In this document: positions 1 to 64,000 of the stretch, piece after piece
Numbering within the stretch: position 1 is the stretch's first letter
Layout: each line of letters begins with the position of its first letter
From: Polyangium spumosum
Lineage (GTDB): Bacteria; Myxococcota_A; Polyangia; Polyangiales; Polyangiaceae
Direction of reading: 5' to 3'
NCBI RefSeq assembly: GCF_009649845.1
Contig: NZ_WJIE01000003.1
Location: 1-64,000 of the forward strand
Length of the DNA stretch: 64,000 nt
Program-made: the position numbers and the translations under genes
The notes under the pieces: model-generated
Databases searched by the model: none
Seen by the model: only the letters and a program-made list of their open reading frames with translations
What the model was told of the DNA's origin: nothing

Positions 1-72
1 GCTGCCGGTCCACGTCCCTGCGCCGCCGGTCCGCGCTACCCAAGGTGGTGGGTCGATGCCTCGAGGAGCGAG

Positions 73-122
73 GAAGTGTCACCCAGGCTGCCGGTCTGAA
101 GTGTCACCCAAGATTCCGGTTG
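73..122. repeat. Pair of 25-bp direct repeats upstream of array 1
   Basis: GAAGTGTCACCCA occurs at 73-85 and again at 98-110, each followed by a partly conserved tail ending in CCGGT. The two copies are 25 bp apart and lie just before the 21-bp array. A related GCTGCCGGTC stands at position 1, so the repeat family may continue beyond the window edge. Function unknown; paired protein-binding sites are one possibility. Confidence 0.6.
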
Positions 123-136
123 CACACCCCCCGCGC

Positions 137-404
137 CGTACATCGACGCCCCTTCCCCGTACATCGACGTCCGCGAGCGCCTTCGAGACGCCCCCCGACC
201 TCTACATCGACGCCCCCCGACTTCTACATCGACGCCCCCGACCTCTACATCGACGCCCCCGAGCTCCTTCGAGACGCGCCCCCCGCCGTACATCGGCGCC
301 CCGAACCTCCTTCGAGACGCCCCCCACCCGCTTCGAGACGCCCCCCACCCGCTTCGAGACGCCCCCCAGCGTCCCACAGCACGAATCCGCCATTGCCGAG
401 ACGC
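137..404. repeat. Array 1: tandem 21/22-bp repeats with two unit variants
   Basis: Eleven units are aligned on a shared ACG (GCG in one unit) whose G falls at 148, 169, 190, 212, 234, 255, 276, 298, 319, 340 and 361, so every step is 21 or 22 bp. Two unit types alternate irregularly: A contains TACATCGACG, B contains TTCGAGACG; the order is A A B A A A B A B B B. A decayed B-type unit (CGAGACGCC, G at 403) keeps the phase two steps later. Units are separated by C-rich tracts. The repeats are direct, have no palindromic core and no unique spacers, so this is not a CRISPR. The 1-469 stretch contains no convincing gene; open minus-strand frames arise because the period is near a multiple of three. 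Confidence 0.9.
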
Positions 405-469
405 CACGGAGCGTTACCGTCACGACGCAACATCACACCTCGCCTTCCTCTCACGGGAAAGGAGACCTC

Positions 470-1246
470 ATGCCCCCCATCGACACGTCCACCATCGCTC
501 CCAAGGCTCGCCAGGAATACCTCCGCATCGGCAAGCAGTTCGGCTCCGCCGACACCCTGAAGCAAGCCAACAAGACCCTCGAGGCCTTCGAGAAGCACGG
601 CTCCGCCCTCAAAAACCACGGCTTCATCGCCGCCGACGCCACGCGCCTCTCCGACGCGCGGGATACGCTCATCGCCGCAGGCTTCGGGCGCGCCGAGGTC
701 CAGGGGGACCGAAAACTCACCAACAAAAGCTTCGTCGCCGCCCTCCAGGAAGGGAAGACCACCCGCGAGACCGCGCGCAGCATCCTCCACGCCGGCCACA
801 ATGCCCTCGTCGAGGAGGGGGACGAGGCCTCCAGCAATACGATCGCCGTCGCCCTCGACCAGACCCGCGCCGCCCAGGACGACGCCGAAAAACTCGCCGT
901 CCAGCTCGATACGCTCCGCGACGTCCTGACGAAGGAGGCCATCGCCGCCGCCGTCTTCGACCGCGGCGGGCCCGGCGCCGCTCTGCGCCTCGGAAAAGCC
1001 GCCGAAACCCTGCGCGCCGTCGCCAAGGAGCGCGAGGGCACGAGCACCGTGGCCGCGACCGAGCACCTCGATCTGATCGACGGGATCGTCGTCACCCTCG
1101 CCCGCTCCGCCCGCAAAGCCGCGCGCGCGGCGGCCCGCGAGCTCAAGCAACCCGCAATCGCCGCCGCATTCGAATTGAGCCACCTCTACGGCACGCGCTC
1201 CGACCGCAACCAGGCGCCTGAAGACACCTCCAGCGCGCCCGGCTGA
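470..1246 (+). CDS. Small helical protein downstream of repeat array 1 (unknown function)
   Basis: A 258-residue protein of no family I recognise. ATG 470 is chosen because GGAAAGGAGA lies about 5-10 bp upstream and frames further 5' run through the repeat array. It has no signal peptide or membrane segment. It is predicted largely alpha-helical, Ala-rich, with alternating Lys/Arg and Glu/Asp. Near the N-terminus Y-L-R-I-G is followed about 30 residues later by G-F-I-A-A-D-A-T-R-L, and further on by TTRETARSIL. The same order (YGIG, then GIVPKDIAKL, then TTR...RIL) occurs in the protein at 39414-40133, which also follows a 21-bp array, so I infer the two are distant paralogues. Ends 9 bp from the convergent phosphoesterase gene. 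Confidence 0.8.
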   Translation: MPPIDTSTIAPKARQEYLRIGKQFGSADTLKQANKTLEAFEKHGSALKNHGFIAADATRLSDARDTLIAAGFGRAEVQGDRKLTNKSFVAALQEGKTTRETARSILHAGHNALVEEGDEASSNTIAVALDQTRAAQDDAEKLAVQLDTLRDVLTKEAIAAAVFDRGGPGAALRLGKAAETLRAVAKEREGTSTVAATEHLDLIDGIVVTLARSARKAARAAARELKQPAIAAAFELSHLYGTRSDRNQAPEDTSSAPG

Positions 1247-1255
1247 CGCGTTCGA

Positions 1256-2758
1256 TCACTCCCGCACCCGCACCACCCCGAGCCTCGCCCCCGCCTCGAT
1301 CACCCGCTTCGTGATCACCATCCCCTCCCCGCGCCGGTCGAGGTGCCTCGGAATGAGCCCTCGATCGAGCGCCTCCCGGAGCTCGGGGTGCGTGTCCGCC
1401 CGCTCCACCCGCGCATGCAGCTCCACCATCGAGACGTCCACCGGCGGCAGCTCCACCGGCGGACGCGGCGCCGTCAAATACGCCGGCTGAATACACGAGG
1501 ACAGATCGTTCGCCGCGGCGATTCGCTCGTTCCACGCCGGCAGCCCGAACCGCCGGCATAACGTGCGGATCACCGAGACGTGCTCGAGCTCCGTGCTCAC
1601 CGCGCAACCCTTCCGCGTGAACGGCCCGGCCACGATCGAGGGGACGCGGAAGCCGAGCTGCCGGAACTCGGCCTCGTCGTCCTCCGTCGTCGGCGGAGAG
1701 ACGTGGTCGAAGAACCCGCCGTGCTCGTCGTAGGTCAGGACGAACATGCACCGGCCCCATTGCGGGCTCTTGGCGAGCGCCGCGTAGACGCTCGCGATGA
1801 GCGCCTGCCCGAGCCGGATGTCGTGATCCGGGTGGTCGTCGTTCGCCCCGGCGCCGAAGAACTGCGGATCGATGAAGACCACGTTCGGCAGCGCGCCCGC
1901 CGCCGCGTCCTCGAAGAACTTTTCAATGCCCGAGAGCCCCGTCGTCTTGAGATACCCACCCGAGCACCACGCGACGTCGTGGAAATACACCCGGTGGCTG
2001 ACCTTGGCCTCGTCGAGGTATTTGAAGATGCTGTCGTACCCGAGGACCGGCAGGTTGCCCTTTTGCCCCTTGCTCGTCCCGCCGTGCAGGTAAAACCGGT
2101 TCGGCCAGGTCGGCCCCATGACCGAGGCGAACCACCGGTCGCAGACGGCGTGCGCGTCGGCGAGCGCATACAGGGCCGGGAGCTGCTCCCGCACGTGATA
2201 CCCCATCACGTCCGCCTGGGAAGAGCCCGCGTGCGCCAGGACGAACCCGTCGTTCTTGCCGCCGTTCCATTGCGCGTGCGAGGCGTCCCAGTTGTGCGGC
2301 GGATCTTCGGGCGTGAAATCGTCGAGCTTGAAGGCCCCGACCCAGGTCCCGTCCGGCGCCGGGTTCTTCTCCGTGCCGTCGAGGCCGATCACGTCGCGGC
2401 CCTCGATCGAGCGCAAGCTGCCGAGGTAATGGTCGAACGAACGATTCTCCATCATCAGGATCACGAACGTGTCGATCGGCGCGAGCAGCTCCTCGGGCGT
2501 GAGACCACCCGAGTCCGTGCAACTCTCGCCCGGATCCCCTCCGCCCGCGCCACCTTCACCGCCCATTCCCATTCCGCCCGCGCCGCCCGCGCCGCCCGCG
2601 CCCGCGCCGGACGCGCCGGCGCCCACGCCTGCGCCCCCGACGTCCGTCGCCGAAGCCTCGCCGCCACAACCCACGGCCGCCGCCGAGATCGCCGCGCCGA
2701 GGCCGAGGAGCACCCGCCTGCGCGCGACATCATGGTCATCACCGATCCGTCCGGACAT
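1256..2758 (-). CDS. Tat-exported phosphoesterase / phospholipase C family lipoprotein
   Basis: About 500 residues. The N-terminus has a twin-arginine signal (ARRRVLLGLG) and a lipobox ending in Cys31 (AAAVGC), so it is probably folded before export and lipid-anchored. A Gly/Ala linker (about residues 40-75) separates the anchor from a phosphoesterase domain of the phospholipase C / acid phosphatase AcpA family. Hallmarks are MMENRSFDHY at about 102-111 and, near the C-terminal third, TYDEHGGFFDHV, both supplying metal ligands in this family. Substrate (phospholipid or phosphate monoester) cannot be told from sequence. The start at 2758 (MSGRIG) places the signal correctly; an in-frame ATG at 2791 would add 11 residues. 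It is divergent from the histidine kinase gene. Confidence 0.85.
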   Translation of the reverse strand: MSGRIGDDHDVARRRVLLGLGAAISAAAVGCGGEASATDVGGAGVGAGASGAGAGGAGGAGGMGMGGEGGAGGGDPGESCTDSGGLTPEELLAPIDTFVILMMENRSFDHYLGSLRSIEGRDVIGLDGTEKNPAPDGTWVGAFKLDDFTPEDPPHNWDASHAQWNGGKNDGFVLAHAGSSQADVMGYHVREQLPALYALADAHAVCDRWFASVMGPTWPNRFYLHGGTSKGQKGNLPVLGYDSIFKYLDEAKVSHRVYFHDVAWCSGGYLKTTGLSGIEKFFEDAAAGALPNVVFIDPQFFGAGANDDHPDHDIRLGQALIASVYAALAKSPQWGRCMFVLTYDEHGGFFDHVSPPTTEDDEAEFRQLGFRVPSIVAGPFTRKGCAVSTELEHVSVIRTLCRRFGLPAWNERIAAANDLSSCIQPAYLTAPRPPVELPPVDVSMVELHARVERADTHPELREALDRGLIPRHLDRRGEGMVITKRVIEAGARLGVVRVRE

Positions 2759-2943
2759 GTCCGACCTCTCCGATAAGAATCCAGAAATCACGATAGACGA
2801 AACACGCGTCGATGTGCGCCGAAAGCGCAGCGGCGCCTGGTACGGCCCGTGCGAGGCGCGCGACCCGTGTCCCAGCCGGTCAGCCTCTTCGCTTCGCCGC
2901 GCCCAGCGGCTCTTCCTTTTTCGCTTTTTCCCGGGGGCGCGCC

Positions 2944-4473
2944 ATGAGGCTCGATCACAAGCTCGAGCAGACGATCGGCGCGGCCTACCTCGTCGCCATC
3001 CTCGCCGCGCTCGTCATCGGCGGCGTGGCGAGCTTCGCCCTGCAATCGGTGATCGCGAGCCAGGACCGCGTCGAGGACATCTACGGCGCAGAGCTCATCG
3101 AGGTCGAGCGGCTACGCGCCTCCGCGATGGAGAAGTCCGCGCAGGGTCGAGCCTACCTGCTCACCAGCGACGCCGAGCTGCTCGAGGAGAGCTACGCGGC
3201 GCGGAAGGCGTTCGAGGCCCGGCTCGGCGTGTTGCTCGCGCGGGCCGAGGACCCGGCCGAGCGCGCGCGCCTCGAGCGCATCGCGGCCGCGCAGAAGGCC
3301 CACCACGAGGCCCTCGCGCGGGCGTTCGCGGTGCACCGCGCAGGCGGCAAGCCCGAGGACGTGGGCCGCGTCGTCGGGGCCGAGGTGATCCCGAAGCTCG
3401 GCGCGCTGGAGGTGGCGATCGGCGACTACGAGCTCTTCGTGGACTCGCGCCTCGAGGTCGCCCGCGACGGCGCCCGGCAGGCCGCGAGCCGCGCGTCGAG
3501 GCTCGTCGTGATCGTCGCCTGCGGCGCGGTGCTGCTCGCGGCGGGCCTCGGCGTGCTGCTGACGCGCACGATGCACCGGCTCTACCGCGCCGCCGAGGAG
3601 CGGCTCGCCCTCTTCGCGCGGGAGGAGCGCGCCCGCGCCGAGGCCGAAGCGGCGCGGCGCGACCTCGCCGAGACCGTCGAGCGGCTCTCGCGGGTCAACG
3701 CGGATCTCGACGCGTTCGCCGGCCGCATCGCCCACGATCTGCGGAACCTGCTCACGCCGATCTCGCTCGTGCCGCCCCGCCTCCGGCGCGCCGACGACAA
3801 GGAGGCGACCGAGCGGATCGCCGCCTCGCTCGAGCGCTCGGTGACGCGGGCAAACGCGGTGCTCGAGGGCCTGCTCGCGTTCTCACGGTCGAGCCGCCCC
3901 GACGACACGCGCCAGATGGCCTCGATGCGCGAGGTGATCGCGGAGGTCGCGGAGGAGCTCGCGCAGACGGCGACCGAGGTGCGCGCGGAGGTGACGATCC
4001 AGGTCGAGGACACACGCGTGGCGTGCTCGCCGGAGCTCTTGCACGTGGTGGTGCTCAACCTGCTCGGCAACGCGCTGAAGTACCTCGCAGGCCGCGAGGA
4101 GCGGCGCGTCGTGGTGCGCGCCTGCCGGACGGACGACGGGTTCGTGGAGCTCGCCGTCGAGGACACGGGCCCGGGCATCCCCGAGGGGGCCAAGGACCGC
4201 ATCTTCGAGCCGTTTTACCGCGTCCCCGGCGTCCACGCGCCGGGCACCGGGATCGGCCTCGCCACGGTGCGTCGCATCGTGACCGCACACGAGGGCCGCA
4301 TCGCGTGCGTGTCGGCGCTCGGCCGAGGGACGACGTTTCGGGTGTGGATGCCGTGTGCGGAGCGAAAGGGCCTGCCCCTCCCTCCTCGCCCCGCTCCTGC
4401 GGGGAGAGGGGCGCCGGAGGCCACCGCCCCCCTCCCCCGCGAGGGAGAGGGGCTCGGGGCGCGGGAATCATAA
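2944..4473 (+). CDS. Orphan membrane sensor histidine kinase
   Basis: About 509 residues. Transmembrane helices at about 11-35 and 186-206 flank a roughly 150-residue, all-helical periplasmic region resembling a CHASE3/four-helix sensor. A coiled linker (210-255) leads to the phosphoacceptor segment with His264 (RIAHDLRNLL), then the HATPase domain with an N-box (NLLGNALKY), G1 (DTGPGIP) and G2 (GTGIGLATV). No response regulator is adjacent, so its partner is elsewhere. ATG 2944 is chosen because it begins just before the first membrane helix; an in-frame ATG at 2812 would add an unlikely Arg/Pro-rich leader. After the HATPase end (FRVWMP) about 39 low-complexity residues are encoded by an intergenic repeat-like hairpin element. 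Confidence 0.88.
   Translation: MRLDHKLEQTIGAAYLVAILAALVIGGVASFALQSVIASQDRVEDIYGAELIEVERLRASAMEKSAQGRAYLLTSDAELLEESYAARKAFEARLGVLLARAEDPAERARLERIAAAQKAHHEALARAFAVHRAGGKPEDVGRVVGAEVIPKLGALEVAIGDYELFVDSRLEVARDGARQAASRASRLVVIVACGAVLLAAGLGVLLTRTMHRLYRAAEERLALFAREERARAEAEAARRDLAETVERLSRVNADLDAFAGRIAHDLRNLLTPISLVPPRLRRADDKEATERIAASLERSVTRANAVLEGLLAFSRSSRPDDTRQMASMREVIAEVAEELAQTATEVRAEVTIQVEDTRVACSPELLHVVVLNLLGNALKYLAGREERRVVVRACRTDDGFVELAVEDTGPGIPEGAKDRIFEPFYRVPGVHAPGTGIGLATVRRIVTAHEGRIACVSALGRGTTFRVWMPCAERKGLPLPPRPAPAGRGAPEATAPLPREGEGLGARES
4376..4455. repeat. REP-like GC-rich hairpin element overlapping the kinase 3' end
   Basis: Two adjacent inverted repeats: CCCCGC/GCGGGG with a TCCT loop at 4389-4404, and a CCCTC/GAGGG stem at about 4428-4445 followed by GAGAGGGGC. 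The CCCTCTCC/GGAGAGGG style resembles the element at 40171-40294 and is typical of dispersed intergenic repeats in GC-rich bacteria. Here it lies inside the histidine kinase reading frame and encodes its Pro/Arg/Gly-rich tail. Confidence 0.5.
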
Positions 4474-4541
4474 AAGTCGTAATAATACCGGGAAAAACCT
4501 CGAGGGCCTCGCGCCCTCGTGTTCGGCGCTCCCTGGACGAA

Positions 4542-5189
4542 TCACCTCCTCCGCAGGAACTTGTCCACGATCCACCGCCACGCCGCGAGGAAACACGGCG
4601 GGATCCAGATCGGCATGAGCCTGCTCCGCCGCAGCCTCTTCCCGCCCGGCCGCATCCTCTCGACGAGCGCGAGCTTCTCCACGAAGCGCTTGCGCGCCAG
4701 CTTCACGCGCACGTGCGCGCCGCTCTTCTTGAGCCCGAGCCACGCCGCGATCTCGCGCAGCGGCTCCCCGTCCACGTCGTGGCGGAGCAGGATCTCCCGC
4801 TCCTGCGCGGGCATCAGGCGCGCGGCCGCCTGTACGAGGGCGATGGTCGCGTAGTGCTCCTCGGGGTCCTCGGGATGCGCGAGCGCCTCCTCGATGGCCC
4901 CCGGGTCGAGCACCTCATGGGCGTGTCTGTACAAATTTCGGTAATTCGACACCTGCTTTCTGACCACTTCCATCAGCCAACGCCTGGCGGCCTCGTTGTT
5001 CCGCGGGATCACCGCGAGACGACGGTTGGCGATGGAAAAAACGACCTGCACGAGCTCCTCGACGTCTTCTCCTCGGACGCCGAGGCCCGCGAGACGCTCG
5101 CGGACCTCCCCTTGGAAGAGACCATGCAGTTCTTGAACCCTGGGCTTGTACGTGATGTGCGACGGCGGTCGCTGGTTGGAGCTCCCCAC
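4542..5189 (-). CDS. ECF-type RNA polymerase sigma factor
   Basis: About 215 residues starting at a GTG (5189). The first half resembles a sigma region 2 (EDVEELVQVVFSIANRRL, then RRWLMEVVRKQVSNYRN). The second half resembles region 4, with MPAQEREILLRHDVDGEPLREIAAWLG and a recognition-helix-like KKSGAHVRVKLARKRF. A basic tail of about 35 residues after region 4 (GGKRLRRSRLMPIW...FLRRR) is an unusual extension. No anti-sigma gene is adjacent. A TTGACA hexamer on the coding strand sits about 45 bp upstream (5234-5239), but I see no matching -10. The gene at 5245-6681 lies upstream on the same strand, 55 bp away. Confidence 0.82.
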   Translation of the reverse strand: MGSSNQRPPSHITYKPRVQELHGLFQGEVRERLAGLGVRGEDVEELVQVVFSIANRRLAVIPRNNEAARRWLMEVVRKQVSNYRNLYRHAHEVLDPGAIEEALAHPEDPEEHYATIALVQAAARLMPAQEREILLRHDVDGEPLREIAAWLGLKKSGAHVRVKLARKRFVEKLALVERMRPGGKRLRRSRLMPIWIPPCFLAAWRWIVDKFLRRR

Positions 5190-5244
5190 GATGGCCTAAA
5201 TGTGTTGAAAAGGCCGATCGTCCAAAAAATCTTTGTCAAGCCCC

Positions 5245-6681
5245 TCAGAGAGGTTTTGTCCCCGCCTCCACCCCCCCGTCCGACACCCCGGAAGGGTCGT
5301 CCGGAACACACTGCATCACGCTGAGCTTCATCGCCTTGCCCGCCGGTCGCGCCACGAGCAGCGCCGCCTGTGTCGCCGCCAACACCTCCCCGTTGCCGAG
5401 CAGGGGCTCCGGCCGGAGCTCCCCCACGAGCTCCCCGCGCGGCGTCATCGTCCCGATCCGCGTCGCCCCCGAGAGCGACGAGACCGAGAGCCACCCGGGC
5501 ATCAGGTCCGGCACCCCCGCCGAGCCCGGCTCCTCGGTGAGCAGCTTCGCCTCCCCCACCCCGGACAGACGCACCCACACGCTCATGACGCGCCCCCCGC
5601 TCGACCCGCTCGGCGTGTCGTCATCGCGGTACGTCACGACCATCCCCCCGTCCTCGCTCGGCTCGACGTCGAAGGCGAGCGCGTGCCCGTCCTTCGGCGT
5701 CACCGCCCGCGGCAAGGACACCGCCGCCCCGTGCTCGTCGAGCGGCAGCACCTCGACCCACCGCGGCGCGATCGCCTCCCCCACGAGCCCCGTGTCCTCG
5801 TCCTTGGGCTTGCGCGCCGTCCCGACGACCGCATACGCGAGCCAGAGCCCGCCCGGCCGGGCCGCGAGCCTCGGCGTCTCCGCGTCCTGCTTCGGCGGCG
5901 ACACCGGCCGCGGCTCGCCCTTCGCCTTCATCGTCTCCGGGTCGAACGGGGCCAGCATCACCATCGTCTGCTTGCCGTCCCGCGTCACGTCGTCCCAGAC
6001 GACGACCGCGGACGACCCCGACGCCGCGAGGTCCACCGCGAGCGACTCGTCCCGCCCCTCGCCGAGCTCGGGCCCCCAGGTGACCTTCTCCCCGCTGACC
6101 CGCGCGAGCCGGATCGACCGCCCGCCCGCGTTGGGCTCCAGCATCGCCGCGAGCACCGAGCCCTTGTATCCGCTCACCGTCGGCGCATCGAAGTCCCCGC
6201 GGCTCCGGCCGAGCCGCACGAGCTTGCCGCCGCGCCCGTCGAAGCCGATCGTCGTCACCATCGCCACGGACCCGCCCTCGCCGTCCCGCAGCGCGCCCAC
6301 GGCGAACCCACCCTCGAACGTCGTCCCGCGCCCGAGCTCCACGGCGAACGGCGCGAGCTCGTCGAACTCTTCTTCCTCGCCGGCATCTAGCGCCTTCGGC
6401 TTCGCCGCTTGCGCCTCGCCCACGACGAACGGCTCGGTCGAGATGGCGGTGCACCGCGGCGGCGGGGGTTTGTCCTCGGCCGCCTCGGCGTCCTCCCCGG
6501 CGTCGACGACCGGCCGGTCGGCCTCTCCCTCCCCGCCGCTGCCCCAGTACCGCACGCCCACGATCACCACAGCGATCACGAACGCGGCGAGCGCCGCGCC
6601 CGCGAGGCCGCTGCCCGTGTCGCGTGGCTCGGTTGGCTCTTTTCGGGTGGATTTCGGCGGGATCTTCGAGAGGGGAGGCAT
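5245..6681 (-). CDS. Membrane-anchored protein of unknown function with propeller-like repeats
   Basis: About 478 residues from ATG 6681 (MPPLSKIPPK); in-frame starts further upstream exist. One transmembrane helix near residues 27-46 (LAGAALAAFVIAVVIVGVRY) is followed by an acidic linker rich in Asp, Glu and Ala, then about 400 residues of beta-rich repeats of the type VVVWDD...MLAPFDP and ETPRLAARPGGLWLAYAV. This pattern suggests a beta-propeller facing the periplasm, but I do not recognise a named family. No catalytic motif is visible. It lies upstream of the ECF sigma gene on the same strand with a 55-bp gap, so a shared transcript is possible. Confidence 0.7.
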   Translation of the reverse strand: MPPLSKIPPKSTRKEPTEPRDTGSGLAGAALAAFVIAVVIVGVRYWGSGGEGEADRPVVDAGEDAEAAEDKPPPPRCTAISTEPFVVGEAQAAKPKALDAGEEEEFDELAPFAVELGRGTTFEGGFAVGALRDGEGGSVAMVTTIGFDGRGGKLVRLGRSRGDFDAPTVSGYKGSVLAAMLEPNAGGRSIRLARVSGEKVTWGPELGEGRDESLAVDLAASGSSAVVVWDDVTRDGKQTMVMLAPFDPETMKAKGEPRPVSPPKQDAETPRLAARPGGLWLAYAVVGTARKPKDEDTGLVGEAIAPRWVEVLPLDEHGAAVSLPRAVTPKDGHALAFDVEPSEDGGMVVTYRDDDTPSGSSGGRVMSVWVRLSGVGEAKLLTEEPGSAGVPDLMPGWLSVSSLSGATRIGTMTPRGELVGELRPEPLLGNGEVLAATQAALLVARPAGKAMKLSVMQCVPDDPSGVSDGGVEAGTKPL

Positions 6682-6803
6682 GGACGGGCCGCGCATCTTG
6701 CGCCCCTCCCCGGCCCTCTGCAACGCGCCTCGCGCCGCCCGGGTCTCGTGACGCGACCACGAATTTTTCGCGCTCGAGATGTCTCGCCCCCTAAAATCCG
6801 CGC

Positions 6804-8645
6804 ATGCGTCCTTCGCTTGCCTGGCGTGTCGCCTGCGCGTTCGCCCTCGTCCTCGTGTCGCTGCTGACGTTCGCCTCGTGTGGCTCGCGGACCGGGGGCC
6901 TCGACCTCTACGCCACGGGCGGCGGCGCGAGCTGCGGCGCGCTCGGCCAGACCTGCGGCCTGCCCGGCGACTGCTGCGCAGGCCTCTCCTGCCAGGACGA
7001 GGTCTGCAAGCCCGAGCAGCTCTGCGCGCCTCAGGGCAGCGCGTGCGAGACCACCGTCGACTGCTGCAACCTCGACTGCCTGAACGGCTTCTGCGGCGGC
7101 GTCTCCTGCAAGCCTGACGGCCTCGGCTGCGTGGAGAGCGCGGAGTGCTGCAACCTCGACTGCTGGCAGGGCTTCTGCGGCGGCATCGAGTGCGAGCCCG
7201 ACGGCTCCGCGTGTAGCGCGCCCCAGGACTGCTGCGGCTTCCAGTGCACGAACGGCTTCTGCGGCCCCGCCGTCTGCAAGCCCCAGGGCGCCACCTGCTT
7301 CGACGACGCCGACTGCTGCAACGGCGACTGCACGCAGAACGTCTGCGGCTCCGCCTGCCAGCAGGACGGGTTCGTCTGTCAAGACCCCTCGCAGTGCTGC
7401 TCCGGCCTCTGCACCGAGGGCGTCTGCGGCCCCGGCTTCTGCTCCCCGAACGGCTCGCCTTGCCAGGTCGGGCTCGAGTGCTGCTCGAGCTTCTGCCAGG
7501 GCGGCGTCTGCAACTTCCAGCCGTGCAGCCTCGACGGCGCGGGCTGCGGCGCGCCGAGTGATTGCTGCTCCAACATCTGCGAGGGCGGCGTCTGCGGCGG
7601 CGGCGTCTGCAAGGTCGACGGCGCCGCGTGCACCACGCACGCCCAGTGCTGCGCGGGCTTCTGCGACCCGTTCACGTCGCGCTGCGGCTTCAACCAGTGC
7701 CTGCCCGACTTCGCCGCCTGCGCGGTCGACTTCGAGTGCTGCTCGGGCTTCTGCGACCCGTTCACCGCGAGCTGCGGCTTCGCCCAGTGCCAGCCCGAGG
7801 GCTTCTTCTGCCAGAACGACTTCGAGTGCTGCTCGGGCTTCTGCGACCTCTCGACCTTCTCCTGCAGCCTCGGCGGCTGCACGCCCGACGGCATCTTCTG
7901 CGTCAACGACTTCCAGTGCTGCGGGGGCATCTGCGATCCGCTGACGAACACCTGCGGCCTCGGCCAGTGCATGCCAAACGGCTTCGGCTGCAGCGCCCCG
8001 AGCGACTGCTGCTCCGGTCTCTGCGACGGCGGCACGTGTTTCCCCGGCGCGTGCCAGCCCGACGGCTTCTTCTGCGACAACGGCTCCGACTGCTGCTCGG
8101 GCTTCTGCGACCCGGAGTTCTTCACCTGCGGCTTCAGCCAGTGCCAGCCCGACGGCTCCTTCTGCAACAGCCCCGCCGAGTGCTGCACGGGCGTCTGCAC
8201 GAACAACGTCTGCGGCGCGCCGCAATGCAAGCTCGACGGCTTCCCCTGCAACGGGGCAGGCGAGTGCTGCACGGGCGTCTGCGAGAACGGGATCTGCGGC
8301 GCGGGCTCGTGTTTGCCCACGGGTTCGAACTGCGTGAGTGATCCGCAGTGCTGCGTCGGCCTCGTGTGCAACGGCGGCCACTGCGGCGTGCCGGCCGTCG
8401 ACGCGGGCGCGTGTAGCCTCGACCCCGGCGGCACGCCGTGCTCGCAGTGCATCGTGGGGAGCTGCTGCGCGCAAACGGAGGCGTGCATCGGGAACCCGCC
8501 GTGCGCGTCGAGCATGAGCTGCTACCAGCGCTGCACCGTCGGCGGCGGCACCCCCGCGAGCTGCCAGCAGCAGTGCTGCACGGGCGACATCTGCAACCAG
8601 TGGTCGAACTGCGTGGCGCAGAGCTGCGCCGGGCCCTGCTTCTAG
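6804..8645 (+). CDS. Cys-rich repeat lipoprotein
   Basis: About 613 residues. Signal peptide with lipobox ending at Cys26 (LLTFASC). Nearly all the rest is a tandem repeat of about 30-35 residues with the pattern C-x-x-D/N-G-x-x-C, several residues, D/E-C-C-x-G-x-C, then G-x-C-G, recurring more than fifteen times with high DNA-level similarity. The pattern resembles extracellular disulfide-rich (dickkopf/EGF-like) repeats widespread in large myxobacterial genomes; each unit probably folds around its own disulfides in the periplasm or on the cell surface. The last 80 residues depart from the repeat but stay Cys-rich. Function unknown; adhesion or ligand binding is an inference. Its TAG overlaps the stop of the convergent gene by 4 bp. 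Confidence 0.85.
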   Translation: MRPSLAWRVACAFALVLVSLLTFASCGSRTGGLDLYATGGGASCGALGQTCGLPGDCCAGLSCQDEVCKPEQLCAPQGSACETTVDCCNLDCLNGFCGGVSCKPDGLGCVESAECCNLDCWQGFCGGIECEPDGSACSAPQDCCGFQCTNGFCGPAVCKPQGATCFDDADCCNGDCTQNVCGSACQQDGFVCQDPSQCCSGLCTEGVCGPGFCSPNGSPCQVGLECCSSFCQGGVCNFQPCSLDGAGCGAPSDCCSNICEGGVCGGGVCKVDGAACTTHAQCCAGFCDPFTSRCGFNQCLPDFAACAVDFECCSGFCDPFTASCGFAQCQPEGFFCQNDFECCSGFCDLSTFSCSLGGCTPDGIFCVNDFQCCGGICDPLTNTCGLGQCMPNGFGCSAPSDCCSGLCDGGTCFPGACQPDGFFCDNGSDCCSGFCDPEFFTCGFSQCQPDGSFCNSPAECCTGVCTNNVCGAPQCKLDGFPCNGAGECCTGVCENGICGAGSCLPTGSNCVSDPQCCVGLVCNGGHCGVPAVDAGACSLDPGGTPCSQCIVGSCCAQTEACIGNPPCASSMSCYQRCTVGGGTPASCQQQCCTGDICNQWSNCVAQSCAGPCF

Positions 8646-9124
8646 CGCTTCGACGAACGTGACGGCGGCGCGGCGGGCTCCTCGCCGCGCAGGAACACGA
8701 GCGCCGCGGCCTCGTCGTCGAAGACCGTGACCGTGGCGCTGCGGTGGTTCGCCTCCTCGCGGGACCTGCGCGTCGCTTGCAGCTTGCCGACGGCGGTCTT
8801 CACGAGGATCGCATGCCGCGCGAAGCCCATGAGCACCTCGTTCAGGAGCGGCCGGATCGGCTCCATCGTCGCGTCGTCGAGCACCATCGGCGCGTCGCGC
8901 GTGTCGAGCAACATGCCGACGTTCTTGCGCTCGCGGAGCGGGACCTTGATCCGGAACTCGCTCACGAGCGCGTCGATGTCCCCGCTGTTCAGCGTCTGGA
9001 TCACCGGCAGCGTGGTCCGTCGCACCCGGATGATGCCCGGCTCGCGCGTCACGATCACCAAGTCGTTGCGGAACAGCTCTTCCATGCTGGCATCGAGGGT
9101 GGCGCTCTGCGCCTCGAACTGCAA
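8642..9124 (-). CDS. STAS/SpoIIAA-like domain protein
   Basis: About 160 residues, starting at TTG 9124 behind GGAAGAGG; an ATG at 9085 (MEELFRNDLV) is the main alternative but lacks a ribosome binding site. The beta-alpha pattern, with an N-terminal strand pair (DLVIVTREPGIIRV), a central VGMLLDTRDAP and a C-terminal FDDEAAALVFL, resembles the SpoIIAA-like/STAS proteins common in myxobacteria; the match is to pattern and not to a specific motif. Similar folds appear at 38488-38925 and in the C-terminus of the kinase at 40875-42236. It may relay signals by protein-protein contact. It is divergent from the endopeptidase gene and convergent with the Cys-rich gene. Confidence 0.65.
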   Translation of the reverse strand: MQFEAQSATLDASMEELFRNDLVIVTREPGIIRVRRTTLPVIQTLNSGDIDALVSEFRIKVPLRERKNVGMLLDTRDAPMVLDDATMEPIRPLLNEVLMGFARHAILVKTAVGKLQATRRSREEANHRSATVTVFDDEAAALVFLRGEEPAAPPSRSSKR

Positions 9125-9211
9125 GACCGCGCGCCCTCTTCCCGCGCCCGTCGTCCGATGCTTTCATGCGCCCGCGCCTCGGCGCGATCCTCCTTCCTCC
9201 TCTCGTTCGTC

Positions 9212-10069
9212 ATGCCTCCTCGCGCTTCGCTCCTCGTGTTTTGTGCCACGCTCGTGCTGCTGCTCGTCGCGTGCACGGGCACGCCGACGCCGCTCGCGCC
9301 GGGTTTGTCCGGATCGGTTGGTTTGCCCCACGCGGGCGTGTTGACGGGCGCGGCGGCGCTGCCCGCGCGCGGGGCCGGCTACCGGCTCCTGCGCAACACG
9401 AGCGCGCGGTACGGCACGCCGCGCCTCGTCGCGACCGTGAAGCGCGCCGCCCGCGAGGTCGCCGCCTCGCGCCCCGGCGCGCCGCTGCTCGTCGGGGATC
9501 TTTCGAACCGGCACGGCGGGCGCAGGAATGGCCACCGATCCCATCGCACGGGCCGGGACGTGGATCTGCTCCTGTACTGCACGACGCCCGACGGGCGCTC
9601 CATCCCGAGCCCCGGGTTCGTCCGGTTCGGGGCGGACGGCCTGGCGGCGACCGAGGACAAACGCTCGCCGTTCGTCCGCTTCGACACCGAGCGCAACTGG
9701 CAGCTCGTGAAGGCGCTCGTCGCGTCGCCGGAGGCCGACGTCGAGTGGCTCTTCGTCGCGCGCTGGCTCGAGGCGCTCTTGATCGAACACGCGCGGGCGC
9801 GGGGCGAGGATCCGGAGCTCGTCTGGCGGGCGGAGAACGTGCTGCTCCAGCCGAAGGACAGCGCGCCACACGATGACCACTTCCACCTGCGCGTGGCGTG
9901 CAGCCCGACCGAGGCGGTGGCGGGCTGCGAGGGACGAGGGCCGGCGTGGCCGTGGTTGCCGGAGCCGCTCGCGCTCGAGCCGTGGAGCGACGCGGAGGCG
10001 CTCTCGGCGTTGATCGACGATCTCCTGCCGGGCGAGCCCGTGACGGCGGCGACGACCAGGACGCCATGA
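9212..10069 (+). CDS. Penicillin-insensitive murein endopeptidase-like lipoprotein (M74/MepA family)
   Basis: About 285 residues. ATG 9212 gives a clean signal peptide with lipobox ending at Cys21 (LLLVAC); an in-frame ATG at 9158 would add 18 residues. The peptidase core shows the LAS-type zinc motifs: GHRSHRTGRDVDLL (about residues 107-120) with the H-x6-D ligands and, toward the end, DDHFHLRVAC supplying the final His pair. MepA-type enzymes cleave D,D or L,D cross-links of peptidoglycan, so the likely place of action is the periplasm. The last codon region overlaps the ATG of a DNA methyltransferase gene in an ATGA, so the two are probably translated together. Confidence 0.82.
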   Translation: MPPRASLLVFCATLVLLLVACTGTPTPLAPGLSGSVGLPHAGVLTGAAALPARGAGYRLLRNTSARYGTPRLVATVKRAAREVAASRPGAPLLVGDLSNRHGGRRNGHRSHRTGRDVDLLLYCTTPDGRSIPSPGFVRFGADGLAATEDKRSPFVRFDTERNWQLVKALVASPEADVEWLFVARWLEALLIEHARARGEDPELVWRAENVLLQPKDSAPHDDHFHLRVACSPTEAVAGCEGRGPAWPWLPEPLALEPWSDAEALSALIDDLLPGEPVTAATTRTP

Positions 10070-10980
10070 ACCTGCTCGCGCACGGCGACGCGGCGGATGT
10101 TTGCGCTGCGCTGCCGCCGGACGTCGCCTTCGACCTCGTGTACCTCGACCCTCCGTATGGCGTGGGCACGTCGATGACGGCGCGCACGGCGGTGGGCGAG
10201 ACGCGGGGCAAGAAGCAGGCGTCGGGTGGGCCGGTGGCGTACGAGGATCGGTACGATCCGGAGAGCCTCGTGGCGATGCTCCTGCCGCGGCTCGAGGCGA
10301 TCCGCGCGCGGATGAGCCGTGGGGCGACGATCTACGTGCACCTCGATCATCGCACGGTGCACGAGGTGAAGGTCGCGTGTGATCGGCTGTTTGGCCGCGG
10401 CGCGTTTCTGGGCGAGGTGATCTGGACGCCTGGCAACGGCAGCCGTGGTGCGCGCGGGTTCACGGTGACGCACCAGACGCTCTTGCTGTACACGCGGGAC
10501 GCGCGGGAGCGTCGGGAGGTCGTCTACAACGCGAGCGACCCGATGCTTCGCGAGCCGTATGCGGCGACGAGCCTGGAGATGCATTTCCGGCATCGTGACG
10601 AGGCGGGCCGGCTCTACCGCGAGCGCGTGGTGAACGGTCGGACGTACCGTTACTACGCGGACGAGGGCCGTCGTCTCGGCAGTGTTTGGACGGACGTACC
10701 TGCGATGGTGGCGAACACGCCGCTGCGCGTCGAGGGCACGGGGTACCCGACGCAGAAGCCGGAGCGGCTGCTCGAGCGCATCGTGCGCGCGTCGAGCCGG
10801 GAGGGCGCGACGGTGGCGGACCTCATGTGTGGAAGCGGGACCACCTTGATTGCGGCTTCGAAGCTGGGTCGGCGGTTCGTGGGAGGTGACGTAAGTCACC
10901 TGGCGGTGGATATTTCTGCGAGACGGCTCACTTTAGAAAAGGTTCCGTTTGTCCACGTGGGCGAGGTATCGTTCGCCTGA
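10066..10980 (+). CDS. Orphan DNA methyltransferase (N6-adenine/N4-cytosine, beta class)
   Basis: About 304 residues. The catalytic motif DPPY lies at 28-31 and the S-adenosylmethionine-binding motif DLMCGSGTTLIAA near the C-terminus, preceded by TQKPERLLERI. This DPPY-before-GxG order is that of beta-class amino methyltransferases, with the target-recognition region between (about 60-220). No restriction endonuclease is encoded nearby, so it is an orphan regulatory-type or defence-remnant enzyme; the recognition sequence cannot be read from the protein. ATG 10066 overlaps the TGA of the murein endopeptidase gene, an unexpected operon partner. Confidence 0.88.
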   Translation: MNLLAHGDAADVCAALPPDVAFDLVYLDPPYGVGTSMTARTAVGETRGKKQASGGPVAYEDRYDPESLVAMLLPRLEAIRARMSRGATIYVHLDHRTVHEVKVACDRLFGRGAFLGEVIWTPGNGSRGARGFTVTHQTLLLYTRDARERREVVYNASDPMLREPYAATSLEMHFRHRDEAGRLYRERVVNGRTYRYYADEGRRLGSVWTDVPAMVANTPLRVEGTGYPTQKPERLLERIVRASSREGATVADLMCGSGTTLIAASKLGRRFVGGDVSHLAVDISARRLTLEKVPFVHVGEVSFA

Positions 10981-11134
10981 AAAAAGTTGTGGACGATCGG
11001 TCCTCTCGACACACGCAGGCGCGAACCACCAAGCCATCTCACAACGTTGGAGAGTGTTGGGGTAAGCACAGGCGTGATGGAGGGGGGGACGAGGGGGCTG
11101 ACGTCCCGACAGGACTGAACGAGGAGAAAGAGCC

Positions 11135-11704
11135 ATGGGTTTCGGAAAGAGCTTGCTCCAGGCGCTCCCCTGCGCAGCGGCGCTGGCCGGTCTGACCGGG
11201 TGCGGGGTCGAGCCGGGGGATACTTGGATTTATCGGGTTTCGTTCGGGGAGACGGATGCGAGTAGTGGGTGTTATTACCCGGAGACGGATCCGCCGGCGA
11301 ATCAGGCGAGCGACAGCTCGAGCCTGCGTGGCACCGGCACGTGGATCCTCTACGCGAGCATCGAGGACAAGCTTTACCTCGATACGGGCTCTGTCACCCT
11401 CGAAGGCTTGGAGGAGGGCGACGGGTACACGTTCACGGGCAAGGACACAGACGTCGACTACGACATGCCGGATGGGACTGGATCCAAGCGTACCACGACG
11501 GTCACGTCCACGATCACCATCATCACTGATGGGAATGCGATCTCGGGTGAGGCCGTCCAGAGGACTTCATACGCATGCTCCGGCTCGACGTGCGGGGACA
11601 AAATTCCGACCTGCACGCGAACCAGCCCGTTCGTCGGGACCTATGTCGAAGACGTCGAGCTCAAGTACGAAATTGGCGGCGGGAGCGGGGCCCCATCTCC
11701 CTAA
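11135..11704 (+). CDS. Secreted lipoprotein of unknown function
   Basis: About 189 residues. Starts at an ATG with GAGGAGAAAG in good position. Signal peptide with lipobox ending in Cys23 (LAGLTGC). The mature part is beta-rich with many Ser/Thr and acidic residues and four Cys beyond the anchor (GCYYP, YACSG, TCGDK, PTCTR) that probably pair as disulfides. No family recognised. The DNA is locally lower in GC than its neighbours. The upstream gap 10981-11134 begins with an A-run and shows no clear promoter. The TAA stop overlaps by 4 bp the TAG of the convergent RCC1 gene. Confidence 0.72.
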   Translation: MGFGKSLLQALPCAAALAGLTGCGVEPGDTWIYRVSFGETDASSGCYYPETDPPANQASDSSSLRGTGTWILYASIEDKLYLDTGSVTLEGLEEGDGYTFTGKDTDVDYDMPDGTGSKRTTTVTSTITIITDGNAISGEAVQRTSYACSGSTCGDKIPTCTRTSPFVGTYVEDVELKYEIGGGSGAPSP

Positions 11705-13167
11705 GGCCACACGACGTTCGTCGGGGTGAGTTTACTTGTGGTCGTCCCGTCTCCGAGTTGACCGTAAGTATTGTCTCCCCAGCAGCGGGTCCGTCCGGCA
11801 TCGTTTAGTGCGCAAGCCGACCGCACTCCAGCCCTAACAGCCACGACGGTCTGCAAGCCGGTTCCTGCGGGATTGTGGGCATTCGTCGTGTTCCCGATCC
11901 CGAGCTGCCCGAAGTTGTTCAGCCCCCAAGCGAACAACTGGCCATCGAGGACAGCGAAAGAATCACTGTATCCCAAATCGATGAATGTCGGGCTCTTTCC
12001 CTGAAGCGAAAGCGACTGGGGAACATTCTTGTCCATAATGGAACCGATACCCAACTGTCCGACTTGGTTCCCGCCCCAACACCAGATCCCAGCGCTGTTC
12101 ATGGCACAGGTATGGTTCTCACCACAACTGACGCCGGAGATGGACGCAAGTCCGGGGACCATGGTTGGCGAGGGGCTATTATTCATCGAACCAATTCCGA
12201 GCTGCCCCTGAAAATTGTACCCCCAGCAGGACACTGAGCCGCTTTTCTTTACGGCGCACGTGTGAGTCGTGCTCGCGTCTACGACAACAACATCTGAGTC
12301 AACCAGTACCGGGATTGGCTGAAAGCTGGTGCTCCCGTTACCAACTTGACCATGATTATTTCTACCCCAGCAATATAGTCCACCGACAGAATTAACGGCG
12401 CAATAATGCCCTCCTCCGACCGAAACATGGACGATGTTTGTCAATGAACTTACTTTCGTCGGCGTGCCGTTGCCCTCGCCCCAACACGCAACTGTGCCAT
12501 CTGTCAGGACGGCGCACGTGCGGGCGCTATAGCTACCTCCAAAGTAACCACTGCCATCGACCTGCTTGGCGCTACCGGGGGCCGGCAAGGAGACTTTTAC
12601 CGGCGATTTGCTCAAAATCGGTGCATCTGCCCCAACCTCCCCCATCTCATTCCTCCCCCAACAATAAACCTCCCCATCCTTCAGCACCGCACAGTGATGG
12701 TGATACCCCCCCGCCACACTGACCGGATCATTACACGTCCCCGCCTTACAAAACGCCGCACACCCATTCCCACAAGCCCCACAATTCTCCTTCGTCGTCA
12801 GGTCCGTCTCGCACCCTGGCGCCGCCGTGCAGTCGTCCCACCCCGCCTCGCACGTGTACACGCACTTCCCCAGCTCGCACGCCCCCACCTCGTGCGTTTC
12901 ACCTTGACAATCCGCCGCAACCATGCACTCAGGCGGCGCCCCTCCCGCGCCTCCGCTCCCGCCGACACCGCCTTCGCCCCCGCTCCCGCCGACGCCGCCG
13001 ACGCCGCCTTCGCCCCCGCTCCCGCCTTCGCCTCCGCTCCCGCCTCCGCCCGCGTCCGGCTCCATGAGCGTCGCAGGCTCCCAGCCGATGATCTGCTTGC
13101 ACCCGTACCCGCTCACCACCACCAGGGCCACCATCCCCGGCATCCACGTCGTCGCTCGTGTTCGCAT
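11701..13167 (-). CDS. RCC1-repeat lipoprotein
   Basis: About 488 residues. Signal peptide with a lipobox-like VSGYGC (Cys23), a Gly/Ser/Glu-rich linker (about 38-78), then a Cys-rich stretch (about 80-150) with the myxobacterial pattern CVYTCEAGWDDC...GCETDL...NCGACGNGC. The rest holds six or seven RCC1 repeats of the form HxCAV...GxxxCWGxNxxGQLG, which fold as a seven-bladed propeller. In bacteria such extracellular propellers usually mediate binding; the partner is unknown. Start ATG 13167 lies 1 bp after the stop of the upstream TPR gene, indicating translational coupling. The RCC1 part of the DNA is AT-richer than the surroundings, suggesting a separate origin. Confidence 0.88.
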   Translation of the reverse strand: MRTRATTWMPGMVALVVVSGYGCKQIIGWEPATLMEPDAGGGGSGGEGGSGGEGGVGGVGGSGGEGGVGGSGGAGGAPPECMVAADCQGETHEVGACELGKCVYTCEAGWDDCTAAPGCETDLTTKENCGACGNGCAAFCKAGTCNDPVSVAGGYHHHCAVLKDGEVYCWGRNEMGEVGADAPILSKSPVKVSLPAPGSAKQVDGSGYFGGSYSARTCAVLTDGTVACWGEGNGTPTKVSSLTNIVHVSVGGGHYCAVNSVGGLYCWGRNNHGQVGNGSTSFQPIPVLVDSDVVVVDASTTHTCAVKKSGSVSCWGYNFQGQLGIGSMNNSPSPTMVPGLASISGVSCGENHTCAMNSAGIWCWGGNQVGQLGIGSIMDKNVPQSLSLQGKSPTFIDLGYSDSFAVLDGQLFAWGLNNFGQLGIGNTTNAHNPAGTGLQTVVAVRAGVRSACALNDAGRTRCWGDNTYGQLGDGTTTSKLTPTNVVWP

Positions 13168-13168
13168 C

Positions 13169-14137
13169 TCAGAACTCCATCCCGGCGCTCACGCCGAAGC
13201 TCCCTCGTCCCACCACCGGCACGACCCACGCGCGCTCCGCCGGCTTCGCCTTCTCGTTTCCACCCACCACGAAGAGCACCACCCCCGTCGCGAGCACCAC
13301 GCCGGAAATCCCCAGCATCACCGACGACACGTCCGCGCTCACGCCCGCCGCGTCCCGCAACGAGATCCCCTCCTCCGTGCACCGCGTCGGATCCCCCGCG
13401 TCACACGCCTCCTTCGACGCCGCGTTCTTCTGGAGCGCGTTCACCCCGAACCCAACCCCCACCCCGATCCCCACGACCCCCGCGATCCCCGTCGCAAACC
13501 CCACCGTGCGCAGCGTCGTCCATCCACCCTTCGGCGCCGCCGCCCCCTCCTCCACCTGCGCCACCACGAGCTCCGGCACCACCACCTCCACCGTCGCCGG
13601 ACCCGCCGGCACCACCTTCTCCTCGCGGAAAACGCGCCTGCCCGGCGCCCGCGCCTCCACCTCGTGTTTGCCCGGATCCACCGGCAGCGCCGTCCCGAAC
13701 ACCGCCGCCCCCAGCACCTTGCCGTCGAGCTCCACCTCGAGCCCCGGCACAGCCGCCGGCGCCGTGACCCGCACCCGCGACAGCTTCTCCTCCAGCGCGC
13801 GCCGCCGCTCCTCCGCCACCACCTCGCGTGACCTGTCCCCGCGCTCCCGCGCCAGCCGCGCCGCGTCCCCGAAGTGGCCGTACGCGCTCGCCGTCTTCCC
13901 CTGCCGCTCGTGACAATCCCCCAGGTTCAGCCGCGTCCCCACCGACGGGTCGTACCGATCACTCTCCGCGAACTTCTGGCACGCCTCCGGCAGCCGGCTC
14001 TGCTCGAGCAGCGCCCGCCCCTCCTCGAAGAGTTTGTCCGCCGCGGCTTTGTCCGCCGCAGAGGGCTGTCCGGACGCATACCCCGCGCCGAGAAGGATGG
14101 CCGTGAAAAACGCGAACCCCGACGACTTCGTGAACAT
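13169..14137 (-). CDS. Exported TPR/PEGA-like membrane protein
   Basis: About 322 residues. Signal peptide (FFTAILLGAGYASGQP), then a helical TPR-like segment (about 28-110) with the recurrent myxobacterial form EGRALLEQSRLPEACQKF...RLNLGDCHERQGKTASAY. This is followed by a coiled stretch, a PEGA-like beta domain (about 120-205; VPGLEVELDGKVLG...VDPGKHEVEARAPG) and two C-terminal transmembrane helices (about 215-240 and 275-300). PEGA domains are thought to bind surface layers. It is the first gene of a two-gene unit with the RCC1 lipoprotein (1-bp gap) and may help place or anchor it; this is inference. Confidence 0.78.
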   Translation of the reverse strand: MFTKSSGFAFFTAILLGAGYASGQPSAADKAAADKLFEEGRALLEQSRLPEACQKFAESDRYDPSVGTRLNLGDCHERQGKTASAYGHFGDAARLARERGDRSREVVAEERRRALEEKLSRVRVTAPAAVPGLEVELDGKVLGAAVFGTALPVDPGKHEVEARAPGRRVFREEKVVPAGPATVEVVVPELVVAQVEEGAAAPKGGWTTLRTVGFATGIAGVVGIGVGVGFGVNALQKNAASKEACDAGDPTRCTEEGISLRDAAGVSADVSSVMLGISGVVLATGVVLFVVGGNEKAKPAERAWVVPVVGRGSFGVSAGMEF

Positions 14138-14269
14138 GATTCTCCGCTTCGGATGTTCAGGCTACCCCGCCACGACCGGCAAGGGAAGGAGACGCACTTT
14201 CCGGCCGAGATCCGCCGGAGATCGACCGATCTTTGCCTCCCGCGGAGCACGCACGGTACCCTTCGAACC

Positions 14270-15973
14270 ATGAAGCTCGAAGGCCGCGCCCTTCCGCTCG
14301 TCCTCCTCCTGACCCCCGCTTGCTCCCCTGCCCCCGAGCCCACCTACGAGGGCAAATACCGGCACGAGCAGGAGCGAGTGGTGCCGCCCACGGGGCGCGA
14401 GATCGAGCAGTGGAAAGAGGACATCAAGCTCGAGGAATGGCAGGAGTGGAACAGGCGCAAAAAGGAGGGGACCACGCCCTTCAACAAGGCCAAGGCCACG
14501 CCCGCGCCCGAAGGCGAACCCGCGTTCCACTTCACGTCCGCCAAGACCGACCCGAAGCCCGAGAGCAAAACCACGCCAAACGATTTGCCGCGCATCGGCG
14601 CCATCGCGGATCAGGCCTACATCTACAAAAAACCCGCGCCCGAGGGCCTGCCGCTCGGCTACGTCCGCATGGGCACGAGCGTCGCGCTCCTCTCGAGCGA
14701 GCCCGTGGAGGGGAAAAAATGCCCCCGGGGTTATTACAAGGTCGCCCCCCGCGGCTACATCTGCCTCGATCCGCGCAAGACCACGCTCGACCTGAATGAC
14801 CCTTATTATCGCGCCCTCGCCGAGCTCGCGCCCCGCGAGGACGCCGTCATGCCGTATCGATATGCCTTCTCGAACGGCGCGCCCATGTACAGCCGCGTCC
14901 CCACGAAGGCCGAGCAGGAGAAGGCCGAGCGGAGCTACGGGCCGCCGGGCACGTTCGTGCAGCTCGCCGAGTGGTCGCGCGGGCACGAGGAGCTCATCAG
15001 CAGAGACGAGAAGGACAAGATCCGCGCGACCGACCCCGTCTTCTCCATCTTCGCGAATGGAAAACGCTCGGTCGGCGGCAATGGCGCCTACGACCCCTCC
15101 CGGCTCGTCTGGCGCGTCATCCCGAACGGCTCGATGCTCGCCTACGCCCGCGCCTTCGAGGCCGAGGGCCGCACCTGGCTCGTCACGCCCGACCTCATGC
15201 TCGTCCCCGCCGACCGCATGCGCCCCTTCCGCCGCACCACCTTCCACGGCGTGCGCCTCGGCGGCGACGTCCGCCTCCCGCTCGCCTGGAACCGCAAGCA
15301 CGAGCCCATCCCGCGCTTCACCCGCGGCGAGGACGGCAAGATGGTTCCTTCCGGACAAACCATTCCGTCGAAGGGATACGTGCAGGTCGAAGGGCGCGTC
15401 GTCGCCGGCAAGAAGGCCTACCTCGCGCTACGGAACGAGCCCGGCGCCTTCGTCCTCGCGGAGAGCGTCACCGTCACGCGGGCGCCGAAGAAGCTCCCGC
15501 GCTCGGTGAAGCCCGGCGAGAAATGGATCGAGGTCAAGATCAACCCCGGCACGCTCACGGCCTACGAGGGCGACAAACCCGTCTACGCGACCCTCTTCTC
15601 CCCCGGCAAGGGCGGCGCCCCCATCCCCGGCTACGATCCGTACGTCCATTCGATGACGAAGACCGGCGTCTTCCCGATCGAATGGAAGGACCGGGTCGCC
15701 GTGATGTCACCGGACAAGGAGTGGCCCCCGAAGAAGCTCTGGATCTCGGAGGTCCCGAACATCCAGTACCTCCGGGCCCCGCTCGCGATGCACGTGGCCT
15801 ACTGGCACGAAGATTTCGGCAACCCGAAGAGCGCCGAGTGCGTGAACGTCTCCCCCGAGGACGGCCATTTTCTCTTCCAGTGGACCGAGCCCGCCCTGCC
15901 CGAAGGCTGGGGCGGCGTGAGGCCCGGCGACGGAAATGGGAAATCCACGCAGGTCGTGATCACGGCGCTCTAG
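14270..15973 (+). CDS. L,D-transpeptidase (YkuD-type) lipoprotein
   Basis: About 567 residues. ATG 14270 gives a short signal peptide with lipobox ending near Cys19 (LLTPAC). A charged linker (about 25-110) precedes an SH3-like part (about 110-180) and the C-terminal YkuD domain (about 415-567): KWIEVKINPGTLTAYEGDKP, then PLAMHVAYWHEDFG and SAECVNVSPEDGHFLF. These align with the HG...S-x-G-C-x-R signature, with the nucleophile in AECVN, but the usual S-x-G-C-x-R is changed. Such enzymes form 3-3 peptidoglycan cross-links or attach lipoproteins to the wall. The stop shares CTAG with the convergent nitrate reductase gene. Confidence 0.8.
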   Translation: MKLEGRALPLVLLLTPACSPAPEPTYEGKYRHEQERVVPPTGREIEQWKEDIKLEEWQEWNRRKKEGTTPFNKAKATPAPEGEPAFHFTSAKTDPKPESKTTPNDLPRIGAIADQAYIYKKPAPEGLPLGYVRMGTSVALLSSEPVEGKKCPRGYYKVAPRGYICLDPRKTTLDLNDPYYRALAELAPREDAVMPYRYAFSNGAPMYSRVPTKAEQEKAERSYGPPGTFVQLAEWSRGHEELISRDEKDKIRATDPVFSIFANGKRSVGGNGAYDPSRLVWRVIPNGSMLAYARAFEAEGRTWLVTPDLMLVPADRMRPFRRTTFHGVRLGGDVRLPLAWNRKHEPIPRFTRGEDGKMVPSGQTIPSKGYVQVEGRVVAGKKAYLALRNEPGAFVLAESVTVTRAPKKLPRSVKPGEKWIEVKINPGTLTAYEGDKPVYATLFSPGKGGAPIPGYDPYVHSMTKTGVFPIEWKDRVAVMSPDKEWPPKKLWISEVPNIQYLRAPLAMHVAYWHEDFGNPKSAECVNVSPEDGHFLFQWTEPALPEGWGGVRPGDGNGKSTQVVITAL

Positions 15974-18063
15974 CCGAGCCGCTCCACCGAGACCGCGCAC
16001 CGCTTGAGCGCCGGCTCCTTGCTGAGCGGATCGGTCTCGGACGTCGTCACCTCGTTCACCGATGCTCCGACCTCCCACAGGTCGTTCCAATGCATCGGCA
16101 TGAACACCACGCCCGGGCCGATGTCCCGCGTCACGCGGACCACCGTCTTCGCCTCGCCGCGGCGGCTCTTCACGAGCACCCGCGCCCCCTCGGCGAGCCC
16201 GAGCTCCCGCGCGTCCTCCGGGTTCATCGCCAGGTACGGCGCCGGATCGATCCGGTTCAATCGCTCCACCGTGCCCGTCTTCGTGCGCGTGTGCCAGTGC
16301 GCCTCCACCCGCCCCGTCGTCAGCACCAGCGGATATCGCGCGTCCGGCTGCTCCTCCGGCGGCACGTACGGCCGCGCGAAGAATTGCGCCTTCCCGGAAG
16401 GCGTCGCGAAGACGTGCCCCTCGTGCAGCGCCCGCGGCGCCCCCGCGTGCGGATGCGGCCAGCGCTGCGGGCCCTCTGCGCGCAGGATCTCGTAATCGAC
16501 GCCCGTCTGATCGTTCGGCCGGCCCCGGGTCATCATCGCCATTTCCCGGAAAATGTCGCCCGCCGCGTCGAAATCGAACGACGCGCCGAAGCCCATCGCC
16601 CGCGCGACGTCCCGCACCCATTGCCAGTCCGGCCGCGCGTCGCCCGGCGGCTCCGCCACGCGCTCGAGCAGCGAGATCGTCCGATCGCTGTTCGTGAACG
16701 TCCCCTCCTGCTCCAGGTTCAACGCGCCCGGCAAGACCACGTGGGCGAACCGCGTCGTCTCCGTGGGATAAAACGCGTCCTGCACGATCACGAGCTCCGC
16801 CCGCTCGAGCCCCCGCCGCACCACGGGCAAATTCGGCATGCTCGCCGCCGGGTTCGTCCCGATGATCCAGATCGCGCGGATCTCGCCGCGCTCCATTGCT
16901 TCGAACATCGCGACCGCGTCGTGCCCCGGCGCCTCGCCGATCGACCCCGCCGGCAGCCCCCAGAGCGCCTCCACCTCCGCCCGGTGCGCCTCGTCGAGCA
17001 CCTTTCGCTGCCCGGGCAGGCCGTGGCTCATGTACCCCATGTCCCGGCCGCCCATCGCATTGGGTTGTCCCGTCAAACTGAACGGACCCGCCCCCGGCTT
17101 GCCGATCCGGCCCGTCGCGAGGTGCAGGTTGATGATCGTGTTCGTCGTGAAGGTGCCGAGCGTCGTCTGGTTCACGCCCATCGTCCAGAACGAGATGAGC
17201 CGCTCGGTCTTCGCGATGATCTCGGCCGACGCGCGGATCTCTCCCTCGCTGATCCCGCAGATCGCAGCGACACGCGCGGGCTCGTATTCGTCGAGCATCC
17301 CCCGGAGCTCGTCCCAGCCCTCCGTGTGCGCGGCGATGAACGCCTCGTCGATCGCGCCCATCTCCACGCAGAGACGCAACCAGCCATTCAGGAGCGCGAT
17401 GTCCGTCCCGGGACGGACGGCGAGGTGCATCGTCCCCTGCGCGGCCGTCTTCGTGCGGCGCGGATCGACGACGATCGCGCGCGCGCCCGAGGTCTTCATG
17501 CGCCGCTGGACCCGATCGAACGCGACGGGGTGACAATCGGCCGCGTTCGAACCGATGAACACGAACGCGTCGGCCTCCTCGATGTCGGCGAACGTGAGCG
17601 GCGGCCCGTCCGCGCCGAGCGAGAGCGTCATCCCCGCCGCAGCGCTCGCCATGCAGAGGCGGCTGTTCGAATCGACGTGGTTCGTCCGGAGGAACCCCTT
17701 GCCGAGCTTGTTGCCGAGGTACTGCGCCTCGGTCGTGAGCTGCCCGGAGAGGTAGACCGCGACCGCGGAGGGGCCATGCTCCGCGAGGATCCGCCCGAGC
17801 CGCGTCGCGATCTCGCCCACGGCCTCCTCCGGCGTCGTCGGGACGAGGGACCCGTCCGCGCCACGAACCAAGGCGTGGCGGAGCCGCGAGGGCGCGACGA
17901 GGGTCTGCGCGGCGAGGGCGCCCTTCAAGCAGAGGCGGCCGAGGTTCGCGGGGTGCTCGGGGTCACCGACGAGCTTGAGGACACGCTTGCCGTCCGTCGT
18001 GGCCACGAGCCCGCATCCGACTCCGCAATAAGGGCAGACGGTCTTGCGCTGCTCGGGTAACAC
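15970..18063 (-). CDS. Molybdopterin oxidoreductase, assimilatory nitrate reductase type (NasA/NarB-like)
   Basis: About 697 residues, cytoplasmic (no Tat signal). The N-terminus has a [4Fe-4S] ligand set CPYCGVGC...GRLCLKG (Cys10, 13, 17, 45). The molybdopterin-binding body includes TGQPNAMGGRD and FWTMGVNQTT, typical of the nitrate reductase/formate dehydrogenase branch. The C-terminal dinucleotide-binding domain begins near RIDPAPYLAMNPEDA and contains FMPMHWNDLWEVGASVN, a form seen in assimilatory nitrate reductases. No nitrite reductase, transporter or cofactor genes are adjacent, so the assignment to nitrate rather than another oxyanion is moderate. Shares its stop (CTAG) with the L,D-transpeptidase gene. 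Confidence 0.82.
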   Translation of the reverse strand: MLPEQRKTVCPYCGVGCGLVATTDGKRVLKLVGDPEHPANLGRLCLKGALAAQTLVAPSRLRHALVRGADGSLVPTTPEEAVGEIATRLGRILAEHGPSAVAVYLSGQLTTEAQYLGNKLGKGFLRTNHVDSNSRLCMASAAAGMTLSLGADGPPLTFADIEEADAFVFIGSNAADCHPVAFDRVQRRMKTSGARAIVVDPRRTKTAAQGTMHLAVRPGTDIALLNGWLRLCVEMGAIDEAFIAAHTEGWDELRGMLDEYEPARVAAICGISEGEIRASAEIIAKTERLISFWTMGVNQTTLGTFTTNTIINLHLATGRIGKPGAGPFSLTGQPNAMGGRDMGYMSHGLPGQRKVLDEAHRAEVEALWGLPAGSIGEAPGHDAVAMFEAMERGEIRAIWIIGTNPAASMPNLPVVRRGLERAELVIVQDAFYPTETTRFAHVVLPGALNLEQEGTFTNSDRTISLLERVAEPPGDARPDWQWVRDVARAMGFGASFDFDAAGDIFREMAMMTRGRPNDQTGVDYEILRAEGPQRWPHPHAGAPRALHEGHVFATPSGKAQFFARPYVPPEEQPDARYPLVLTTGRVEAHWHTRTKTGTVERLNRIDPAPYLAMNPEDARELGLAEGARVLVKSRRGEAKTVVRVTRDIGPGVVFMPMHWNDLWEVGASVNEVTTSETDPLSKEPALKRCAVSVERLG

Positions 18064-18183
18064 GGATGCAAGATCCTACGAGCGCTCACCGAGCGCAAGA
18101 GGGAGGCGGATTTCTGTCGCCCCCGAGAAAAAAAACAGGGGCTCGAAATTTCTCCCCCCTCGCTGACGAACAGGGCGGCGAGG

Positions 18184-18777
18184 ATGCAGCCCGCACCCAT
18201 GACACCAAACATCCCCGGCCCGAAGGCGACGCCCCGAACGGCGGCCGTCTCACCGGAGGAGACAGCTTCGCTACGACAGATCGTCGTGGCGGTGGTGGCG
18301 TGTGTCCTCGGCGAACGCCGGGATCACCCGGACGTCGAGGATTGCACGCACGAGGCGCTCTCCCGCGCGCTCGAAGGCAAGAGCCGACTGCGCGACGGAG
18401 AGCCGCTCCGACCGTGGGTGATCGGCATCGCGCGGCACGTGGCGCTCGACGCGCTGCGGAGCCGCAAGCGCACGCGGCGGGTGGAGGCGCGGATGGAGTC
18501 TGCATCCGCGTCCGAGGACACCACGACGGCCTGGCTCGACCTGGTGCCGGACCCTTCGCCGGGTCCGGAGGAGCGCACGGCGAGCGCCGAGCGAGCGACC
18601 CGACTGGAGCGGGCGCTCGGCACGTTGCCCGAGGAGCAGCGGCGCGCGCTGGTGATGTTCCACGTCGAGGGGCTCGGATACCAGGATATTTGCAAGCGCC
18701 TCGGCGTCCCGCTCGGGACCGTGGCGACGTGGCTCGCGCGCGGCCGGCGGCTGCTCGCGGAGACGGTCGGCGAATGA
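18184..18777 (+). CDS. ECF RNA polymerase sigma factor
   Basis: About 197 residues. Region 2 includes DVEDCTHEALSRALEGKSRL and PWVIGIARHVALDALRSRKR; region 4 includes LPEEQRRALVMFHVEGLGY and DICKRLGVPLGTVATWLARG, a clear helix-turn-helix. ATG 18184 is almost adjacent to GGCGAGG; ATG 18199 is an alternative. It is the first of three tightly packed genes with an anti-sigma factor and a membrane STN-bactofilin protein, so its activity is probably held by that anti-sigma and it may control its own operon. The 120-bp upstream gap shows an A8 run but no promoter I can assign. Confidence 0.88.
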   Translation: MQPAPMTPNIPGPKATPRTAAVSPEETASLRQIVVAVVACVLGERRDHPDVEDCTHEALSRALEGKSRLRDGEPLRPWVIGIARHVALDALRSRKRTRRVEARMESASASEDTTTAWLDLVPDPSPGPEERTASAERATRLERALGTLPEEQRRALVMFHVEGLGYQDICKRLGVPLGTVATWLARGRRLLAETVGE

Positions 18778-18804
18778 TTCCGTGAAGATAGAGGAGCGAC
18801 GGTG

Positions 18805-19371
18805 ATGGACGATCTCGACAAACTCCCGCCGGATCTGGCCTTCCAGCACGACGGACACGTGACGGATGTCGTGCTCTCGAGCGTGGCCGACGGAGAAGCG
18901 GGGATCGTCCCGGCAGACGCCCTCTCTCACCTCGACGGTTGTGACCATTGCGCAGAGCGCCTCGGCGCGGAGGCGCTGCTCTCGGTGCACGCGGGTGAAT
19001 TGCTCGCGGAGCTGGCGGAGCCGTCGTTCGCCCCGGTCAGGGTGGCCGAAAAGGCGGCGGCGAAGGCCCCCGCGTCCGTGCGGGGCCTCGCGACGCTGCC
19101 GAAGCGCGCGGTCCTGGGTGCGCTCCTCCTGGCGGCGCTCGGCGCGTTGCCGGCGATTCTGGATCAAATCGCCCACGTCCCGACGCTCGTCGGGACGATC
19201 GGGCACGCCATGCTCATGCTCGGGCGGAGCGCGGCGGTCGTATCGAAGAGTGAAATGTTCCCGGCGCTCGCCTTCGCGGCGTCGGCGGTGCTCATGATTT
19301 CGGGCCTCGTCGTATCGCGCGTGTCGCGTCCGGGGTCCTCGAACGATTTTGCGCAAGAAGGAGGCGTGTGA
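18805..19371 (+). CDS. Zinc-finger-type anti-sigma factor with membrane segment
   Basis: About 188 residues. ATG 18805 follows GAGGAGCGAC; GTG 18802 is in frame one codon earlier. The N-terminus carries an H-x3-C-x2-C motif (HLDGCDHC, about residues 45-52), the zinc-binding anti-sigma signature that embraces the sigma factor. Further on are two hydrophobic stretches (about 92-112 and 150-172) that would place the protein in the inner membrane. It sits 27 bp after the ECF sigma gene and 1 bp before the STN-bactofilin gene, so it is the likely partner of both. Release of the sigma factor on an envelope signal is inferred. Confidence 0.8.
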   Translation: MDDLDKLPPDLAFQHDGHVTDVVLSSVADGEAGIVPADALSHLDGCDHCAERLGAEALLSVHAGELLAELAEPSFAPVRVAEKAAAKAPASVRGLATLPKRAVLGALLLAALGALPAILDQIAHVPTLVGTIGHAMLMLGRSAAVVSKSEMFPALAFAASAVLMISGLVVSRVSRPGSSNDFAQEGGV

Positions 19372-19372
19372 C

Positions 19373-20734
19373 ATGCGTGGACTTTCTGGGCTCGCGTTCT
19401 CGCTGTTGGCTCTGACGACCGCGGCCCCCGCGCTCGGGGCGGTCGAGAAACAAGGCGAATGGCCGGCAGAGGAGAAGAAGATCAGCCTCGACGTCGATCG
19501 CGTGCCGCAGGAGGACGCCATCAAGCGCCTCGCCGAGGCCGCGGGCTGGAGCGTCGTGATCCACGCCCCCTCGAACGAGCCCGCGTCCCTGCACGTCAAG
19601 GACCAGCCCGCCGACAAGGTCCTCGCGCTCCTGCTCGAGGGCTCCGATTACGTCGCGCGCCGCGACGGCACGTTGATCTCGATCTCCCGCGCCTCGGCGG
19701 CGAAGGCCTCGGACGCCCCCGCGGCGCCGCCCGTGCCGCCCGTGCCGCCCGTGCCGCCGGTCCCGGCCGTGCCGCCGGTGCCGCCCGTGCCGCCTGTCCC
19801 GCCAAACCTTTCGGCGGACGCGCCGGCGGCCGAGGAGGGCGAGGGCGGCGAGGCGAAGGCGAGGAAGGGCGAGGGCAAGGATCGTGAGGTGGTGGGGCAG
19901 AGCCTCACCATCGAGAAGGACGAGGTCGTCAAGGACGTCCATCTGGTCGGCGGCGCGCTCACGATTCGCGGGACCGTCACGGGCGACGTGGAGGTCGCGG
20001 GCGGGACGGTGACGCTCGAGCCGGGCGCGCACGTGATGGGGGATGCCCAGGTGATGGGCGGGTCGCTCCACGTGACGAAGGGCGCGCGCCTCGACGGCGA
20101 CGCGAGAATCGTGGGCGGCAAGCTCGTGCGGGAGGAAGGGGCGGTCGTCAAGGGTGATGTCTCGACGCGTATCCAGGCCGACGACGACGATGAGTCGACG
20201 AACGCGCAGCGCTTCATGCGTGAGGCCAGCGAATCGATGACGGGCGGGGCGCTGCTCTTCGCGCTCGGCGCGGTCTTGCTCGCGCTCTTCACGAAGCGCG
20301 CGGAGTCGCTCAAGGTGGAGATCGCGGCCCGACCGATGCGCTCGTTCGCGCTCGGGGTCGTGGGCTCGCTCGGCGCGGTCGCGCTGCTCGTGGCGCTCTG
20401 CATCACGGTGGTGGGCATTCCGGTCGCGGTCGTGGGGCTCCTGGCGGGGGTGTTCGGGGTCTTCGCGGCGATGTGCGCGGTGCTGGAGGTCGTGGGTCGC
20501 GCGCTCATCGGGCACAAGACGAAGAACGAATATGCGCACCTCGCCTTCGGTTGCGCGCTCTTCGTGCTGGCCGGCATGCTCCCGGTGGTGGGCGACATCG
20601 TGCCGGTGGTCGTGGTGCTCGTGGCGATCGGCAGCCTCGTGGCGACGCGGGCGGCGGGCCTGATCCCCATGAAGAAGGGGGCTTCGACGAAGGTGGACGA
20701 TTCGCATCCGTATCGGAGCGCCGAGATCGTCTGA
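19373..20734 (+). CDS. STN domain-bactofilin-like membrane protein
   Basis: About 453 residues with a signal peptide (SLLALTTAAPALGA). Residues about 30-95 match a secretin/TonB N-terminal (STN) domain: ISLDVDRVPQEDAIKRLAEA, ending with YVARRDGTLISISRA. A Pro/Val linker (repeated PPV, about 115-145) leads to a polymer-forming bactofilin-like beta-helix (about 175-265; repeats of the LTIRGTVTGDVEVAGGTV kind), then four hydrophobic helices (about 285-440). STN domains in FecA/FecR-type systems carry signals across the envelope to an ECF sigma pathway, and this gene is third in such an operon. The fusion itself is unusual. The strong terminator at 20754-20796 closes the unit. Confidence 0.78.
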   Translation: MRGLSGLAFSLLALTTAAPALGAVEKQGEWPAEEKKISLDVDRVPQEDAIKRLAEAAGWSVVIHAPSNEPASLHVKDQPADKVLALLLEGSDYVARRDGTLISISRASAAKASDAPAAPPVPPVPPVPPVPAVPPVPPVPPVPPNLSADAPAAEEGEGGEAKARKGEGKDREVVGQSLTIEKDEVVKDVHLVGGALTIRGTVTGDVEVAGGTVTLEPGAHVMGDAQVMGGSLHVTKGARLDGDARIVGGKLVREEGAVVKGDVSTRIQADDDDESTNAQRFMREASESMTGGALLFALGAVLLALFTKRAESLKVEIAARPMRSFALGVVGSLGAVALLVALCITVVGIPVAVVGLLAGVFGVFAAMCAVLEVVGRALIGHKTKNEYAHLAFGCALFVLAGMLPVVGDIVPVVVVLVAIGSLVATRAAGLIPMKKGASTKVDDSHPYRSAEIV

Positions 20735-20753
20735 TTCGAGCTCCTTCCCGATG

Positions 20754-20796
20754 AAAAAGGCCGCGCTCCTCCGGGAGACGCGGCCTTTCTTTTTTG
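20754..20796. terminator. Bidirectional rho-independent terminator
   Basis: AAAAAGGCCGCG pairs with CGCGGCCTTTCTT across a loop of about 13 bases; the plus strand continues into a T-run and the minus strand also ends in a T-run, so it can stop both the sigma operon and the convergent VIT/VWA gene. Confidence 0.85.
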
Positions 20797-20805
20797 TGCG
20801 ATACG

Positions 20806-23800
20806 TCAGGGCGCCACGGAGACCACCGCCGCCGTCCGCGCGCCCTGCCCGCCGCGCACCTCGAACCTCTTGATTGTATCGTCCAGACGAACCACGAGCT
20901 CTCCCCGCGTGGCCGCAAGGCCTCCGGTGACGAGGACGCGGTACGTCCCGCTCGACGCATTCGCCGTGACCCACGACGCGCCCGAGCGGCCCGTCCCCGG
21001 CACGATCGGCGTCGCGACGCGGCCCGCCGGGTCGATCATGACGACGCGCGGACACCCCTCGACGCCCTCGGCGCACGTGAGCTTCGCCGAGATCCGTTCG
21101 CCCGCGGGCTCGCCCGCCGCGTGGGCCGGCGCCTCGCCCTTTTCGAGGGCCTCCCGCAGGGACACGAGGCGCTTGCTCGGGTTTGTCGCGGCCGCGATCG
21201 CCGCGAGCACGACGTTACGCTCGCCGAGGACCCGCGCGCGGCAGCGGAGCGCGTCGTACGTGCCGTTCGCGTCGGCCGGGCGGAGCTCGGCATACGAGCG
21301 GAAATGGGCGCAGGCCCGGCGCTCGTCGCCCGACGCCTCGAAGGCCCGCGCCGCGCGCCTGTGGGCGGCGGCATTCGACGGATCGAGCTCCGCCTGATTG
21401 TCGAGCGCGACGAGCGCGGCTGTGTCCTCGCCGAGCGCCGCGGCGGCCTCCGCGTGGAGCTCGTGGGCGCGGGCGCGGTCGGGGTCGAGCTCGATGTATT
21501 TCGAGGCCTCGCGGAGCGCCGCCTCGAATCGACCTCGCGCGAGCAGGCTCGTGATCCACGCCTCGCGCGCCCGGCGGCTCTCCGGCGCCTCGCGGCTCGC
21601 CTTCTCGAGCTTCGCGAGCGCGTCCTTGCCCGCGCCGCGCCACGCCTCGTCGCCTTTGCCGATCCAGGAGGAGGCGCCCCACCTGGACGCCGGACGAGAG
21701 GCGCGCGCCAACGACGAGCCGCCGCTGGGCGAGAACAGGATCGGGTAATTCACGGTCACGATCCCGCCCTCCGGCTGGGGGAACGAGAGGCCCTGGAAGG
21801 CGCGGACCACGCAGGTGACGACCTCCGCGTTCGGCAGATCGCTGCCGCCATTGGCCACGTTCACGACCGAGCCGTCACGGCCAATGACGAACCGGACGGC
21901 GACGCGCCCCGAGAGGTCGGGGTTCGTCCGCAGCCCACGCTCGTAGCAGAGGCGGAATCGCCCGAAGTTCCGGCGCACGATACGCTGGATGATCTCGGGC
22001 GGGAGCCTCCCGCTCACGCTCGCCGCGCCCATACGCACGGCCGGGCTCCCGTTCCACGACGGAGCCGCCGCTCCGCCGCCGAGGGTCCCGATCCTCCCGT
22101 GACTCGCGCCAAACCCTTGCCCGAGCCCGCCCCCGCCCTCGCCAATCCCGGACAAACCGAGCCCGCCGGCGCCGAACGAATCGCCGACCGAGTCGCCCCA
22201 TCCCCCGCGGCCCGGCTCGACCGCGGTGGAGAGGCCCGTCTTGCCCTGCGTGCGCGGAATGCCGAACGCGGCGAACATGCGGTCGTTCTCCAGGACGAGC
22301 AGCGACGTGAGGCGGCTCTGCACGTGGTATTGCTGGGAGAGCGCGACGGTCTCCTTGGCGGCGGCGTCGTCCGAGGTCCGCCCGAGCTCGCGAATCCGCG
22401 CCGTGGCCCAGCGCCGCGCGAGGACCTTCCGATCGGCGCCGGGCGCCGCGGCGAATACGAGCCTCCGCGCTTCCATGACCTCCATGCCGTCGAATTCGCC
22501 CCGGAGCACCACGTCGGCGCTCTCGGCCGAGGGCGCCCCGGCCATTCGACCCACGAGGACCACCTCCTCGCCGGCGCGCAGAGCCGGGAGCTTGCGCGGA
22601 AAGACGTCGTCGAACCCCGCCGGCAGCTCGAGCTTCGCATGCACGAGGAGCGGCACGTCGAGGCCCTTCGCGAGGGTATGCGCGCGTTGCGCGAGCGATC
22701 CGCTGCCTGCCGCGAGCCGCTCGTACGAGGCCGAGAGCTCCTCCGCGAGGCCGCCGAGCACGAGCTCGTCAATGGACGGACCCGCGCCGAACAGGCGGAG
22801 CTCGGCCTGTTTGTCCACGAGCGCCGGGCGGACCCGCGCGGCGATCGAATCGACCTTCAATTCGCCCGCGGAGGGCGCGCCGTCGCCGAGATACACGACC
22901 TGTCCGCGCGCCTTCGTCTCGACCCGCGCGAGGCCGGAGACGAGCGCCGAGGCGAGGTCGGAGGCGCCCTCGGGCGCGCGCTCGTGCAGGAATCGAGAGG
23001 CCTCGGCGAGGGAGGCGTCGCTCTTCCTGGCGAGGCCCCGCTCGGGATAGGAGACACAATCGCTGTCGCAAAGCAGGACCACGAAGCGCTCGTCTTCCCG
23101 CAATCGACGCAAGATCACCTCGGCGACGGCGACCTCGGCGGAGAGGCCCTCGCGCGTCACGCCGTGGCTCGCGTCGAGGACGATTACCTTCTCGTCACGC
23201 GGCGCGAGCACGCTCTCGGCGGCCGGCGTCGGGACGGGCACACGTACCGCGAAAAACCCGGGGGCCCCCCCCTCGCCGCCCTCGACCGCGACGGGGAGGA
23301 CGGGCGCCTCGGGCCGCGGGAATTCGAGGACGAAATCGGCGTCGGGGACGAACGACTCGGCCTGGAAATCGGCCTCGAGGCGGCCCTCCGTGGTGCGGAG
23401 CGAGGCCGCGTGCCCGAGGACCTTCGCCTCGGCCGCGGCGCCGCCCGCGTCCTCCACCGTGACGTGGACGCGGAAATCGTCCATTCGAACGGCCCGATCC
23501 TCGCCGAGCGAGAGCGGATACGTGTACCGCGCGACGCCGTTCGTCACGGGCAGGACCTCGTCGTAGGCGAGGATCACCTTGCGGCTGCCGCGCGCCGGCA
23601 TCGGGAAGATCTTCAGCGAGAAGGAGCTGTTCTGCGTCCATTCGAGCAGCGCCGGGTCGCGCGGGCGCACGGTGTCGTCGACGATGCCCTGGAAGATGCG
23701 GGCCGCCCGCGCGCGCTCGACCATCTCGCCCTCGACGAGCTCGTCGCCCACCCAGAGCGCGAGGCGCGACAAGCTCGCGTCCGGCGGGAGCGGGAAGACG

Positions 23801-24177
23801 TAGCGGCCTTCGAGGACGGTGTTCGTGTCGTTCGCGAGCTCCTCCTCGATCTCGGTGCGCGCGAATCCGTCACGAATGATCACGCGCACGGCGTGGGCGC
23901 GCAGGCGCACGCCCGGGACGACGGTGCTCGTCCCCGGGAGGCGGCCCGTCACCGTGCCGAAGCCGCGGGGCGCGAGGAGGGTCTCTGCTTTGGATTCTTC
24001 CTCGACGAAATGGTCCTCGGCCATGGCGGAGGCCGTCTCGAGAATGGCAGGGGCGCCGCGGGTCGCGGCGAGGGTGGCCTGCGGGTCGTCGGCCTCGTCG
24101 GGCGCGGCGAGGCATCCGGAGACGCCCGCGAAGAGCAAGAGGACGTGGGCGGCGACGAGGGGGCGAGGACGGCGCAT
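20806..24177 (-). CDS. VIT/VWA lipoprotein with AgmX-type and TPR modules
   Basis: About 1123 residues. ATG 24177 (MRRPRPLVAA) gives a signal peptide with lipobox ending in Cys22. Domains in order: a VIT domain (about 75-205, with YVFPLPPDASLSRLALWVG and a RAARIFQGIVDDTVRPRDPA stretch as in inter-alpha-trypsin-inhibitor heavy chains); a VWA domain (about 305-470) whose MIDAS is altered (VLDASHGV instead of DxSxS); a Gly-rich linker; an AgmX/PglI C-terminal-type domain (about 729-815, RIVRRNFGRFRLCYERGL); TPR-like helices (about 840-990); and a small C-terminal domain. AgmX-type domains occur in myxobacterial motility proteins. A role in surface protein interaction is inferred. The gene is divergent from the kinase at 24245. 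Confidence 0.8.
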   Translation of the reverse strand: MRRPRPLVAAHVLLLFAGVSGCLAAPDEADDPQATLAATRGAPAILETASAMAEDHFVEEESKAETLLAPRGFGTVTGRLPGTSTVVPGVRLRAHAVRVIIRDGFARTEIEEELANDTNTVLEGRYVFPLPPDASLSRLALWVGDELVEGEMVERARAARIFQGIVDDTVRPRDPALLEWTQNSSFSLKIFPMPARGSRKVILAYDEVLPVTNGVARYTYPLSLGEDRAVRMDDFRVHVTVEDAGGAAAEAKVLGHAASLRTTEGRLEADFQAESFVPDADFVLEFPRPEAPVLPVAVEGGEGGAPGFFAVRVPVPTPAAESVLAPRDEKVIVLDASHGVTREGLSAEVAVAEVILRRLREDERFVVLLCDSDCVSYPERGLARKSDASLAEASRFLHERAPEGASDLASALVSGLARVETKARGQVVYLGDGAPSAGELKVDSIAARVRPALVDKQAELRLFGAGPSIDELVLGGLAEELSASYERLAAGSGSLAQRAHTLAKGLDVPLLVHAKLELPAGFDDVFPRKLPALRAGEEVVLVGRMAGAPSAESADVVLRGEFDGMEVMEARRLVFAAAPGADRKVLARRWATARIRELGRTSDDAAAKETVALSQQYHVQSRLTSLLVLENDRMFAAFGIPRTQGKTGLSTAVEPGRGGWGDSVGDSFGAGGLGLSGIGEGGGGLGQGFGASHGRIGTLGGGAAAPSWNGSPAVRMGAASVSGRLPPEIIQRIVRRNFGRFRLCYERGLRTNPDLSGRVAVRFVIGRDGSVVNVANGGSDLPNAEVVTCVVRAFQGLSFPQPEGGIVTVNYPILFSPSGGSSLARASRPASRWGASSWIGKGDEAWRGAGKDALAKLEKASREAPESRRAREAWITSLLARGRFEAALREASKYIELDPDRARAHELHAEAAAALGEDTAALVALDNQAELDPSNAAAHRRAARAFEASGDERRACAHFRSYAELRPADANGTYDALRCRARVLGERNVVLAAIAAATNPSKRLVSLREALEKGEAPAHAAGEPAGERISAKLTCAEGVEGCPRVVMIDPAGRVATPIVPGTGRSGASWVTANASSGTYRVLVTGGLAATRGELVVRLDDTIKRFEVRGGQGARTAAVVSVAP

Positions 24178-24244
24178 GCGGGGTGCGGACGCCGCCGGCG
24201 GCCGAAGGTTCCCGCCTGCGGTCGTTCTCGGGTAAGGTCCGCCC

Positions 24245-25584
24245 GTGCCCGCGCCGTTCGTGCCCGAGCTCTTCGGCGACTTCCTCCTCGTGCAGCTCCT
24301 CTCGCGGCGCGCGCGGTCGGACGTGCTCGTCGCCGTCCGGCTCGGCGACCGGAGCGGGCAGACGTTCGTGGTGAAGCGGCCCGTGCTGGGCGAACGCGCC
24401 TCGGGCCGCGCCGCGCAGGCCATCCAGCGCGAAGGCGAGGTGCTCGCCGAGGTGCGCGCCTCGGCCCTGCCCGCCCTCGCGGCGCGCGGCGAGCTCGCGG
24501 GCCTGCCGTACGTGGCCATCGAACACGTGCGCGGGGCGCCGCTCGACGAGGTCACGAGCGGGGAGCCGCCGATGCCCGAGGGCGCGGTGCGCGCGGTGGC
24601 GCTCGACGTCGCGCGGGCGCTCGCGGCGCTGCACGAGAAGGGCTGGGTGCACGGCGACCTCGCGGCCTCGAACGTGATGATCGACGAGACCGGCGAGGCG
24701 AAGCTCGTCGACCTCGGCCTCGCGCGGCGCGCGGGCGAGGCGCGGGCCGAGGTCGCGGGGACGCCGGGTTATCTGGCCCCGGAGGCGGCGCTGCCCGGCG
24801 AGGCGAGCGCCGCGAGTGACGTCTACGGCTGGGCGGTGGTGGTCGCCGAGTGCGCGCTCGGGCGGCGCATCTTCCCGGAGGACGACCTCGCCTCGGCCGG
24901 CGCGCGTGGCGAGCCTCCGCGGGACCTCGCGGCGTGGGACGCGCGCGTGCCGGGCCTCGTCGCGGCGCTCGCGCGGGACCCGGCGCGCAGGCCCACGAGC
25001 GCGTCGATCGTGCAGGGCCTCTCGGCGCTCGCGCTCGATCGGGAGGCCCTCGCCGCGCGTGTCGCGGCGCATCACGCGCGCGCCCCCGAGGAGCCAACGG
25101 CGCTCGCGCCGCTCGTGGTACCCGAGGCGCGTGGTTCGTCCGAAAGACCCGCGCTCGCCGCGGCGGCCCCCGCGCCCGCGCCCGCGCCGCCCCCCCCGCC
25201 CCCCCCGCCCCCCCCGCCCCCCCCGCCCGCGCCGCCGCCGAGGCGCCCCTCGAACGTGTATTTGCCCGTCGCCCTCGGCGCCGTGCTCCTCTTCGTGATG
25301 GGGCAGGTCTCGGCGCGCGTGATGGTGCGCAATCAGCGGGGCTCGGTCTCGCTCGCGGCCGTCGCAGGTCGGCGCGCGCAGGTCGAGGTCGACGGGCAGA
25401 AGGTTGTCTTGCCCGCTGATGGAAGGCTCGAGCTCCGGCCGGGGGAGCACACGGTCGTCGTCGTGCTTCCGAAGGGCGCGCGGCGCGAGTACACCTTCCG
25501 GATGCGCCCGAACGAGCAGGTGGTGCTCGTGTCCCCGAAGAAGGCGGGCAACAAGGACGACGAGGAGGCAGAGGAGCGCGAGCC

Positions 25585-25588
<4 letters not shown>
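24245..25588 (+). CDS. Atypical Ser/Thr protein kinase with Pro-rich linker and membrane anchor
   Basis: About 447 residues from GTG 24245. The kinase domain (about 10-270) has the ATP-binding Lys44 (FVVKRP), the catalytic loop as HGDLAASN (136-143) instead of HRDLKPEN, and DLG (156-158) for DFG, with the APE motif in GYLAPE. The Gly-rich P-loop is missing ([11 protein letters not shown]), so activity may be altered. A run of about 14 Pro (near 316-330), encoded by repeated C8 tracts, leads to a transmembrane helix (about 341-360) and a PEGA-like periplasmic tail. ATGA overlap (25585-25588) couples it to an FHA-domain sigma-54 activator, a plausible phospho-Thr-dependent partner. Confidence 0.83.
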
Positions 25589-27057
<1,469 letters not shown>

Positions 27058-27064
27058 GGCGACC

Positions 27065-27928
27065 ATGAGCGCGCTGCGTATCCTCCTCGCCGGCGCGACC
27101 GGCGCCGTCGGCGCCGAGGCCCTGCGGCTCCTCCGCGCGGAGGGCCATTTCGTGCGCACGTTCTCCCGCAGCGCGAAGAATGCCGAAAAGATACGCCCGC
27201 TCGCGAGCGAGGTCGTCCTCGGGGACGCGACGCGGGCCGGTTCGCTCGGCGAGGCCCTCGCGGGGATCGACGTCGTCGTCTCCTGCCTCGGCGCGAACGT
27301 GGCGCTCGGGTTCTCCGAGCGGCGCTCCTTTCGCGACGTGGACCTCGTCGCCCACCGGAACCTGCTCGAAGCGGCGCGGCGCGCCTCGGCCAGGCGATTC
27401 GTGTATCTCTCCGCGCACCCCGGGCCCGGATACGATCATACGCGGTACATCCGGGCGCACCTCGACACCGAGGACCTGATCCGCGCCTCGGGGCTCTCGT
27501 GTTCGTTCGTCCGGCCAACCGGGATTTATTCGGCGCTCGGGGACCTCGTCGAGATGGCCCGCGCGGGGTTTGGCTCCGTCGTCGGCGACGGGACGGCGAA
27601 GGCGAACCCGGTGCACCCGATCTGCGTCGCGGAGGTCGTGGCCTCGGTGGTGGAGCAGGGGCCCGAGGTCGTCACGGTGGGCGGGCCGGAGATCCTGACC
27701 CGCGAGGAGATCCTGCGGATCGCGTTCGAGGTCGTGGGGAAGAGGCCGCGGATCGTGCACGTGCCGAAGGGCGTGTTCCAGCTCTGGAGCGCCGCGCTCA
27801 GGCTCCCGCACCCGCGCCTCGCCGACATGATGGAGTTCGTCGCGGCCGTCACGACCTCGGATTCGGTGGCCGAGGCGCGAGGGACGCGCCCGATCCGGCC
27901 GTGGTTCGAGGCGCTCGCGGGCCAGTAA
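27065..27928 (+). CDS. NAD(P)-binding SDR/NmrA-like protein
   Basis: About 287 residues. The N-terminal Rossmann motif is ILLAGATGAVGAEALRLL (G-x-T-G-x-x-G). The body matches the atypical short-chain dehydrogenase group (NmrA/NDUFA9-like): GDATRAGSLGEALAGIDVVV, then FVYLSAHPGP, then SFVRPTGIYSALGDLVEMA. The usual catalytic Tyr-x3-Lys is not evident, as in members that bind cofactor for sensing or assembly. It begins 8 bp after the sigma-54 activator gene and is probably co-transcribed with it. Substrate unknown. Confidence 0.82.
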   Translation: MSALRILLAGATGAVGAEALRLLRAEGHFVRTFSRSAKNAEKIRPLASEVVLGDATRAGSLGEALAGIDVVVSCLGANVALGFSERRSFRDVDLVAHRNLLEAARRASARRFVYLSAHPGPGYDHTRYIRAHLDTEDLIRASGLSCSFVRPTGIYSALGDLVEMARAGFGSVVGDGTAKANPVHPICVAEVVASVVEQGPEVVTVGGPEILTREEILRIAFEVVGKRPRIVHVPKGVFQLWSAALRLPHPRLADMMEFVAAVTTSDSVAEARGTRPIRPWFEALAGQ

Positions 27929-28054
27929 TCGACCTCGTGCCGGCCCCCCGGCCCTGCGCGCGCCCTGCCGCACCGGGCGCCCGATTCCGCAGGTGCGGCG
28001 CCCGCTCCGCAGGCCAAACCCCGCAAAATCGGCCTGGATCCAGACTCGAACCCC

Positions 28055-28070
28055 TGGCACGCCGCGTGCT
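28055..28070 (+). promoter_or_regulatory. Sigma-54-type promoter for the Lys-rich secreted protein
   Basis: TGGCACGCCGCGTGCT has the invariant GG (28056-28057) and GC (28068-28069) exactly 10 bp apart, and matches the -24 element TGGCACG perfectly; the -12 element reads GTGCT against TTGCT. The predicted start of transcription is near 28081 and the ATG is at 28117. Nearly the same element occurs at 39341-39356. Confidence 0.6.
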
Positions 28071-28116
28071 CTTCCTCCGCTCGAACCACGGCAATCGCCC
28101 GTAAAGGAGCCCCGCC

Positions 28117-28548
28117 ATGTCGAGCCTTCGTTCTTTCGTTCGCCCCGTCGCCCTCGCCTTCGCTTTTGCGCTCGCGACCGCCCCGATCGCCGCCTCCGCC
28201 GAGGAGAAAGGCAAGACGCCCCGGGTCGAGAAGATCGACAAGAAGAAACACGGCAAGGGCGAGTTCCCCGTCGACGCGGCCCGCTTCGACGAGAAGGTCG
28301 AGGCGAAGATCAAGCGCGCCCGCGAGCAAATGGAGGCGCTGCTCGCCGCGCATCCCCTGCCGGAGTCGATGAAGGCGCAAATTCGCAAGGACTTCGAGGC
28401 AGGCGTCGTCGCGATCCGCGCCGCCGCGAAGGAGGCGGGCAAGGACGGCAAAGTGACGCGCGACGAGGCGAAGGACGTGAAGAAGCTCGCGAAGGAGCTG
28501 AAGAAGTCCGCGCGCGAGAAGTACGGCAAAGAGGCGCGGCGCCGTTAA
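28117..28548 (+). CDS. Small secreted Lys-rich protein, probably sigma-54-dependent
   Basis: About 143 residues. Starts at an ATG with AAAGGAG upstream. Cleavable signal peptide (VALAFAFALATAPIAASA) followed by a very basic, helical mature protein (many Lys/Arg, few aromatic residues). A DGKVTRDEAKDV stretch near residue 110 is weakly EF-hand-like. A DNA- or polyanion-binding role in the periplasm is possible, but no family is recognised. A sigma-54-type promoter lies 47-62 bp upstream. The TAA stop lies within TTAA shared with the convergent ceramidase-like gene. Confidence 0.78.
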   Translation: MSSLRSFVRPVALAFAFALATAPIAASAEEKGKTPRVEKIDKKKHGKGEFPVDAARFDEKVEAKIKRAREQMEALLAAHPLPESMKAQIRKDFEAGVVAIRAAAKEAGKDGKVTRDEAKDVKKLAKELKKSAREKYGKEARRR

Positions 28549-31160
28549 TTCACGGTCATCATCCCACCATTACCCGCCACGTCACGCACCTCGACCGTCA
28601 CCGCGTCCAGCGCCTCCTGCGCCGTGAGCGCCACGCTGGCCTTCCCCTCGCCGTCGGGCGTGACCTCGACGATCTTCGTCTGGTTGTCCCCGAACGTCAC
28701 CGTCACACTCCACGGCCCGAGCAGCGGCACGCCCGAATCACTCGGCCCCACCCGCAATGCACGCAGGCCCGGCGCCGCGCCGAGGCTCGCCACGAGGTCG
28801 ATCGACGCATCGCCGCGTATCGCGGTCGACGTGGCCGCGAGTGGCGCCGCGACGACCTCGAAGGGCGCGCTCGTGAGCTCGTAGGTCGTCTCGCCCGACG
28901 CCGCGAGCGCCTTGCCCTTCACGCGGAACCGATACTTTCCGAGCGGCAGCGAGAACGGCAGCATGGGCTTCTGCGCGGAGAAGAGATCGGGCGGGACGGG
29001 CTGCCACGTCGCGGTGTAGACGTGACGCTCGGGCGCCTCCGCGTTCACCGGATCGGGCGAGTACGTCGTGACAATCGCGCCGTCGTAGGACGTCGCCGGC
29101 CGGCCCTTCGCGTCGGCGAGGGGCTGGTACATCCCGAGCGCGGCCTCGCGCTCGATGAAGACCTCCGGCAGGTCGACGGCAGGGTCGCCGCCATACCAGG
29201 CGAACCGCGCGGCGCCGACGCTGCGAGGCACCTCGGCCGCGCCCACCTCGGCCGTCGCGGTGTCGGGCCAGAAGAGCGAAGGCGAGACGGCCGCCGTCAT
29301 GCCGTGATCGGTGGTCTCGAGCGCCGTGATCGGCGCCTCGTCGGGGTATTTCCAGGCGGCGAAGCGCGAGGAGCCGACCTCGGGGTCCTCGATTTCGGGC
29401 GTCCACGCGAGCTTCGCCGCGTCGAGCACGCCGGCGAGGATCATCTCGCCCTCGAGCGGGCCCCAGATGTTGATGCTCGGCTCGTAACCGCCGGCGAGCC
29501 AGTCCTCGCCCGTGAGGATGTATCCCACGTGATCGTCGGCATACCCGATGAGCAACGTCCGATCCGCGCCCGCCGGCGAGAGCCCGCGCAGGTACGCCGC
29601 CCAGGGCGCGACGGCCTCGCCGGGCGCCGTGACGACGAGGTAATCCCCCGTCGGCGTGCCCGAGATCCGTAATGCCGCGGCCGTCGTGCGCACGGTGTCG
29701 CAGAGCGGCAGGGGCACGTCGCTGCTCACGTCGAAGATGCCGAAGATGAGGCTGCCGCCCTTCTTGATCTCGAGGCACGAGCCGTAGACCGGCATGCTGA
29801 GCGCGCCGGGCAACCCCGCGAGCGCGCCGGCGCCGCTCTGCTCGCCGCAGAGGCCCGCGCCGGCGTAGGTGTTGAACTCGTCGACGGGGCTCTTCACCTT
29901 GCCGTTTTCGTCGAGAAAGACCCCGTCCGGCACGTACTCCTCGACGTTCGGATCGTACGCCGCGTAGCGCAGCTCGGTGCCGTCGGGGCGCTTCACCACG
30001 CCCTCGCGGCCGATGTAGAAGCTACGCGTCACGATCTCGAGCGCGGCCTTGTCGCCCGTCTGCACGCCGTCGATGACGGGCTTGATGAGCTCGGTCGCGC
30101 GGGCGCCGAGCGTCTCGAGGCGCGGGATGTCGAGGCAACGCAGCGAGTCGGGGCAGGCCGAGCGGCCGTCGTGGCCCGCGGGCGAGACGTCACCGGCGGC
30201 GCCTTGCAGGTGCAGCACGGGGTAACCGAGCTCGACGCTGAGCGCGCGCGCGACGGCGCCGGGGGCGTCGGTCGAGACGAGCGGGTTGTCGCCGCCGCCG
30301 ATCGTACCGTGGATGGGGAAATCGACGAGGGCCGCGAGCGGCGAGCCGTCGGCCTTGTCCACGCGCAGGACCCAGAGCGTCGGGTCCTTGCCTTTGCCCG
30401 CGTCGTTGCCGTCGGGGCCGAGGACGTCGTTGTTGTCGCCGCGCCTGTCGCGGTTGACCTCGTCGTTCGGGTCGAAATCCTTCTCGACCGTGACGCCGAT
30501 CTTCGCGGGCGCGAGCCCGTCGAGCGCTTGTTTCACGGCCTCGGCCATGCCGGCGACGGCGCGCTCGGCGAGCGCGAGCTTGGGCCGGTCGACGCCGGGC
30601 ATGAGCACGAAGCTCGGCTGGTAGCCGGCCCAGGCGGCGTGGCTATGCGAGGCGGTCATGATGATACGGCCGCGCATGGAGCCGTCGGGGGCGACCCTGG
30701 ATTCGAGCTCGAAGAGCGTGTTCTCGTTGAGGAGCGGGGCGTCGACGCGCAGGATGACCACGCGCTCGCCGCCGGCCTCGAGGGCGAGGGCCTCGGCGCG
30801 CGGCGCGTCGTGGACGCCCACGGTGGGGACGAGGCTCTTGCCGAAGCGGCGGGGCCTGTCGTCGACGGGTTTGGCGCCGCCGAGGCCGATGGCGCGGGAG
30901 GCGTAACCGCCCACGGGCGCGCCGATGGGCAGGGGCAGGACGGCCGCGCCGTAGCCGGCCCGGACGTCCGTCGGCGTATTCGCCGGTTTGCTCGGGCGCT
31001 CCGGCGGGGTTTCGAACTGGCAATGGGCGAGCGGGTCCACCGCGGGCGGGGGGGTTTCCGGGGTTTTCGTGCTTCCGCCGTCCCCGCAGGCGCCGCCTGC
31101 GACAGCCCCGAGCAACCCGAGGGCGATCCATCCGAGCGTGTTCTTGCGTGTTTTCGTCAC
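28545..31160 (-). CDS. Neutral/alkaline ceramidase-like lipoprotein
   Basis: About 871 residues from GTG 31160, preceded by GAGGAGG. Signal peptide with lipobox ending at Cys25 (AVAGGAC). The N-terminal catalytic domain of neutral non-lysosomal ceramidases is indicated by VGVHDAPRAEALAL, MTASHSHAAWAGY (zinc His) and LQGAAGDVSPAGHDG, where family members carry the nucleophilic Ser in GDxSP. The C-terminal third is beta-rich (ceramidase C-terminal or Ig-like). Ceramidases hydrolyse the amide of ceramide; several myxobacteria make sphingolipid-like lipids, so a self or prey lipid is a reasonable but untested substrate. Stop shared with the small secreted protein gene. Confidence 0.78.
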   Translation of the reverse strand: MTKTRKNTLGWIALGLLGAVAGGACGDGGSTKTPETPPPAVDPLAHCQFETPPERPSKPANTPTDVRAGYGAAVLPLPIGAPVGGYASRAIGLGGAKPVDDRPRRFGKSLVPTVGVHDAPRAEALALEAGGERVVILRVDAPLLNENTLFELESRVAPDGSMRGRIIMTASHSHAAWAGYQPSFVLMPGVDRPKLALAERAVAGMAEAVKQALDGLAPAKIGVTVEKDFDPNDEVNRDRRGDNNDVLGPDGNDAGKGKDPTLWVLRVDKADGSPLAALVDFPIHGTIGGGDNPLVSTDAPGAVARALSVELGYPVLHLQGAAGDVSPAGHDGRSACPDSLRCLDIPRLETLGARATELIKPVIDGVQTGDKAALEIVTRSFYIGREGVVKRPDGTELRYAAYDPNVEEYVPDGVFLDENGKVKSPVDEFNTYAGAGLCGEQSGAGALAGLPGALSMPVYGSCLEIKKGGSLIFGIFDVSSDVPLPLCDTVRTTAAALRISGTPTGDYLVVTAPGEAVAPWAAYLRGLSPAGADRTLLIGYADDHVGYILTGEDWLAGGYEPSINIWGPLEGEMILAGVLDAAKLAWTPEIEDPEVGSSRFAAWKYPDEAPITALETTDHGMTAAVSPSLFWPDTATAEVGAAEVPRSVGAARFAWYGGDPAVDLPEVFIEREAALGMYQPLADAKGRPATSYDGAIVTTYSPDPVNAEAPERHVYTATWQPVPPDLFSAQKPMLPFSLPLGKYRFRVKGKALAASGETTYELTSAPFEVVAAPLAATSTAIRGDASIDLVASLGAAPGLRALRVGPSDSGVPLLGPWSVTVTFGDNQTKIVEVTPDGEGKASVALTAQEALDAVTVEVRDVAGNGGMMTVN

Positions 31161-31214
31161 CGAAGGCCTCCTCGCGGGCGAGGATAGCCGAATCGGGTGG
31201 CGGGCAGGAACGTT

Positions 31215-32921
31215 TCAGAACCGCGACGCTTCGAGGCGGATGTCGGCCCGCGCGAAGGCGACCTCGAATCTGCGCCGGACCTCCGCCGCCTCGATCGCCT
31301 TGCCCTGCCCCTCGAGGGCCTGGGCGAGGCCGAAGAGCGAATACCCGTTCTCCGGCAGGTTCGCGAGGTCCTCCCGGTACACGCGCTCTGCCTCCGCGGC
31401 CTTTCCCGCGCGGAGCAGGATGGCGCCGAGGATCTGCCGCGTCGGGTGGTGCCAGTCCGCGGGCTCCATGTACCGGAGCCCGTCCTCGAGCTTCACGGCC
31501 ATTTCGAGCTGCCGGATCGCCCCCTCGAGGTCGCCCCGATCCGCCGCGAGCTCGCCGCTCGCGACGCGGTAGGCCACGGAGAGCACGGCCTTCGGCGAGT
31601 TCACGCCCGACACCGTGCTCTCGGCGAGCGCGTGGAGGTCCGCGTATTTTCCGAGATTGGCGAGGTGGCCGAGCGCCGCCGCCTCGTCGCCGAGCCGAGA
31701 GTGAGCAATCGCGCTCGCGTAATGATACACGCCCCGCGAGTACGGGCGGTCCAGGGGCGGCGCCGCCTCGCGCAGGATGTCCCGCCAGCGCCCGAAGCGG
31801 ACCATTGCATAGAGGGGCGTGGCCAGGAAATGTTCGGTCATCACGTCGACCTCGCCGCCCCCGCCGTGGCCGCCGTGCCAGCCGCTCGCGCTGCCCTCGC
31901 CGATCATGGCCACGAGCAGCCGCGCGGCGCGGAGCGCGTCGGCCGATCGCCCTTCGAGCGTCGTCGCGAACCACAGGAAATGCGGGTTGTGCATGCGGTA
32001 CATCCGGAGATAGAAGTTCGCCGGATCCGCGTGGCGCGCGTATCGATTGTCGGCGAGGATGGCGCGCTCGTTGGCGAGCGCCGCCTCGTGGTACATCCCC
32101 ACGCGAATGTAGATGTGCCCCGGCATGTGCACGAGGTGCCCGGCGCCCGGCACGAGGTGGGCGAGCCGGTTCGCCGCGTCGAGCGCGCGCTCGGGCGTCG
32201 TCGAGGCCTCCATGACGTGGATGTAATAATGGTTCGCCCCGGGGTGGTTCGGGTCGAGCCGCATCGCGCGCTCGAGCGTGCCGATGATCTCCTGGGTATT
32301 CGCCCGGGGCGCCCCGCCCTCCCAGTACTTCCAGGGGCTCAGGTCCATGAGCGCCTCGGCGTGGAGGGCGAGGATGTCCACGTCGTCCGGGAAGCGGCGC
32401 GCGACCTCGCCCATGGCGTCGGCGTACGCGCGATCGAGCGGGGCGCGGTCGGCGACGGGCTCTTTCGTGTACCGCTTCGCGAGGGCCTGGATGAGGGCCT
32501 GCTCGCGCGGCGCGGCGCCGGGCGCGAGCGCGAGGGCGCGCTCGAGATGTGCATACGCGCGCGGGACGTCGGCGTCCTTCATCGCCGCATTGATGTTCGG
32601 GCCGAGCACGAGGGCCGCGCCCCAGGAACACATGGCGCAGGAGGGATCGAGGCGCGCGGCCGCGAGGAACGAGCGCTCGGCCTCCGCGTGGTTGAATCCA
32701 TACGCGAGCGTGAGGCCCTGGTCGAAATAACGCTGGGCGGCGGGCACGCGCGTCGTGATGGGTCGACGGTGGCTGCCCATGCCTTCGAGCAAGGGCGCCC
32801 CGACCTCCGCGGCTCCGCTCTGAATGCCCCCGTCGCTCGCCGCGGCGCGAGGGGCGAGGAGGGACGGAGCGCCGAGCAGACCAAAAAGCACGAACAGCGA
32901 CCCCCTCGATGAAACTCGCAT
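31215..32921 (-). CDS. Exported TPR-repeat protein
   Basis: About 568 residues. Signal peptide (FVLFGLLGAPSLLAPRAAA). The rest is built from TPR-like helical pairs, including YFDQGLTLAYGFNHAEAERS and GANHYYIHVMEASTTPERAL, with several His/Cys clusters (DPSCAMCSWG; HMPGHIYIRVGMYHEA; a Gly/His loop GWHGGHGGGG). These clusters could bind metal or haem, but no CxxCH motif is present. Proteins of this layout occur widely in bacteria without a known role. It is divergent from the subtilase gene, with a 155-bp shared regulatory region, and follows the ceramidase-like gene on the same strand only at a distance of 54 bp. Confidence 0.72.
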   Translation of the reverse strand: MRVSSRGSLFVLFGLLGAPSLLAPRAAASDGGIQSGAAEVGAPLLEGMGSHRRPITTRVPAAQRYFDQGLTLAYGFNHAEAERSFLAAARLDPSCAMCSWGAALVLGPNINAAMKDADVPRAYAHLERALALAPGAAPREQALIQALAKRYTKEPVADRAPLDRAYADAMGEVARRFPDDVDILALHAEALMDLSPWKYWEGGAPRANTQEIIGTLERAMRLDPNHPGANHYYIHVMEASTTPERALDAANRLAHLVPGAGHLVHMPGHIYIRVGMYHEAALANERAILADNRYARHADPANFYLRMYRMHNPHFLWFATTLEGRSADALRAARLLVAMIGEGSASGWHGGHGGGGEVDVMTEHFLATPLYAMVRFGRWRDILREAAPPLDRPYSRGVYHYASAIAHSRLGDEAAALGHLANLGKYADLHALAESTVSGVNSPKAVLSVAYRVASGELAADRGDLEGAIRQLEMAVKLEDGLRYMEPADWHHPTRQILGAILLRAGKAAEAERVYREDLANLPENGYSLFGLAQALEGQGKAIEAAEVRRRFEVAFARADIRLEASRF

Positions 32922-33076
32922 TTCTCACCCCTCCCGCCCGCCCCGTCCGCAGGGCGCGCGCGGAGGAAATGGGGCCGGCGTCGCGGACGGCAAGGCCTCC
33001 CTGCCCCTTGACGCCTCGTTGCGGCGAGGGCACTTGTCTGGAAAGGGCCCCAAACGCGGCGGCCGAAGAGGTACAC

Positions 33077-35704
33077 ATGAGGCGCTTTCGCTGGATTCAT
33101 CTACTTGCATTGCCCTCCATGCTCGCGGCTTGCGGCGGAGAGCCCGACGGGCAGCAGGCTCTGGGTAACGACGATACGTACGATCCCTCGGCCGTCGTGG
33201 CGCCCGAGCAGAACGAGACGCCGGATCTCTGGTTCGTGGAGCTCGAGGAGACGCCGCTCCTGCGCGGCGGGTCGGAGTCGCTGCTCTTCCAGCAGAAGGT
33301 CGTGTTCGCGGCCGAGGCCGAGAAGCGCGGGATCAGGTACACCGAGCGGCTCTCGTTCCATCGCCTCTGGAATGGCCTCTCCCTCCGCGTGGCGCCCGAG
33401 CAGGTCGCGGACCTCGCCCGGATCCCGGGCGTCAAGTCGGTGTGGCCCGTGATCCCGATCCTGCCCGAGGACAGCCCGGACGAAGGCGGCGGGGCGCAGA
33501 CGGACATGGCGACGGCGATCGCGATGACGGGCGTGGACATCGCGCGGAGCCAGCTCGGGCTCCGGGGCAAGGACATCCGCGTCGGCATCATCGACAGCGG
33601 CGTCGATTACGACCACCCCGACCTCGGCGGCGGCTGCTTCGGTCCGGGCTGCAAGGTCGCGTATGGGTACGATTTCGTCGGCGACGACTTCGCGTCCGGC
33701 AGCCCGGGGTCCTACCTGGCGCCCGACCCGGACCCGGACGATTGCGGCGGGCACGGGACCCACGTCGCCGGCATCGTGGGCGCGAATGGGTCGGTGGTGG
33801 GCGTCGCGCCCGACGTCACGCTCGGCGCTTATCGCGTGTTCGGGTGCGGGGGCTCGACGAGCCCGGACATCATGATCAAGGCGATGGAGCGCGCACAACA
33901 GGACGGCATGCGCGTCGTCAACATGAGCATCGGCTCGGGATATCAATGGCCCCAGTATCCGACGGCCGTGGCCGCGTCGAACCTCTCCTTGAGCGGCACG
34001 ATCGTCTCCTGCTCGGGCGGCAACAATGGCGACCGCGGCGTCTGGGCCACGGGCGCGCCGGGCGTCGGCACGAACGTGCTCGCGTCGGCCTCGCTCGAGA
34101 ACACGCACCTCACGTCGATCGCGTTCGCCATTTCGCCCGACGACAAGCTCATCGGGTACAACGCGAGCTCGACCGCGCCGATCCCGCCGCTCAGCGGCGC
34201 GTTCGAGCTCGCGCGTACGGCCACGGCGGCGACGATCAACACGGACGCGTGCAACGTGAACCCGCCGGCGGCGGGCAGCCTGACGGGCCAGGTGGCGCTC
34301 GTGCGGCGCGGCGGCTGCACCTTCTTCGAGAAAGCCAAGAATGCGGAGGCCGCGGGCGCGGTCGCCATCGTCTTCTACAACAACACGGGCGGGGGGCTCG
34401 TCCCCGGCCTCTCGATCCCCGCGGGCTCGCCCGCCGGGACGACGCCCGTGGGCATCCCGGGCGTTGGAATCACGCAGGCGGACGGGGACGTCATCGTCGC
34501 CCGTATGGACGCGGGGGCCGTGACCCTCACCTGGACCGACGACACGGTCACCGCGGAGAACAGCGTCGGCGGCAGCATTTCATCGTTCAGCTCGTGGGGC
34601 GCCGGGCCGGACCTCTCGTTCAAGCCGGACCTCACGTCGCCGGGCGGGGCGATCTATTCGACGTATCCGCTCGAGCTCGGCGGCTTCACCTCGCAGAGCG
34701 GCACGTCGATGGCCTCGCCGCACACGGCCGGCGCCATCGCGCTGCTCATCGAGGCGACGGGCGAGACCGATTTCGAGGCCATCCGGGCGCGCCTGCAGAA
34801 CACGGCCCAGCCGGTCCTCTGGGGTATCGACCCGACGCAGGGGCACCTCGACAGCGCGCACCGGCAGGGCGCGGGCCTCATTCGTGTGGATCAGGCCGCG
34901 CTCACCGAGGCGAGCGTCTGGCCGAGCCGCATCGCGCTCGGCGAGGCGGCGGGCCCGACGACGCGCACGATCACGTTGAGGAACGACACCGACGCGGACA
35001 TCACGTACGACGTATCGCACGAGCCGGGCGTCTCCACGGTGGGCACGTACGGCACGCCCGCGGCGCTGTCGCGGCCGAGCGTGCCGCCGAGCGCCACGTT
35101 CAGCGCGCAGAGCGTGATGGTGCCGGCGCACGGCACGGCGACGGTGGACGTGACGATCGAGCCGAACGCGGACCTCGACGAGAGGGGCGTTTATGGCGGC
35201 TTCCTGCGATTCACGCAGGCGGGGACGAATACGACCCTGAGCGTGCCGTACATGGGCTTCAAGGGCGACTATCAAACGATCGTCGCGCTGGTCCCGACGG
35301 GGCAAGGCTTCCCGTGGCTGTCGCGCCAAACGGCCCCGAGCACGTACGGCAAGGAGGAGGCCGGCGCGATCTTCTCGATGTCGGGGACGGGGAACGTGCC
35401 CTACGTCACGGTGCACCTGGAGCACCAGGTGGCGATGCTGAAGGTCGAGGTGGTCGAGGCGGGGCCACTCGCGAAGCCGTGGGGCACGGCCTACACGTAC
35501 ACGTACGTCGGCCGCAATGCGGACCCGACGGGCACGTACTCGTTCGCGTGGAATGGGACGACGACGATGGGCAGGAACATCGTGAAGGTGCCGAATGGGA
35601 GCTACATGCTGAAGATGACGGTCCTCAAGGCGCTCGGTGACGCGAGCAACCCGGCGCACTGGGAGACGTGGACGTCGCCGGTGTTCAAGGTCGAGCGTCC
35701 CTGA
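33077..35704 (+). CDS. Subtilisin-like serine protease (S8) with PA domain, lipoprotein
   Basis: About 875 residues. ATG 33077 follows AAGAGGT and gives a signal peptide with lipobox at Cys19 (SMLAAC). An I9-like propeptide (about 50-130) precedes the S8 domain, with Asp173 (VGIIDSGVDYDHPDL), His226 (GGHGTHVAGI) and Ser544 (SGTSMASPHTAGA). A PA domain is inserted at about 395-490 (GQVALVRRGGCTFFEKAKNA), as in lactocepin and plant subtilases. The C-terminal region (about 590-875) has Fn3/immunoglobulin-like beta modules. Such enzymes are secreted or surface proteases, consistent with predatory nutrition. A 9-bp stem hairpin follows at 35718-35739. Confidence 0.92.
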   Translation: MRRFRWIHLLALPSMLAACGGEPDGQQALGNDDTYDPSAVVAPEQNETPDLWFVELEETPLLRGGSESLLFQQKVVFAAEAEKRGIRYTERLSFHRLWNGLSLRVAPEQVADLARIPGVKSVWPVIPILPEDSPDEGGGAQTDMATAIAMTGVDIARSQLGLRGKDIRVGIIDSGVDYDHPDLGGGCFGPGCKVAYGYDFVGDDFASGSPGSYLAPDPDPDDCGGHGTHVAGIVGANGSVVGVAPDVTLGAYRVFGCGGSTSPDIMIKAMERAQQDGMRVVNMSIGSGYQWPQYPTAVAASNLSLSGTIVSCSGGNNGDRGVWATGAPGVGTNVLASASLENTHLTSIAFAISPDDKLIGYNASSTAPIPPLSGAFELARTATAATINTDACNVNPPAAGSLTGQVALVRRGGCTFFEKAKNAEAAGAVAIVFYNNTGGGLVPGLSIPAGSPAGTTPVGIPGVGITQADGDVIVARMDAGAVTLTWTDDTVTAENSVGGSISSFSSWGAGPDLSFKPDLTSPGGAIYSTYPLELGGFTSQSGTSMASPHTAGAIALLIEATGETDFEAIRARLQNTAQPVLWGIDPTQGHLDSAHRQGAGLIRVDQAALTEASVWPSRIALGEAAGPTTRTITLRNDTDADITYDVSHEPGVSTVGTYGTPAALSRPSVPPSATFSAQSVMVPAHGTATVDVTIEPNADLDERGVYGGFLRFTQAGTNTTLSVPYMGFKGDYQTIVALVPTGQGFPWLSRQTAPSTYGKEEAGAIFSMSGTGNVPYVTVHLEHQVAMLKVEVVEAGPLAKPWGTAYTYTYVGRNADPTGTYSFAWNGTTTMGRNIVKVPNGSYMLKMTVLKALGDASNPAHWETWTSPVFKVERP

Positions 35705-35717
35705 GTCTGGGGCCGGC

Positions 35718-35739
35718 GTGGGGGGCTCCGGCCCCCCAC
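35718..35739. terminator. Hairpin after the subtilase gene
   Basis: GTGGGGGGC and GCCCCCCAC form a perfect 9-bp stem with a TCCG loop, 14 bp past the protease stop. There is no clear T-run, so termination is likely but may need Rho or be only partial. Confidence 0.5.
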
Positions 35740-35808
35740 TCCCCTCTTGCTTGGCCCCGCCGTCCGTCGCATGCTCCCGGCCCCTCACAGGACAGGCACG
35801 GAGAAAAC

Positions 35809-37008
<1,200 letters not shown>

Positions 37009-37020
37009 GTTTTCGAGGCC

Positions 37021-38403
37021 ATGGCCCCTTCCATGAAAGAACACGAGGCCGACGTCGTCATCGTCGGCGCCGGCCTCGCGGGCCTCTCGGCCGCGGACGC
37101 GCTCTCGCGTCATGGCAAGAGCGTCGTCGTGCTCGAGGCGCGGGATCGCGTCGGCGGGCGCACGCTCGGCCGGGAGATCGGGGGCCGTGTCCTCGACCTC
37201 GGGGGGCAATGGCTCGGCGCGGGGCAAAAGCGGCTCGCGCGCCTCGCGGCCGAGCTCGAGGTCTCGACGTTCCCGACGTACCATTCTGGAGAAAAGATCC
37301 TGGTTCGGGACGGGCGAATCTCGACGTATGCGGGGACCATTCCTTCGCTCCCCGTGCCGGGGCTCGTGGCGCTGCACCTCGCGTTACGCAAGCTCGACGC
37401 GCTCGCCGCGCGCCTGCCCGAGGGCCGGCCGCTCGCCGCGGCCGAGGCTTTGGCGTGGGACGACCAGACGCTGGAGACGGCCACGCAGGTGTTGATATCG
37501 CGGGCCGACGTGCGGGAGCTCTTCGACGCGGCGGTGCGGGTGGTCTTCGGCGCCGAGCCGCGCGAGATCTCGATGCTGTATTTCCTCGCGTACCTGCGCG
37601 CGGGCGGCGGCCTCATGCGCCTCGTCGAGATCGAGGGCGGGGCGCAGGAGCGTCGCTTCGTGGGCAGCGCGCAGGAGCTCTCGATCCGGCTCGCCGCGCG
37701 GCTCGGCGGCGCGGTCGTGCTCTCGGCGCCCGCGCGCCGTATCGAGCAGGACACGCGCGGCGTGGTCGTGACGGCGGACGGGGTCTCGGTGCGGGCGCGA
37801 TACGCCATCGTGGCCGTGCCTCCGGCGCTCGCGGGGCGTATCGAATACCGTCCCCTGCTGCCGGTGGTGCGGGATCAGCTCTCGCAGCGGATGCCGATGG
37901 GGTCGACGGTGAAATGTATCGCGCTCTATGACCGTCCTTTCTGGCGGGAGGCGGGGCTGTCGGGCGAGGCCGTGACGAGCACGGGGCCGATGTCGGTGGT
38001 GTTCGACAATGGCTCGCACGACGGGGCGGTGCATTCGTTGCTCGGGTTCGTGGTGGGGCAGAAGGCGCGTGTCTTCTCGGAGAGGCCGGCGGAGGAGCGG
38101 CGCGCCGTGGTGCTCGGCAGCCTCGCGCGGATGTTCGGCGAGCGGGCGCTCCGGCCGGTCGAATACGTCGAGCACGACTGGTCGACGGAGGAATGGACGC
38201 GTGGTTGTCCCGTCGGGGTGATGGGCCCCGGGGTGATGACCGGGGTCGGGCGCGTTTTACGTGAGCCGGCGGGGCGTATCCACTGGGCCGGGACCGAGAC
38301 GGCGACGGAGTGGACGGGCTACATGGAGGGCGCGCTGCAATCGGGGGAGCGGGCCGCGAGCGAGGTGGGGGCGCGGCTCGAGGGCGCGGGCAGGCGAGAA
38401 TAG
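37021..38403 (+). CDS. Flavin-containing amine oxidase
   Basis: About 460 residues (ATG 37033 is a second possible start). The N-terminal FAD-binding Rossmann motif is VVIVGAGLAGLSAADAL, followed by VVLEARDRVGGRT and LDLGGQWLGAGQ, typical of monoamine oxidases. Near the C-terminus IHWAGTETATEWTGYMEGAL contacts the flavin. Family members oxidise primary or polyamines to aldehydes with O2. The substrate is unknown. The gene is 12 bp after the thiolase gene and probably shares its transcript, though a pathway link is not evident. Confidence 0.9.
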   Translation: MAPSMKEHEADVVIVGAGLAGLSAADALSRHGKSVVVLEARDRVGGRTLGREIGGRVLDLGGQWLGAGQKRLARLAAELEVSTFPTYHSGEKILVRDGRISTYAGTIPSLPVPGLVALHLALRKLDALAARLPEGRPLAAAEALAWDDQTLETATQVLISRADVRELFDAAVRVVFGAEPREISMLYFLAYLRAGGGLMRLVEIEGGAQERRFVGSAQELSIRLAARLGGAVVLSAPARRIEQDTRGVVVTADGVSVRARYAIVAVPPALAGRIEYRPLLPVVRDQLSQRMPMGSTVKCIALYDRPFWREAGLSGEAVTSTGPMSVVFDNGSHDGAVHSLLGFVVGQKARVFSERPAEERRAVVLGSLARMFGERALRPVEYVEHDWSTEEWTRGCPVGVMGPGVMTGVGRVLREPAGRIHWAGTETATEWTGYMEGALQSGERAASEVGARLEGAGRRE

Positions 38404-38487
38404 AGTGGCGGAACGAGTGTCGAAAATTTGACGGCGAGGCGAACGCGGGCCTTTACATCCCCTCCACGTTGAAGCACGATCGCGCGC

Positions 38488-38925
38488 ATGAGCGGGGGGG
38501 AGACGCGGATCGGCAAGCACGTCGTTCGATTGGAACCCGGTGACGTCCTCGTCATGGAGCTCCGCGGGAAAATTTTACCCGGCGAGATGAAGGCGCTCGC
38601 CCGCGAGGCGGACACGCGATTGCTCGCGGATGGTGTCGTCTTCGTCCTCTGCGACATCGCCGAGGTGACCGAATTCAACCAGGAATCGCGGTACGAGCTG
38701 CGGGATCGGCCGCGGAAGCTGCCTCCGCATTTCGTCGCGTACGTGGGCACGCCCGCGCCGGTCCGGGTGGTGCTGGATCTGATCATTCGCGCCACCAGTT
38801 TGATCACGGGCGCAAAGATCGGTCACCGCTTCTTCGATACCCGCGCAGCGGCGCGCGCGTGGTTCGTGGAGATTCGCGCGAGATCAGCCCCGCGGGCGTC
38901 GGTCACGCTGGGGTCGGTCTCCTGA
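38488..38925 (+). CDS. STAS/SpoIIAA-like protein
   Basis: About 145 residues. A beta-alpha domain with GDVLVMELRGKILPGEMKAL, VVFVLCDIAEV and a C-terminal HRFFDTRAAARAWFVEI, which follows the SpoIIAA-like/STAS pattern (strand, helix, FxxxxxAxxWL ending). No phospho-Ser site can be assigned. Similar folds lie at 8642-9124 and in the kinase at 40875-42236, so this organism uses the domain repeatedly. It precedes the repeat array at 39065 by 139 bp; whether that matters is unknown. Confidence 0.65.
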   Translation: MSGGETRIGKHVVRLEPGDVLVMELRGKILPGEMKALAREADTRLLADGVVFVLCDIAEVTEFNQESRYELRDRPRKLPPHFVAYVGTPAPVRVVLDLIIRATSLITGAKIGHRFFDTRAAARAWFVEIRARSAPRASVTLGSVS

Positions 38926-38973
38926 CAGGAGCAGGGTCGGGGGCGAGGGGACAGGCTGAGAGGCGGCTTACGG

Positions 38974-39023
38974 CGCTCCGTTCTGGAGCGAGGTGATCCG
39001 TTTCGAAGCGCCCCAGAGGGCGC
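38974..39023. other. Two hairpins upstream of array 2
   Basis: CGCTCC-GTTCT-GGAGCG at 38974-38990 and GCGCCC-CAGA-GGGCGC at 39008-39023 are perfect inverted repeats, and GGCGCTCCG is repeated directly at 38973 and 39020. They lie between the STAS-like gene and the array and could end the former's transcript, though no T-run follows. In the 488-bp gap 38926-39413 the only other structures are the array and the promoter. Confidence 0.5.
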
Positions 39024-39064
39024 TCCGGCAGGGGCGAACGTAACTTTCATCACTCCCGACCCGC

Positions 39065-39337
39065 TCCGCGCTCTTCACGGGTCCCTCCGCGCTCTTCACG
39101 GGTCCCTCCGCGCCTTTCACGGGTCCCTCCGCGCTCTTCACGAGTGATTCCGCGCCTTTCACGGGTGCCTCCGCGCTCTTCACGGGTGCCTCCGCGCTCT
39201 TCACGGGTCCCTCCGCGCTCTTCACGGGTCTCTCCGCGCCTTTCACGGGTCCCTCCGCGCTCTTCACGGGTCCCTCCGCGCCTTTCACGGGTCCCTCCGC
39301 GCTCTTCACGGGTCCCTCCGCGCCTTTCACGGGTCTC
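39065..39337. repeat. Array 2: thirteen perfect 21-bp tandem repeats with two variants
   Basis: Thirteen units of exactly 21 bp begin at 39065 and every 21 bp to 39317. The core is GCGC-TC-TTCACGGG (X) or GCGC-CT-TTCACGGG (Y); the order is X X Y X Y X X X Y X Y X Y. Differences elsewhere are nearly confined to the last few bases of each unit (unit 4 ends GAGTGAT). The low divergence shows recent expansion or homogenisation. There are no spacers, and no stop codon in the minus-strand frames because 21 is divisible by three. The array ends 3 bp before the sigma-54-type element at 39341, so it occupies the usual upstream enhancer position. 21 bp equals two turns of B-DNA, placing each unit on the same face. 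Confidence 0.95.
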
Positions 39338-39340
39338 TGT

Positions 39341-39356
39341 TGGCACACGTCGTGCA
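39341..39356 (+). promoter_or_regulatory. Sigma-54-type promoter next to array 2
   Basis: TGGCACACGTCGTGCA has GG at 39342-39343 and GC at 39354-39355, exactly 10 bp apart, with a perfect TGGCAC -24 core and GTGCA for TTGCA at -12. The predicted transcript starts near 39367, and GGGAGGA precedes the ATG at 39414. Confidence 0.7.
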
Positions 39357-39413
39357 ACTATCGCGAACCGGCATCGACGCCAAACCCCCACGAGACCCGA
39401 GGGAGGAATCATC

Positions 39414-40133
39414 ATGAATGCACCGCTCATCGTGACCAACACGCTTCCCAGCAAGAGCTTCAACACCATCACGCAGCTCGGCCTCAAGGCCTTGAACCTC
39501 GCCCTCGTCCACAACGCAGCGCTCGGCCCGCGGTTGCCGCAAGGGCTGGTCGATGGGCTCATCATCGACATCGAAAAACTCGGCGAGGCCGTCCCCGGCG
39601 CGAAATTCGCGCAGGGCGAGGCCGTCGCAGCCACGAGCGCGCAAAACGTGGCGCTCGAAAGCGGACACGCCCAGGTGAAGCAGATCCGCGCCGCCATCCG
39701 CCGCGCGAAGGCGCCGGTCGACGTGAAACGCGCCTACGGCATCGGGCAGAAGGTGAACAAGACGAACGTGCGAGACGTGCAGGTCGCCATTCAGCACATC
39801 CTCGAGCGCGCCGAGAAAGCCCCGGACGAGGCGACGTCGCTCGGGATCGTGCCGAAGGACATCGCCAAGCTGAAGCAATCGCTGGCCGCAATCACGCAGG
39901 CCGACGCGCAGCAGGAGCAAAAACGCGCGACAGCGCCAGGCACGACGCGGGCACGCAATCGAACGGCAAACCGGATCCTCGCCGCCGTGGCGCGGATCGA
40001 GGGCGCAGGGCGCATCGAGTTCGAGGACGATCCGGCCATCCTCGCGGAGTTCGAGGCGCTCGGGGCGGGGACGCGGGGGAAGAAGAAGGGGGACGCGGAG
40101 AATGAGGAGGGGGAGGCGGATCCGGCGGGGTGA
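39414..40133 (+). CDS. Small helical protein downstream of repeat array 2 (unknown function)
   Basis: About 239 residues. ATG 39414 follows GGGAGGA. No signal peptide or membrane helix. The N-terminus (VTNTLPSKSFNTITQLGLKA) leads into helical, Lys/Arg- and Ala-rich segments; the tail is KKKGDAENEEGEAD. AYGIGQKVNK and, about 30 residues later, LGIVPKDIAKLKQSLAAI parallel YLRIGKQFG and HGFIAADATRLSDARDTLIA in the protein at 470-1246, and GTTR...NRIL parallels TTRETARSIL. No known domain recognised. Basic surface and position behind a tandem array suggest DNA or RNA binding, by analogy with iteron or parS-type autoregulators; this is inference. Expression is probably sigma-54-dependent. Confidence 0.82.
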   Translation: MNAPLIVTNTLPSKSFNTITQLGLKALNLALVHNAALGPRLPQGLVDGLIIDIEKLGEAVPGAKFAQGEAVAATSAQNVALESGHAQVKQIRAAIRRAKAPVDVKRAYGIGQKVNKTNVRDVQVAIQHILERAEKAPDEATSLGIVPKDIAKLKQSLAAITQADAQQEQKRATAPGTTRARNRTANRILAAVARIEGAGRIEFEDDPAILAEFEALGAGTRGKKKGDAENEEGEADPAG

Positions 40134-40170
40134 GCGGCGTTCGAGAGAGGGTGGTTCATAGGCACCGGCG

Positions 40171-40294
40171 GCCAGCCTCACCCCCCAACCCCCTCTCCGC
40201 GCGGCGGAGAGGGGGCGAAATGCGCGGGTTCGAGGTGGAAACTCCCTCCCTCTCCACTGTGTGGAGAGGGAGGGTTGGGGTGGGTGAGGCTGGC
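40171..40294. repeat. Palindromic intergenic element (MITE/REP-like)
   Basis: The outer arms (GCCAGCCTCACC... at 40171 and its near complement ending at 40294) enclose two perfect hairpins: a 12-bp stem at 40189-40215 with a GCG loop, and a 14-bp stem at 40244-40274 with a TGT loop. The layout suggests a non-autonomous, dispersed palindromic repeat. It lies just upstream of the antitoxin gene and could affect its mRNA. The remainder of the 40134-40326 gap shows nothing else. Confidence 0.75.
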
Positions 40295-40326
40295 GCTCCC
40301 GGACCGAGGAGGGTAGACTCGCCCGG

Positions 40327-40557
40327 GTGCAAGCCCTGAAAGCACGTGTTCAGAACGGCCGCATCGTGGTGGATGAACCGACGGATCTGCCCGAGGGCAC
40401 GGTGCTCGATCTCGTGGTGGCCGATCCGGGCGATGAGCTCGACGAGGACGAGCGCGCCGCGTTGCATACCGCGCTCGACGAGGGGCTCGCAGACATGCAG
40501 GCCGGCGGGGGCATCGACGCAGAGACGTTGCTCGACGAGCTGCGGGCGCGCGGATGA
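40327..40557 (+). CDS. Antitoxin of a ParE/RelE-type toxin-antitoxin pair
   Basis: About 76 residues from GTG 40327. The N-terminal VQNGRIVVDEPTDLPEGTVL is typical of a small antitoxin family with an AbrB/DUF104-like strand domain, followed by an acidic helix (DELDEDERAALHTALDEGLA) that would wrap the toxin. Its stop overlaps the toxin start in ATGA (40554-40557), the usual arrangement of type II modules. Antitoxins of this kind normally repress their own operon; no clear operator is seen beyond the palindromic element upstream. Confidence 0.8.
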   Translation: MQALKARVQNGRIVVDEPTDLPEGTVLDLVVADPGDELDEDERAALHTALDEGLADMQAGGGIDAETLLDELRARG

Positions 40558-40853
40558 AGGTCGTTTTCCTGGGACGCTCGGCCGCGCAAGCTCGAGCGGT
40601 CGAGGCGTGGTGGCGGGACAACCAGGGGAGCTCGTCGCTCTTCACGAATGAGCTCGCCCTTGCGCTGCGACTCCTGAAGAGGGCGCCCGAGATGGGAGCG
40701 CCCTACGCGCCGAGAGCGGACCGAGGGGTCCGTCGGCTGCTGCTGCGACGGACCCAATATCATATTTATTACGTGTACGATCGGGACAAGAAAGTCATCG
40801 GGGTGCTCGCCATCTGGAGCTGTCTCCGAGGGAAGCCGCCGAAGCTGGGATGA
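40554..40853 (+). CDS. ParE/RelE-family toxin
   Basis: About 99 residues. The ParE/RelE fold is shown by LFTNELALALRLLKRAPEMG, the basic strand GVRRLLLRRTQYHIYYVYD and the ending VIGVLAIWSCLRG, the common beta-sheet pattern of plasmid-stabilisation toxins. RelE-type members cleave mRNA at the ribosome, ParE-type members act on gyrase; which applies here cannot be decided. It is translationally coupled to the antitoxin and ends 21 bp from the convergent kinase gene. Confidence 0.85.
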   Translation: MKVVFLGRSAAQARAVEAWWRDNQGSSSLFTNELALALRLLKRAPEMGAPYAPRADRGVRRLLLRRTQYHIYYVYDRDKKVIGVLAIWSCLRGKPPKLG

Positions 40854-40874
40854 GCCGGGGGCCCCGGGCCCACC

Positions 40875-42236
40875 TCACCTCCCCGTCACCAGCCACCGCA
40901 AAGCATCCCCCTCCGCCGTGAAGAACGAATAAAGCGGCAACCCCGTCTCCACCGACAATCGCTGGATCTGCATCCGACCGAGCGCGCTGCTCACGAGGTT
41001 CGCCGCCCGGACGAGGCCATTCTCGCGCGCGTGTTTCATCGTCTTCTCGACGAACACGCTCACCTCGGGCTTCTGCGGCGGGAAGTTCGAGATGTTCGCC
41101 AGCACGTACCAGGGCTTGCCGAGCAGCGGCCTCGTCTGGCGCTCGAACTCCTCCCAGTAGGCCTTGCCGTCCGAAGCGTCCCAGAAGCCCCACACGTCGA
41201 CACGGACGACCCGCGTCGTGTTGTCGACCGTCACCAGATATCCCTTCTTCGCCACCTCACGCGGCGGAGGCGGCGCCTCGGTGGGCGCCTGCCTCTTCGA
41301 CGAGGTGGCCGCCGGCTCCGGCTGCATCGGGACGAGGCTCTCGCGCACGAGGTCCCGGAGCGAGAGGATCGCCGTCGTGGCCCGCGAAAACCGCGCCTCC
41401 ACGGACCTCGCCGTCATCTCCGCGAACCAGAGGTCGAAGCCGGGCGGAAGGACCACGCCCCTGCGGCGCTTCGCCCGCGTCTCCGGCGCCTCGCGCGGGC
41501 CGTCGCTGATGTCCACCGCGAGCATGATCGGCGAGCCCGCGCGCTCGAGCTCCTCCGCCCAGTAAGGCTCGCCGACGAGCAATTCATACGCGAGCTGGCC
41601 GAGCGCATAAATGTCGGCCGCAGGGCCGACGGCGCGCGAGGCCTCGACCTGCTCGGGCGCCATGTAGAGCGGCGTGCCGAGGATGCCGCGGGTGTTGATG
41701 CCGGCGACCGCAGGATCGACGGTCTTCACGACCCCAAAATCGAGGAGCTTGACGCAAGGCGTGCCGTCGTCGCGGGACGTGACGAAGAGGTTCTCGGGCT
41801 TGAGGTCGCGGTGGACGACGCCCGCCGCGTGGAGCTTGTCGAGGGCGAGCGCCGTCTGCGCGAGATAGTGGAGCGCGTCCCCGACAGGGATTCGCTCGCC
41901 CCGATCGAGCAGGGCGCCGAGGTCGCTGCCCCGGAGGAGCTCCATCACGAGGAAAGGCAGGTCCGTGGTCTTGTCGACGCCGACGTCGAGGATACGGACG
42001 ATGTGATCACTCTCGATCGCGCCCGTCGCCCGCGCCTCGAGCTCGAAGCGCTTGCGGCCCTCCTCGCTGGTCACGAGATTCGGGAGCATGACCTTGAGCG
42101 CGCGGCGGCTCGAGGTCTTCTCGTCCAGGACCTCGTACACCGTGCCCATCCCGCCGGACTTGATCGGCTGGATCACACGATAACGGCCGTGGAAAAACGT
42201 GCCTGGGTCGAGGAGCGCGGGGCGTCGCAGGAGCAT
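40875..42236 (-). CDS. Ser/Thr protein kinase with C-terminal STAS-like domain
   Basis: About 453 residues. Complete Hanks-type kinase: P-loop KSGGMGTVYE (27-36), Lys in RALKVML, catalytic loop HRDLKPEN, DFG in KLLDFGVVK, and APE in YMAPEQ. No transmembrane helix follows; after a Pro/Glu linker (about 305-325) comes a domain of about 125 residues (GYLVTVDNTTRVVRVDVWGFW ... RMQIQRLSVETG ... EGDALRWLV) in the SpoIIAA-like/STAS pattern. A cytosolic kinase that carries its own STAS partner is uncommon and suggests intramolecular control or a link to partner-switching. ATG 42236 has no strong Shine-Dalgarno. Upstream of it on the same strand is argG. Confidence 0.85.
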   Translation of the reverse strand: MLLRRPALLDPGTFFHGRYRVIQPIKSGGMGTVYEVLDEKTSSRRALKVMLPNLVTSEEGRKRFELEARATGAIESDHIVRILDVGVDKTTDLPFLVMELLRGSDLGALLDRGERIPVGDALHYLAQTALALDKLHAAGVVHRDLKPENLFVTSRDDGTPCVKLLDFGVVKTVDPAVAGINTRGILGTPLYMAPEQVEASRAVGPAADIYALGQLAYELLVGEPYWAEELERAGSPIMLAVDISDGPREAPETRAKRRRGVVLPPGFDLWFAEMTARSVEARFSRATTAILSLRDLVRESLVPMQPEPAATSSKRQAPTEAPPPPREVAKKGYLVTVDNTTRVVRVDVWGFWDASDGKAYWEEFERQTRPLLGKPWYVLANISNFPPQKPEVSVFVEKTMKHARENGLVRAANLVSSALGRMQIQRLSVETGLPLYSFFTAEGDALRWLVTGR

Positions 42237-42297
42237 GGCGGGCAGGTGACGCTACCAACGCACCCGCGCCGCGACAAGCGATCCGCCGCGCCGAGGC

Positions 42298-43731
<1,434 letters not shown>

Positions 43732-44364
43732 TCAGCCCTCGTCGCCGACGAGCCCCTCGCGCCGCCCCATCTCGTAGAGCTTTTCCTTGAGGTGCTGGAA
43801 GCGCTTGCGCAGGCGCGCGGCGGCGCGTTTTTTCTCGTCCGCCCGGAGCGGCGGCGCGTCCTCGCCGTGGAGCACGACCGCGAGGTCGTCCCAGGAGAGC
43901 TGCCGATCGACGCGGAGCATGAGGAGCTCCTGCTCCTCGGGCGAGAGGCGCGCCCGGAGCTCGGCGAAACGATCCCGCCGCTCGGTGCGCAGATACGAGC
44001 GAGTGACCGTGCGGACCTCAGCCTCGATCGCCGAAAGCGAGGAGCCCTCCGGCAAGGGCACGACCCGCGCAGCCCGGCGCTTCTCCGCGCGACGAAAATC
44101 GAGGGAGGAGGTGCGCGCGACGGCATACGCCCAGGTCCGGAAGGAGGCGTCCCAGCGAAAGCTCGGGAGGCTCTTCCAGAGCTTCTCGGCAAAAAGGGAA
44201 AACACCTCGGAGGCGTCGGTCTCGTTGCGATGGAGCGCCGCGACGAACTCGAAGATCTCAGGGCCGTAAGCGCGCAGCGCGACGGAGGTGGCGGCGCCGA
44301 CGTCCCCAGCCTCGGCGAGGCGGCGGATGTCTGCGTCGATCGTGCGCCGGGTGTCCGCGTTCAT
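43732..44364 (-). CDS. ECF-like RNA polymerase sigma factor
   Basis: About 210 residues. A region-2-like half (EVFSLFAEKLWKSLPSFRWDASFRTWAYAVARTSSLDFRR) and a region-4-like half (LRARLSPEEQELLMLRVDRQLSWDDLAVVLHG followed by RKRFQHLKEKLYEM) indicate an ECF-type factor. The spacing in region 4 has an insertion (EDAPPLRADEKKRAAA), which occurs in some myxobacterial ECF groups. No anti-sigma gene is adjacent; it lies 51 bp before argG in the same direction but with no sign of shared purpose. Confidence 0.78.
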   Translation of the reverse strand: MNADTRRTIDADIRRLAEAGDVGAATSVALRAYGPEIFEFVAALHRNETDASEVFSLFAEKLWKSLPSFRWDASFRTWAYAVARTSSLDFRRAEKRRAARVVPLPEGSSLSAIEAEVRTVTRSYLRTERRDRFAELRARLSPEEQELLMLRVDRQLSWDDLAVVLHGEDAPPLRADEKKRAAARLRKRFQHLKEKLYEMGRREGLVGDEG

Positions 44365-44419
44365 GCGAGGTGCTACGAGAGTGGTGGCAACACAAGTTCA
44401 TCCGCACGTCAAGCGAATT

Positions 44420-45214
44420 CTACTTGCCGTGTGCGACGCCTGCGTCCCGGGCGCTCTCCGCGAGCGGCTCGTACTCGGGGGCCGAGAGCGCGTGAAAGCC
44501 TTCGGGCCAGGGAGCTTCGACGCGGCACATCAAGACCAGCCAGGACGGCGTAGGGGCCGGGTTTACGTGTTCCACGGTCAACTCGATGGCGCTCGTCCGC
44601 CGCCACAGTTCTTGTAAATCAGAGCAATAATACCGGGGTACCCAGCCCAGGAGATGATTGTCCGACGTACGAATCATCATGGCGGCAGGGTCGGCCGGGT
44701 TCTGGAGATCGCTCAAGAGAAACAGCTTCTCGTGGAGCGGTGCGCTCATGGCCCGCGCTCTGGCCTCCTCCCGCACGTACTTCATACCATGTACGAAGAA
44801 GCTGAGCGAATAACGACGCTCTCCGCTCGGTGAGACGACTTCGGTCGGTTGTGGGAAGAGGTAATAGGAATCCGTGACTTTATGCCCCTCGCTCCTCGCC
44901 AGGATCAGGAGCGGATCAGGCGACGGATCCGTCAATCCGAGGCGCTCGATGTACACGGGGTAATCACCGCGACTCCGAGACATGATGCGGTTCTTGAAGA
45001 TCGGAAACAGATCTGCAGAGACGTAGCGTTTCGAGGTGTCGGGGAAGCCGATGATCGGCGACATCGAAGCTGCCCCGCGAGCGACCTCGAAGCCCCGAAC
45101 GTACACGAACTCGTACCGGCTATCCGCCAGCCTCCGCAGGCGCCCCACGGGATACCATCGGCGCGAGACGGCGTCTTGCCATGCGACGTAAAGAACGGGG
45201 ATCGGGTCAGACAT
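44420..45214 (-). CDS. HipA N-terminal-like/HIRAN domain protein
   Basis: About 264 residues from ATG 45214 (MSDPIPVLYV), which overlaps the end of the upstream kinase gene by 8 bp. The first half (WQDAVSRRWYPVGRLRR ... YVSADLFPIFKNRIMSRSRG ... IERLGL) has the form of the HipA N-terminal subdomain. The second half has HEKLFLLSDLQNPADPAAMM and SDNHLLGWVPRYYCSDLQEL, which fits the HIRAN domain (NPxDPxAI ... LGYVPR). HIRAN is known in DNA-repair helicases, where it binds DNA 3' ends. Its fusion here to a HipA-N-like part and coupling to a kinase suggests a two-subunit HipA-type system with a nucleic-acid or partner-sensing subunit. Confidence 0.7.
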   Translation of the reverse strand: MSDPIPVLYVAWQDAVSRRWYPVGRLRRLADSRYEFVYVRGFEVARGAASMSPIIGFPDTSKRYVSADLFPIFKNRIMSRSRGDYPVYIERLGLTDPSPDPLLILARSEGHKVTDSYYLFPQPTEVVSPSGERRYSLSFFVHGMKYVREEARARAMSAPLHEKLFLLSDLQNPADPAAMMIRTSDNHLLGWVPRYYCSDLQELWRRTSAIELTVEHVNPAPTPSWLVLMCRVEAPWPEGFHALSAPEYEPLAESARDAGVAHGK

Positions 45215-46133
45215 GTGCTTCCGGCGCGAGTGCGAGCAGGTAGTGACGGTTGAGCTCGAGGATCCGGCGTGCAAAACGACGGTGCAACGGGGAGCAGCGC
45301 TCCTCGGGTATGCAGTCCAAGATCCCCGAGACGCTCGCGTCGTCGACAGCGCGGAGGTTCGACAACCAGTGTCGGGCGGCGGCGGGGCGCCTCGTCAGGG
45401 TGAGTTCGAATGCCCTCCGCGTGCTCATGGGATGGCTCGCGTCGGACGTTTCATACAAGGCAGAGCGACACCTGGATGCGTACACGTCGACCGTGAACCG
45501 CCGATCGTTGCCGCGGAGCCGCTCTTCCATCTTTCTTTCGGGCTCATTTCGACCGAGAGAGCTCCCATGGTCGTACGTGGGCGAAAGCAGGCGGACGTCA
45601 GCGCGTTTCACGACGCCCCAGTTCTCGTGGTGCCGATCGGAGTTTCCGATCAATGCGTCGAGCAGGAGGTATCCAACGAATACATCGCGGCCGTCGAGCT
45701 CACTCGGCAGAGGCAGCGCGGCCGCTGGCCACGCCCCCACGCGAAGCTCCTCGAGAGCGTTGAACACGGCATCCAGCGTATGATGGTGAACATGGTATCC
45801 CTCGCCCGATGGATAACTCGGGTCGAGGCTGAGCAAGACCTGGTTGCCGTGAATGAGCTCGTCTTCCTTGCTCAGGAACGAAGGGGAGACGATTCCCCGG
45901 CGACCCTCGCACACGGCGAGGTCGACTTCGGCGCACGGCAGCCCGAGAAGGCGGGCAAATTCCGACCCAACTTTCTCCGCCCAGTCCTCGTTCTCGCGGC
46001 CCTCCTTGAAGAGGCTCCAGTGGTCCTTCGCACTCTCGAACCAGAACTTCGCCTTCGAACCGAGCTGTTCGTCGCGCCGTTTCTCACGCGGAACGTCGAT
46101 ACACTGAACGGGAAACGGAGGAGGGCTCGTCAT
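45207..46133 (-). CDS. HipA/CtkA-like Ser/Thr kinase lacking the N-terminal subdomain
   Basis: About 308 residues. Kinase motifs of the HipA C-terminal domain are intact: an ATP-binding Lys in WSLFKEG (about 43), catalytic loop GNSDRHHENWGVV with Asp166 and Asn171, and metal-binding YDHGSSLG with Asp188. The usual HipA N-terminal subdomain is absent; a matching part is in the next gene, with which it overlaps by 8 bp. HipA kinases phosphorylate translation factors such as glutamyl-tRNA synthetase; the CtkA branch has stand-alone kinases. No HipB-type DNA-binding antitoxin is adjacent. The start at 46133 has no strong Shine-Dalgarno and is not certain. Confidence 0.82.
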   Translation of the reverse strand: MTSPPPFPVQCIDVPREKRRDEQLGSKAKFWFESAKDHWSLFKEGRENEDWAEKVGSEFARLLGLPCAEVDLAVCEGRRGIVSPSFLSKEDELIHGNQVLLSLDPSYPSGEGYHVHHHTLDAVFNALEELRVGAWPAAALPLPSELDGRDVFVGYLLLDALIGNSDRHHENWGVVKRADVRLLSPTYDHGSSLGRNEPERKMEERLRGNDRRFTVDVYASRCRSALYETSDASHPMSTRRAFELTLTRRPAAARHWLSNLRAVDDASVSGILDCIPEERCSPLHRRFARRILELNRHYLLALAPEAHV

Positions 46134-46138
46134 GCGCC

Positions 46139-46183
46139 GTGGAGTCCGTGGCTACCCCTGCCGCAGATGGGCATGGACTCCAC
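46139..46183. promoter_or_regulatory. Inverted repeat upstream of the HipA-like operon
   Basis: GTGGAGTCC (46139-46147) and GGACTCCAC (46175-46183) are perfect 9-bp arms separated by 27 bp, immediately 5' of the kinase start. Spaced arms of this sort fit an operator bound by a dimer of dimers, or a long-range hairpin. Confidence 0.5.
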
Positions 46184-46230
46184 GACGATACCCGGCGATC
46201 CTCGGTTCGCAAGCGCGACGATGCCCGGCT

Positions 46231-46247
46231 CGGTCATGAAATGACCG
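46231..46247. promoter_or_regulatory. Perfect palindrome in the divergent region
   Basis: CGGTCAT-GAA-ATGACCG is a 7-bp perfect inverted repeat in the middle of the intergenic region between the HipA-like operon and the TPR kinase gene. It is a good candidate operator for either gene. Confidence 0.55.
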
Positions 46248-46280
46248 GTATATGAACGCGCCGACGAGGCGCGCGGCCGG

Positions 46281-49070
46281 ATGGTACACTCGGCGCGGTC
46301 CATGAAAGGCGAGCCCTTGTCCGGACGCACGGGCGACGTGCGACGGGACGTCGAAGAGAGCGACGAGGACACGTCGATCTCGTCGTCGTCATCGCCTTCC
46401 GGGGAGGACGGCGAGGGCTCGATCACGCCCGATCCGTTCCTGGAGAAGATCGCGCGGATCCCTCCGCGGGCCACGAAGTGCGCGCCGGCGACGTTGCCGC
46501 GCCCAGGCGAGCGGGTCGGGCGCTTCGTGGTGCGCGAGGAGATCGGGCGCGGCGGGATGGGCGTGGTGTTCGCCGCGACGGATCCGACGCTCGGGCGCGA
46601 GGTCGCGCTGAAGGTGCTGCTGTCGGAGGACGAGGAGCGCAAGCGGCGGCTCCTGCGCGAGGCGCGGGCCGCGGCGGCGCTCGAGCACGCAGGCGTGGTG
46701 GCGATCTACGACGTCGGCGAGGACCAAGGGCGAGCGTTCATCGCGATGGAGCGGCTCTGCGGATCGACGCTGCGCGAGCGGCTCGACGCGAGGCCAAAGG
46801 ACGCGCGGGCGCTGCCGCCGGGCGAGGCGCGGCGCATCGCGAAGGACCTCGCCCGCGCGCTGGCGAAGGCGCACGCACGAGGCCTCGTGCACCGCGACCT
46901 GAAGCCCGAGAACGTGATGATCGAGGGCGACGGGCGGGTGATCCTGCTCGATTTCGGGCTGGCGAAGGCGACACACGCGGAGCTCGATCCGGTGCCGGTG
47001 GCGACGGCGGAAGGCGCGATCCTCGGGACGCCGAGCTATATGTCGCCCGAGCAAGCGCGGGGTCGCCCGGTGGACGCGCGGAGCGACGTGTTCTCGTTCG
47101 GGGTGATGCTCTACGAGATGCTGACGGGGAAGCGGCCCTTCGCCGGGAGAAACGCCGCCGCGGTGCTGGCGTCGATCGAAGCGTCGGAGCCGACCGCGCC
47201 GGCGTCGATACACGCGGGCGTCGATCCGGACCTCGATCGTGTCGCGCGGAGGTGTCTGCAGAAGGAGCCGCACGATCGTTACGAGAACGCCGGGGCGATC
47301 GCGGAGGAGCTCGATCACGAGGCCCCGAGAGCGCCGGGCGCGCCACGCTTGCTCGGGCCGGCGGCGCTCGTGGTGCTGCTCTTCGTGGTCGGCGCGATCC
47401 TCGGGGCGTCGAAGCTGCGCAGCGCAGAGCAAACGAAGGCGACGGAGGCGACGAGCGCGAAGGTCGCGGCGACACGCGCGGACGCGAAGGTCGTGGCGAC
47501 GGATCTGCCGAGCTCGGGCTCGTCGAACGAGGAGGCGCGCGCGGCGTACCACGCGGGGCTCGAGGCGTTCCGGGCAGGCGGGTCGTGGGGGCCGGAGTTC
47601 CAGCGGGCGATCACGCTCGATCCGGGGCTGGCCTCGGCCCACGTGCAGTTCGCGGCGATCGGGATGGCGCAACATCAGGGCGGCATCCGCGAGAGTTATC
47701 GGCAAGCGCGGGCGCGGAGCGACGCGCTGTCGCCGCGGGATCGCGCGTTGCTCGACGCGATCGAGCCCGTGGTGCAGCGCGAGCCCGCGGACTGGGCCGA
47801 GGCGGGCAAGAGGCTGGAGGCCATGCTCGAGGACCACCCGGGCGACGCGCAGCTCTGGTTCTTCCTGGCGCTCGCCCGCGGCAACTTCGACGATTTCCAG
47901 GCGGCCATCGGGCACCTGTCACGCGCGATCGAGCTCGACCCGCAGTTCGCGCGGGCGCTCTCGTCGCTGGCGGTGTTCGAGGCGTACCGGGGCAAGTTCG
48001 ACGAGGCGCAAAAGGCGATCGAGCGTTGCCTCGTGGTGGCGCCGGACGCGATGGCGTGCCTGTCGTACCGCGCGCGGCTGGAGGGCTACGCGGGGCGATG
48101 CGCGGCGATGGAGTCGACGGCGCGGCAGATGATCGCCCGCGGCGCGCAGCCGCACCTGTCGTACCCGCTGCTCGCCGACGCGCTGGCGTCGAGGGGCGAG
48201 CCGAGCGCGACGGTGGAGGAGGCGCTCCGGCACGCGGGCAAGCAGGTCGGCGAGCTCGCGCCAAACGTGGCGGAGGTCGTGCGCAGCCGCGTGCTCGTCA
48301 CAGGCGCGATGCGCAAGGCAGCCCTCCACGGCGATTTCGAGGAGGCGCTCGCGCACGCGCGGGCCCTCGAGCGGAAGGCGGAGGGCAGCGCGCGGCGCAA
48401 CGATCACGGGATCGCGGCGCGCGCGGTCGCGGAGCTCTTGATCGAGTCGGGGCGACACGCGGAGGCCGGGGCGGTCGCGCTCGATTATCTGGATCGTCAG
48501 GGCGCGTGGGAGCCGGATCCGAGCGCGGAGGACTCGGCGCTGTCGAACGACGCGACGCCCGCGCTCCTGGTGACGGCGCGCAAGGCCGGGGTGATCACGC
48601 GCGAGGGGCTCGCGTCGCGGCGGCGCGCGTGGCTCGCGGAGTGGTCGTCCCGGGTGACGCCGGCCGCGCGGAGTTATCTGTGGCTGCACGGCTGGGCGGC
48701 GACGACGATCACGGCGGAGGACGCGCAAGGCGCGCTCGCGGCGCTCGCGGAGCACGCGCCGCTGCCGCCGTACGTGCCGGGCACGCTGGTGGGCGCGTCG
48801 GCGGGCGTGACGTTCCTGCTCGGCGGGCAGCTCGAAGAGGCGAAGCGCTGGCTCGAGCAGGCAGCCGGGAGCTGCTCTGCGCTGAGCTTCCCGATGGCGC
48901 ACACGCGGGCCCATCTGTGGCTCGGTCAAGCGCGGGAAGCGTCGGGGGACACGAAGGGCGCGTGTGCGTCCTACAAGACCGTGCTCGATCGATGGGGGCG
49001 CGCGCGGCCCCGGAGCGTGACGGCGGACGAGGCGCGCGAGCGGTCGACGCGGCTCGGCTGTACACGCTGA
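46281..49070 (+). CDS. Ser/Thr protein kinase with membrane helix and TPR sensor region
   Basis: About 929 residues (ATG 46302 is an in-frame alternative; neither has a clear ribosome binding site). Acidic Ser-rich leader (1-70), then a complete kinase domain (about 81-345): IGRGGMGVV (88-96), Lys111 (EVALKVL), HRDLKPEN (204-211), DFG (224-226) and SPEQARG. A transmembrane helix (about 352-374) leads to a C-terminal region of about 540 residues of TPR-like helix pairs (FDDFQAAIGHLSRAIELDPQ; FEAYRGKFDEAQKAIERCLV). The arrangement is the common myxobacterial kinase-TM-TPR type, with TPRs outside the membrane for protein contact. It is divergent from the HipA-like operon. Confidence 0.92.
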   Translation: MVHSARSMKGEPLSGRTGDVRRDVEESDEDTSISSSSSPSGEDGEGSITPDPFLEKIARIPPRATKCAPATLPRPGERVGRFVVREEIGRGGMGVVFAATDPTLGREVALKVLLSEDEERKRRLLREARAAAALEHAGVVAIYDVGEDQGRAFIAMERLCGSTLRERLDARPKDARALPPGEARRIAKDLARALAKAHARGLVHRDLKPENVMIEGDGRVILLDFGLAKATHAELDPVPVATAEGAILGTPSYMSPEQARGRPVDARSDVFSFGVMLYEMLTGKRPFAGRNAAAVLASIEASEPTAPASIHAGVDPDLDRVARRCLQKEPHDRYENAGAIAEELDHEAPRAPGAPRLLGPAALVVLLFVVGAILGASKLRSAEQTKATEATSAKVAATRADAKVVATDLPSSGSSNEEARAAYHAGLEAFRAGGSWGPEFQRAITLDPGLASAHVQFAAIGMAQHQGGIRESYRQARARSDALSPRDRALLDAIEPVVQREPADWAEAGKRLEAMLEDHPGDAQLWFFLALARGNFDDFQAAIGHLSRAIELDPQFARALSSLAVFEAYRGKFDEAQKAIERCLVVAPDAMACLSYRARLEGYAGRCAAMESTARQMIARGAQPHLSYPLLADALASRGEPSATVEEALRHAGKQVGELAPNVAEVVRSRVLVTGAMRKAALHGDFEEALAHARALERKAEGSARRNDHGIAARAVAELLIESGRHAEAGAVALDYLDRQGAWEPDPSAEDSALSNDATPALLVTARKAGVITREGLASRRRAWLAEWSSRVTPAARSYLWLHGWAATTITAEDAQGALAALAEHAPLPPYVPGTLVGASAGVTFLLGGQLEEAKRWLEQAAGSCSALSFPMAHTRAHLWLGQAREASGDTKGACASYKTVLDRWGRARPRSVTADEARERSTRLGCTR

Positions 49071-49139
49071 AGAATTTCCGTCACACGGGCGCGGCCCCTG
49101 CGTCGATCTCCTCGAACGGACCGACGGAGGGCCTTCGTG

Positions 49140-49847
49140 ATGCGCACTTCGCAGATGTGGTTTGCCGCCGTATCGATCGTGGTCGCTGCTTCGCTCACCG
49201 CCGCCTGCGACGCCCCCGCGGGCGCAGGTGATTCGAAAGGATTCGCGCGGGAGAGCGTCGAGTCGACGTTCGTCTTCGAAGGCCAGCGTGGTTCCATGAG
49301 CCAGACCTGGCGATCGATCGGCCCGGATGGGACGGAGAGGCTGCACGGCGAGACGCGGATCATGCTCGCGAGCAGGGCCGAGCGGCAGGTGATCGAGGAC
49401 GTGACGCTCGACGCGCGCGGGCGGATCGTGCGCGCCGAGATCACGACGACGAGCAGCGCGGCGAACGAGCCGACCGTGTCGCTGCGGCTGGCGCCGTCGG
49501 AGGGGCTCGCGCGGATCACGAGCGGCACCTCGGAGGCGAGCTTCCGCGTGCCGACGGACGCGCCGTGGGTCTACACGGGCCTGGCGGCCGAGATCCCCGC
49601 GACGCCGATCGCGGCCTGGGTCGCGAAGCGCGGGGCCGAGACGGCGCCGTGGCTGCGGGTGATCTCGGCGAGCCAGGCGCGGAGCTTCCTCACGCCGCTG
49701 GATCAGGTCGTCGTGCGTACGGAGTCGGGCGCGACGGTGGTGCTGGGGCGAGACGCGGCGGACACGGACGAGGTGTTCGTGCGGCATCTGCGGTTCAGGA
49801 GCGGCGAGTCGCTCACGCGGGCGAGCGGGCCTGCGCTCGTGCTCTAG
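49140..49847 (+). CDS. Lipoprotein of unknown function
   Basis: About 235 residues. ATG 49140 follows GGAGGG; GTG 49137 is in frame one codon before. Signal peptide with lipobox ending at Cys24 (ASLTAAC). The mature part is beta-rich (ESTFVFEGQRGSMSQTWRSI; AEITTTSSAANEPTVSLRLA) without a recognised family. It lies 69 bp after the TPR kinase gene, perhaps on the same transcript. Its TAG shares CTAG with the stop of the convergent histidine kinase gene. Confidence 0.7.
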   Translation: MRTSQMWFAAVSIVVAASLTAACDAPAGAGDSKGFARESVESTFVFEGQRGSMSQTWRSIGPDGTERLHGETRIMLASRAERQVIEDVTLDARGRIVRAEITTTSSAANEPTVSLRLAPSEGLARITSGTSEASFRVPTDAPWVYTGLAAEIPATPIAAWVAKRGAETAPWLRVISASQARSFLTPLDQVVVRTESGATVVLGRDAADTDEVFVRHLRFRSGESLTRASGPALVL

Positions 49848-51319
49848 CGAGCGCTCGAGGCGGCCGGCAGGAGCACGCGGAAGAGGGCGCCACCTTCGGG
49901 CGCGTCCGCGATCTCGACGCGGCCGCCGAGGTCCCGCACGACGTCGGCGACGATGGGCAGCCCGAGCCCCGTGCCTCCGATCTCGACCTTCGTCGAATAA
50001 AAGAGCTCGAAGACCTGCGACCGCTTGTCCTCGGGGATCCCCGGCCCCGCGTCGGCGACCTCGAGCCGCAGGCGTGGCTCACGCTCGGGGTCCGCGTCGT
50101 CGAGCGCGAGCGAGATCCGGAGCGTGCCGCCCCCCGGCTGCGCCTGGATCGCGTTGATGCAGAGGTTCATCACGACCTGGAGCAGCCGATCCCGAACGGC
50201 GACGATCGGCGGCAGGCGCTCGGCGACACGGAGGCGCAGATCGATCCGACGCACGCGCAGGTCGGGCGCGAGGAAGGCGGTCACGTCACGCACGACGTCC
50301 GCGAGCTCGACGGGGACGACGTGATCGGTGGGCGGGCGGCTCACGTCGAGCATGCGCTGGACGATGCGGCGGATGCGCTCGCACTGGGCGGCGATGGTTT
50401 CGAACTGCGCGCGCACGGGGCCAGGCAGGTCCTCGTCCGCGGCCGAGAGGCGCGACCAGCCGAGGATGGTGTTGAGCGGCGAGCCGATCTCGTGCGCGAA
50501 GGAGCCGGCCACCTGCCCCACGACCGCGAGGGCCTGCGCGTGCCGCATCCGCGCGGCGAGCTCGGTCCGCTCCGCCTCGGCCGCGAGCAGCTTCTCGCGT
50601 GTCTCGGCGAGCGAGCGGGTCATGTCGTTGATGGCGCGGGCGACGCGGTCGAGCTCGAGCCGCGGCGAGGCCTCGACGCGCACGTCGAGGTCACCCGCAG
50701 CCACCCGATCGACGGCGTGCACGAGGTTGCCCCACTCGCGCCCGAGCACGCGCGAGATCCAGATCGCGATGAGCGACACGCAGAGCGCCGCCGCGCCACC
50801 CGTGAGCGCGAGCCGGATCAGGGCGAGGTCGATCATGCGATCGATCGGGCCGAGTTCGCGGGTCATGACCACCGCGCCGAGGCCAGGCGCGTCACGGACG
50901 GGCTCGACGTGGACGAGGACCTCCTCGTCGCCGACGCGGACGGTTCCATGGCTCGACGCCCCGAGGGAGACGGCGCGCGCGGCCATGACGTCGAGGGCGG
51001 AGGGCGCGTTCACGAGCGCCGACGAGCGAGCAAACGGCGCGCCTCGTTCGTCGTAGAAGGCCACGCCGTGTACGGTCTCCTCGTCGGCGACGCGCTCGAC
51101 GAGCGCCGCGGCCTCCTCCGTTTGCCCCTTCGCCGCGATGGGCAGGGCGGCCGTTCGGAGCGTGGCGATGTTGTCGGCGAGCGCGCGCTCGCTGCTCTCG
51201 ACGAGGGACGTACGGATCGTCCGGAGGGAGACGACCCCCGTGAGCACGAAGCCGAGGACGACGGGGGTGGCGAAGATGGCGAGGAGCTTGCGGGTGAGCC
51301 GCTTGCGCGCGAGGTTCAT
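49844..51319 (-). CDS. Two-component sensor histidine kinase (NtrB-like class)
   Basis: About 491 residues from ATG 51319. Transmembrane helices at about 12-32 and 166-188 flank a periplasmic sensor; then a HAMP segment (GNLVHAVDRVAAGDLDVRVE), the H-box with His276 (AGSFAHEIGSPLNTILGW), N-box (VMNLCINAIQAQ), G1 (DAGPGIPED) and G2 (GTGLGLPIV). It is divergent from an NtrC-type response regulator gene 78 bp away, its likely partner. The ligand is not evident. Convergent 4-bp stop overlap with the lipoprotein gene. Confidence 0.92.
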   Translation of the reverse strand: MNLARKRLTRKLLAIFATPVVLGFVLTGVVSLRTIRTSLVESSERALADNIATLRTAALPIAAKGQTEEAAALVERVADEETVHGVAFYDERGAPFARSSALVNAPSALDVMAARAVSLGASSHGTVRVGDEEVLVHVEPVRDAPGLGAVVMTRELGPIDRMIDLALIRLALTGGAAALCVSLIAIWISRVLGREWGNLVHAVDRVAAGDLDVRVEASPRLELDRVARAINDMTRSLAETREKLLAAEAERTELAARMRHAQALAVVGQVAGSFAHEIGSPLNTILGWSRLSAADEDLPGPVRAQFETIAAQCERIRRIVQRMLDVSRPPTDHVVPVELADVVRDVTAFLAPDLRVRRIDLRLRVAERLPPIVAVRDRLLQVVMNLCINAIQAQPGGGTLRISLALDDADPEREPRLRLEVADAGPGIPEDKRSQVFELFYSTKVEIGGTGLGLPIVADVVRDLGGRVEIADAPEGGALFRVLLPAASSAR

Positions 51320-51333
51320 GGACGAGCTCGTTA

Positions 51334-51349
51334 TGGCACGGGGGCGGCC
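51334..51349 (+). promoter_or_regulatory. Possible sigma-54 promoter for the response regulator gene
   Basis: TGGCACGGGGGCGGCC has a perfect -24 TGGCACG with GG (51335-51336) and GC (51347-51348) 10 bp apart, but CG in place of TT before the GC. If real, transcription would start near 51360, ahead of the ATG at 51398, allowing self-activation. Confidence 0.35.
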
Positions 51350-51397
51350 TGCCCGAGCGACGGAGCCGCGACAGTCGCGAGAAGGCGCGAGGACGGG

Positions 51398-52762
<1,365 letters not shown>

Positions 52763-52792
52763 TCGAAGAGACGGGATCTTCGGGTCACGATC

Positions 52793-52817
52793 CACGAAAC
52801 ATGAAATCCGTTTCGTG
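52793..52817. promoter_or_regulatory. Perfect inverted repeat between the regulator and export operon
   Basis: CACGAAAC-ATGAAATCC-GTTTCGTG: 8-bp perfect arms with a 9-bp spacer, 31 bp after the regulator stop. Without a T-run it is more likely an operator than a terminator. Further on GTCGCACC occurs twice, 19 bp apart (52833 and 52852), before the ABC gene. Confidence 0.45.
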
Positions 52818-52946
52818 ATTCGGGAGTGCGGCACAAAGTCGCACCTGGGATCCGGCGTCGCACCGCGTCGGGGACGAAGCGCCGCAGAACCAGCGGGTGC
52901 GAGGCCGGTCCGCGCCTGGCACGGGAGGTGAAGAGAGCGGGGCACC

Positions 52947-55220
52947 GTGGCCCAACCGGAAATCGTCCCGCCCGCCCCTCGCCGCCCTCCTCCGCAAGAC
53001 GTTGCGCCGGAGACGCAGGAGGCGACGTCGCCTCCGTCCTCGGAGTCGTGCTCCGCCGCGGCCAGGGCCGCCCGCGACGCCGGCCTGACGGAGCCGCTGC
53101 TCCACGCGCTCGAGCTCCTCGGCAAGAGCGCCGGCGTCGAGGTCGAGCGCGGCGCGGCGCGCGAGGCGGTCGACGAGGCCCGGCAGGACACGGCGTTCGT
53201 CGGGCCCGAGGCGTGGTTCGACGAGCTCGCGCGCGCAGGCATCAAGGTCGGACTGCGCATCCGGACGGTGCGCCGATCGAGCGCGGAGGCGATAGCGGCC
53301 GCGCGAGCGCTGGCGCCAGCGGTGACGCTCGGGGCAGGCGAGGACGGACCCGCGCGCGCGATGGTGCTCGTGGACGGGCGCCCCGGCGCGGTGCGCGTGG
53401 CGGCGGCGAGCGGCGGGGACAAACCCACGTGGGCCGGGCCCGAGAAGCTGGCGGCGATCGTGGGCGCGGCGAGCCCGACCGAGCCCGTGACGTGGGCGAT
53501 CGCCGATCCGCTGGAGCCGCTCGGCGCGCTCGGCGGCGGCGGCGGCGGCAACGGCGCGCCCTCGCCGCTCGGCAGGCTCGTGTCGTTGCTGCGCCTCGAG
53601 CGCGACGACATCGGCGTGGCGCTCGTCTACGCGATCGGCGTGGGCGTCGTGTCGCTCGCGGCGCCGATCGGGGTGCAGGCGCTGGTGAACACGGTGGCGT
53701 TCGGCGGGCTGCTCCAGCCGCTCGTCGTGCTGACGTTGCTGGTGTTCGTCGGGCTCGCGTTCGCCGGCGTGCTCCGCGCGCTCTGGGCGTGGGTCGTCGA
53801 GCGCATCCAGCAGCGGGTCTTCGTGCGCGTCTCGGTGGACCTCGCGTTCCGGCTGCCGCGCGTGCGATCCGACGCGCTCGGCGGCGCCTACGGGCCGGAG
53901 CTCGTGAACCGCTTCTTCGACGTGCTCACGGTGCAGAAGGGCGCGGCCACATTGCTCGTCGACGGCGTCTCCATCCTCTTGCAGACGGCCGTGGGCATGC
54001 TCGTGCTGGCGTTCTACCACCCGCTCCTGCTCGCGTTCGACGTGGCGCTGGTGATCGCGGTGTCGTTCGTCCTGCTCGGCCTCGGGCGCGGCGCGGTGAA
54101 GACGTCGGTCAAGGAGTCGAAGGCGAAGTACGCGGTCGCCGCGTGGCTCGAGGAGATGGCGCGGCACCCGGCCGCGTTCCGCTCGGTGGGCGCCTCGGGC
54201 TTCGCGCGCGCGCGCGCCGAGGACCTGCTCCACACGTGGCTCGAGGCGCGCAGGAAGCACTGGAAGGTGCTGTTCCGCCAGATCGCCGGCTCGCTCGTGG
54301 TGCAAGCGATCGCCAGCGCGGCGCTGCTCGGCGTCGGCGGCTGGCTCGTCATCCGCGGCAAGCTCACGCTCGGGCAGCTCGTCGCGGCGGAGCTGATCGT
54401 GACGACGGTCGTGGCGGGCATCGCGAAGTTCGGCAAGACGCTGGAGAGCTTCTACGACCTGCTCGCGGGCGTGGACAAACTCGGGCAGCTCGTCGATCTG
54501 CCGCTCGAGGTGCCCGGCGGGACGTACATCCCGCGGAGCGAGGCGGGCGCGCGCGTGCGGCTCGTCGACGTCGCCTTCGCCTACCCCGGCAAGGAGCCGC
54601 TCATCAACGAGTTGAACCTCTCGCTCGCCCCCGGCGCGCGCGTGGCCGTGGTCGGCCCGAGCGGCGCGGGCAAGAGCACGCTCGCGGACATGCTCTACGG
54701 CCTGCGCGCCCCCACGCGCGGGCACATCGACGTCGACGGCGCGGACCTGCGCGACGTCGACGTGAGCTCGCTGCGGGAGCACATCGCGCTCGTCCGCGGC
54801 GTCGAGATCTTCGACGGCACGGTCGCGGAGAACGTGCGCGTCGGCCGGCACGAGGTGCAGACACGCGACGTGCGCGCGGCGCTCGAAGCCGTGGGGCTCT
54901 GGGACGACATCGCGGCCCTGCCCGAGGGGCTCGAGACGCGGCTGCCGACGGGCGGCGGGCTGCTCTCGCACGGTCAGGCGCAGCGCCTCTGCGTGGCCCG
55001 CGCCATCGCAGGCCGGCCCCGCCTCGTCGTCCTCGACACGGCGCTCGCCGAGCTCGAGCCGGCGTCGCGCAAGGCGATCCACGCGGCGCTGCTCGACCGC
55101 GCGGCCCCGTGGACCGCGCTCGTCCTGACGCACGACCGCGATGTCTTGCGGAGCTGCGACGAGATCCTCGTGCTCGACGCGGGCAGGGTGCGCCCCCTGC
55201 GCGCGGGTGATCTGCCCTGA
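52947..55220 (+). CDS. ABC exporter (type I secretion/bacteriocin-exporter-like) with altered ATPase motifs
   Basis: About 757 residues from GTG 52947. A soluble N-terminal domain (about 1-205) lacks the Cys/His peptidase residues of bacteriocin exporters. Six membrane helices occupy about 225-500 and the nucleotide-binding domain about 525-757. Walker A is GPSGAGKST, but the signature is LSHGQ instead of LSGGQ and Walker B is RLVVLDTALAEL, in which the catalytic Glu after Asp is Thr. The H-loop His is present (VLTHDRD). ATP binding is expected, hydrolysis may be weak or depend on another subunit. HlyD- and TolC-type genes follow, so it is part of a tripartite exporter; no substrate gene is adjacent. 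Confidence 0.85.
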   Translation: MAQPEIVPPAPRRPPPQDVAPETQEATSPPSSESCSAAARAARDAGLTEPLLHALELLGKSAGVEVERGAAREAVDEARQDTAFVGPEAWFDELARAGIKVGLRIRTVRRSSAEAIAAARALAPAVTLGAGEDGPARAMVLVDGRPGAVRVAAASGGDKPTWAGPEKLAAIVGAASPTEPVTWAIADPLEPLGALGGGGGGNGAPSPLGRLVSLLRLERDDIGVALVYAIGVGVVSLAAPIGVQALVNTVAFGGLLQPLVVLTLLVFVGLAFAGVLRALWAWVVERIQQRVFVRVSVDLAFRLPRVRSDALGGAYGPELVNRFFDVLTVQKGAATLLVDGVSILLQTAVGMLVLAFYHPLLLAFDVALVIAVSFVLLGLGRGAVKTSVKESKAKYAVAAWLEEMARHPAAFRSVGASGFARARAEDLLHTWLEARRKHWKVLFRQIAGSLVVQAIASAALLGVGGWLVIRGKLTLGQLVAAELIVTTVVAGIAKFGKTLESFYDLLAGVDKLGQLVDLPLEVPGGTYIPRSEAGARVRLVDVAFAYPGKEPLINELNLSLAPGARVAVVGPSGAGKSTLADMLYGLRAPTRGHIDVDGADLRDVDVSSLREHIALVRGVEIFDGTVAENVRVGRHEVQTRDVRAALEAVGLWDDIAALPEGLETRLPTGGGLLSHGQAQRLCVARAIAGRPRLVVLDTALAELEPASRKAIHAALLDRAAPWTALVLTHDRDVLRSCDEILVLDAGRVRPLRAGDLP

Positions 55221-55249
55221 AGGCGCACGTCCGAGGGAGCGACAAGCCG

Positions 55250-56605
55250 ATGCCTTCCAGACTGAACCCACACCGAACGATGGTCCTCGAAGGGGAGCGC
55301 GACGTGATGCGCCTCGTCCGCGCGCCGCGGCTGACGCGGACGATCGCGCGGATGCTGATCACGCTGTTCGTGCTGGTGGCGCTCTCGCTCGTGGTGGTGC
55401 CCTGGCAGCAGAACTCGCCGGCGCACGGGCGGGTGATCGCCTTCGCCCCGCTCGATCGCCAGCAGACGATCGAGGCGCCCGTCGAGGGCCGCGTCGTGCG
55501 CTGGCACGTGCAGGAGGGCGACCGCGTCGCGGAGGGCGCGGCGATCGCCGACATCGCCGACAACGATCCGGAGCTCGTCTCGCGCCTCGAGCGCGAGAAG
55601 GACGCCGTCGACGCGCGGATCGAGGCGGCCCGCGCGCGCGTCTCCGCCGTGGGAGATCGTATCCGGTCGCTCGAGTCTTCCCGCGACAGCGCGCTCGACG
55701 CGGCCTCGTCGCGCGTGAAGATGGCGAGGGACCGCGTGCGCGCCGCAGAACAAGCGGTCGTCGCGGCGAAGGCGGCGCACAAGACGGCCGAGCTCAACCT
55801 GGCGAGGCAGCGCTCGCTCTTCGACGAGGGCCTGTCGTCCAAGCGGCAGGTCGAGCTCGCGGAGCTCGACGAGGCGCGCACGCGCACCGACATGGATCGG
55901 GCAGGCGCCGCGGTCTCGGCCGCTCGCTCCGAGGAGACCGCGCTCGGCGCAGACCTCGCGAAGATCCGCAACGACGCGAGCGCCTCCATCAACGACGCGA
56001 CGGCTTCCCGCGCGTCCGCCGAGTCCGAGATCGCGTCGGCGACCGCGGAGCTGGCGCGCATGGAGGTGCGGCTCGCCCGGCAGCTCACCCAGAGCGTCAA
56101 GGCGCCACGCGCGGGCACGGTGCTGCGCGTCGTCGCCAAGCAGGGCGGCGAGATGATCAAGTCGGGCGAGGTCCTCGCGGTGCTCGTGCCCGACACCGAC
56201 GAGGCGGCGGTCGAGCTCTGGGTCGACGGCAACGACGTCAACCTCGTCACCCCGGGCCGCGACGTGCGCCTCCAGTTCGAGGGTTGGCCCGCGATCCAGT
56301 TCTCCGGCTGGCCCTCGGCGGCCGTCGGCACCTACGGCGGCAAGGTCGCGTTCGTCGACGCCACGGACGACGGCGCCGGCAAGTTCCGCGTGGTCGTCAC
56401 GCCGGACGGCGTCGAGCCCTGGCCCGCGAGGCAATACCTGCGGCAAGGCACGCGCGCGAACGGCTGGGTCCTGCTCGACCGCGTCTCGCTCGGCTACGAG
56501 CTCTGGCGCCAGTTCAACGGCTTCCCGCCGCAGTGGCCCGCGCTGCCGGACGACGGCTCGAAGGACGGCAAGGACAAGGGCGACCAGAAGGGAGGTGGCA
56601 AGTGA
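55250..56605 (+). CDS. HlyD-family membrane fusion protein
   Basis: About 451 residues. One N-terminal transmembrane helix (about 33-52, RMLITLFVLVALSLVVVPWQ), a split biotinyl-lipoyl domain (IEAPVEGRVVRWHVQEGDRV and VKAPRAGTVLRVVAKQGGEM), a long coiled coil of about 160 residues between them, and beta-barrel domains after (NDVNLVTPGRDVRLQFEGWP). The Lys/Gly/Asp-rich tail (SKDGKDKGDQKGGGK) is low complexity. It bridges the ABC exporter 29 bp upstream and the outer membrane channel whose GTG overlaps its stop (GTGA, 56602-56605). Confidence 0.9.
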   Translation: MPSRLNPHRTMVLEGERDVMRLVRAPRLTRTIARMLITLFVLVALSLVVVPWQQNSPAHGRVIAFAPLDRQQTIEAPVEGRVVRWHVQEGDRVAEGAAIADIADNDPELVSRLEREKDAVDARIEAARARVSAVGDRIRSLESSRDSALDAASSRVKMARDRVRAAEQAVVAAKAAHKTAELNLARQRSLFDEGLSSKRQVELAELDEARTRTDMDRAGAAVSAARSEETALGADLAKIRNDASASINDATASRASAESEIASATAELARMEVRLARQLTQSVKAPRAGTVLRVVAKQGGEMIKSGEVLAVLVPDTDEAAVELWVDGNDVNLVTPGRDVRLQFEGWPAIQFSGWPSAAVGTYGGKVAFVDATDDGAGKFRVVVTPDGVEPWPARQYLRQGTRANGWVLLDRVSLGYELWRQFNGFPPQWPALPDDGSKDGKDKGDQKGGGK

Positions 56606-58098
56606 CGGTTCCCGGACGAACCCTCGCCCGCGGGCTCGCCATCATGCTCGGGCTCGCGTGGACGGCGGTCGCGAACGGACAAACTCCCTCGGGGGCGACG
56701 GACGTGACCACCTCGCTCCCCACGCCGCCGGGGCCCGCGACGACGGCCTCGACGAGCGCCGGAGAGCTCGGGCTCGACGAGCTCGTCCGCACGGTCGAGC
56801 AGCGCTTCCCGCTCATCCTCGCGGCCCAGCAGGATCGCGCCGTGGCCGAGGCCGAGAAGCTCTCGGCGTCCGGCGGGTTCGATCCATCGTGGCGCACGAG
56901 CGCGGCCGTGATCCCCATCGGCGGCTATCCCTCGCAGCGGCTCGACACCTTCGTCGAGCAGCCGCTGCCGTGGTGGGGATCGAGCGTCTTCGCCGGCTAC
57001 CGCCTCGGCCTCGGCGCGTACCCCGTCTACGACGGCAAGCTCGCCACGAACCAGTACGGCGAGGTCCGCGCCGGCGCGCGGCTCAACCTCTGGCGCGACG
57101 GCCCGATCGACCGCCGCCGCGCGAGCATCCGGCGCGCCGAGCTCGGCGTCGACGCGGCCACGCAGGGCGCCGATCAGCAGCGCATCGACGCCACGCGTGT
57201 CGCCTCGTTCCGCTACTGGGACTGGGTCGCCGCGGGCCGGAGGCTCGCCGTCGCGCGTTCCTGGCTCGACCTCGCGATCGTGCGCGACGGCGCGCTCGCG
57301 CGGCGCGTGGAGACGGGGGACGTGCCTGCGATCGAGCGGCAGGAGAACCAGCGCGCGATCCTCCAGCGCAGGGCGCAGCTCGTCTCCGCGCAGCGCGCGC
57401 TCGAACAGTCGGCGATCGAGCTCTCGCTCTTCCTGCGCGCCGCCGATGGTTCGTCCATCCTGCCCGAGCCCTCGCGTTTGCCCTCGTCGATGCCCGAGCC
57501 CACGCCGCTCGACGTCGCGCGTATCCGAGCGGACGAGCGGGCTGCGCTGGAGCGGAGGCCCGAGCTCAAGCGCCTCGACGCGCAGAAGGAGCAAGCCGAG
57601 GTCGAGCGCCGCTGGGCCGAGAACCAGCGGCGCCCTGCGATCGACCTCGTCGTCGTCGGCTCGCAGGACCTCGGCCCGGGGGATCCGAAACAAGCGAAGC
57701 CCGTGCTCGAGGCGGCCGTCGTCGTCGACATCCCGCTGCTCAACCGCGCCGCCACCGGGCGCGAGCAGGCCGCGTCGGCGCAGGTCTCGCGCATCGAGGC
57801 CCAGGCGCGGCTGCAGCGTGATCGCGTGGTCGCCGACGTCCGCGACGCGGCCTCTGCGCTCGTGGCGGCCGAGCAGCGCGCCGCGGCGGCGCGCGCCGAG
57901 GTCGACGTCGCGCGCAGGCTCGCCGACCAGGAGCTCAAGCGCTTCGAGCTCGGCGAAGGCACGCTCCTGCTCGTGAACTTGCGCGAGCAGGCCGCGCTCG
58001 AAGCGGCGCTCCGCCAGATCGACGCCGTGGCCGACTGGCAGAAGGCCCTCGCCGCCTACCGCGCCGCGACCGCGGGCGCCCCGAGCGCCGTTCGTTGA
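56602..58098 (+). CDS. TolC-family outer membrane efflux protein
   Basis: About 498 residues from GTG 56602, overlapping the HlyD gene stop. Signal peptide (LAIMLGLAWTAVANGQ), then a TolC-type fold: two long coiled-coil halves (ELGLDELVRTVEQRFPLILA; a second half with RRPELKRLDAQKEQAEVE and QDLGPGDP) and beta segments such as FAGYRLGLGAYPVYDG. It would supply the outer membrane exit of the ABC/HlyD export complex. The three genes form one operon, probably under the sigma-54 regulator just upstream. Confidence 0.88.
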   Translation: MTVPGRTLARGLAIMLGLAWTAVANGQTPSGATDVTTSLPTPPGPATTASTSAGELGLDELVRTVEQRFPLILAAQQDRAVAEAEKLSASGGFDPSWRTSAAVIPIGGYPSQRLDTFVEQPLPWWGSSVFAGYRLGLGAYPVYDGKLATNQYGEVRAGARLNLWRDGPIDRRRASIRRAELGVDAATQGADQQRIDATRVASFRYWDWVAAGRRLAVARSWLDLAIVRDGALARRVETGDVPAIERQENQRAILQRRAQLVSAQRALEQSAIELSLFLRAADGSSILPEPSRLPSSMPEPTPLDVARIRADERAALERRPELKRLDAQKEQAEVERRWAENQRRPAIDLVVVGSQDLGPGDPKQAKPVLEAAVVVDIPLLNRAATGREQAASAQVSRIEAQARLQRDRVVADVRDAASALVAAEQRAAAARAEVDVARRLADQELKRFELGEGTLLLVNLREQAALEAALRQIDAVADWQKALAAYRAATAGAPSAVR

Positions 58099-58289
58099 CC
58101 TCGCTCCCCCGCGAGTCACGTGATCCACGCCACGTAAGCCGGGTCAAAAGTATCGATCATGCTCCCGTCGAGGGGGCCTCGTCACGCGGTTCCAGCCGCG
58201 TGGAGGGGCCTCCGGCGGGGGCTCGACACGTTCGGGCAAATTTTTGGCGGAACACACGCCGGTCTGCATGTAGACTCCGCCTCCTCAAC

Positions 58290-58829
58290 ATGCCGACCGC
58301 TCGCCGTCGTCTCGAAAGCAAAGACATTCCCCAAGCAGACAGCCTCGAAAACGTCCGCCGCATCATCGATGCCGTCGCCGATGGCTCGAAAACGAAGGCC
58401 GACGTCTCCGACCGCACCGGGATCAACCCCCGCCACGTCCTCTACGGGCTCCACACCGCTCGGGTGCTCGGGTTCCTGGTGGAGGAAGAGGGCGGCGGGT
58501 TCGGCGTCACCGAGGTCGGCAAGGCGCTGCGTAATGCCGCGGCCGGGAGCGGCGAGGAGCGCGAGGAGTTCCGCAAGTCCATCCAGGACAGCGAAATCAT
58601 CGGCGCGATCGCCCCCGGGATCCTCTCCGACAAACCGCCCGCGCAGGACGCGATCACGAAGCAGATCGTGAAGCTCAGCGGGCTGTCGGATTCGACGGCG
58701 GGCCGCCGCGCGCAGACGTTGATCTCGTGGCGCACCCAGATCATGTCGCAGCTCGGGACGGGCGTCGTGCCGAGCGCGCAGGACGAGGCCGCCGAAGTCG
58801 AAGAAGAAGAAGAGCAGGCCCAGTCCTGA
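58290..58829 (+). CDS. Winged-helix-like DNA-binding protein
   Basis: About 179 residues from ATG 58290, without a good ribosome binding site. The N-terminal half (ENVRRIIDAVADGSKTKADV, then TGINPRHVLYGLHTARVLGF and GFGVTEVGKALRNAA) has the winged-helix pattern of helix, recognition helix and wing, similar to AAA-associated C-terminal domains found in some defence and nuclease operons. A second helical domain follows (IIGAIAPGILSDKPPAQDAI, STAGRRAQTLISWRTQIM), and the end is a Glu-rich run (EEEEEQAQS). No partner ATPase or nuclease gene is adjacent. A strong terminator follows. Confidence 0.7.
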   Translation: MPTARRRLESKDIPQADSLENVRRIIDAVADGSKTKADVSDRTGINPRHVLYGLHTARVLGFLVEEEGGGFGVTEVGKALRNAAAGSGEEREEFRKSIQDSEIIGAIAPGILSDKPPAQDAITKQIVKLSGLSDSTAGRRAQTLISWRTQIMSQLGTGVVPSAQDEAAEVEEEEEQAQS

Positions 58830-58838
58830 TCGGACCCT

Positions 58839-58875
58839 CACGCGCCCACCTCCACATGCGGGGTGGGCGCGTTTG
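58839..58875 (+). terminator. Rho-independent terminator after the winged-helix gene
   Basis: CGCGCCCACC (58839-58848) pairs perfectly with GGTGGGCGCG (58860-58869) and is followed by TTTGT; 10-bp stem, 11-base loop. Confidence 0.78.
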
Positions 58876-58925
58876 TCCTCCATGGTCCGACGACACGCGC
58901 TCCGGTCGCCGTCCCGTCGACGAAT

Positions 58926-58963
58926 TGGGTGATACCCATTTCGAGGGAGCAACGTCAGTGACG
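58926..58963. promoter_or_regulatory. Two short palindromes upstream of the kinase-ODP gene
   Basis: TGGGT-GAT-ACCCA (58926-58938) and CGTCA-G-TGACG (58953-58963) lie in the 257-bp gap before the kinase gene. The rest of the gap, besides the terminator at 58839, shows no clear signal apart from a TATCCT about 75 bp before the start. Confidence 0.4.
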
Positions 58964-59086
58964 TGACAGGCATTGCGATGGTGATCGCCTCGCCTGGTCC
59001 GCGTGGCCATGCTATCCTGACATTCACTTCACTCTGGAGCTTTCCGCAATGTGGTCGCGGAGGGTCCCCCGAGGGGAAACGACCGC

Positions 59087-61372
<2,286 letters not shown>

Positions 61373-61375
61373 CGT

Positions 61376-62443
61376 TCACACGTCCGCGGGCGGCAGCGCC
61401 GGCACCGAGGGCCGCGCGCTCGAGCGCGGCGCGTGCGCGTCGACGCCCTCCGGGTGGAAACAAGCCACGCGGTGGTGGCTGCCGGGCACGAGCTCCGTGA
61501 GCTCCGGCGCCTCGACGTCGCAGCGCCCCGGCTCCGACTTCGGGCAACGGGACTGGAACACGCAGCCGCGCGGCGGTTCGAGCGGGCGCGGCGGCTCGCC
61601 ATGGAGCACGCGCCTCGGCCGCGGATCACCGTCCTCGCGCGGCAGCGCCCCGAAGAGCGCGCGCGTGTACGGATGGAGCCTCCGCTCCGACACCTCGCGC
61701 GCCGGGCCCATCTCCACGATGCGGCCGAGGTACATCACCGCGATGCGGTGGCTCATGTAGCCCACCACGCGCAGGTCGTGCGAGATGAACAGGTAGCTCA
61801 CCGAGAGCTCGTCCTGCAGCCGCTCGAGCAGGTTGAGGATCTGCGCCTGCACCGACACGTCGAGCGCGCTCGTCGGTTCGTCGCAGACCACGAAGTCGGG
61901 CCGCACCGCGAGCGCCCGCGCGATGGCGATCCGCTGCCGCTGCCCGCCCGAGAATTCGCTCGGGTACCGATCGAGCGACGCGGGCCCGAGCCCCACCTTC
62001 GTGACCATCTCGAGGACGGTCTCGTCCGCCTCGCGCGTGGTCTTCGCGAGCCGGAGCGCCGCGATCCCTTCGCCGACGATCTCGCGCACCGTCAAGCGCG
62101 GGTTCAAGGACGAGTACGGGTCCTGAAAGACGATCTGCATGCGCCGGCGCAGCGGTCGGAGCGCGCGCTCGGAGAGGCGCGTGATGTCCTGCCCGTCGAA
62201 GACGATGCGCCCGAGCGTGGGCTCGACGAGGCGCAGCACCGTGCGCCCGAGCGTGCTCTTGCCGCAACCCGACTCGCCCACGAGCCCCAGCGTCTCGCCG
62301 GGCCGGATGTAGAAGCTCACGCCGTCGACCGCGTGCAGGAACTTCGTCGCCTTGAAGAGGCCCTGCCGGACCGGGAACAAGGTCGAGAGCTTCTCGACCT
62401 GGAGCAGCGGCTTGGTCGAGCGCGGTTTGTCCGGTCCGCTCAC
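61376..62443 (-). CDS. Oligo/dipeptide ABC transporter ATP-binding protein (OppF/DppF type)
   Basis: About 355 residues from GTG 62443, overlapping the upstream gene stop in GTGA. Walker [10 protein letters not shown], signature [15 protein letters not shown], Walker [12 protein letters not shown] and the switch His in FISHDLRVV are all intact. The C-terminal oligopeptide-ATPase extension has the four-Cys iron-sulphur-like motif: [20 protein letters not shown] and VACFHPEG. It works with the partner ATPase encoded just before; permeases and a binding protein are not in the window and may lie beyond its right end. The stop is 3 bp from the kinase-ODP gene stop (convergent). Confidence 0.92.
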
Positions 62444-63468
62444 GCCGCGCCTCCTCCCGGCTCTGCCGCCCGCTCGTGCAGGAAACACCGGACCGACGCG
62501 GGCGGGCGCGAGGAGACGAAGAGCGGCGGCGCCTCCTCGCGGCACCGATCCATCACGTCCGGGCAACGCGGCGCGAAGCGGCATCCGCGGGGAGCGCTCC
62601 CCGGATCCGGCAGTGATCCTTCGATCGTCGGCAGGGCCTTGCGCTTCTCGCCGCGCTTCCGGAACGAGCCCGCGGGCGGCACGCTACGCACGAGGGCCTG
62701 CGTGTACGGGTGCCGCGGCGACGCGAGCACCCGCGAAGGTGGCCCCGTCTCGACCACCTGCCCCGCGTAAAGCACCACGATCTCGTGCGCGATCTCCGCG
62801 ACGAACGGCAGATCGTGGGTGATCACGAGCAAGCTCATCCCGAGCTCGCGCGCCTGGTCGGCGAGCAGGGCCATGATCTGCGCGCGTAGCGCCATGTCGA
62901 GCGCGCTCGTGGGTTCGTCCGCGACGAGCAGCCGCGGCGGCGCGGCGAGCGCCATCGCCAGGAGCACCCGCTGCCGCATGCCCCCGCTGAGCTCGTGCGG
63001 GTAGCTGTCGAAGCGCTCGGCGGGGTGGGACAAACCCACCTTGCGCAGGAGCTCGATCGCGCGGGTCTTCGCCTCCTTGAGGGACATGCGCTCCTGCAGG
63101 CGGATCGCCTCCATGACCTGCGCGCCCACCGAGTAGACGGGCGTGAGCGCCGTCAGCGGCTCCTGGAACACCATGCCGATCTTGCCGCCGCGCACCCGCT
63201 GCATCGCGCGCTCCGGGAGCCGGAGCAGGTCTTCGCCCTGGAAGACGATCGCGCCGCGATCGATCTGCGCGCTCGGCGCGGGCAAGAGGCGCAGGATCGA
63301 CAGCGCCGTCGCCGTCTTGCCGCAGCCCGACTCGCCCACGAGCCCGACGGTCTTGCCTTGCGGGACGTCGAACGAGACGCCGTCGAGCGCCTGCACGCGG
63401 GTTCCCTCGGCGGTCGCGAACGAGACGGCGAGGTCGCGGACCGAGAGGAGCGGCTCGCCGGTCGTCAC
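62440..63468 (-). CDS. Oligo/dipeptide ABC transporter ATP-binding protein (OppD/DppD type)
   Basis: About 342 residues from GTG 63468, again in a GTGA overlap with the gene before it. Walker A GESGCGKTA, signature LSGGMRQRVLLAMAL, Walker [13 protein letters not shown], switch His in VITHDLPFV. The C-terminal Cys motif is present (CRFAPRCPDVMDRCREEAP and VRCFLHE). First of the two ATPases of a peptide/nickel/dipeptide importer. The tight coupling shows that all three genes at the right end belong to one operon. Confidence 0.92.
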   Translation of the reverse strand: MTTGEPLLSVRDLAVSFATAEGTRVQALDGVSFDVPQGKTVGLVGESGCGKTATALSILRLLPAPSAQIDRGAIVFQGEDLLRLPERAMQRVRGGKIGMVFQEPLTALTPVYSVGAQVMEAIRLQERMSLKEAKTRAIELLRKVGLSHPAERFDSYPHELSGGMRQRVLLAMALAAPPRLLVADEPTSALDMALRAQIMALLADQARELGMSLLVITHDLPFVAEIAHEIVVLYAGQVVETGPPSRVLASPRHPYTQALVRSVPPAGSFRKRGEKRKALPTIEGSLPDPGSAPRGCRFAPRCPDVMDRCREEAPPLFVSSRPPASVRCFLHERAAEPGGGAA

Positions 63469-64000
63469 CGGACGTAGACCTCGAGGCGCGGGCCCCGCTT
63501 CTCCACGACGCCGAGCGAGATCGTGACCCCGCGCGGATCCGCGTCGTCCGCGAGCACCGCGAGGCCGTGCTCCTCGCCCGTCCTCTGCGCCCAGCGCTTC
63601 ACCACGTGTGTCACGTCGAACCGGATCGGGCTCGGGGACGTCACGAAGACCGTGCCCGCCTTCTCGGCCACGTCGAGCCGCGGGCTCCGGCCCCACGAGA
63701 CGAAATCGTCGCGCCAGGGCTCGAGGATCCGCGCGATCGAGAGGGGCACGGGCTCGGTGGGTGGCTCGGACGACGTCGCCGTCTCCAGCACGAGGAACGC
63801 CGACGCGACCTCCCCCGCGTGGGCGACGGGCACCTCGAAGCGGAGCAGGAGCGACGTCTCCCCGGCCGCGCGGCTCCCGAGCGAGACCACCTCCGGCAGC
63901 GCCTCCCCGCCGCCGCTCGGCCCCTTCGACGAGACGACCGCGACCGCGTCCGGGAAGAGCAGGAGGCGGCGCGCGTCCATCGCGGCGAAGGACGTGTCCT
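63465..64000 (-). CDS. DNRLRE-like domain protein (5' end may lie outside the window)
   Basis: At least 171 residues (from an internal ATG at 63980); the reading frame stays open to the window edge, so the start may be further upstream. The visible part resembles DNRLRE modules: ASAFLVLETATS, ILEPWRDDFVSWG, PIRFDVTHVVKRWAQ and HGLAVLADDADPRGVTISLG. These beta-sandwich domains are found in secreted surface proteins. Its stop overlaps the GTG of the OppD-type ATPase gene, an odd partner for an importer unless this is the tail of a larger substrate-binding or surface protein. Confidence 0.65.
   Translation of the reverse strand, partial: DTSFAAMDARRLLLFPDAVAVVSSKGPSGGGEALPEVVSLGSRAAGETSLLLRFEVPVAHAGEVASAFLVLETATSSEPPTEPVPLSIARILEPWRDDFVSWGRSPRLDVAEKAGTVFVTSPSPIRFDVTHVVKRWAQRTGEEHGLAVLADDADPRGVTISLGVVEKRGPRLEVYVR

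Follow-up and report, generated by a model that had tools for sequence, protein, structure and literature searches.

In Polyangium spumosum and its relatives, genes for helical-looking proteins stand beside long, regularly spaced repeat arrays, and in the flanks seen the conserved unit is the gene plus its array. Judging from sequence, we give an even chance to the view that each such protein binds its own helically phased array, both beside its gene and at solo copies elsewhere, as a multisite complex, and that the locus described first below is one of these pairs. This locus lies in a window of 64,000 nucleotides, the whole stretch of DNA analysed, which is the start of contig C3 of the P. 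spumosum genome (G000; 10.76 Mb in 61 contigs). A sequence-only reading of the window had proposed an undescribed system in which each protein is paired with its own repeat type; this proposal is supported, as linkage of arrays to the genes exceeds background and, between Polyangium genomes, repeat type follows protein subtype.

Array 1 (139..372, forward strand) consists of 11 head-to-tail units, eight of 21 bp and three of 22 bp, in two variants: six units begin TACATCG (TACATCGACG..., one of them being TACATCGGCG) and five begin CTTCGAGACG.... At a lag of 21 it matches itself at 0.60 of positions, whereas shuffled sequence peaks at 0.41 ± 0.02 (z 9.6). A coding origin, in which 21 bp would encode 7-residue repeats, was rejected because the 22-bp units break the reading frame. 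Between the array and the start codon lies a leader (373..469, forward strand) that is conserved in six Polyangium orthologues and lacks a sigma-54 element. The family A gene follows (470..1246, forward strand) and encodes a protein of 258 aa, predicted by a low-confidence model to be all helical. The design that the sequence-only reading had described, a 21/22-bp period with two interspersed unit variants and a gene for a helical protein behind them (139-372 and 470-1246), was confirmed. The protein had no match over cut-off in Pfam or NCBIfam, none in PHROGs, and none in plasmid and phage searches. It has two paralogues in the same genome (47 and 48% identical) and a 79% identical orthologue in Polyangium sp. 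6x1 (L039), where the array is longer and, by eye, of the same kind.

Array 1 is abutted by an IS-like end (73..120) made of two 25-bp repeats (GAAGTGTCACCCA...). A similar pair of 25-bp repeats, also an IS-like end, was found at the start of contig C32 (L088, about 65-115), and next to it lie 7 further array-1 units in the opposite orientation. Because matching IS-like ends abut two halves of the same array on two contigs, these halves probably belong to a single array of about 18 units that was split by an insertion where the assembly broke.

Array 2 (39064..39335, forward strand) comprises 13 units, each 21 bp long, in the form CTCCGCGCTCTTCACGGGTCC and in a CCTTTCACG variant. Between it and the family B gene (39414..40133, forward strand; 239 aa, predicted helical with low confidence) stands a sigma-54 type -24/-12 element, TGGCACACGTCGTGCA (39341..39356, forward strand), whose score was reached by none of 200 shuffles. 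Two paralogues of the array-2 protein, 61 and 55% identical, are encoded in the same genome. The claim that arrays 1 and 2 are unrelated in sequence held: the pair falls outside the top 16 of 300 in 10-mer sharing, and the unlikeness extends to the families, with a mean shared 9-mer fraction of 0.008 over 432 A-B array pairs. The family B window protein matched the NCBIfam PQLLE family (NF052641) with 33 bits (E 4.7e-8), below the curated cut-off of 80 bits. We abandoned this lead, as two genes over the cut-off in G275 have no 21-, 22-, 42-, 43- or 44-bp array beside either; we found no mention of the PQLLE family in the open-access literature searched. Elsewhere in the window, the array-2 gene is followed by two short genes that overlap each other (40329-40854) and that resemble, by eye, a RelE-type antitoxin-toxin pair, and a Cys-rich protein of 613 aa (6804-8645) has repeats of about 28-30 residues, encoded by 84/90-bp tandem repeats.

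Of 183 genomes in the order, 19 carry family A and 13 carry family B. Forty loci were examined out of 51 places found for family A (11 fragments were left out), and 21 out of 24 for family B (3 fragments left out); the 5' flank of one family A locus (L036) was too short, so that 5' counts use 39. All six A and B loci of this genome have 21-bp periodicity upstream, each of different sequence; at two of them (L002 and L003) it is weaker (z 8.0 and 5.5) and fails a strict test, which four of the six pass. Across the genomes, the top 5' lag was 21, 42 or 43 with z above 5 at 24/39 A and 19/21 B loci. By the strict test, an array stood 5' of the gene at 20/39 A and 18/21 B loci, compared with 21/626 background genes in 0.8 Mb of the same genome. 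Counted on either side, the figures were 23/40 for family A and 46/626 for that background; rounding scores before applying the threshold raises the A counts from 20 to 21 (5') and from 23/40 to 25/40 (either side). Three other genomes, also sampled, had an either-side background of 12/310, 15/280 and 8/348. Among background genes of 200-320 aa, an array was present at 10/139 in this genome and at 2/65, 7/50 and 3/90 in three others, the 7/50 being the value for G070. Fisher tests of linkage gave 1e-16 for A, 2e-21 for B and 2e-18 for family C (introduced below), with related loci treated as independent. Arrays are thus not placed at random with respect to the family, the linkage being far above background; it is real, though not universal. 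At 11/40 family A loci neither periodicity nor the strict test revealed an array; three of these are Polyangium paralogues (L014, L063 and L064) that keep the leader and lack the array repeats. Distant A members (L021, L073, L025 and L026) have 42- or 21-bp arrays on the 3' side, not the 5' side; those of L025 and L026, divergent members from another taxonomic family, are 21-bp arrays (0.72 and 0.83). Neighbours that recur beside family A do so only within local syntenic groups (34 loci, 1.5 kb, rough ORF calls).

Two further families, C and D, have arrays of about twice that period. Family C was found in 24/183 genomes, with six copies in this genome, and 28 of the 30 loci returned were examined. 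A 42/43-bp array stands beside the gene at 22/28, on the 5' side at 7 and on the 3' side at 15, including two loci in taxonomic family f12 (L227 and L228); the other 6/28 have none. Family D matches occur in 15/183 genomes and are mostly partial: among 31 places, 5 hold near-full-length loci, of which four have a 3' array and one has no array. The C and D counts use rounded scores, the background does not, and one C locus (L210) passes only at the rounded threshold. In the neighbour survey, which covered 34 A, 27 C and 5 D loci, one gene recurs beside family C, at three Polyangium loci (27 loci, 1.5 kb, rough ORF calls). No gene recurred within 1.5 kb of at least three of the five D loci by the same rough ORF calls, which missed the D gene itself in L240.

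The D units, and by eye several C units, contain palindromes of 12-16 bp. The D palindrome CCGTCAGNNCTGACGG is repeated in 4/4 tested genomes with a full-length D gene (G000, G151, G152 and G180); in genomes with partial D-like matches only, it has no site in G149, G150 or G130 and one site in G148. A reversed control of the palindrome gave 0 in all eight genomes. For the co-occurrence of the repeated palindrome with full-length D in these eight genomes, Fisher's test gives 0.03. The palindrome stands at the D locus itself in three of the four full-length-D genomes, the linked array of G152 having diverged, and at one to three further places in each of the four. These further sites are three at 43-bp spacing in G000 (C1:107,319-107,420) and four each in G151 and G152; G180 has one single exact site and two pairs, with a distance of 215-216 bp within the pairs. 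G180, from another taxonomic family, has a D protein with 50% identity and an unchanged palindrome in a repeat unit that otherwise differs. In the flanks examined, nothing else conserved appears to travel with the D palindrome.

We scanned C1:1-800,000 of the same genome for arrays. The scan gave 19 candidates, with low-complexity ones set aside, and one in-frame case (C1:161732) was dropped, leaving 18. Lags divisible by 3 were set aside because coding sequence and low complexity produce them (21 and 42 are also occupied). Of the array-lags from 10 to 160 that are not divisible by 3, 41/45 fall at 22, 43, 65, 85-86, 106-107, 127-130 and 151, and the 4/45 strays are 103 once, 139 once and 148 twice. 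Since the lags cluster near multiples of 21.5 bp, the basic array period comes to about 21.5 bp, which corresponds to two turns of B-DNA; it is often doubled. The pattern is weaker in other genera: G130 has lags of 22, 44 and 88, G070 has 22, 44, 88 and 110 among unrelated lags, and G180 has 41 and 83 beside 42 and 84, plus unrelated lags.

The sequence-only reading had expected such arrays to accompany the family, which they do, but not exclusively: of the 18 arrays in this 0.8 Mb, some adjoin helical families other than A and B and some adjoin none. Four of the 18 stand next to genes for helical-looking proteins of 230-300 aa without a Pfam or NCBIfam family, families C and D being two of these, and three others (C1:440219, 551469 and 657408), with no recognised family gene beside them, are flanked by convergent genes. 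Individual places in G000 deserve mention in their own right. A gene at C1:438808-440100 whose product has a long Lys/Arg/Ala-rich tail, histone-H1-like by eye, adjoins the 21-bp array C1:440219-440676. Families E (C1:721128-722027) and F (C1:527668-528363) are helical-looking database orphans beside 43- and 42-bp arrays, and the family E array type was found again at C1:491731. The 43-bp arrays at C1:128093-128333 and C1:273561-273798 have CGTCGACGATCGGGTTTTG in common.

How far array sequence follows protein sequence depends on the distance compared. Between Polyangium genomes, pairs of family A proteins with an identity of 0.7 or more (n=32) have 27% of array 9-mers in common, and pairs below 0.6 (n=87) have 0.8%; for family B, orthologue-like pairs share 13% (n=30) versus 0.6% for paralogue-like pairs (n=11). 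In a Mantel test of array against protein likeness, 0/1000 permutations reached the observed value for A and for B. Shared descent of orthologous DNA contributes to this agreement. Between genera, 9-mer sharing is 0.65% for A and 0.83% for B, compared with 0.81% for A-B pairs; because A and B arrays of different genera are no more alike than unrelated ones, conservation of the site along with the protein is seen for D only. The expected parallel divergence of arrays and proteins is therefore found between Polyangium genomes but not, for A and B, between genera. A fixed-register comparison of consensus units gave a Spearman correlation of -0.17 for A (469/500 permutations at or above) and +0.48 for B (1/500); we think that the negative value for A arises from 22-bp units blurring the 21-bp consensus.

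Within this genome, 25 arrays form 300 pairs, of which seven share 7-64 10-mers and the rest 4 or fewer. These seven are the two halves of array 1 with each other, each half with a solo array at C1:759787, C1:107234 with 580371, C1:128093 with 273561, C1:491731 with 722179, and the solo array C1:415814 with the linked array of L005. The solo array of the array-1 type (C1:759,787-760,259) has 16-18 recognisable units and is flanked by genes that we take to be hemW-like and TPR. Array-2 repeats recur at C2:275366-275612 (12 sites), at C7:183797-184022 (11) and in G151 C44, and a family B search of the genome found no family B gene at the C2 and C7 places. Most solo sites outside C1:1-800,000 may thus have an unrecognised partner gene next to them. 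The A-I solo array was not clearly recovered in other Polyangium genomes: its 14-mer, sought with one mismatch allowed, was about as frequent as its control and stood at background level in 10/10 genomes, among the matches listed, so that it was rejected as evidence for solo A-I arrays elsewhere; in G149 (2 contigs) the linked cluster alone appeared among the matches listed.

The main rival explanation, the most credible of those considered and nevertheless unlikely in our judgement, is that the arrays work as enhancers, each a cluster of upstream sites from which separate regulators, be they sigma-54 activators or others, would act, with the helical proteins as the regulated output. The sigma-54 -24/-12 consensus is GG-N10-GC, and loci were scored by this consensus against shuffles. 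Family B of Polyangium does resemble a sigma-54 promoter with upstream activator sites. At 11/13 loci an element TGGCA[CT]-N5-[GA]TGCA precedes the ATG by 68-76 bp, and for each of them 0 to 3% of shuffles score as well; at 6/13 a gene for an FHA-sigma54-activator stands directly upstream of the array (L090:8158-9558 in G000:C6; loci L005, L042, L043, L044, L045 and L053). The L090 copy has the Pfam domains Sigma54_activat, FHA and HTH_8, and the other five copies are 80-83% identical to it. A tblastn search with one activator as query against 36 of the 40 A loci, 21 B loci and 35 C/D loci (flanks of about 1.5 kb) found it at these 6 B loci only, all in Polyangium. In addition, array C1:128093 stands 116 bp before a gene whose product we take to be LuxR-like. 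Against a general enhancer role, the element is present at 0/8 non-Polyangium B loci and is absent from family A, where 0/40 loci beat shuffles (lowest fraction 0.175), in agreement with the earlier statement that none precedes the array-1 gene. Likewise, C and D arrays stand mostly 3' of the gene (19/26 positive loci), the arrays C1:440219, 551469 and 657408 lie between convergent genes, and the solo L005-type array C1:415814 has, by eye, no sigma-54 element. The Polyangium family B array could be a multi-site enhancer for the adjacent activator, and the protein served by the arrays may differ from family to family.

A second question is whether A and B are two divergent branches of one family, which would make the window loci true paralogues, as the sequence-only reading had supposed; we consider this rather doubtful. 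All three motifs on which that supposition was built are present in both window proteins, but the TTR motif is not conserved in family A, whose consensus at this position is xxRxxARSxL. Profile comparison of A and B gave a probability of 0.1% with 3+3 sequences; 34% with 35 versus 21 sequences (P 4e-4, colinear over 200 columns); and 3% (E 0.015) with 38 versus 21 in another alignment, in a different register (A 27-86 to B 121-180). The A-B score (23.7) does exceed the 14.0-16.6 that either family reaches with C or D, though the rotation null of this four-family comparison is weak, as it keeps the matched segment. Taken together the profile results are marginal and inconsistent, close to an absence of significant similarity, and the apparent paralogy was not borne out. 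Structure models of the window A protein (with its orthologue L039) and of the window B protein (alone) were both helical, with pLDDT 49 and 46, and gave no reliable fold for either. More generally, profile comparison revealed no robust homology among families A, B, C and D and no link of C or D to the others, so that a common mechanism would be one of analogy.

The proteins themselves carry no recognised DNA-binding domain, of the ParB, CopG, ParR or any other type, in searches of A-D representatives against Pfam, NCBIfam and PHROGs. Family A proteins have pI values of 5.2-10.5, many being neutral or acidic, and one extended protein has 11.4. TALE-like (BurrH) proteins contain tandem 33-residue DNA-reading repeats, and family A matched a BurrH profile from the PDB. 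This assignment was rejected as an artefact of summed repeats: the E value of 9e-12 is a sum over repeats, and the best single stretch reaches 9.2 bits (i-E 8.5).

A role of the proteins on RNA appears improbable; in this view the arrays would be transcribed, and the protein would bind hairpins formed by the repeats, which at many C and D loci are palindromic. The 12-16 bp palindromes and the 3' position of the array at 19/26 positive C and D loci would suit it. Set against these are Polyangium B arrays lying upstream of the sigma-54 element, A and B units that are mostly non-palindromic by eye, an array side that varies, periods that track DNA helical turns, and a scan of the window in which no Rfam family matched at gathering score. 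Least probable of all is that the arrays are functionless minisatellites placed by the tolerance of long intergenic regions: their number (18 in 0.8 Mb), their varying copy number, the 11/40 A loci without one and the 7/50 genes of 200-320 aa with one in G070 would fit, but array periods come in steps of about 21.5 bp, genomes of different taxonomic families have the same D palindrome in units that otherwise differ, and the family loci of this genome stand far above genes of 200-320 aa (10/139).

The reading we prefer, that each protein binds its own array, can be set out as follows. A pair, in Polyangium and relatives in the order, consists of a gene whose helical product measures about 230-300 aa and of an array directly beside it, with 5-20 or more sites spaced 21-22 bp (mostly A and B) or 42-44 bp (C and D) apart. 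Because this spacing equals two or four turns of B-DNA, all sites would face one side of the helix, which suggests cooperative assembly. The neighbouring protein itself would read the array unit by phased, cooperative binding, as dimers at least at the palindromic C and D sites: the palindromic cores of 42/43-bp units point to a dimer at every fourth turn, and the 21-bp units to smaller sites every two turns. Away from the gene, the same site type recurs in solo arrays, one to a few per type. More weakly, we infer that complexes on linked and solo arrays act in common, tethering loci or regulating their own gene and a few others; their function may be local gene control, control of a few distant genes, or the joining of distant loci. 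A more ambitious version, which we offer as speculation and hold less likely than either the enhancer explanation or the kinship of A and B, is an addressing system of at least a dozen helical proteins, mutually orthogonal, each of which would have its own helically phased array next to the gene and at one to three remote places; assembled on these arrays, the proteins would bring together or position loci in very large genomes of 10-16 Mb.

Several known systems share parts of this arrangement. In ParB-parS, ParR-parC and plasmid iterons, a protein gene lies beside its own cluster of sites, which nucleates a large nucleoprotein complex. The protein gene adjoins a site cluster here as well, binding in the arrays being our proposal from sequence. 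The systems differ in that A-D representatives match no ParB, CopG or ParR type family, many types occur in one genome, and no neighbour gene recurs across genera within about 1.5 kb of the arrays (rough ORF calls). In the meiosis of C. elegans, the zinc-finger proteins HIM-8 and ZIM act at pairing centres, each with its own dispersed chromosomal repeat arrays; several proteins with their own arrays are a common feature, but the system is eukaryotic, meiotic and based on zinc fingers, and it serves as an analogy only. We know of no system in which several protein families, each with repeat types of their own, occur together with a two-turn ruler and with solo arrays dispersed over the genome, and for this reason we take the present one as a new kind of system, its function being unproven. 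We found no description of such a protein-array set in the open-access literature searched.

CarH operators are tandem 11-bp direct repeats, 3-5 in number, at promoters, and are bound by oligomers (PMC9304148). They resemble our arrays in being helix-phased tandem repeats with a cooperative oligomer on one face, and are partly myxobacterial; they differ in having one-turn repeats and a B12-binding photoreceptor, and the portion of that account drawn on here describes no long solo arrays or paired types (PMC9304148). The nearest genome-wide repeat class found is the TAACTGA heptamer of Beggiatoaceae, which forms intergenic direct-repeat arrays across the genome, mostly just before start codons, and whose factor is given as unknown in the sections consulted (PMC4679880). 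It is a single heptamer without two-turn spacing, and those sections report no partner gene (PMC4679880).

If the preferred reading is true, proteins of unknown function would gain a target that can be read from sequence alone, in the array beside each gene. Such pairs would be orthogonal protein-DNA pairs with built-in specificity data, and a genome-wide repeat class would become interpretable. Even if other regulators use the arrays, long one-faced site arrays on such a scale would be an unusual regulatory architecture. The pairs would also offer a way into how multi-megabase bacterial chromosomes are organised or how distant loci are co-regulated and, were the addressing system to hold, they would be a bacterial counterpart of pairing centres.
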